A stretch of DNA of 23,874 bases. It comes from a virus. Where the stretch lies: IMG/VR virus record IMGVR_UViG_3300020141_000051, positions 1 to 23,874 of that record. One strand, written 5' to 3'. The position numbers and the translations under genes were made by a program. Positions 1-23,874 of the stretch are shown in pieces. Under the pieces are notes generated by a model that saw only the letters and a list, made by a program, of their open reading frames with translations, did no database searches and had not been told where the DNA came from. The stretch's first letter is position 1. Each line of letters begins with the position of its first letter.

Positions 1-50
1 AAGGTTACCCATATCATTTTGTTAGGTCTAATGTCTTGTTTAATAATCAT
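1..50 (-). CDS. 5' part of an unidentified gene, cut by the window edge
   Basis: An ATG at 50-48 overlaps the TGA of the preceding gene as ATGA, and the frame stays open to the window edge. It gives only the N-terminus MIIKQDIRPNKMIWVT, too little for a family call. The same ATGA junction recurs at four upstream junctions of this operon (2321, 2572, 4453 and 4803 among them), which is the main reason to believe the start. No strong Shine-Dalgarno is seen, so translation would depend on coupling. Confidence 0.5.
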   Translation of the reverse strand, partial: MIIKQDIRPNKMIWVT

Positions 51-562
51 GTTGGTGTATCTTGTGTATATTGATCCCAGTAAGTAAATTTGTCTTTACT
101 CATTAGGCTTTGAAGATGATGTGTCCATACACCTGGGTTTGTTTTACCCCAAGTAATGTCATCCAGTTTAAGAGTGGCATTGTAATTAAGTTGATTAATA
201 TAAGGCAATTTTACACTAATCATAGGAACAAATCTAGCGTATTCGGAATAACCGCTTTCGATTACACCTTCAACGTGTTCAACACCAAAGTCCAAGCTGA
301 CCCAGTAGTCTGCTTTTAAACAGCCGAGGATAACTTCGTCCCACGGTGCGTATTCTTCTTGTGACATTGCTTTAGGATTAAAACTTTGACTAGTACCAAA
401 GTAGATATGTGTACAATCGTTATCATTTGCCTTGTCAAAAATCTCCTCCAAAGACGGAGTTCCAACTACAAATAGTGTTTTCATACCATAACAAATAGTA
501 TGTTCGACTTCATAACCTGTAAAGTAGACAATATCTTGTCTTTCTTCTGTGTTTAGTCCCAT
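47..562 (-). CDS. Conserved phage hypothetical protein, 171 aa
   Basis: I do not recognise a function. The protein is soluble and aromatic-rich, with no signal peptide or membrane segment. It begins MGLNTEERQDIVYFTGYEVE, with a hydrophobic strand MKTLFVVG at about residues 27-34 and a well-ordered C-terminal stretch containing ISVKLPYINQLNYNA. The style recalls conserved hypothetical proteins of T4-like marine phages, from memory only. It overlaps the upstream dehydrogenase gene by 10 bases and the downstream gene by ATGA, so it is part of the clamp operon. Its position after two sugar-type oxidoreductases hints at a metabolic rather than virion role, but that is inference. Confidence 0.7.
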   Translation of the reverse strand: MGLNTEERQDIVYFTGYEVEHTICYGMKTLFVVGTPSLEEIFDKANDNDCTHIYFGTSQSFNPKAMSQEEYAPWDEVILGCLKADYWVSLDFGVEHVEGVIESGYSEYARFVPMISVKLPYINQLNYNATLKLDDITWGKTNPGVWTHHLQSLMSKDKFTYWDQYTQDTPT

Positions 563-1449
563 TTAATATAACCTCTGCTGTAACCGCTTGGACGATCCAT
601 ACCATCCGCAAACGCTTGCTGCCATTCAGTGTTACGATTATAACACTTAGTCCAGAAAGAATCAACCTTAATATCACCATTTGTAATCCAATACTCAGCA
701 TCTACCATACATTGATAAAATCCGTCGTTACGTGGACTCGGCTTAATTGTAGTACAAGCCTTCCAAAGCTGTGCCTGTGCCTCTTGATGATCTACGGCTT
801 TGCCAACAGCATCTATAATTAGAGCATTGTTGTTTAATTGAATGCCGTTGCCAATTTCGTATTTTCCAGAAAGATCCACAACAACATCATAACTTTCGGT
901 TGTGGCTACTAATAGTTTATCTCCCCAAAGATCTGTATTACTTGATCCAATTACGTCGATATTGAAATCTATATGGTTAAGCAAGATAGTATTATAAGCG
1001 ACCCACGCTAAAAATCCACTACCTAAAATTAGTAGACGTTTACCAGGCCCACTGCGCTCAGCAATTTCTCGAATAGGCTGTTGTATTACGTTAATTCCAC
1101 AAGCTACTGGTTCTAATATATACTCAGGACTAGCTTCGGGTACTTTGACATACTCGTTAATACGAACATTGTATACATCTGCGTAAGCAGGTTCTCCACG
1201 AGTAGCAACAATGTCACCAACCTGTGTTGCACCGATACCACTACCTACTTTGGTTACAACTCCAAGGCCTTCATGCCCTTGCATGTGCAACGGCAATGGA
1301 CCGAAGTTGCCTTGCATCATGTCAATATCACTACGGCATACACCAGTCATTAGTGCTTTTACTTCGATCTCATAATCACTAGGTTCGGGTTTAATATAGG
1401 CTACTTCTTCAAAGTAGCCTTGCCCTGTTGTTTGTAAACAGCGTGTCAT
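553..1449 (-). CDS. Zinc-dependent medium-chain dehydrogenase (alcohol/polyol dehydrogenase-like)
   Basis: A 298-aa MDR-superfamily oxidoreductase. The catalytic-zinc signature is visible: C38 in GVCRSD, H59-E60 in QGHEG, and a candidate fourth ligand E113 in LEPVACG. The Rossmann motif GSGF follows at about 143-146. The four-cysteine structural zinc lobe of classical alcohol dehydrogenases is missing, and the protein is about 40 residues shorter than usual. The C-terminus (about 265-298) is Trp/Tyr-rich and atypical. It should oxidise or reduce an alcohol or polyol with NAD(P); the substrate cannot be told. The ATG overlaps the TGA of the Gfo/Idh/MocA gene (ATGA), and the two probably act in one pathway. 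Confidence 0.8.
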   Translation of the reverse strand: MTRCLQTTGQGYFEEVAYIKPEPSDYEIEVKALMTGVCRSDIDMMQGNFGPLPLHMQGHEGLGVVTKVGSGIGATQVGDIVATRGEPAYADVYNVRINEYVKVPEASPEYILEPVACGINVIQQPIREIAERSGPGKRLLILGSGFLAWVAYNTILLNHIDFNIDVIGSSNTDLWGDKLLVATTESYDVVVDLSGKYEIGNGIQLNNNALIIDAVGKAVDHQEAQAQLWKACTTIKPSPRNDGFYQCMVDAEYWITNGDIKVDSFWTKCYNRNTEWQQAFADGMDRPSGYSRGYIKWD

Positions 1450-2324
1450 AGAATTTCAATCCTTTCGTGTATCCAAGAGTCTATATCAAATTGTTTAAGC
1501 CAAAATTCGTAATTATCTACGTTTGTAATAGCATCAACTATCATATTATGATATGCTTCTTCTGGACACCAGCCTAAATCAAACTTTTCTATAGTGTTGT
1601 CTGGCATGACAAATACTATAGAGCTATCTTCTTCGTCTATGCTACGCCAATTGGCCGCGCACCGCCATTTTCCACCGAAGTTAATTACACACATATCGTC
1701 AACATCATATGTACCAGTGGTATTAACAGTACCATACTCAGTAGTTTCGATGTCTTTTAACTCCCAGCATTGCATAGCAGTTTGCCCGCTAACCTTTTCA
1801 GCCCGCCACTCGGGATTCATAGCAACATATAAACTTAGTAAATGTGGCATCAAATCTCTACTAACACCGCCAAACGCTAATTTCTTGGTGGTAAACCAAC
1901 TGCCTGGACTAGGAATACAGTTTTTACGTATCCATCGTATTTTTACAGTCTTGGCCTTACTTGCTAGCTCTGCTAGTTCGGCTATATTACTACGCCACAT
2001 GTTATTTTTAACCATCATGAAACGTGTTTGTTTGAATTCAGTAATTAGTTTAGTCCATGTAGCACTTGTAGCAACACCTGGTTTTTCAATAAAAACAATT
2101 TTAGCATACGGAGCAACTTTTGCCGCCAATTCAAAATGCGTAAAATTAGGTGTACAAATATGAACAGTATCAAATGTCTTATAGTGTATAATAGCTTTAT
2201 CTATGCTATCGAAACGTGCGCCTTTACTAGGATCTTGATCCACTGTAATGACTTCATGTCCAAGTTTTTCTAGTACAGTTTTGTACAACTGCCCAATGCC
2301 CATGCCAACTATTAAACTTTTCAT
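1446..2324 (-). CDS. Gfo/Idh/MocA-family NAD(P)-dependent oxidoreductase
   Basis: A 292-aa protein with an N-terminal Rossmann fold (MKSLIVGMGIGQLY) and the two hallmarks of the family: VHICTPNFTHFELA at about 54-67 and the EKP motif at 80-82, whose lysine lies at the active site in this family. Family members oxidise or epimerise sugars, inositols or nucleotide sugars. The C-terminal half should be the substrate domain, but it is diverged and gives no specificity. It is translationally coupled on both sides by ATGA overlaps, between the BPSL0761-like gene and the zinc dehydrogenase. A truncated UDP-glucose dehydrogenase at 5765-6535 could supply or share a sugar-nucleotide substrate; that link is inference. 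Confidence 0.85.
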   Translation of the reverse strand: MKSLIVGMGIGQLYKTVLEKLGHEVITVDQDPSKGARFDSIDKAIIHYKTFDTVHICTPNFTHFELAAKVAPYAKIVFIEKPGVATSATWTKLITEFKQTRFMMVKNNMWRSNIAELAELASKAKTVKIRWIRKNCIPSPGSWFTTKKLAFGGVSRDLMPHLLSLYVAMNPEWRAEKVSGQTAMQCWELKDIETTEYGTVNTTGTYDVDDMCVINFGGKWRCAANWRSIDEEDSSIVFVMPDNTIEKFDLGWCPEEAYHNMIVDAITNVDNYEFWLKQFDIDSWIHERIEIL

Positions 2325-2575
2325 TGTTGAACCTTTTGTGATTCTTCGTAAACTCTCATCAGTCTACTTACATCTTCCATTCGTTCTTGAAATACATCAG
2401 GACTAGTCTGTGCTGTTTTCATCATATCGTACTCACTTGGGTAATGTCTAAGTAAGGCGCGAGCTTGTTGTCGTACTGCTAGTGGAACTCGTTTAGTTTC
2501 ACTAGAGAAACATAGTGATTTTAAAAACTTTTCTGTTTGAACAACAGCTCGATATCGTTCGTCAGGTAATGTCAT
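2321..2575 (-). CDS. BPSL0761-like small protein
   Basis: An 84-aa basic protein beginning MTLPDERYRAVVQTEKFL and carrying RVPLAVRQQARALLRHYPSE. This matches my memory of the proteobacterial BPSL0761 family: a PDERYR start, then an R-x-RALLRHYP segment. The molecular function is unknown. It is all-helical in appearance, with no membrane segment. The ATG overlaps the TGA of the transglycosylase gene and its own TGA overlaps the next ATG. A BPSL0761-type gene hints at a proteobacterial host. The family call rests on pattern recognition, not on a search. Confidence 0.65.
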   Translation of the reverse strand: MTLPDERYRAVVQTEKFLKSLCFSSETKRVPLAVRQQARALLRHYPSEYDMMKTAQTSPDVFQERMEDVSRLMRVYEESQKVQQ

Positions 2576-4263
2576 AATTCGAATAGACTTTCATTAAAGA
2601 CTGGTTTATGTGACTCTTCTATTGTAGCACTTGGCTTGTCTTTTGTCAAGTCCGCTTCAATGTCAAAGTGCTCATTTGCGTAGGTACTAGCATTAATTGT
2701 TTTCTTACCAATTGCGCCACGTGTGCCTGGAATAGCAATCCAAAATTTGCTATAGTATTCAATAATGGCAAGAGCATCTTCTCTGTTATCTGCTGAGAAA
2801 ATGGCATCAACAACATCTTTAAAGAATAATCTATCACCAGTATTTTCTTGGACTAACATCTCAGGACATAACCCTTTGTCATATTCTCGGTTAGCTTCTT
2901 GCACACTATTCAAATGTTGCCAAACATTATGGCCCATCATAATAGCATAGCTAAAACTATCCCACGATGTACGACCTTCCTTGCCATTCTTGTTTAAATC
3001 GCCAGGTGCGTAAATACAAATGTCTTTGATTGGTACTTGATCCATTACTGGACTTGTGGTAAACGATTCAAAAAACTTATCTTGTATTACAGCATCTTGG
3101 AACGGTCTTGTGTCTTTTGCGTATTTCTTGTCGTCAACGCTGGGTAACATGCGGTAGAGCCATTTGCTCCTGTCTGTAATTTCTGTTTGGACATAGATTT
3201 GTCCGTTTGCTGTTGCCAGAAACGGTGAGGCGCAGTCAAAAGATATGGTAAAGTTTTCATTATGGTGCTTCCTAATAGCTCGTTGAATATCAGTTAATAA
3301 CAATGCCCACTCTAACTTAGAGGTGCCCAAGAAGTGCATCCAGTCTTGCTGACCTTTTTCAAGGAGGCCATCAAACTTCAATGCTACTAATCTTTTTAGT
3401 ACAAGTTCTACGTCACACATATTCTGTCCACCCATAGCCCAGCCGTTAAATGGCCTGTCATACTTGGTTGGATCGCAAAAGTCTTTCATTTGTTGATACC
3501 AATCTTCTGCTTGTTTGTGCGTTTCGCCTTGTAATACATTTAAGAACTTACAGGCGCCGGTGCGATGTTTAATAAAATATTCGTTATTATACTTTGTTGC
3601 CGCAACTGCTTGGTCGTAATCGCCCACACCACTATTACGAGCACCTACTGGACTACGCCCGACCCACGCTGGAATATCAAGCACCATGCCGTAATCCATG
3701 AGTGTATCCATCCAGTTAAGAACTTGCTCACGTTTCTTTTGTGCCGCATCTAGTTTAGCTTGATAAAGTTTAACATGATCAATCTTAGTATACTTTGGAT
3801 TGCCATGCTTGTCTGTTTTAGGATGGCCTGTTGGGTGTACTTGTGGAACTAGTTCGATACCTCGAGCAACTGCTTCATCCATGCGCTGGGCTACAACTGG
3901 ACCATTGGGGTCATTCCATTCACCTTCCCACACACCTTTACCGATCTGAAAGCCTCCAGAGTCGCCCAGCACCCAACTAGTTGATCTGTCACGATTGCGG
4001 AACATATCTTCTGCTTCGTCAGTTCTAGTCAAATCTAAATTAGCGTGTCCTGCTGAATACAAGCACCACTTGTAATAAAACAGGCCTTTTTCAGGCTCTA
4101 AGTAATTAAGACTTTCTACTCCGTTAGTAAACGTAGCAGGAATACGTGCCGGATCTACATAATTACCAAAACGTTGTTTGCCTATAAATGTGCTATAGAA
4201 ACCAGACGTTGCTGGTAAAAAATGTGCGTAATCGCTTTGTGCTGTTGTTAAGTCTTTATTCAT
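2572..4263 (-). CDS. dpdA: TGT/DpdA-like base transglycosylase, candidate DNA 7-deazaguanine insertase
   Basis: A 563-aa protein with the queuine/archaeosine tRNA-guanine transglycosylase core. DSGGFQ is at 101-106 (general acid/base Asp in TGT), LNVLQGET at 241-248 (the VQG block), GWAMGGQ at 274-280 (the AIGG block), and FDCASPF at 342-348 in the place of TGT's nucleophile motif FDCVxPT. The TGT zinc motif CxCxxC is absent, and a long C-terminal region (about 360-563) is unlike bacterial TGT. TGT-like proteins in phages are usually DpdA enzymes, which exchange guanine in DNA for a deazaguanine; a tRNA target cannot be excluded. The last residues FNESLFEL resemble the polymerase clamp-binding tail, and the gene lies in the clamp operon. 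No preQ0 synthesis gene is in this window. The symbol is tentative. Confidence 0.75.
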   Translation of the reverse strand: MNKDLTTAQSDYAHFLPATSGFYSTFIGKQRFGNYVDPARIPATFTNGVESLNYLEPEKGLFYYKWCLYSAGHANLDLTRTDEAEDMFRNRDRSTSWVLGDSGGFQIGKGVWEGEWNDPNGPVVAQRMDEAVARGIELVPQVHPTGHPKTDKHGNPKYTKIDHVKLYQAKLDAAQKKREQVLNWMDTLMDYGMVLDIPAWVGRSPVGARNSGVGDYDQAVAATKYNNEYFIKHRTGACKFLNVLQGETHKQAEDWYQQMKDFCDPTKYDRPFNGWAMGGQNMCDVELVLKRLVALKFDGLLEKGQQDWMHFLGTSKLEWALLLTDIQRAIRKHHNENFTISFDCASPFLATANGQIYVQTEITDRSKWLYRMLPSVDDKKYAKDTRPFQDAVIQDKFFESFTTSPVMDQVPIKDICIYAPGDLNKNGKEGRTSWDSFSYAIMMGHNVWQHLNSVQEANREYDKGLCPEMLVQENTGDRLFFKDVVDAIFSADNREDALAIIEYYSKFWIAIPGTRGAIGKKTINASTYANEHFDIEADLTKDKPSATIEESHKPVFNESLFEL

Positions 4264-4456
4264 CTTTTATCTTTACCCATAGTTCGTAGTATGGATCATA
4301 TCTCCAACCATTCGGCGGTTCACACGGATCATAATTTTGTGGATGTGTTAGTGGCGTTTCCGCAGGCGAGTGTCGCTTCTTATACTCTGTTCGAATATAA
4401 TCACGCAACAACTCGTCTGCGTATTGATCAGCCCATGTGCTTTCGTTTATAATCAT
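4256..4456 (-). CDS. Small hypothetical protein, 66 aa
   Basis: An unrecognised acidic/aromatic protein starting MIINESTWADQYADELL and ending with a Pro/Trp/Tyr-rich tail (PNGWRYDPYYELWVKIKDE). I chose the ATG at 4456 because it overlaps the TGA of the upstream gene exactly as ATGA, the junction used throughout this operon. Upstream in-frame starts at 4501 (GTG) and 4495 (ATG) would extend the protein by up to 15 residues but overlap the neighbour by more than 40 bases. The 3' end overlaps the start of the transglycosylase gene by 8 bases. Function unknown. Confidence 0.6.
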   Translation of the reverse strand: MIINESTWADQYADELLRDYIRTEYKKRHSPAETPLTHPQNYDPCEPPNGWRYDPYYELWVKIKDE

Positions 4457-4806
4457 TTTACTAAATGTTGCGCTAATACCATCAGGCTTAGCCATACCCA
4501 CATTGTATTAAAACCTACTAGTGTCGGCAAAAACTTTTTGTTACTTGCCCAAATAAGTGTAAGGCTAGTTGCCAATGTTAAAAAATACAACCACCAAAGA
4601 CTAATACCAAACACTAATCCTGGGATAATAATAATGGCTTTGGCTAACCAACTTACAAACTCTACAGTATTGTAATCAGTCCAGTATTCTTTTGTAAACC
4701 ACATGCCGTAACATTCTTTAACTTTATCCCAACCGATGTGAGTGTAGCTAATACCAATTAATACTGCCCATACTCCGACAGCTACTACAATTTGATCTAA
4801 TGTCAT
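4453..4806 (-). CDS. Small multi-pass membrane protein, 117 aa
   Basis: Hydrophobic segments are visible at about residues 5-21, 52-72, 73-88 and 98-114, so the product should be an integral membrane protein with three or four spans. An aromatic, charged loop (HIGWDKVKECYGMWFTKEYW) separates the first from the rest. No family is recognised. Its ATG overlaps the TGA of the DUF2061 gene and its own TGA overlaps the next ATG, so it is expressed as part of the clamp operon. Two adjacent membrane genes between the clamp and the transglycosylase suggest an early change to the host envelope, or simply filler genes. This is inference. Confidence 0.65.
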   Translation of the reverse strand: MTLDQIVVAVGVWAVLIGISYTHIGWDKVKECYGMWFTKEYWTDYNTVEFVSWLAKAIIIIPGLVFGISLWWLYFLTLATSLTLIWASNKKFLPTLVGFNTMWVWLSLMVLAQHLVK

Positions 4807-4982
4807 TCGATTTTACCCCATTTAATTTTAAGCCACACTCGTTCCATAGCATAGTGTAAGAATGCCAGGACTATATGGATTGCGACTGCGTCACTAAGAC
4901 CAGTCCATAGCGCCGTAATGAGCAAGGCCGCAACCCTATAAGTTACGGTCCTTGCTATTGTGCGAATATGTTTTTCACTCAT
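4803..4982 (-). CDS. DUF2061-family membrane protein, 59 aa
   Basis: A short gene starting at ATG 4982 and ending TGA 4803. The product begins MSEKHIRTIARTVTYRVAAL, has a hydrophobic middle (about 18-44) and ends in HYAMERVWLKIKWGKIE. The pattern K-T-x-x-Y-R near the start and H-E-R-x-W-x-K-I-x-W-G near the end is what I know of DUF2061 proteins, two-span membrane proteins of unknown role that also occur in marine phages. The ATG shares its A with the clamp stop codon (TAATG) and its stop overlaps the next start (ATGA). Both junctions strongly support a real gene filling an otherwise empty 175-base gap. Confidence 0.8.
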   Translation of the reverse strand: MSEKHIRTIARTVTYRVAALLITALWTGLSDAVAIHIVLAFLHYAMERVWLKIKWGKIE

Positions 4983-5713
4983 TACTTGCTCTGTGCTGGG
5001 AGAATATAGTTGTATTCTGCCAAGCCACTGTCCACAGTAATCTGCATTGCGCCAGCGTCTGCGATACGAATAGTCTTGTCACCAGCTAGAGCCAAAATGC
5101 TCATAACTTGTGTAACAGGCCAAGACCACACTTGACGCAACTTACCGTCAACGCCCGCTTGGAAAATAAAGCTACCTGCGTGTGTGCTAGCATCACCAAA
5201 GCTAAACACTAGATTGCTACCGTCTGTTTTAACTTGGAAAACAGTTTCTTCGCTGTGTGCGTTTGCTTGAAATTTCAATCTTTGAATACTAGTTACTGTA
5301 GGCTCGAATTCAATATCCCACTTAGCACCTTTGAACTTTACAGTTTTCAATTTTTCATTGATAACTTCTGTGCTCATAAAACGATAGTCGTTTTCAAAGT
5401 CTCCATCCTTGTTTTCAAAGTGTAGACCTGTTGGAACAGTTTCGCCATTGCGTTCAGCACTGACTAAACTAATGCGAGCATTCTCTTTGTATTCTGGGCA
5501 TTTCAAGTGAATGTCCAACTTGTTCAAGTTAGGCATACCAAATACGCCTTCAAACTCGTCAACCGGTGCTTTTGTTTTAGCACTAATGATAACGCTACGG
5601 TCTTCCGCCATTGCCTCGATAGCAGTTTCGGTGCTATCAGCTGTTACTTTAGCTAACGGAATAAATCCGAGAGCGTGTGTATGTGCTACTAAATCTTGTA
5701 AAATGTCTTTCAT
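4982..5713 (-). CDS. 45: DNA polymerase sliding clamp (T4 gp45-like)
   Basis: A 243-aa protein of the length and style of T4-like processivity factors. It is beta-rich, with the order KDILQDLVAHTHALGF at the N-terminus, VFGMPNLNKLDIHLKC around 60-75, and NYILPAQSK at the very end, as in gp45 proteins whose C-terminus closes the last strand. It should form a trimeric ring that tethers the polymerase and, in T4, also activates late transcription. The ATG at 5713 is preceded by GGAG (5723-5720) at good spacing. An in-frame ATG at 5725 lies on that same GGAG and is unlikely to be the start. A near-consensus promoter lies just upstream, so this is the first gene of its operon. Confidence 0.85.
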   Translation of the reverse strand: MKDILQDLVAHTHALGFIPLAKVTADSTETAIEAMAEDRSVIISAKTKAPVDEFEGVFGMPNLNKLDIHLKCPEYKENARISLVSAERNGETVPTGLHFENKDGDFENDYRFMSTEVINEKLKTVKFKGAKWDIEFEPTVTSIQRLKFQANAHSEETVFQVKTDGSNLVFSFGDASTHAGSFIFQAGVDGKLRQVWSWPVTQVMSILALAGDKTIRIADAGAMQITVDSGLAEYNYILPAQSK

Positions 5714-5734
5714 GTGAATCTCCATATGTTAATG

Positions 5735-5763
5735 ATTATACTTAGGCCTTGTCTAAAGGTCAA
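5735..5763 (-). promoter_or_regulatory. Sigma70-type promoter of the clamp operon
   Basis: Minus-strand TTGACC (5763-5758), a 17-base spacer and TATAAT (5740-5735). This is a 5/6 plus 6/6 match to the bacterial housekeeping consensus at ideal spacing. It starts directly after the stop codon of the upstream dehydrogenase gene, in the only gap between that gene and the clamp. It should let host RNA polymerase transcribe clamp to left edge as one unit. Confidence 0.8.
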
Positions 5764-5764
5764 G

Positions 5765-6535
5765 TTATTTTCTTACCGTTTTGTTATAGTCAATTGCGTG
5801 ATCTAAAATACTTACTGGTGTATTTAGGTCGCCGGCATATTTACTAAATGCTTTTGTGTCTTTAGGAAAGCAATGCCCTCCAAAACCTCTTTCTCCATCC
5901 ACTCCTGGAACCAATGTATGGCTAGTTCCGATACGCGAATCGTGTGTTAGTACTTGCCTAACAACACTATAATCAGCACCACTCTTTTCGCAAATATCGT
6001 ATATTTGATTAAAGAACGCTACTTTCAGCGCCAGGAATGAATTACTTACGTATTTGATTGTTGCCGCTTCTGTAATACTACAGTTGAAGAACATCCTACA
6101 CTTGGGCAATACACTGGCAAATAGATCCTGCCAAAAACACTCAGGATCTTCTCCACCAATCACCATATAGGTTTGATTTAAAAAATCTTGATTGGCAGTC
6201 GCACCTCTTAAGAATTCCGGACTATGGCAAATGCTATGTTCCGAGAATTCCTTCTCCAAATCTTCAAACAAATCTGGAGTCATAGTAGACTTGATTAAAA
6301 CTGGTAAGAATATAGGAATCTCTCCCATAACTGCTCTTACATTAGAATTATCACACCGCCCGCTAAAAGCGGTACTAGGTGTATCAACGCAAACAATAAC
6401 TCCGTCTGCATCGTGATGATCTATCATTTTATAATCTGTATACTTAGGATCTTGTATTACAATTTCATGTTTTGTTTTTAAGGCATTGGCAACTGCCTTG
6501 CCTACAAAACCATAACCAATAATAACTATTTTCAT
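5765..6535 (-). CDS. UDP-glucose/GDP-mannose 6-dehydrogenase-like protein, C-terminally short
   Basis: A 256-aa NAD-dependent nucleotide-sugar dehydrogenase. Visible motifs: GYGFVG (7-12) for NAD binding, STMTPDL (83-89), HSPEFLRGA (104-112), EAATIKYVSNSFLALK (156-171) in the central helix, and the catalytic cysteine C222 in FGGHCFPKD. Complete family members are about 390-450 aa with a C-terminal NDP-sugar-binding domain. This one stops at about residue 256, soon after the catalytic motif, so that domain is missing. Either the enzyme is a minimal phage form or it needs a partner. It follows DNA polymerase with only TAATATG between them and likely shares its transcript. The exact substrate is unknown. 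Confidence 0.85.
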   Translation of the reverse strand: MKIVIIGYGFVGKAVANALKTKHEIVIQDPKYTDYKMIDHHDADGVIVCVDTPSTAFSGRCDNSNVRAVMGEIPIFLPVLIKSTMTPDLFEDLEKEFSEHSICHSPEFLRGATANQDFLNQTYMVIGGEDPECFWQDLFASVLPKCRMFFNCSITEAATIKYVSNSFLALKVAFFNQIYDICEKSGADYSVVRQVLTHDSRIGTSHTLVPGVDGERGFGGHCFPKDTKAFSKYAGDLNTPVSILDHAIDYNKTVRK

Positions 6536-6536
6536 A

Positions 6537-9203
6537 TTAGAACTCGAATAAACTGTTAAATGTATTTTTCTCTTCTGTACTACTGATATTCCAGTTTAGA
6601 ACGCCGATTAAGTTTTCTAACTTCTTATCAATGATAGTAGCCTCCATTTCTGAGTGATTAAATGGCAAGTCTTTAAACCATTGTGGCAATCGCAATTCGT
6701 CTACTGGATACGCAACACTGGCATATTCTAGTGGATTAGCCTTGAGCTTACAAACAATAACTTTAGCACCGTCTGTAATGTTGGCACTATACTTGTCATC
6801 GAACATACGTTTTAATGTGTTCCAGTTGATACTAGCACGAACGTGTCCGGGCATGTTAGTCTTGCCAGCTTTCTTTTCTTTATCTTGATAGTCTGTAATA
6901 TTGTTAGCACGTTTAGGGCTACCTTTCTCCCAACCTGGTCTAGCCTTAAAACGAATACGAAATTCGCTAATAAAATCTAGCACGTCTTGTTCGGTGGCTC
7001 CTGTTAAGACCTTTTCAAGTACATCACTTAAAAAGTCTTGAATAAATTCCGGCGTATCACTACGCTTCAAATCCAAGCCCATGGCTTTGATCTTACCAGG
7101 TTTACCATCTACGTCTGCTCGTTTGCCTTCCTTATCATAGTATAGCACCGCATAACGTTTTTTAGTAATAAACAAACTTTTACTGCCAACAATTTCTCGA
7201 CCTGCTTTAATGACTTCACCACGTGACTTTGGACAGTGGAATGTATCCAACATAAACTGTGGGAAAGTATCATTTACTTCTTCGGCAATTTGATCATATA
7301 GTTGAACTACACTCTCTTTTGTCCAAGGAATAAGACCCTTGTCAATGTCTTTCTTTAGTGTAGTATATGCTGAGAAGTAACAGGAGTCTGTGTCACCGTA
7401 GATAATTGCCTTGCCGCGGTAATCGTACTCTCCGCAAACAATTTCATTTACCTTCCCAGCCATATGCTTGACAATCTGACGCCCAGTAAGAGTTGTAGAT
7501 TGGCCGATACGTTTATCAAAAAAGCGACACCCAGAATTAAGAATGGCGCCATATAGCGAGTTAAGGTTAATTTTCTTAACCAACTGTCTCTTGTCCCAAT
7601 ACTCTTCTTCAATTTTGTTACCAGCATTGATAGCCTCCTTTAGTTTGGCCTGCATCTCTTTACGTTCGCTGTACCAGCGTTTTAGTAGCCCTGGAATAAT
7701 ACCTTCTTTCTCGTAGGTAAAGATAGTACCATTAGCACTAAGTACCCAAGGTTGATTACTTTCAAAAATAAGTCTGTATACTTCTGCCGCTGACAGAATA
7801 TCACTAGATCCATCTTCCCAGTCGATAGTAATGTCCGTGCCAATTTGCTGTTCCATTACGGCTGTATACTCTAAGCTACCGAACACACCCTCCCAAGAAG
7901 CCGCGAATGATTTACCTTTGGCCATTTGTGCTTCAATAAACTCTTCAGTTTGTGTTTGACGCAACTGTCCAACAATAGTCTCTGGGCCCATGTTAAGCGC
8001 ACGAATAGCACTTGGGTACAGACTGTTAATGTCTAGTGATCCAATCCAATCGTGAATGCCTTCTTTAGGATAGGCAACATAAGCACCTGCCGCTTGACTG
8101 TCTTCGCGTTCGTCCATTTTAGTACGGTTAGGTACTTGGAATCCTCTGCGGTGTGCTTCGTTAATAATAGCCTGTTCAGTTACCGCTACAGCACCCATTG
8201 TAGTCTGTAGCAATACAGTACATTCGTGTGCCAAGGTGTTAGCAAGGTCGATAAACTTTAACTTCTTGTCCAGTTTTTCAAGAAGCATACAGTCGTTGAT
8301 GTTGTATTCAACGAATGTTTTAAAGTCATTGTTGTATAGTTGATCCAATGTACCTTCGTACTGTGTCTTACGCTCGCCTAGTTCGTATTCGGCAATAGCG
8401 TCTAGTCGATAGGTATGCCGTTCTTCATATGTATACTTTCGATACAGTTCCAAACTATCTAAGTGTACACGACCTACAAAGTCATAAGTTGTAGCCAGTC
8501 GTCCAAACTTTTCGTACTCACGTTTCTTTGGCAGTTGATTAAACAAACAGAAGCGTCTTGTATCATCTTTGCTTAGAACTTTAGTAACACGATTAACAGT
8601 ATACGGGACGTCGAAGCCTTCACTGTTCCAGCCGCTGATAACATCTGCGTCTTGTATTAGGTCCAGGAACATGTCCAACATATCTGCTTCGTTGTCAAAC
8701 AAATATGTGTTGGGAAATTCTTTAACCATTTCCTTAGCTTCTTCCATCTTAAGACCTTTGGGAGGAAGTGCTAGGCAAACCATTGTTTGCATCCATTGTA
8801 GGTAGACAGCAATCGCAGTAATTGGCATAAACGCATCGTCTGGGCTAGCATAGCCACGTTCTGGATCAAAGTCTACCTCAATGTCATAAAACGCTACGTT
8901 TAGTTTAGGAGCATCTTGATTAAGATAGTTTTCACTAAGTGTGACAAAGATTGGATTAATATCGCTTTCAAATAATTGCTTACCTGAATTGATAGCTTGT
9001 TCTTTGCGTAGTTCTTTTGTGTTCTTACATACAATACGTGTTACGGCATCACCGTAAATTGATTGATGTTTGCCCTTAGGGTCTTTAACGTAAAACGTAT
9101 GTTTTACGGGTATGTCGCGAAATTCTCTTTCGCCTTTTTTATTACGTTCGACCACTTTGATAACATCGTTCTCGCGGTCAAACCATGCGTCTACATAGCT
9201 CAA
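6537..9203 (-). CDS. 43: Family-B DNA polymerase (T4 gp43-like)
   Basis: An 888-aa replicative polymerase, close to T4 gp43 length. The proofreading exonuclease motifs are intact: FYDIEVDF (D107, E109), GWNSEGFD (191-198) and YNINDC (Y300, D304). The polymerase motifs are intact: DINSLYPS (391-398), KKINLNSLYG (543-552), YGDTDS (602-607) and KKRYA (681-685). The last residues TFNSLFEF match the acidic-hydrophobic C-terminal clamp-binding peptide known from T4/RB69 polymerases. The start is TTG at 9203: AGGAG lies seven bases upstream, and the product then begins MSYVDAWF as expected. A non-ATG start plus upstream hairpins suggests that synthesis is limited at translation. Confidence 0.95.
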   Translation of the reverse strand: MSYVDAWFDRENDVIKVVERNKKGEREFRDIPVKHTFYVKDPKGKHQSIYGDAVTRIVCKNTKELRKEQAINSGKQLFESDINPIFVTLSENYLNQDAPKLNVAFYDIEVDFDPERGYASPDDAFMPITAIAVYLQWMQTMVCLALPPKGLKMEEAKEMVKEFPNTYLFDNEADMLDMFLDLIQDADVISGWNSEGFDVPYTVNRVTKVLSKDDTRRFCLFNQLPKKREYEKFGRLATTYDFVGRVHLDSLELYRKYTYEERHTYRLDAIAEYELGERKTQYEGTLDQLYNNDFKTFVEYNINDCMLLEKLDKKLKFIDLANTLAHECTVLLQTTMGAVAVTEQAIINEAHRRGFQVPNRTKMDEREDSQAAGAYVAYPKEGIHDWIGSLDINSLYPSAIRALNMGPETIVGQLRQTQTEEFIEAQMAKGKSFAASWEGVFGSLEYTAVMEQQIGTDITIDWEDGSSDILSAAEVYRLIFESNQPWVLSANGTIFTYEKEGIIPGLLKRWYSERKEMQAKLKEAINAGNKIEEEYWDKRQLVKKINLNSLYGAILNSGCRFFDKRIGQSTTLTGRQIVKHMAGKVNEIVCGEYDYRGKAIIYGDTDSCYFSAYTTLKKDIDKGLIPWTKESVVQLYDQIAEEVNDTFPQFMLDTFHCPKSRGEVIKAGREIVGSKSLFITKKRYAVLYYDKEGKRADVDGKPGKIKAMGLDLKRSDTPEFIQDFLSDVLEKVLTGATEQDVLDFISEFRIRFKARPGWEKGSPKRANNITDYQDKEKKAGKTNMPGHVRASINWNTLKRMFDDKYSANITDGAKVIVCKLKANPLEYASVAYPVDELRLPQWFKDLPFNHSEMEATIIDKKLENLIGVLNWNISSTEEKNTFNSLFEF

Positions 9204-9217
9204 ATTTTATCTCCTAT

Positions 9218-9262
9218 GTCATTTATGGCTGACAAATACCTCTGTAGTCACTTGTGGCTGAC
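9218..9262 (-). promoter_or_regulatory. Tandem 8-nt-loop hairpins before the polymerase ribosome site; candidate gp43-type translational operator
   Basis: Two near-identical elements 29 bases apart in the polymerase mRNA leader. The first (9262-9247) has loop GCCACAAG, closed by GTCA/TGAC and extended by flanking bases to TAGTCA/TGACTA. The second (9233-9218) has loop GCCATAAA and stem TGTCA/TGACA. The fifth stem pair changes from A-U to U-A between copies, a compensatory change. The second hairpin ends two bases before AGGAG of the polymerase. In T4, gp43 represses its own translation by binding an 8-nt-loop hairpin next to its ribosome site. Same layout seen here; the binding partner is inferred. 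Confidence 0.65.
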
Positions 9263-9270
9263 TAAACCTT

Positions 9271-9299
9271 ATTATACTATACTTATCGCTAAAGAGCAA
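9271..9299 (-). promoter_or_regulatory. Sigma70-type promoter of the DNA polymerase gene
   Basis: Minus-strand TTGCTC (9299-9294), a 17-base spacer and TATAAT (9276-9271). The -10 is perfect and the -35 partial. A transcript would start near 9264 and so carry both hairpins in its leader. It lies in the gap after the SGNH-hydrolase gene, the only sizeable gap near the polymerase. Confidence 0.7.
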
Positions 9300-9307
9300 G
9301 CGATATA

Positions 9308-10192
9308 TTAAAATCCGATATACTTTAATGGCCAATGATTTTCACGCGGCCAGAAGCCGTTAAAATACTGTTCTTTCTTTGTAATATATGATATCTGTAT
9401 GCCTAAGCAGTAATGATTATGATCTTCTTTCATCCGATTAAGTTGATCCAGCCATAGCTGTTGTTCTTTTGGTGGTGCGCCTAAATTTAGTTTTGGTCTT
9501 AAACATTCGTTAAGCCAGTTAACATTTTGTTGTGGGCTCGGGTGCGGTTCTAAATACCACTCGTCGTTTTTATTTTCGTCTTTAAAATACCAATCAAGTT
9601 CGGGAGATTGTTTGGCATGTACGCCTAATGGCTCAACCCAGTGATCAGCTTGATCAGTCCAGATAGTATCATAGTAGCATTGGAACTCCGGAATTTCTTT
9701 TCTTATATCAGTAGGTTTGGATACATCCCATACATCTGAACATAGTTTAGGCCAATCGCCAATACTGGTCATGTACCAAGTACAGCCAACAGAGTTGAGT
9801 AATGCCTGTACTAGGACCATCTGATTTAAACAGTGCATTACATACGCTGGCTCAAAGAAAAAATCTGCAATAAACTTGTCTGTAAATACTGATCTATTAG
9901 GTGGGTTAAACATATTGCCGGCAGTTTGCCAACCGTGCCAAGGCTTATTACCTGTGCGACTAGTATAATAGTCGTGACGTAGATGAGTAGTCCACTGTAC
10001 AATGATTACATCATCTTTGGTAAATTTATTTTTACTATGGCACTCTGCTACACGCTCGGCAATAGCTCTACAGCCAACTCCAGTTACACCCCAGTTTTCA
10101 AAGTGTTCGAACTCTAAAGCAAGGAATGGCGCCCAACTTGGATAAAATTCAGTAGCTGTAAAGCTACAACCGAATGTAAACAGTCTTTTCAT
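9308..10192 (-). CDS. SGNH/GDSL hydrolase-like protein
   Basis: A 294-aa protein. FGCSFT at 7-12 places a candidate nucleophile S10 in a GDS-like block I, VTGVGCRAI (36-44) fits block II with its glycine, and EPHPSPQQNVNW (215-226) provides the C-terminal H217 with a following aromatic. This is the usual order of SGNH esterases and acetyl-hydrolases. Trp and Tyr are unusually frequent. There is no signal peptide, so it acts inside the cell or in the virion. Related phage proteins are often annotated as SGNH hydrolases without known substrate. Its ATG overlaps the stop of the dsbA-like gene (TAATG), so both share a transcript. Confidence 0.7.
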   Translation of the reverse strand: MKRLFTFGCSFTATEFYPSWAPFLALEFEHFENWGVTGVGCRAIAERVAECHSKNKFTKDDVIIVQWTTHLRHDYYTSRTGNKPWHGWQTAGNMFNPPNRSVFTDKFIADFFFEPAYVMHCLNQMVLVQALLNSVGCTWYMTSIGDWPKLCSDVWDVSKPTDIRKEIPEFQCYYDTIWTDQADHWVEPLGVHAKQSPELDWYFKDENKNDEWYLEPHPSPQQNVNWLNECLRPKLNLGAPPKEQQLWLDQLNRMKEDHNHYCLGIQISYITKKEQYFNGFWPRENHWPLKYIGF

Positions 10193-10449
10193 TATATACG
10201 TTTTGTAATGTCCAAGATTGCTTCAATTTCTGACCAATCTTCGTTGTAAGTCTGCCAATCGCCTTTATGGGCAATCTTAATAGCTTTGTTAATAACACTT
10301 GGTTTTACTTGTAATTCTTCAGCAACTGCCTTAACAGTTTCTTTCAAGCCTTCAGATAAGTCTTCAATCTCGCGAAGAACAGTGGATCCTTCTGCGATAA
10401 GTCTTTCCAATTTGGCTTTTTCTTCAGCTCCGTACGAACGTCCTGCCAT
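10192..10449 (-). CDS. dsbA: DsbA-like double-stranded-DNA-binding protein (T4 late-transcription accessory type)
   Basis: An 85-aa basic, helical protein. It has an N-terminal coiled-coil-like part (AEEKAKLERLIAEG) and the core LKETVKAVAEELQVKPSVIN, followed by KAIKIAHKG. This agrees with my recollection of T4 DsbA, a small dsDNA-binding protein reported to bind near late promoters. The V-K-P-S-V-I-N-K-A-I part resembles a helix-turn-helix. A clear AAGGAG precedes the ATG and a strong promoter lies 23 bases upstream, so it is probably expressed early. It is first in a two-gene unit with the SGNH-hydrolase gene. The name is a homology judgement by eye. Confidence 0.65.
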   Translation of the reverse strand: MAGRSYGAEEKAKLERLIAEGSTVLREIEDLSEGLKETVKAVAEELQVKPSVINKAIKIAHKGDWQTYNEDWSEIEAILDITKRI

Positions 10450-10471
10450 AGTAACTCCTTAGTAATATGTT

Positions 10472-10500
10472 ATTGTATATTAGTTATCACCGTAAGTCAA
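10472..10500 (-). promoter_or_regulatory. Sigma70-type promoter of the dsbA-like/SGNH unit
   Basis: Minus-strand TTGACT (10500-10495), a 17-base spacer and TACAAT (10477-10472), 5/6 in each box at ideal spacing. It follows the terminator hairpin at 10524-10549 and precedes AAGGAG and the ATG at 10449, so it restarts transcription after the structural block. Confidence 0.75.
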
Positions 10501-10523
10501 TGGTGTTGATATTTTAGAGGTGA

Positions 10524-10549
10524 AAATGGCAGAACTAAGTCTGCCATTT
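10524..10549 (-). terminator. Stem-loop terminator after the structural block
   Basis: A perfect 10-bp stem (AAATGGCAGA / TCTGCCATTT) with a 6-base loop begins six bases after the stop codon of the 731-aa gene. The 3' arm runs into TTTT on the minus strand, followed by CACC, so the U-tract is short. Position between a gene end and a new promoter favours a terminator, perhaps leaky. Confidence 0.65.
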
Positions 10550-10555
10550 ATTGGA

Positions 10556-12751
10556 TTAACCGCGAGCTATTCTTAACCAGCGAGCTAGTTCGTTATCAGA
10601 TTCTTCTAATCCTTCCGGTTTCGAACTGCCACCTATTATTGTTCCAGTTTGTGCCGGCTTAGGAGCATCAGCAGGTGCAGCCGTAGGTTGTGTAGATGCT
10701 TTTACTTTAGCATCGGCAGCATTATTTGCGTCGACTTTAGCTTGTTCACTACCACTCTTTTCAGCCATAGTTAACAACAGACGAGCATCAGTCAACGCCG
10801 GAGAAATTTCTGTATCTTTAGCGTCTGGATCCATGTCAGCTAACGGCATCATAGCATCTTTAACAGCTTGAATTAATGCTGATAAATCTGTATCCATTCC
10901 GCCCTGTTCTGGACCTGTTGGTTTATTTGTTATTGGTTTATTTGTTATTGGTTTATCTGTAGGGGTATCTATAGGTGGCTTGTCTGTTGGACTAGCTGGT
11001 AATCCCATACCGGCCAAGCCGCCTAACGCTGTTGCGCCTAAAGCTGTCTTAATCGGATTACGTGCCATAGCCGCACCAGCTTTTAAGCCAGCACCTTTGG
11101 CGCCGCCTGCTTTATTGGCAACTTGCGTAACAGCTGCACTGGCATTTTTACCACCTTTAGCAACTTGCCCAGCGCCACGAACAGTACCGCCTAAGAAATT
11201 ACCAACACCGCCAACAGCACCTTTACCTAAGTTCCAAGCACCTCTGGCTAACGCACCCGCAAATTCATCTAATTGTATAGTTGTATCTTTTTCAGTTACA
11301 CTTTCCCAAATAACACTTAATGTTAGTGGATCTGTAACTTGCTCACCTTCTGTAGTGTATACACTACCTTGATCATCCCACAAATATTCTGATTCTAAGT
11401 TAGAACGAATCTTGCCTTTGGCTTCAATAAGAGCTAAACGTTCGTGTAATGTCTTCATAGTCTCTGGCAAAGATTCTTTTAAACCAGTCATCCATGGATA
11501 ACCTTTTAGTGCCTCAGGATATTGTTTCATAGCCGCTTGTGTAGCAGGTCCCATGATGCCATCAGCCTCAATCTTTGCTCCAGCCGCAATTAAATTCTTT
11601 TGCAATAGAAGTACTTTGGACTCACCTTGTGGTTTGCCAACAGTAGGAACTTGTTTAGCTTGAGCACCTTGTTCTGGTTCATCAAATTGTCCTGCTTTAT
11701 AATCACGTGCTAAGTTAGCGGCATCTAATGCTAGAGCACCCGCAGTTCCAATTCCAGGAACTAATGAAGCAACTCCGCTTAGTCCAGCAAGGCCAGCACC
11801 TAAGTAATCGCCTTTATTATAACGATCGTACGCATCTTTAGCACCAAATGCCAACCCTACGCCTGGTATTAGTTTACCTAGCATTTTGCCGCCAGTTTTT
11901 AATGCGCCAGTTTTTGCAGCACCAGCAACTGCTTTCTCACCGGCATTGATACCAGCTTGTTGTGCTACTTTAGCAACCGCAGGTGCTGCCGCATCTGCTG
12001 CCGCAGTAGCCGCAGGAGCTACTTTGTTAGCCGCCCACCTTTGTGACATTGCTAAATCTTTTGCTTTTTGTGCGGCAGTTGCTGCCATGTCTTTTTCAGT
12101 AGCGGCTAAGGCACTAAATGAACCTTCGTCTATCTCATAGCCGAAACTTTCCATTAAATTGCGAGCAACTGATAAATGATGTTCTTTAATTGCCGGTGTA
12201 GGAGCCGACATTGCTGCCTGTAATGCTTGTACTGCGGCCCGTAACTTAGCTAATAATTCTTTCTTTACACTGTCGTTTGTTGCGGAAGTATCAGGCCCAG
12301 TTGGTTTAGCACCGCCTTCAGGCTTAGTAGGAGCAACAGGACCAGTAAGAACTTGTTGTAATGCTGCCGGATCAACTTTGGCATATTGTGCTGAACCAAA
12401 CAGTGTTTTCTCTGTATGGGGAACAACTTTGAGCCCAGCAAGTGTTAACGCATCCACCATGGACTTTTGATCACCTTGGGCCATAAAATTTAATGGCATT
12501 TTTCTAGGACTGCTATCGCCACCGCCTTCGCCGCCTGGCTCACCGTAATAGATAATACCAGTCTTGGGATCGATAGCATTGGCCAATCGGGGAATTTGAT
12601 TTAAAGGAATACTTGCATATTTTTTAACTACCTCAATGGCAGCTGTTTTGGCATCGTCTGCTTTGAATTGGTCGTATGCAGCACGTTGCGGGTCAGCTGG
12701 TGCTTCTGAAATCACACCTAATTTGTTTATTAAGTTTCTTAAGTCGTTCAT
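10556..12751 (-). CDS. Large Ala/Gly-rich virion-type protein with a peptidoglycan-binding-like domain
   Basis: A 731-aa protein. The N-terminus has LGVISEAP (11-18), an ISE-A site like a prohead-protease cut. Residues 220-285 are Ala-rich. Two glycine-zipper hydrophobic regions lie at about 286-346 and 502-586. Between them, about 379-412 matches a PG_binding_1-type repeat: LLLQKNLIAAGAKIEADGIM then GPATQAAMKQY. ITNKP repeats lie near 602-610, and the C-terminus is NELARWLRIARG. The mix suggests a virion or ejected protein that meets cell wall and membrane during entry, or a lytic accessory; this is inference. It is the last gene of the structural block, coupled by ATGA to the 304-aa gene and followed by a terminator. 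Confidence 0.75.
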   Translation of the reverse strand: MNDLRNLINKLGVISEAPADPQRAAYDQFKADDAKTAAIEVVKKYASIPLNQIPRLANAIDPKTGIIYYGEPGGEGGGDSSPRKMPLNFMAQGDQKSMVDALTLAGLKVVPHTEKTLFGSAQYAKVDPAALQQVLTGPVAPTKPEGGAKPTGPDTSATNDSVKKELLAKLRAAVQALQAAMSAPTPAIKEHHLSVARNLMESFGYEIDEGSFSALAATEKDMAATAAQKAKDLAMSQRWAANKVAPAATAAADAAAPAVAKVAQQAGINAGEKAVAGAAKTGALKTGGKMLGKLIPGVGLAFGAKDAYDRYNKGDYLGAGLAGLSGVASLVPGIGTAGALALDAANLARDYKAGQFDEPEQGAQAKQVPTVGKPQGESKVLLLQKNLIAAGAKIEADGIMGPATQAAMKQYPEALKGYPWMTGLKESLPETMKTLHERLALIEAKGKIRSNLESEYLWDDQGSVYTTEGEQVTDPLTLSVIWESVTEKDTTIQLDEFAGALARGAWNLGKGAVGGVGNFLGGTVRGAGQVAKGGKNASAAVTQVANKAGGAKGAGLKAGAAMARNPIKTALGATALGGLAGMGLPASPTDKPPIDTPTDKPITNKPITNKPTGPEQGGMDTDLSALIQAVKDAMMPLADMDPDAKDTEISPALTDARLLLTMAEKSGSEQAKVDANNAADAKVKASTQPTAAPADAPKPAQTGTIIGGSSKPEGLEESDNELARWLRIARG
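10920..10960 (-). repeat. 15-bp tandem repeat inside the 731-aa gene
   Basis: Two exact 15-base units (plus-strand ggtttatttgttatt) and a partial third encode ITNKP repeats in a Pro/Thr linker. The unit is a multiple of three, so the frame is kept. It probably arose by slippage and may vary between relatives. Confidence 0.75.
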
Positions 12752-13662
12752 TTTTTTAGTTCCTTTATCGCTTCTTCTAATTCTTCTATGGTAAGTTTAT
12801 GTTTTTTAAGGTCGTTGTCAAACTGCTTCTTAGTAGCTTTGTTAATGCCTTTGAATCTTTTGTCACCACGAGCATAATCGCCTTCGCTATCTGCCTTCTT
12901 AGCATCTGCGTGTGCGGCCTTTTTGTAATCGCCTAATAACTCAGTTGATAGTTCATCTAACTGACGTTGTTCAGATTTCTTCATAACAGACTCAGCAATC
13001 TTACGGCCATATTGTCTTACAGTAGCTTGTCTTATTAACTCTTCCTGATATTGGTCATCTTCAACAACTGCTACGTATGTCTTAAAAAGACTTTCAACAA
13101 TTTCAACTGGAGTTTGTTCTTCAGATTTTTGATAGTGTTGCATGGCCATTTGTACAGGCAATGTTACTTTATGTGAAGTCTTTCCTTCACTAATAATAGA
13201 TAAAAATCTACTTATACCAGTGTTTTCATCAACATATTTTTTAGCAAGATCTACTGGCGCAGGCGCCGGTTCACCTGGCTCAGGAGCATCATACTCAGCT
13301 GCCGCATCAATTCCTTTGGCTTTTAATGCCGCTGCCATTTGCGCCAGTTCTTGTTTCATTGCGTTAGTTGCCGCAGTAACTTGTGGACTAACAACAGCAA
13401 ATGTATTAGCACTATCTCCACCACGTATGGCATCTGCGCCATCTAACTGTGCTCTAAGTCGATTATATTCAAGTTGTTCTGGAGATAGTGTTGACGCAGG
13501 CTGTGCTGGCGCAGTAGCAACAGGTGCCACCGGAGCAACAGGCGCTGGTTGATTTATTTCAGCTTCTTTAACAACTCGAAGAAATCGAGCCATGCTATCA
13601 GAACCTACCACAGGTTTAGTAGCAACGCCATCCATCGCCTGTAGTATTTTCTTCATGTCCAT
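12748..13662 (-). CDS. Virion-associated protein candidate, 304 aa, with repeated RFL motifs
   Basis: No enzymatic domain is recognised. The protein has a Pro/Ala/Val-rich linker (about 39-57) and two similar short segments, SMARFLRVVKEAE (23-35) and GISRFLSIISEGK (149-161). Its C-terminal region includes LDELSTELLGDYKKAAHADA and GDYARGDKRFKGINKA, a Lys-rich helical module of a kind I recall from marine-phage structural proteins. It ends in a charged helix. ISE-G (157-160) and VKE-A (31-34) would fit a T4-type prohead protease. The ATG at 13662 follows the upstream stop within a few bases, and its stop overlaps the next start (ATGA). A second in-frame ATG lies at 13656. Confidence 0.7.
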   Translation of the reverse strand: MDMKKILQAMDGVATKPVVGSDSMARFLRVVKEAEINQPAPVAPVAPVATAPAQPASTLSPEQLEYNRLRAQLDGADAIRGGDSANTFAVVSPQVTAATNAMKQELAQMAAALKAKGIDAAAEYDAPEPGEPAPAPVDLAKKYVDENTGISRFLSIISEGKTSHKVTLPVQMAMQHYQKSEEQTPVEIVESLFKTYVAVVEDDQYQEELIRQATVRQYGRKIAESVMKKSEQRQLDELSTELLGDYKKAAHADAKKADSEGDYARGDKRFKGINKATKKQFDNDLKKHKLTIEELEEAIKELKK

Positions 13663-13666
13663 ACTA

Positions 13667-14866
13667 TTATCCGTTTAAGCGAGTTAGAAACTCTTTCATG
13701 CGGGTTAGTTCGGCTGATTCTCGGATTGGATCTTTCTCGCCTGCTTTAGCTGGCATCATTGCGCCTAACTTTTTAGCTTCTTCGGCGTCCTTAGCACCCG
13801 ATGGATTTGGTACAGGTACTAAATTCTCATCAGTTTTTTCTTCTTTCTTAGCAAAAGGATTTACACCTTTCTTTGGACCTGCTTTCTTGTCAGCAACCGC
13901 TTTCTTAGCAAAAGGATTTACACCTTTCTTTGGACCTGCTTTCTTGTCAGCAACCGCTTTCTTCATCGGCTCTTTTTTGTTGCCGTTTTTGTTTATGTCT
14001 AAAAAGTCTGGCTTGGCCGCTTCTTTAATTTTTTTCTTAGCACGTAATGTTGCTAAGTCTTTGCCGTCGATGTCGTCGTCATTGTCAGTATCTAATTTCT
14101 TCTGACCACCTTTAAGTGCTTCCGAAACTTTCTTGCCGTCTTTAACGCGAGTTACTGAATCTTTGCCAAAACGCTTTTCCCAGTTCTTACCTTCTTTCTC
14201 TTCTGCTTTGTCAGCGGCTTTATCACCAGCTTTGTCAGAGGCACTTTGTGCTTTGGCTTTACTAGCAACTTCGCCGTGTGGCTCGTCAGTAAAACGATCT
14301 GGATTATGTGAGTGACGTACTTTACCTTTTTCACGAGTAATAGTTCCGCCTGTTGAACTTGTTTCTTCACTAATTGGATCTTTTTCAGATCCAGCTGGCT
14401 TAGGCATCTTAGCACCTAGCTCTTTAGCTTTCTCAGCACTATCGGCACCGCTTGGGTTTGGAACTGGAACTAAGTTTTCGTCAACTTCTTTTTCCTTTTT
14501 ACCCTTAGCTTTAGTGGCCTGCTTCTTCTTAAGCTCTTTCATCTTTTCCTTAGCTTCCATTAACTTGCCTTTAAGGGCACGTCTTTGACCTTCGCTAAGT
14601 GTATCGCTATTATCTAAATGATGTCCATACTCGCTGAACTTCATTTCGTATTCCATATAGTGATAAACGCTGGCAATGTAGTCAGCGGCTTTGGTAATCT
14701 TTGCTTGAACCCAACCTTCTAGCTGGTCTTCGTCTTGCATTTGTTTGAATAGTTTTAATGAATAGTTGGCTAACTTGTATAAGTCAGCTTTTGCCATTGC
14801 GCCTTCGCGGTCTGGGCCGTGATCTGGCATTGAATTCATATCGTTTGGTGGCATTTGATCTTGCAT
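13667..14866 (-). CDS. Lys/Ala/Glu-rich virion or prohead-associated protein with internal repeats
   Basis: A 399-aa highly charged protein. Residues 26-82 form an ordered, aromatic helical domain (ADLYKLANYSLKLFKQ onward); the rest is low complexity. Three repeat types are visible: AVADKKAGPKKGVNPFAKK twice in tandem (304-341), the block VDENLVPVPNPSGA near 128 and its copy near 345, and Lys/Ala helices. Two acidic loops look like EF-hand or dockerin calcium sites: DTDNDDDIDGKDL (259-271) and FLDINKNGNKKEPM (288-301). The C-terminus is AELTRMKEFLTRLNG. Such composition is usual for scaffold/core or internal head proteins. GGAG seven bases before the ATG supports the start. No specific T4 homologue is claimed. 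Confidence 0.7.
   Translation of the reverse strand: MQDQMPPNDMNSMPDHGPDREGAMAKADLYKLANYSLKLFKQMQDEDQLEGWVQAKITKAADYIASVYHYMEYEMKFSEYGHHLDNSDTLSEGQRRALKGKLMEAKEKMKELKKKQATKAKGKKEKEVDENLVPVPNPSGADSAEKAKELGAKMPKPAGSEKDPISEETSSTGGTITREKGKVRHSHNPDRFTDEPHGEVASKAKAQSASDKAGDKAADKAEEKEGKNWEKRFGKDSVTRVKDGKKVSEALKGGQKKLDTDNDDDIDGKDLATLRAKKKIKEAAKPDFLDINKNGNKKEPMKKAVADKKAGPKKGVNPFAKKAVADKKAGPKKGVNPFAKKEEKTDENLVPVPNPSGAKDAEEAKKLGAMMPAKAGEKDPIRESAELTRMKEFLTRLNG
13843..13963 (-). repeat. 57-bp exact tandem duplication inside the 399-aa gene
   Basis: Two 57-base copies, plus a few bases of a third, lie head to tail with no mismatch seen. They encode AVADKKAGPKKGVNPFAKK twice. The lack of silent differences suggests a recent duplication or ongoing slippage; the frame is preserved. 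Confidence 0.9.
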
Positions 14867-14892
14867 GAGTAAACTCCGTTATCTTTATATAT

Positions 14893-15342
14893 TTAGCGTC
14901 TCTTGATACTTCCACCAGTCAAAAGATTGGAGTTCATATCTTGGGCATTTTTCACTGTCCCGTCTTTGTTTTTAACTGCTTTAACTGGCTTGTTCTTATA
15001 AGCAGGCCCGATAGCAACAGAACCTGCGTTAGTAGCACCAGCTGTAGCAGTTTCTTCTAGTGATCTATGTACAGTAGCGTTCTTTCCATTTGATGCTAAC
15101 TTACGAGCAACATTGCTGGCATGACTATGAGATCCAAAAGTTTTCCACTTGCGCCCGTCGATGTGTACATCATGTGGAGTATCTCTGCTGGGTTCTTCAC
15201 GATCCCACCCTTCGTCGTTGGCGCCGCCATCCATACGATATGCTAGCGAATCTTTGCGACCCATTCCGCTCACGCTCGAATCGTAGTCGCGTGTGTAAGA
15301 ATCTCTACGATCTCTCATTTCTAATAGTTCTGACATTTTCAT
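14893..15342 (-). CDS. Hypothetical virion-block protein, 149 aa
   Basis: It starts MKMSELLEMRDRRDSYTRDY: a short hydrophobic-acidic leader and then an Arg/Asp-rich stretch. The middle (about 64-93) reads GRKWKTFGSHSHASNVARKL and then ASNGKNATVHRS. This resembles a small alpha/beta element seen in several phage proteins, where a lysine-rich strand, a helix and a valine strand follow one another. The rest is polar and probably disordered. Function unknown. AGGA seven bases before the ATG at 15342 supports that start over the ATG at 15336. The leader resembles those of neighbours in this block. Confidence 0.65.
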   Translation of the reverse strand: MKMSELLEMRDRRDSYTRDYDSSVSGMGRKDSLAYRMDGGANDEGWDREEPSRDTPHDVHIDGRKWKTFGSHSHASNVARKLASNGKNATVHRSLEETATAGATNAGSVAIGPAYKNKPVKAVKNKDGTVKNAQDMNSNLLTGGSIKRR

Positions 15343-15343
15343 A

Positions 15344-15556
15344 TTATTTTCCTACAGGCTTTTCGCCAGTCATATAAGGCAAACTAAACCATAGCTGGAA
15401 CCACTCAGGCGTTCCTGGTTTAATATTATGTTCACGCATTAACTTGGCTTTTTCAGTTCCAGTAACGCTGATATTTATTCCGCCTAAATCGTAAGGTTGC
15501 AGGCCTTTAAATTCATTAACTCCTGCTAACTTCTTAAGACGTGCTATTTCATCCAT
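15344..15556 (-). CDS. Small hypothetical protein, 70 aa
   Basis: It begins MDEIARLKKLAGVNEFKG, a short amphipathic motif that recurs in other proteins of this block. It continues with GINISVTGTEKAKLMREHNI and ends PGTPEWFQLWFSLPYMTGEK plus PVGK. There is no membrane segment. Function unknown. The ATG shares bases with the stop of the Dps gene (TAATG), so the two are translationally coupled. Confidence 0.65.
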   Translation of the reverse strand: MDEIARLKKLAGVNEFKGLQPYDLGGINISVTGTEKAKLMREHNIKPGTPEWFQLWFSLPYMTGEKPVGK

Positions 15557-15993
15557 TATTTTAAACTCGCTCTTAACATCCAGCTGTGCTTCTTGTGTGC
15601 GTCCTGACGGTCTGCTAAGAAGTTGCTTAGTCCGTGATCTCCAGATTGCTCAGCCATATCAAATGTAATACGGAATATTTCAACCATTCTATCGCTGTCA
15701 ACTAATAATTCTTGAAGCATTTGTTGAAATTCGATTACTTCGTTTTCGTCATTAACTGCTGATAGCATACTAAACTTTTGTAAGCTGGCAGGAGTGTAAA
15801 TTTGTAGAGCACGTAGTTGTTCGGCAAATGTATCAATACTTCCGTAAGTCTCTTCGTAAATAGATCCGAATAGTGCGTGAAGTTGTCCAAACAACGGACC
15901 TTCTACGTTCCAATGAAAGTTTTGTGCCTTAATAGTAAATGCGTACTCGCTGGCAAATGCTGTTTTAAGTGCTAGATGATATTTCTCGTTCAT
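15556..15993 (-). CDS. dps: Dps-family ferritin-like DNA-protection protein
   Basis: A 145-aa four-helix Dps protein. The intersubunit ferroxidase ligands of the family are all present: H27 (QNFHWN), H39 (GQLHAL), D54 (GSID) and E58 (FAEQL). Dps oxidises iron with peroxide, stores it, and often coats DNA. The N-terminus is short and has no lysine-rich DNA-binding tail, so iron and peroxide detoxification is the safer role. I prefer the ATG at 15993, which follows the upstream stop as TAATATG with GGA nearby. An ATG at 16005 would add MESN. It sits inside the virion block, so it could be packaged or made late. Confidence 0.88.
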   Translation of the reverse strand: MNEKYHLALKTAFASEYAFTIKAQNFHWNVEGPLFGQLHALFGSIYEETYGSIDTFAEQLRALQIYTPASLQKFSMLSAVNDENEVIEFQQMLQELLVDSDRMVEIFRITFDMAEQSGDHGLSNFLADRQDAHKKHSWMLRASLK

Positions 15994-15994
15994 A

Positions 15995-16993
15995 TTAGAT
16001 TCCATACTTATTTTTCTTAATCTTGGCTATTGGGCTAGTTTTATTAATGCCAGGAATTTCTTCACTGCGCTTACCGCTCCAGTTTTCAATAGTGCCTGCT
16101 CCGACTTGTAGTGCGGCCGCTTTAACCATTTCATATTCTTCTTCTGTATATGAACTAATCAAAGGATCCCCGCCAATCCAGTTATCAGCTTCTATCTTAG
16201 TAGGAAATGTAGGTGCTCCTGCTAGAGCAATACCCATTCTGTAGTTCTTATACATACTGCCAGTTGCCATGTTTATACCAGGCAAGGTAGTGGTATTCTT
16301 CATAGCGGCCTTCTTTTCTTTATCCATAGGCTTAGTACCGCCTTTGCCCACTGCTCCAGCTGAGCCTTCGGATATCTTTTGTTGAAGATTTAAGTAATGC
16401 GCCACAACTTCAAACACTGGATATGATTGACCTTCAATATCAATAGTTGTTGAAGGACTAATGCCCATGTCTTTATAAAATGCTTTCTTATTTCCTGACA
16501 ATGCGTTGGCACGTAGATCTGTAGCACTGGCCAAACGCTTCATTGGTTTATTATCAATCTGATTAAATTTATAAAAACCGTGTTTGCCCTGGACACCGTT
16601 ATTTTTAGCTAGGCCTGTATACAACCACTGTTCGTCTGTATAAATGTTTAAGTGTACATTTTCGCCGTGTTCTTCGTAAATGTGACTACACATAACAAAC
16701 AAATCTTGTTCAGGTATAACGTGTCCTGCGACTTCTGGCCAGACAGCCGCCATTACTTGTAGTTTAACATCATATGGTAGTGGATTTTTAATATCTGTAC
16801 CACCGGTATTTTCATTAGTGCCCACATACCAAATAGGGTTAGCAGAAGCGTGTTGCCAAACATTCTTGTGACCTTTGTGCGGAGGATTCCAGCGGCCAAA
16901 ACAAATACCGATGGTCTTTAAACTACCGTCATGTTCTTCTCCACCCTCAGGAACTGTTTCGTAAATGTTTTCAAATAGTTCTCTTAATCTCAT
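15995..16993 (-). CDS. Nucleotidyltransferase (HxGH type) fused to a phage C-terminal module
   Basis: A 332-aa two-part protein. After a leader MRLRELFENIYE, residues 26-205 form an HxGH nucleotidyltransferase: GRWNPPHKGH (33-42) binds ATP, and SATDLRAN (156-163) stands for the ISSTxIR-type motif of NMN and pantetheine-phosphate adenylyltransferases. It should transfer AMP or CMP to a phosphate-bearing substrate, which is unknown. A linker with ISEG (207-210) leads to a separate C-terminal module (about 235-332), ending SPIAKIKKNKYGI, which I recall from virion-block proteins of marine myoviruses. The ATG at 16993 overlaps the upstream stop (ATGA), with AGGAG ten bases before it. A GTG at 17017 is less likely. 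Confidence 0.8.
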   Translation of the reverse strand: MRLRELFENIYETVPEGGEEHDGSLKTIGICFGRWNPPHKGHKNVWQHASANPIWYVGTNENTGGTDIKNPLPYDVKLQVMAAVWPEVAGHVIPEQDLFVMCSHIYEEHGENVHLNIYTDEQWLYTGLAKNNGVQGKHGFYKFNQIDNKPMKRLASATDLRANALSGNKKAFYKDMGISPSTTIDIEGQSYPVFEVVAHYLNLQQKISEGSAGAVGKGGTKPMDKEKKAAMKNTTTLPGINMATGSMYKNYRMGIALAGAPTFPTKIEADNWIGGDPLISSYTEEEYEMVKAAALQVGAGTIENWSGKRSEEIPGINKTSPIAKIKKNKYGI

Positions 16994-18231
16994 GCTGTTA
17001 ATGCTCCTGGAGCCCACGTTGTTGGAACAATTTTAATAGGTCCATATTTGTGATGTTTTTGCGGATAACGTACATGACCTTCGCCGTCAGTATCCCATAT
17101 TTCTTTACGCGGTTGTTGTTTAGTTGCTGCATCCACTTGATCCTTCATATTACGGATACCTTTAATTAAAAATAGGATAGCATCTAATCCACCGGGATGT
17201 TCTTGCGTCATAGCAATAATATGGTCTTGTTTTTTCTGGCTAACACCTTTCTGCGTCATCCAGTTGGTAAACGTAGCACCTGTAATGCTGGCAAAGTCTT
17301 GTTTGCCGCTAGCGTGTAAATTACTCATTTGATTAAAGAATGGATAAAAAATTCCGTTCTTATCTGGATCGGGTAAACTACCCATAAAGCCGTCGATTAC
17401 TGCTTGGTGTTCTTCTGCGTATGTTATCATTTCATCCACAGCACCTGTATCAAATTCTCCAGGTGCTTCGTCTGTATAGATAGGCCCTTGTACAATTAAT
17501 CCAGCGGTACCATTAAATTCTTCAAAACTATCCTTAGGCTCTTGTTCTCTATCGCTAGCTCCAAAACTAGGAAACGTAGCATGTCCGACAATCATAACTT
17601 GTGCCTGCGCAATGCGTTGCCCTAAGTCGCTGCCAGCATCGACGTGGTATGCTGTCTTTGATTTAGGATTAGGAGCAAATGTCCATGTGCCCTCTGGATG
17701 ATCTTCTGCTGTTGTGCTAAGGTCTTTACCTGCTGGCATAAATCTCTTAGGTAATGCTGGATCAACTCCATACAAACTGTCTGCGTAAACAAACCCTACG
17801 AAGTCTGCTGGAGTAGCGGCATCGAATAGCGGATATAAGTTACTAAAATTTGTAGCGAATTCTTGACGCTTTCTAGCATCTTCAGGAGTCTTGGGATTGC
17901 CACTTTGATTGGCAATAAAATCGTATACACTGTCCGGACTAGCAGACTTAACACCCCTACTCCATTGATTATGTCCTGCTAAGATCAATGGGCCGTTGAC
18001 TTCTTCTCTACCCCAATATACCTGAGGATTGCCATCCCACTTTCTACGTAGTGTAGTTTTGCCAGCTTGCTCAGTTGCAATCTCTTTGAAATGATTAAGT
18101 GCTTCTAATGTACCACTTACACCTTTAAAGAACACTAGGTGTTCAGGATGATTAAATGGTCGTCCGTATTTTTCCATACTGTCGTCGGCAGCTTTAGTAG
18201 ATTCACGGAAGAATAGTTCTCTTAGTAACAC
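16990..18231 (-). CDS. DUF6267-like phage protein with a ligase-type KxDG motif
   Basis: A 413-aa protein, recalled as a conserved myovirus family (DUF6267). It begins MLLRELFFREST. At 60-69 it has TLRRKWDGNP, which contains the KxDG signature of motif I in the ATP-dependent ligase and capping nucleotidyltransferase superfamily. HNQWSRG follows at about 87-93. An EGTW further on and a C-terminal lysine-rich KHHKYGPIKIVP could serve as later motifs, but I cannot confirm all five. Function therefore stays open: polynucleotide ligase-like, or a fold that has lost activity. The start is GTG at 18231, six bases after AAGGA and just after the upstream stop. Confidence 0.7.
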   Translation of the reverse strand: MLLRELFFRESTKAADDSMEKYGRPFNHPEHLVFFKGVSGTLEALNHFKEIATEQAGKTTLRRKWDGNPQVYWGREEVNGPLILAGHNQWSRGVKSASPDSVYDFIANQSGNPKTPEDARKRQEFATNFSNLYPLFDAATPADFVGFVYADSLYGVDPALPKRFMPAGKDLSTTAEDHPEGTWTFAPNPKSKTAYHVDAGSDLGQRIAQAQVMIVGHATFPSFGASDREQEPKDSFEEFNGTAGLIVQGPIYTDEAPGEFDTGAVDEMITYAEEHQAVIDGFMGSLPDPDKNGIFYPFFNQMSNLHASGKQDFASITGATFTNWMTQKGVSQKKQDHIIAMTQEHPGGLDAILFLIKGIRNMKDQVDAATKQQPRKEIWDTDGEGHVRYPQKHHKYGPIKIVPTTWAPGALTA

Positions 18232-18233
18232 AA

Positions 18234-18608
18234 TTAATCCTTGTACTTGCCTTCGCTATGATCTTTCTTAAGATCATCATGTAAATGCTTACATACTTGT
18301 AAACATTGTCTATCAGTAATATCTTCTGGCAATTCACGCAGGGGATATTTTGTAATGTATTCTTTGTAGCACTCTTTAACTGCGTTAGCAAATACACTAG
18401 GGTTAGTTGTTTGTTTATTTTTAATACGATCCTTACACTTAACAACAGCTGGATAAACATGGCGGCGATATAAATCGTCGTCGTGATTCATGTAGAATGC
18501 TAAATCTTCTACTAAGTCAAAGTTAAGTTCGGTCTTTTCACCGTTTTTCTTAACAAACTTTTTCTCTTTATCAAAGTCTTTGTTTTCTAATAAGTCTGTA
18601 ATACGCAT
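18234..18608 (-). CDS. Conserved phage hypothetical protein, 124 aa
   Basis: It starts MRITDLLENKDFDKEKKF, then a compact helical domain with FDLVEDLAFYMNHDDDLYRR and cysteines at conserved-looking places (VKCKD, VKECYKEY, QCLQVCKHLHDD). Proteins of this pattern occur in T4-like marine phages, from memory, without known function. I prefer the ATG at 18608; a TTG at 18620 would add four residues. The leader resembles those of the two genes that follow it. The stop lies just before the GTG of the DUF6267-like gene. Confidence 0.65.
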   Translation of the reverse strand: MRITDLLENKDFDKEKKFVKKNGEKTELNFDLVEDLAFYMNHDDDLYRRHVYPAVVKCKDRIKNKQTTNPSVFANAVKECYKEYITKYPLRELPEDITDRQCLQVCKHLHDDLKKDHSEGKYKD

Positions 18609-18653
18609 TTTTGAGCCCAAATTATAAGGTCGCAGTTGTGCTAGCCGATAATG

Positions 18654-18661
18654 TATTTATC
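18654..18661 (-). promoter_or_regulatory. Possible T4-type late-promoter element
   Basis: The minus strand reads GATAAATA, seven of eight bases of the T4 late -10 box TATAAATA, 46 bases before the 124-aa gene at the head of the internal-protein block. It lies inside a small inverted repeat (CGATAA / TTATCG, loop ATACA). No -35 box is needed at T4 late promoters. An 8-base motif in AT-rich DNA is weak evidence. Confidence 0.25.
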
Positions 18662-18679
18662 GCGAACGCCGTTCTACTA

Positions 18680-19309
18680 TTACTGTTTGATTTCAGCTTC
18701 AGGCCTAATTATACGTTCTATTTTAGTAATAGAACCGCCTAAATGCATCTTAGCCATGAGCAACATGTTGTCGCCGTTGATATAGAAGTATGTACCACCC
18801 CAGCTAGTGGGTTTTTGTAAGTCTCTACGACAGCTTTTAGTCATTTTAATCTTACTAGTGTTATCTGCCCAATTAACAAATGCTAGTTGCGGTTGACTAC
18901 TTTTACCCATAGTAACACGATAATCGAATGGAATTTTAGGCATGATGATAGTTCCAACTTCTAAGTCTTCATCCGGACTGCTGTAATATTTTACACGCTC
19001 TGAATCAAAGCGTATAATCGCATCTACATCTTTTTTATTGTTACAGTATAGGCTAATCCACGGACTCTCTACTCGTAGGCTATAATCTTCCATGGTAGAT
19101 AGCTTTTTATGCAGCTGGTAAGCAAACCCGAAGTCGTCTTCGGTTACTTTATTAGACGGAGTTCGATAGTATGCGCTAAGGTCTTTTGGATCTAGTTGAA
19201 ACGATACGTGTTTCTTTTTCAAATAGCTTAAAATTGTATCAAGGTCTCTGCTTCTAAAACAAGCAGCCAAAGAAGATACCAGCACAATCTTGTGCTGGTA
19301 TTTCCCCAT
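18680..19309 (-). CDS. Hypothetical protein, 209 aa
   Basis: I do not recognise the family. The protein starts MGKYQHKIVLVSSLAACF and has a mix of helices and beta strands, with blocks such as VKYYSSPDEDLEVGTIIMPK, CRRDLQKPTSWGGTYFYING and HLGGSITKIERIIRPEAE. It is soluble and basic. The ATG at 19309 lies 10 bases after the clpA stop and has no good Shine-Dalgarno, so it probably depends on coupling to clpA. A 12-bp-arm hairpin covers codons 4-12. Longer in-frame starts at 19339 and 19396 overlap clpA and have no better ribosome site. The next gene downstream is 71 bases away. Confidence 0.65.
   Translation of the reverse strand: MGKYQHKIVLVSSLAACFRSRDLDTILSYLKKKHVSFQLDPKDLSAYYRTPSNKVTEDDFGFAYQLHKKLSTMEDYSLRVESPWISLYCNNKKDVDAIIRFDSERVKYYSSPDEDLEVGTIIMPKIPFDYRVTMGKSSQPQLAFVNWADNTSKIKMTKSCRRDLQKPTSWGGTYFYINGDNMLLMAKMHLGGSITKIERIIRPEAEIKQ
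19276..19301 (-). other. Strong inverted repeat in the first codons of the gene after clpA
   Basis: Perfect 12-bp arms (plus-strand ataccagcacaa and ttgtgctggtat) are separated by two bases, so the RNA would form a stem of about 11 bp with a tight loop. It begins about 19 bases after the clpA stop and is followed on the minus strand by CTTCTTT. It could act as a weak terminator or attenuator after clpA, as a processing site, or as a brake on translation of the 209-aa gene. Confidence 0.6.
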
Positions 19310-19319
19310 GAATAAACTT

Positions 19320-21590
19320 TTAGTTGTCTTCTGTAACATCTTCAGTCTTGTTTTCGATAGATAGCAGTGGAACTTTAACTGTCTTACCCCTAGCATTTAA
19401 TACTAGTTTATCTTTATCAGTAGTAATAGTTAACCATCCACCAGCCTTTAAATCGCCAAACAACATCATCTTAGCAAGGTCGCGTTTGATTTCCTTGTCA
19501 ATTACACGTTGTAACGGACGAGCACCCATCTTAGGATCAAATCCCTTTTCAATTAACCATTCAATAGCATCTTTGTTAGCTTTGATACGAATGCCTTTCT
19601 CCTTAACTTGTTCACGGAGTTCATCCATAAACTTGTTAACAATTTTAATCATTGTATCTTTACCTAGCTTGTTAAACGTAATAACACCGTCTAACCGATT
19701 GCGGAACTCCGGTGTGAGGAACTTCTTCAAATCGGTGTCGCTGTAGTCTTTATCCTGTGCTCCAAAACCAATTGCGTTCTTTTCAGCACTTTGAGCGCCA
19801 GCATTAGTAGTAAGAATAAGAACTAGTTGACGGCAGTCTGCTTTCTTGCCATTGGAACCAGTAATGAAACCGTTATCCATAAGTTGTAGCAACACAGTCA
19901 TAACATCTGGATGAGCTTTCTCAACTTCGTCTAACAATAAGACAGCATTAGGTGCTTCCTGGATACCAGTAATTAATTGACCAGCATTCTCTTCAAAGCC
20001 AACATAACCTGGAGGGCTACCAATTAGCTTACTGATACTGTGCTTTTCTTGATACTCACTCATATCAAAGCGTAGTAGTTTAGTACCCAAGTGCTTGGCC
20101 AGTGCCTTAGCGGTTTCAGTTTTACCTGTACCAGTCGGCCCCATGAATACAAAGCTACCAATCGGTTTGTTCTCAGACTTCAACCCAGCTTGTGCTACTA
20201 GAATTTTATCAACAATCTCTGTGATAGCCATTTCTTGTCCATAAACTTCTGAATGAAGTTTTTCGTCCAGCGTTGCCAAATTAGCACTTTCTGTTTCAGC
20301 TACTTGTTCAGCCGGAATATTAATCATCTTAGCAAGTTCAAATTGAATTTCTTGCTCAGTTATAATACGATCATCCGCCAGCTTTAAATTAAAACGTGAA
20401 CAGGCAACATCGATTAAGTCGATTGCTTTATCTGGCAATTTCTTATCAGCTTGATATTTGACTGATAGTTTAATAGCGGCCTGTAAGGCATCATCTTTAA
20501 TTTTAACGTTGTGAAATCCTTCGTAGTATTTCTTAATACCTTTAAGGATTTGAAGAGTCATCTCTTGAGTTGGCTCGTCAACTGTGATGCGTTGGAAACG
20601 ACGCATCAACGCACGATCCTTTTCAAAGTGTTTACGGTATTCTTCCCATGTGGTACTAGCAATAACTTTAACATTGCCTTTACTCAGTGCTGGCTTCATC
20701 ATGTTAGCAAGATCGTTAGCACTATTGCCTGCCGAACCTGCGCCAGAGATCATGTGTGCTTCATCGATAAACAAGACAGTCTTACCTTTCTTAGTAAGAG
20801 CTTTAAGCACCATTTTGAAACGTTCTTCAAAGTCACCGCGATACTTACTGCCCGCAAGCATAGCACTAATGTCGAGATTGTAAACTGTGTATTCTTTTAA
20901 AAATTCTGGTACTGCGCCTTTAACAATATTAAAAGCAAGTCCTTCTGCGATAGCAGTTTTACCTACACCTGGATCTCCTACAAGGATAACGTTATTTTTA
21001 CTACGACGACCTAGTGCCAAACTAATATTTTCTAGTTCGTCGATGCGTCCAATTACAGGATCAATTTTGTTCTTTTTAACAGCTTCGTTGAGGTTGGTTG
21101 TAAATGATGCCAAGGCCTTTGCGCTACTAGAATCGTGAACTTCTTCTTCAACTTCTTCTATACTGCTATCCAAGTAGCCAGCAAATTTATCTTTATCAAT
21201 ATTTGCCTGTTGAATATAAAAATTAGCCCACGAGCGTTTTTCGCTCATCATAGCAAGGAATACATCTGTAGGTTCTATGCGTTGCCTGCCGTTAAACAAC
21301 ACTTGAGTAAATGCTTTGTTGAGAACACGCTCTACACTTTGTGTCTTTTTTGGCTTAACTACTACATCTTGAACAGTAATTTCAGAGCATTTTTCTGCCA
21401 GATACTCCGTGAGATTCTTACGTAGACTGTCTACATCGGCACCATAACCTTGTACTGTCTTGCTAAATGTATCTTCAGTTAGCATTGCAAACAATAAATG
21501 TTCAATAGTAAGATATTCGTGGTGTAATTTTTTAGCAGTATCAATTGCTTTTTCAAAAACTGCTTGTAGATTGTCGCTTGGTTCTACCAT
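19320..21590 (-). CDS. clpA: ClpA-type AAA+ unfoldase
   Basis: A 756-aa protein, matching the length of bacterial ClpA (about 758). An N-domain (1-140) is followed by two AAA+ modules. D1 has Walker A GDPGVGKT (205-212) and Walker B LFIDEAH (273-279). D2 has Walker A GPTGTGKT (484-491), Walker B LLLDEVEKAH (551-560) and sensor-2 GARPLQR (689-695). The long middle coiled coil of ClpB is absent. At 607-609 the loop reads IGF in KNAIGFG, the position and kind of the ClpP-docking loop of ClpA/ClpX. It therefore should feed substrates to host ClpP. No clpP or clpS is seen nearby. AAGGA and a promoter precede the ATG, so it is its own transcription start. Confidence 0.95.
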   Translation of the reverse strand: MVEPSDNLQAVFEKAIDTAKKLHHEYLTIEHLLFAMLTEDTFSKTVQGYGADVDSLRKNLTEYLAEKCSEITVQDVVVKPKKTQSVERVLNKAFTQVLFNGRQRIEPTDVFLAMMSEKRSWANFYIQQANIDKDKFAGYLDSSIEEVEEEVHDSSSAKALASFTTNLNEAVKKNKIDPVIGRIDELENISLALGRRSKNNVILVGDPGVGKTAIAEGLAFNIVKGAVPEFLKEYTVYNLDISAMLAGSKYRGDFEERFKMVLKALTKKGKTVLFIDEAHMISGAGSAGNSANDLANMMKPALSKGNVKVIASTTWEEYRKHFEKDRALMRRFQRITVDEPTQEMTLQILKGIKKYYEGFHNVKIKDDALQAAIKLSVKYQADKKLPDKAIDLIDVACSRFNLKLADDRIITEQEIQFELAKMINIPAEQVAETESANLATLDEKLHSEVYGQEMAITEIVDKILVAQAGLKSENKPIGSFVFMGPTGTGKTETAKALAKHLGTKLLRFDMSEYQEKHSISKLIGSPPGYVGFEENAGQLITGIQEAPNAVLLLDEVEKAHPDVMTVLLQLMDNGFITGSNGKKADCRQLVLILTTNAGAQSAEKNAIGFGAQDKDYSDTDLKKFLTPEFRNRLDGVITFNKLGKDTMIKIVNKFMDELREQVKEKGIRIKANKDAIEWLIEKGFDPKMGARPLQRVIDKEIKRDLAKMMLFGDLKAGGWLTITTDKDKLVLNARGKTVKVPLLSIENKTEDVTEDN

Positions 21591-21612
21591 GTGATTCCTT
21601 ATGTGATATGTT

Positions 21613-21642
21613 ATTATATAGTATTTGTTTTACTAATGTCAA
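21613..21642 (-). promoter_or_regulatory. Sigma70-type promoter of clpA
   Basis: Minus-strand TTGACA (21642-21637), an 18-base spacer and TATAAT (21618-21613): both boxes are perfect, with the spacer one base over ideal. It lies in the 55-base gap between dnaJ and clpA. No sigma32-like heat-shock box was noticed. Confidence 0.8.
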
Positions 21643-21645
21643 TAG

Positions 21646-22491
21646 TTATAGCTTACTTATTTCGTCATTGATCTGTTTTAAACGAGCAATTAAACTTGGA
21701 TCTTCGATGTGCGGAGTTTTAATTCTAACTACACTTACAAATCGGCCTCTGCGCCCATTGTGCGGATTTGTGAATCCTCCGCCCTCTGCGGCATATTCAG
21801 TACCAGCTTCAACTCCGGCACGAAGCTCGACCTCCATGTCTTTTCCGGAAATTGTTCTTATTCGTTTACGACATCCTACCATTGCTTCGATAGGATTGAT
21901 ATCGATGTTAGTATATAAGTCGTCTCCAATTCTTTGATAAATTGGATCAGGCATTACCACAACAGTAACATTTAAATTACCACGTGGATGCTGTGGAATA
22001 CTATCATCGCCTAGTCCAGGGTAACGAATGGTTTCACCGTGGCCCACGCCTGCGGGAACATTGATAACAACTGTTTGCATTCTGCCACTAGGAAGCTGAT
22101 AATTGGCTTCTAGTTGTTTTCCGTGAAATGAATCGACTAAACTAACGTGGCATTGAATGTTTAAGTCTCTATTCCTGCCGCTACGTCTACCACCAAAGAT
22201 ATCTCCAAAAGGACTTCCTGCGAATGGATTGTGCTGTCCAAACATATCTCCAAACGGATCTCCGGATGTAAATCTAACTTGAGGTCCACCGCCGTACATT
22301 CGTTGTTGATCGTATTCGGCTTTCTTTTGAGCATTACTTAATACATCGTATGCTACACTAATGTCTTTGAATTTGGCTTGATCGCCTCCTTTGTCAGGAT
22401 GATGCTGATTGGCCAACCTTCTGTAGGCTTTTTTAATTTCGTCTGGGCCAGCGCCTTCGCCGACACCCAGTGTTTGATAATGATCAGTCAT
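21646..22491 (-). CDS. dnaJ: DnaJ/CbpA-like J-domain co-chaperone
   Basis: A 281-aa type-II J-protein. The J domain (1-65) contains HPD at 31-33, needed to stimulate DnaK ATPase. A Gly/Phe-rich linker follows (about 66-100, GGGPQVRFTSG, MFGQHNPFAGSPFGDIFGG). The cysteine zinc-finger repeats of classical DnaJ are absent, as in CbpA. The C-terminal peptide-binding part ends with the family segment DINPIEAMVG, then VELRAGVEAGTEYA. No phage DnaK is in the window, so the likely partner is host DnaK. The ATG at 22491 lacks a good Shine-Dalgarno; the nearest GGA lies about 12 bases upstream, in the arm of a large palindrome. It is next to clpA, suggesting a joint role in protein quality control or takeover. 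Confidence 0.9.
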   Translation of the reverse strand: MTDHYQTLGVGEGAGPDEIKKAYRRLANQHHPDKGGDQAKFKDISVAYDVLSNAQKKAEYDQQRMYGGGPQVRFTSGDPFGDMFGQHNPFAGSPFGDIFGGRRSGRNRDLNIQCHVSLVDSFHGKQLEANYQLPSGRMQTVVINVPAGVGHGETIRYPGLGDDSIPQHPRGNLNVTVVVMPDPIYQRIGDDLYTNIDINPIEAMVGCRKRIRTISGKDMEVELRAGVEAGTEYAAEGGGFTNPHNGRRGRFVSVVRIKTPHIEDPSLIARLKQINDEISKL

Positions 22492-22497
22492 AAGAAA

Positions 22498-22538
22498 AGG
22501 TCCAATAATAATGTATAATACACTATTTAATTGGACCT
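22498..22538 (-). promoter_or_regulatory. 41-base palindrome over the dnaJ promoter and ribosome site; possible terminator or RBS-masking hairpin
   Basis: Nine-bp perfect outer arms (AGGTCCAAT at 22538-22530 and ATTGGACCT at 22506-22498) flank an inner, almost symmetrical AT-rich part with one G-U-type mismatch. The dnaJ -10 box lies at its centre. The 3' arm holds the only purine-rich sequence before the dnaJ ATG and is followed by TTTCTT. In a read-through RNA the full hairpin forms, ending transcription or hiding the start. An RNA begun at the internal promoter lacks the 5' arm. Confidence 0.65.
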
Positions 22539-22543
22539 GTCAA
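22515..22543 (-). promoter_or_regulatory. Sigma70-type promoter of dnaJ
   Basis: Minus-strand TTGACA (22543-22538), a 17-base spacer and TATTAT (22520-22515). The expected start is near 22508, just before the 3' arm of the palindrome, giving a leader of about 17 bases. Confidence 0.75.
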
Positions 22544-22551
22544 GAGTTAGA

Positions 22552-22770
22552 TTATTTCTTTTTGGCAGGTTCTGGAACTTTATCGCCTTCTACTTTCTTG
22601 TGAACTTTGATTTTTTTACAATCTTCAGCTTGCTTACCAGTTTTCTTATCCATAACAGCTTTACCTGCTTTGTCTACTTTTGGTGTACAAACTTCTTTCA
22701 TCTCACCACCAGCAAATACCGATGTTGATAATGTTAATACTAGTCCTGCTACAAATATAATATGTTTCAT
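22552..22770 (-). CDS. Small exported lysine-rich protein, 72 aa
   Basis: A clear Sec signal peptide: MKHIIFVAGLVLTLSTSVFA, with a charged start, a hydrophobic core and SVFA before a Gly-Gly, so signal peptidase I would cut near residue 20. The mature part is about 50 residues, very rich in Lys, with two cysteines (VCTPK, EDCKK) that could form a disulfide in the periplasm. It ends PEPAKKK. There is no lipobox. Function unknown; the position next to a holin-like gene makes a cell-envelope or lysis role possible. AAAGGA upstream of the ATG is a good ribosome site. Confidence 0.7.
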   Translation of the reverse strand: MKHIIFVAGLVLTLSTSVFAGGEMKEVCTPKVDKAGKAVMDKKTGKQAEDCKKIKVHKKVEGDKVPEPAKKK

Positions 22771-22781
22771 TTTAATTTCCT

Positions 22782-23330
22782 TTAAATTAGCGGTTGCGGT
22801 TCATCTGGAACCATTTTCTTACCACTAGCGGTTGTTGCTATTTGTGTTGTACCCCAACTTGGTGCTGGCGCAACTGGTATTGAAGGTGCGCTTCCAAACC
22901 CGCCTCCGCCAAAGCTACTTGGCGCTGATTGGCCAAACCCTGGTGCTGATGAATTATAACCACCGGATGAGCCGAAGCCTCCTGATTGTGGTTGGCCAAA
23001 TGCTGGAGGCCCGCTCTGAAATCCTGTTCCTGGTGTTTGTATTCCGCCATTGTTTGCCCCGTTTAATTTTTCTTGAGTACGACCAAACGCCGCAATACCT
23101 AGAACAGCACCCATTGCAATATGGAACAGCCCGGCACCTTGTAGTGTTAACGGATTCCATTGTGTAAGACCTGTTCCTACAGTAGTCTGTAGTAGGCTCC
23201 ATAAGATTGGAAATACAACCATGTCCATAGTGCAGACTAGCATATACATCCAGCCCATCATTGGACGCCACTTACTATTCATCCAATCTTCTTTTTTCTT
23301 TTCGCTTTCGCTTTTAACTTCTTCTGACAT
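22782..23330 (-). CDS. Holin-like membrane protein with a Gly/Ser/Pro-rich tail
   Basis: A 182-aa protein. A charged N-terminus (MSEEVKSESEKKKEDW) leads to WRPMMGWMYMLVCTMDMVVF (about 21-40, first membrane segment) and GLFHIAMGAVLGIAAFGRTQEK (about 66-87, second). The R-P-x-x-G-W-x-Y start and the G-x-A-x-x-x-R-x-x-E-K end of the second segment agree with the phage holins related to gene-transfer-agent release proteins. The C-terminal half (about 90-182) is a Gly/Ser/Gln/Pro low-complexity tail, unusual for a holin. The ATG at 23330 has AGGAG eight bases upstream; a longer frame from 23366 has no such support. Holin by resemblance only. Confidence 0.65.
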   Translation of the reverse strand: MSEEVKSESEKKKEDWMNSKWRPMMGWMYMLVCTMDMVVFPILWSLLQTTVGTGLTQWNPLTLQGAGLFHIAMGAVLGIAAFGRTQEKLNGANNGGIQTPGTGFQSGPPAFGQPQSGGFGSSGGYNSSAPGFGQSAPSSFGGGGFGSAPSIPVAPAPSWGTTQIATTASGKKMVPDEPQPLI

Positions 23331-23352
23331 AGTTTTCGCTCCTATTTGTCTA

Positions 23353-23469
23353 TTACTTTTTAGCAATCATAGTTTGAATTTTTTCCTGAATTGCCTTAGC
23401 CCAGAAAGGCTGCGGAAAGTTCCATCCTACAAATGCTCCTACTGCTACCCATAATAAAATATCTAACAT
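23353..23469 (-). CDS. Tiny membrane protein, 38 aa
   Basis: A very short gene with a strong AAGGAG seven bases before the ATG at 23469. It encodes MLDILLWVAVGAFVGWNFPQ, then PFWAKAIQEKIQTMIAKK. One hydrophobic span (residues 3-17) is followed by a Pro/Trp turn and a basic amphipathic helix. The stop TAA lies 23 bases before the holin-like gene. It could be a holin partner, an antiholin or a general membrane peptide; nothing in the sequence decides. I recall similar small N-F-P-Q-P proteins in marine phages, without known role. Confidence 0.65.
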   Translation of the reverse strand: MLDILLWVAVGAFVGWNFPQPFWAKAIQEKIQTMIAKK

Positions 23470-23479
23470 AATGTTCTCC

Positions 23480-23874
23480 TTAGAACCAAAGGTATAAGCC
23501 GTTTAGGCTTAGTAGTACACCAATGCCGGCTACTACAAAACTACCCCAAAACATACCTACGCTAACTGCAAGAATACTTGCTGATAGAACAACAATAGCT
23601 AGTTGATATGCTGTACTTGCGTAGCCAATCCATGGACTAGACTTTTTAGCTTCTTCACGGACAGCTTCCATTTCTCTTGCTTTAACAGCAATTTCTTTCT
23701 TTTCAGCATCCATACGCTCTTTCTCAGCCATGAATTCTGCTTTGATTTTTGGATCACTTGTTGTCTTAGCCGCACTCTCATAGCTGACGCCACGGCCTGC
23801 TTTAGCTTGATATTGTGCCCAGGTATTGTTGGCACCTAGGGTATTGTTAAGCACTGTTGAACTTAACTTGCCGC
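23480..23874 (-). CDS. DUF4337-like membrane protein, N-terminus cut by the window edge
   Basis: The frame is open to the right edge, so the true start lies outside; a GTG at 23854 is only an internal candidate. The visible part starts GKLSSTVLNNTLGANNTWAQ and continues YQAKAGRGVSYESAA. The N-x-x-W-x-x-Y-Q-A-K signature is what I know of DUF4337 proteins, which have an N-terminal membrane span, a coiled coil and C-terminal spans. A charged coiled coil follows (about KAEFMAEKERMDAEKKEI on). Two hydrophobic spans close the protein, which ends LLSLNGLYLWF. The stop codon overlaps the AAGGAG of the next gene (TAAGGAG). Function unknown. Confidence 0.7.
   Translation of the reverse strand, partial: GKLSSTVLNNTLGANNTWAQYQAKAGRGVSYESAAKTTSDPKIKAEFMAEKERMDAEKKEIAVKAREMEAVREEAKKSSPWIGYASTAYQLAIVVLSASILAVSVGMFWGSFVVAGIGVLLSLNGLYLWF

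Follow-up and report, generated by a model that had tools for sequence, protein, structure and literature searches.

Our data show that a protein with the fold of tRNA-guanine transglycosylases (TGTs), encoded in a viral DNA stretch of 23,874 nucleotides (the window), ends in a short motif resembling the C-terminus of the DNA polymerase from the same window, and that this motif recurs across its homologues. The best explanation, which we consider quite probable, is that the motif binds the sliding clamp and couples DNA modification by the enzyme to replication; clamp binding, DNA substrate, timing and processivity are all predicted here. In the proposed mechanism, the flexible C-terminal tail would present a clamp-binding motif of the T4/RB69 polymerase type to the peptide pocket of the phage PCNA-like clamp. 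The docked enzyme would be kept on the DNA behind the fork, where it would exchange guanine for a 7-deazaguanine base, made by phage FolE/QueD/QueE and possibly finished by the host. We favor a clamp-tethered enzyme acting on DNA because the motif is conserved at ~30% identity, lies in a disordered tail and is kept when it moves, and because the clamp and polymerase genes are adjacent and 7-deazaguanine genes are found in related genomes.

The window TGT had no match in Pfam, PHROG, NCBIfam or PADLOC. A PDB sequence search with profiles of the TGT and the clamp returned nothing significant, so both proteins required a fold search. An AlphaFold 2 (AF2) model of the TGT matched TGTs in Foldseek (E 8e-8) and aligned with 4gi4 over 305 residues (VIA Z 19.6, rmsd 4.6 Å; all top matches being TGTs), as expected of the TGT (beta/alpha)8 fold. 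The protein contains both catalytic-region Asp motifs, DSGGFQ and IS[FY]D, and the Asp of each is invariant in our alignment A1. The C-terminal CxCx2C zinc site of bacterial and archaeal tRNA TGTs was found in 0 of 112 homologues. Residues 514-563 are predicted to be disordered. We take the protein to be a probable TGT-fold DNA base-exchange enzyme, from a subfamily of large (jumbo) phages. The ATG start codon of a small BPSL0761-family gene overlaps the TGT stop codon (ATGA).

Table 1 Features in the window and a nuclease gene of related loci (positions in the window unless a locus is given)
Feature	Position	Strand	Basis
BPSL0761-family protein, 84 aa	2321..2575	(-)	NF041728 E 1.6e-18
TGT-fold base-exchange enzyme (DpdA-like, probable), 563 aa	2572..4263	(-)	AF2 model vs TGTs; DSGGFQ and ISFD motifs
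Disordered C-terminal region, residues 514-563	2575..2724	(-)	pLDDT ~30; degraded internal motif site (STYANEHFDIE) and terminal motif; homologue comparison
Polymerase-like tail FNESLFEL, putative clamp-binding motif	2575..2598	(-)	Homologue, tail and shuffle comparisons
Sliding clamp, 247 aa, PCNA/gp45 fold	4982..5725	(-)	AF2 pLDDT 90.6; PCNA Z 17.9 over 226 residues
Family B DNA polymerase (T4 gp43-like)	6537..9203	(-)	phrog_262 E 4e-200; PF00136 (DNA_pol_B)
MutH-like nuclease	L010:12190-12744; L058:12272-12850; L287:10405-10962; others		

The TGT has the C-terminus HKPVFNESLFEL, with the last residues ...PVFNESLFEL, and the polymerase ends in NTFNSLFEF. An earlier, sequence-only reading had paired the two endings (marking 2572-2610, the stop codon and 12 residues of the TGT) and held that no other window protein ends alike. 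A regex search covering every window ORF of at least 60 aa agrees, finding such a tail in these two proteins only. Among 2240 distinct other ORFs in related loci (closed, on the same strand as the TGT and at least 80 aa long), only 6 have an [LF]F[DE][FLWV]? end; one is a polymerase fragment and three come from a single nuclease family. Against shuffled versions of its 60 C-terminal residues, the window TGT tail gave p=0.014; with their own tails shuffled likewise, 37 of 58 representative TGTs gave p<=0.02, where about one would be expected. We considered gene conversion of the polymerase 3' end into the TGT gene and found it not supported: the codons differ (TTTAATGAAAGTCTATTCGAATTA versus TTTAACAGTTTATTCGAGTTC) and the spacing is off by one residue.

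We compared the tails of 112 representative homologues; the motif can be written as hydrophobic-x-x-(L/F)-F with an acidic or aromatic residue next. A profile scan reached TGTs only ~30% identical, and nearly all of these relatives carry the same motif; scans of viral contigs with the PA5oct and Vibrio 2.275.O TGTs gave no matches. In five distant relatives, the TGT and polymerase motifs are NTFGSLFEV (PAQNTFGSLFEV) and NTFNKLFDFE (L236), NEFNKLFDF and NTFGSLFSF (L248), NSFNSLFDV and HFDSLFGW (PA5oct), NNDLFGW and NTDLFDW (Vibrio 2.275.O), and LNEFFEF and LQAFFEF (L250), with each polymerase motif at the C-terminus.

The motif occupies two positions. An xLF-type terminus occurs in 17 of the 112 representatives, two of them weak (Phosso and L138, with only EGLF and GGIFS), while at least 78 carry an F-x-x-L/F-F motif ~30 residues inside the disordered tail. 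Internal motifs follow directly on a conserved NAST stretch (FANLFDE, FSALFDE, YSKFFEE) and precede an acidic extension that ends in a DxKLxxLE block. This second acidic block lies at the very end of internal-motif TGTs (L012, L236, L081) and is missing from terminal-motif TGTs. Terminal tails include FNESLFEL in the window, LNESLFEF (L015), LNDNLFEL (L069), LNDSLFEF (L078), NTFEDLFE (L064) and TTFDSLFE (L086). In these tails the internal site is degraded, as in STYANEHFDIE of the window; in the window, L015, L069, L078 and the L064 group it has decayed while the terminal motif was kept. Within the internal class, motif position 4 is always F, positions 0 (F) and 3 (L/F) are nearly fixed and the surrounding linker is variable, a pattern that arises partly by construction since rows were chosen by F..LF. 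When the tail is excluded from tree building, the tail state needs 18 changes among the 112 representatives. The terminal tails of the window, L015, L069 and L078 are alike, so repeated origin and shared descent with recombination are equally possible.

A strict regex scored 17 of the 112 tails as having no motif; read by eye, most hold weak forms (NDLFYE, NKDLFDW, NSLFVE, SFFEEA), and weak versions also occur in L219, L239, L254 and L287. Among the 112 tails, the motif is clearly missing only from the clade of L217, L263, L267 and L291. A conserved motif of the clamp-binding type on a TGT-fold enzyme is thus well supported by these comparisons. The expectation that the tail would be conserved in homologues holds for the motif and fails for its C-terminal position, which is the minority state.

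The window clamp ORF has no Pfam match; its PCNA-like fold covers 226 of 247 residues, and it is 35% identical to a protein of Phosso that carries a sliding-clamp annotation. Polymerase, clamp and TGT genes follow one another on the same strand in 203 of 206 loci; the earlier reading had placed the TGT gene in the clamp operon. The TGT gene still follows polymerase and clamp in two members of the motif-less clade. In PA5oct, the clamp relative (L081:4915-5661) is annotated as a "structural protein", a label that probably misnames a PCNA-fold clamp. A Hef-like homing endonuclease gene seemingly interrupts the PA5oct polymerase gene (L081:1-4834).

With a weight matrix trained on polymerase tails only, the median TGT tail scored 9.6 bits; among 1558 other ORFs the 99th percentile was 8.8. 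The matrix ranked the TGT 2nd of 381 proteins in one related genome (G001), 3rd of 425 in Vibrio 2.275.O and 1st of 344 in PA5oct; in G002, where the motif is an FF variant, the TGT ranked only 49th of 402. Where the polymerase has FF (the L051/L058/L066 group, L250 and L268), the TGT motif has FF every time, versus ~1/20 elsewhere (Fisher p 4e-4 on representatives); only three of these pairs are independent, and all three are concordant (sign test p 0.25). The L268 TGT motif, TSFFEE, was read by eye after the scan pattern missed it. Within-clade permutation gave p 0.01 and 0.03 at the L/F position, uncorrected for ancestry, making co-variation of the two tails at this position suggestive. Permutation supports the L/F position only and not the rest of the motif, and we rejected a general co-variation. 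Of the clamp residues, only position 35 tracked LF and FF tails, without a clear pattern. As a positive control we also looked for a homologue of the late sigma factor gp55, and found none.

Genes for 7-deazaguanine synthesis lie in relatives of the window and none within it. FolE was found in 9 of 9 related genomes or contigs examined and QueD in 7 of 9, and on one contig (G004) QueE (phrog_2076, E 3e-53) adjoins FolE, ~10 kb downstream of the clamp gene. PA5oct encodes a 7-carboxy-7-deazaguanine synthase near its TGT, and annotated queuosine-pathway genes adjoin the TGT of Vibrio 2.275.O. Because QueC was found only in Vibrio 2.275.O, phages of the window's clade may insert 7-carboxy-7-deazaguanine, or else preQ0 that the host completes. 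The presence of FolE in all nine relatives, and of QueD or QueE on most, makes DNA the likely target of the enzyme. QueD was considered as a further clamp client since the G001 protein ends in NENLFE; this end is not kept in G002, and a similar end in L217 sits on an unrelated protein.

We weighed four other accounts of the tail. The most serious, though clearly less probable than replication-coupled modification, shares clamp binding with it and differs on timing: the enzyme would act mainly after the fork or independently of it, with the tether only raising its local concentration. T4 alpha-glucosyltransferase sets a precedent, binding the clamp gp45 (Sommer 2004; PMC13216743) while expression level, not gp45 binding, sets its share of the modification (PMC13216743). 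The DpdA2 enzyme of phage nt-1, whose DNA contains dPreQ0 (PMC6884629), has no motif, which also fits fork-independent action; the strong conservation and relocation of the motif in our family suggest instead a real fitness effect. Since neither one of the clades nor nt-1 DpdA2 has the motif, it is, on this comparison, needless for DNA modification as such. The earlier proposal of a clamp-loaded enzyme modifying DNA stands in part, with conservation, relocation and the adjacent polymerase and PCNA-fold clamp genes in its favor and these two absences against it.

It is improbable that the enzyme is instead a tRNA-guanine transglycosylase with a tail that resembles the polymerase's by accident or has some other role. 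This account could draw on the closest solved structures, which are tRNA TGTs, and on the alternative use of FolE and QueD for folate or queuosine, but the missing zinc site, the position in the replication operon and a tail resemblance far above chance argue otherwise. The preference for DNA over tRNA voiced in the sequence-only reading gains from the pathway genes in relatives, the absent CxCx2C site and the operon position, and is tempered by the structural matches. Equally improbable is a shared non-clamp partner of both tails (RNA polymerase, SSB or the clamp loader), given a T4 gp43-like polymerase, in which such a tail binds the clamp (PMC2988020), and a PCNA-fold clamp gene lying between polymerase and TGT. 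Chance or composition, by which acidic, hydrophobic tails look alike, could draw on the minority of terminal forms and the motif-less homologues, but is very hard to reconcile with the own-tail shuffles and the proteome ranks of 1-3 in three genomes. For replication-coupled modification, the conserved and removable eight-residue motif turns the timing and placement of 7-deazaguanines in phage DNA into a directly testable question. The case for a DNA target extends to a large number of TGT-like proteins that currently carry a hypothetical annotation.

Outside the window, a few kb downstream of the TGT in related loci, we identified a MutH-like nuclease of 184-208 aa (a sub-threshold Pfam match). 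It ends in an xLF-type motif in 12 of 12 distinct versions (such as NNFGSLFE, STFQNLFAYDN and RERFFD), and in L058 the polymerase, TGT and nuclease all have FF. These tails suggest that the nuclease is likely a further clamp client. More speculatively, and in our view rather unlikely, the clamp could act as a toolbelt that holds polymerase, base-exchange enzyme and nuclease by one motif, so that modification and a mark- or mismatch-dependent nick would follow the fork together.

Three T4 proteins, gp43, gp55 and gp33, have similar C-termini that bind gp45 and can replace one another (PMC2988020), and T4 ligase carries a clamp-binding motif as well (PMC7892883). The window TGT shares the short, hydrophobic-acidic, polymerase-like motif on a flexible linker seen in these T4/RB69 proteins, and the window polymerase is also gp43-type; whereas gp43, gp55 and gp33 are a polymerase and transcription factors, the motif here belongs to a TGT-fold enzyme, most homologues of which carry it internally. 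DpdA and DpdA2 (PMC6884629) share with it the TGT fold, the DSGG and IS[FY]D motifs and 7-deazaguanine synthesis genes in the genome (here in relatives). The similarity between our family and nt-1 DpdA2 is remote, with a profile match of just 7 bits (E 1.3e-4, computed for a single target), and the nt-1 gene lies within a preQ0 gene cluster and not, as here, after the clamp gene. Because nt-1 DpdA2 lacks the motif though its own polymerase ends in LESFFG, the clamp tether would be a property of this TGT subfamily. We found no description of a clamp-tethered base-exchange enzyme in the literature within reach of our search. The sequence-only reading had called this a new coupling of replication to base modification, which is too strong given T4 alpha-glucosyltransferase. 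Like that enzyme, the window TGT is predicted to be a phage DNA-modifying enzyme on a phage sliding clamp; the T4 enzyme glucosylates hmC and does not exchange bases. By this analogy, the coupling known from T4 would here be extended from glucosylation to base exchange.

Follow-up and report, generated by a model that had tools for sequence, protein, structure and literature searches.

Tandem hairpins before the ribosome site of a gp43-type phage DNA polymerase gene: a candidate duplicated RNA operator

Known polymerase operators and the leader of the window

The T4 DNA polymerase gp43 regulates its own synthesis, a classic case from which SELEX arose, and to our knowledge the natural gp43 operators described so far are few. 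Other T4 replication functions are also repressed at their mRNAs. RegA acts at the ribosome sites of replication genes, where its sites are unstructured and occur in many mRNAs, and the replication protein of gene 32 represses itself through a leader pseudoknot and A+U-rich repeats.

Both T4 and RB69 gp43 are autogenous repressors acting through a hairpin of 16-18 nt near their own ribosome site (18 nt in T4, 16 nt in RB69), the gene 43 operator of RB49 has a loop with -UAAA-, with the 3' AA of the loop relevant for binding, and some T4-related gp43s do not autoregulate (PMC3014915). The T4 leader, as read in NC_000866, contains a single hairpin, AGCCU(AAUAACUC)GGGCU.

We analyzed a stretch of 23,874 bases of the virus record IMGVR_UViG_3300020141_000051 (the window), whose minus strand encodes a DNA polymerase of 888 aa (6537..9203) with a TTG start codon at 9201-9203. 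This ORF matched PHROG 262 (E=3.9e-200), the Pfam DNA_pol_B and exonuclease domains, and the RB69 gp43 chains over residues 23-835 (E=3e-59). Judged by these profile matches, the product is a full-length gp43 homologue of family B, and we propose the gene both as the regulated gene and as the source of its repressor. The closest cultured relatives of the polymerase are 42-50% identical (best 49.5%), and no relative was found in bacterial genome contigs. When 601 bp including the leader were searched as DNA, no match was returned among annotated phage records, which can be explained by the lack of a close cultured member in the clade. Elsewhere on the minus strand of the window, we observed a UDP-glucose dehydrogenase-like ORF (5765-6535) that may be a shortened and altered version of the enzyme, matching the NAD-binding domain from profile position 75 onwards and stopping after the central domain, and a phage-encoded ClpA/ClpB-like double-AAA ATPase (19320-21590; PHROG 4871, E=5e-249).

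The leader of the polymerase gene lies on the minus strand and reads GGUU-UAGUCA(GCCACAAG)UGACUA-CAGA-GGUAUU-UGUCA(GCCAUAAA)UGACA-U-AGGAG-AUAAAAU-UUG. The initial annotation had pointed to two tandem hairpins with 8-nt loops at the polymerase start, and these are real on both sequence and comparative evidence. Hairpin 1, the putative upstream operator unit (9245..9264, minus strand), is UAGUCA(GCCACAAG)UGACUA, 20 nt long with a 6-bp stem, an 8-nt loop (GCCACAAG, 9251-9258) and a folding energy of -5.2 kcal/mol when folded alone. Hairpin 2, the putative ribosome-site-proximal unit (9217..9234, minus strand), is UGUCA(GCCAUAAA)UGACA, 18 nt long with a 5-bp stem, an 8-nt loop (GCCAUAAA, 9222-9229) and -4.0 kcal/mol when folded alone. 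The stems originally listed, AGTCA/TGACT and TGTCA/TGACA, do pair, and hairpin 1 has a sixth pair that had escaped the list. The outer pair swaps from A-U to U-A between the two stems as described, and the reported distance of 29 bases between the elements corresponds to the 29 nt from loop to loop. A single-stranded GGU (9266..9268, minus strand), conserved in the leader alignment and in further leaders, flanks hairpin 1 on its 5' side, and a second GGU (9238..9240, minus strand) lies within the GGUAUUUG flank 5' of hairpin 2. The Shine-Dalgarno AGGAG (9211..9215, minus strand), which in related phages is overlapped by the hairpin 2 stem, begins one base 3' of hairpin 2 when the full 5-bp stem is counted, correcting the gap of two bases first given.

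From the window alone, the case for the hairpins is modest. The whole leader has an unremarkable folding stability (z = -0.15), and because of this single-sequence value folding energy was left out as evidence. When a pattern made from both hairpins was searched in the window with up to 3 mismatches allowed, it matched nowhere but at these two (0.59 matches expected), and at least 2 matches occurred in 12 of 100 shuffles. The comparative evidence presented below is decisive.

Compared with the other T4 systems, the leader shares with RegA targets the ribosome site of a phage replication gene (repression being proposed here), but it is structured and found at one gene. It shares with gene 32 a structure in the leader of a replication protein, for which autorepression is again proposed here, but consists of tandem hairpins instead of a pseudoknot and concerns a different protein. 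The closest likeness is to the gene 43 operators of T4 and RB69, as a short hairpin, with an 8-nt loop as in T4, stands immediately before the ribosome site of a homologous polymerase gene of family B. It differs from them in the loop, which is GCCNNAAN here and of the AAUAACUC type with a -UAAC- core in T4/RB69, in a conserved GGY 5' flank, in the tandem units found in one clade and in a second loop that is relaxed. The remark that the loop is unlike that of T4 was borne out by the reading of NC_000866, and we found no convincing similarity between GCCNNAAN and AAUAACUC beyond a UAA present in many copies. Many loops here (GCCAUAAA) share the -UAAA- core of RB49, a comparison of a short string alone that may be chance, and the element differs from RB49 in being tandem, as PMC3014915 describes no tandem for the RB49 gene 43 operator.

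Of the parallel with the T4 operator that the initial annotation had drawn, the 8-nt-loop hairpins beside the ribosome site of a homologue of gp43 hold up; their loop sequence is independent and homology to the T4 RNA is unsupported. The element resembles a gp43 operator and is not classifiable as the T4 RNA operator, given its different loop and copy number and a polymerase binding that is predicted. With the curated gathering score, Rfam 15 gave no match in the window, the leader or 15 related loci. A SAM_alpha match, which appeared when the leader was searched at E up to 10, lies on the other strand and is due to chance. In the open literature, we found no paper on tandem gp43-type operators or on jumbo-phage leader RNAs.

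Conservation and covariation of the two hairpins

A protein search of viral contigs gave 80 relatives with polymerases 84-90% identical to that of the window; here and below the relatives are metagenome viral contigs whose host is not identified, and the counts include related sequences. Considering these 80 loci together with the window, two hairpins with GCC-headed loops were present in 79 leaders. As for the remaining ones, the first hairpin of L022 is masked by N, and both hairpins of L015 are located further upstream. RNAalifold, run on 59 distinct leaders with no structure supplied, returned exactly the two hairpins. In this set the covariation score was 0.359 versus 0.124 +/- 0.010 for shuffled alignments and at most 0.111 for slid ones, and hairpin 1 showed double changes at all 6 pairs. 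The variable inner (middle) pairs of hairpin 2 were CG/UA/AU/UG and AU/CG/GC, with 99% of the cells paired. The GCC and AA of the loop were invariant in aligned leaders, loops measured 8 nt (rarely 9) and stems 3-7 bp.

A null based on phylogeny gave the same picture. We used a polymerase tree for 215 leaders, pre-filtered for GCC..AA and at least 3 pairs, and replayed the changes of each column independently on it, in only 60 replicates. The top five of 1540 column pairs were predicted stem pairs, with scores of 435, 299, 268, 170 and 154, all above the maximum of 143 reached by the tree null. Because this set was pre-filtered, an unbiased count was made on loci selected by polymerase similarity alone. 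Results showed that GCCNNAA was present at -48..-8 in 122 of 164 non-identical leaders, compared with 0-11 for six control windows taken from these loci, and that 119 of these 122 had at least 3 flanking pairs. In a similar unfiltered count, the first three pairs were Watson-Crick in 115-117 of 120 leaders, with a few G-U, and all 120 had GGU or GGC on the 5' side of the loop at a distance of 3-16 nt. The two hairpins are conserved, covarying RNA structures at the ribosome site of the polymerase. A leader alignment with a covariation test had been proposed at the outset, with lack of conservation as the refuting outcome, and both loops and pairing are conserved in the relatives.

A link to one gene and its changes across the clade

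We also searched viral contigs with the DNA pattern of hairpin 2, using no polymerase information. This blind search returned at least 119 loci; among the matches listed, 117 of 119 had a polymerase start downstream, and the polymerases were 71-90% identical in most of those tabulated. The match at L091, with no stem and no polymerase, was discarded as chance. Moreover, 12 contigs of 107-372 kb were scanned with covariance models of the tandem (R1) and of one unit (R2), whose E-values are rough. Strong matches were confined to the polymerase leader in 11 of the 12 contigs, and a contig that has lost the operator (L209) gave no strong match to either model anywhere. The one exception, a strong single-hairpin match at G002:144709, is in antisense orientation within a glycosyltransferase-like ORF and was attributed to chance. 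In Vibrio phage 2.275.O, the one-hairpin model gave matches that were set aside, being weak and far from its polymerase. The closest cultured relatives, with polymerases 42-50% identical, have no such element at their polymerase. The element is essentially unique to the polymerase gene.

The arrangement of the tandem is nearly fixed. In 166 of 168 tandems the loops are 28-30 nt apart (full range 27-31) despite a fast-changing sequence between the two hairpins, and the 3' end of hairpin 2 mostly lies 8-16 nt before the start codon. The loop of hairpin 1 is GCCAUAA or GCCACAA in 72/81, as is the loop of the single operators of relatives in 36/42; in the tandem hairpin 2, positions 4-5 are free and 14 different loop cores were found.

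Relatives with polymerases ~63-70% identical to that of the window often carry one unit, which adjoins or overlaps the Shine-Dalgarno, with the 3' stem arm inside the ribosome site (ACCGGCCAUAAACGGAG) in some of them, and a single unit is also found at two polymerases of ~54% identity (L273, L331). The polymerase tree places every tandem in a single clade (support 0.98), where 158 of the 196 sequences have the tandem, and its sister clade has single units or none. As sister and relative polymerases carry the single form and the tandems make one clade, the single unit beside the ribosome site (the hairpin 2 position) was probably the ancestral state, from which the tandem arose. The initial annotation was right in speaking of a duplicated form and too narrow in giving it to this phage, the tandem being the rule across the whole clade.

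Two features further upstream were noticed in these leaders. The motif ATAARTA occurs at a preferred distance, 17-26 nt upstream of the GG of hairpin 1, in 85 of 168 tandem leaders; it lies at ~9278-9285 (minus strand) in the window and resembles the -10 of T4 late promoters (TATAAATA), and from its position the transcript may start just before hairpin 1. In addition, single-operator leaders (L292, L293, L299, L303, L306, L322, L326, L338, L215-L221) have a different hairpin ~13 nt upstream (GUUCCCGUAAGGAAC, GCUCACGUUACGAGC, GUUGCCUUAAGCAAC) with compensated stems, followed by CAUG.

Losses of the operator are frequent, as seen in L207-L209, L214, L223 and L241 of the clade. In other members genes have been inserted between operator and polymerase, namely Cys-rich ORFs of 45-57 aa (L098, L106, L107, L123, L231, L235, L246, L309, L328), ORFs of ~205 aa (204-207 aa) that look oxygenase-like by eye (L179, L262, L270) and ORFs of 232-240 aa (L265, L272). 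When the insertion has the same direction, the operator stays ahead of the new first gene and the stop of the inserted gene often overlaps the polymerase start, an arrangement that looks like operon control by the leader operator combined with translational coupling. In L015 and L287, an antisense ORF of 247 aa splits the operator from the polymerase, which starts behind a new ribosome site. As some members have lost the operator and these two have it separated, leader control does not appear to be essential. The 247-aa ORF of L015 (2229-2972, minus strand), with a counterpart in L287, has the paired-cysteine motifs GCPKC and GCPxCW and looks endonuclease-like by eye, and a copy of the first codons of the polymerase remains behind the operator of L287. 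The polymerase match spans 3.5-4.1 kb instead of ~2.7 kb in L246, L275, L276 and L287, which suggests an intein, an intron or an inserted domain.

Proposed autorepression and the alternatives

Considering the sequence comparisons and the analogy with gp43, the leader is likely to be a two-site RNA operator for translational autorepression by the phage DNA polymerase. Invariant loop bases, stems that merely pair and an adjacent ribosome site argue for a loop-reading protein that blocks initiation, and the strict link to one gene together with the gp43 precedent makes the polymerase the most likely ligand. We infer, then, that the polymerase acts as the ligand and represses translation, with cooperation between the two sites; the graded or cooperative control that the initial annotation had suggested may be one outcome of the tandem. 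Each unit would be a short GGY-flanked hairpin whose stem need only pair and whose 8-nt loop GCCNNAAN would provide the specificity. Polymerase not engaged on DNA would bind the loops, and a filled hairpin 2, which abuts the Shine-Dalgarno here and overlaps it in relatives, would keep the 30S subunit off. Hairpin 1, 27-31 nt upstream and with the presumed ancestral loop GCCA(U/C)AA, would attract polymerase to hairpin 2, with its loop relaxed at positions 4-5, or make its binding there more stable. Points against this reading are the lack of a convincing likeness to the T4 loop, the closest cultured relatives without the element at their polymerase, the T4-related gp43s that do not autoregulate, and the lost or separated operators in some members of the clade.

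The operator could also be read by a different protein, either another phage repressor or a host RNA-binding protein. Covariation and loop conservation imply a specific ligand and leave it unnamed, and RegA, which represses replication genes of T4, offers a precedent (PMC3014915). We consider this reading improbable. The RegA profile (PF01818) found the family in 0 of 12 related contigs, which are possibly incomplete, and detected it in the T4 control (E=2.3e-75). More targets would be expected of a general regulator, and the strong matches are polymerase-only in 11 of the 12 contigs; in addition, the operator stays with the polymerase though the upstream genes differ.

It is very unlikely that the inverted repeats work as double-stranded DNA, as tandem operators for a dimeric transcription factor. 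GTCA-N8-TGAC is indeed a short inverted repeat, palindromic DNA sites also show compensated changes, and an AT-rich promoter-like sequence lies just upstream. However, the 8-nt centre is asymmetric and keeps a constant orientation relative to the gene, the half-sites of the stem take many sequences, which a DNA-reading dimer could not tolerate, and G-U pairs are present. Moreover, the stem merges with the Shine-Dalgarno in relatives, the scan of 12 contigs gave no dispersed copies, and a promoter scan found no sigma-70 promoter here on the minus strand.

Equally slight is the chance that the hairpins are a structural element with no ligand, such as mRNA-stabilising 5' hairpins, an RNA thermometer or a processing site, possibly favouring expression. 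Their place at the head of the leader, maybe near the 5' end of the transcript, would fit such a role, but the invariant GCC and AA of the loop, the likewise invariant GG 5' flank and the near-fixed spacing of 28-30 nt would not be needed for it, stems of 3-6 bp are weak, and a hairpin beside or overlapping the ribosome site speaks against enhancement. Finally, a chance or functionless repeat, for which the weak statistics of the single window (z = -0.15) might speak, is already refuted by the comparative data, as the loop is correctly placed in 122/164 polymerase-selected leaders against 0-11 in controls and the covariation holds after tree correction.

Within autorepression by the polymerase, the two hairpins might have divided roles, a possibility that we put forward tentatively. 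The upstream hairpin, with its strictly conserved loop GCCA(U/C)AA, would be a high-affinity sensing site and the downstream one, free at loop positions 4-5, a low-affinity blocking site, to which a second polymerase would bind cooperatively at the fixed distance of 27-31 nt. If true, synthesis of the polymerase would shut off steeply in dependence on its concentration, through an RNA code unrelated to that of T4.

The element is common to a large group of uncultured large phages, and the candidate duplicated operator is most likely new. It represents an RNA family missing from Rfam, and its pattern alone is a marker for polymerase leaders in viral metagenomes. The clade offers a few hundred natural candidate operators paired with their polymerases, in single, tandem, lost, taken over and broken forms, and this natural variety makes the loop code, the role of the duplication and the RNA-reading surface of the polymerase directly testable.
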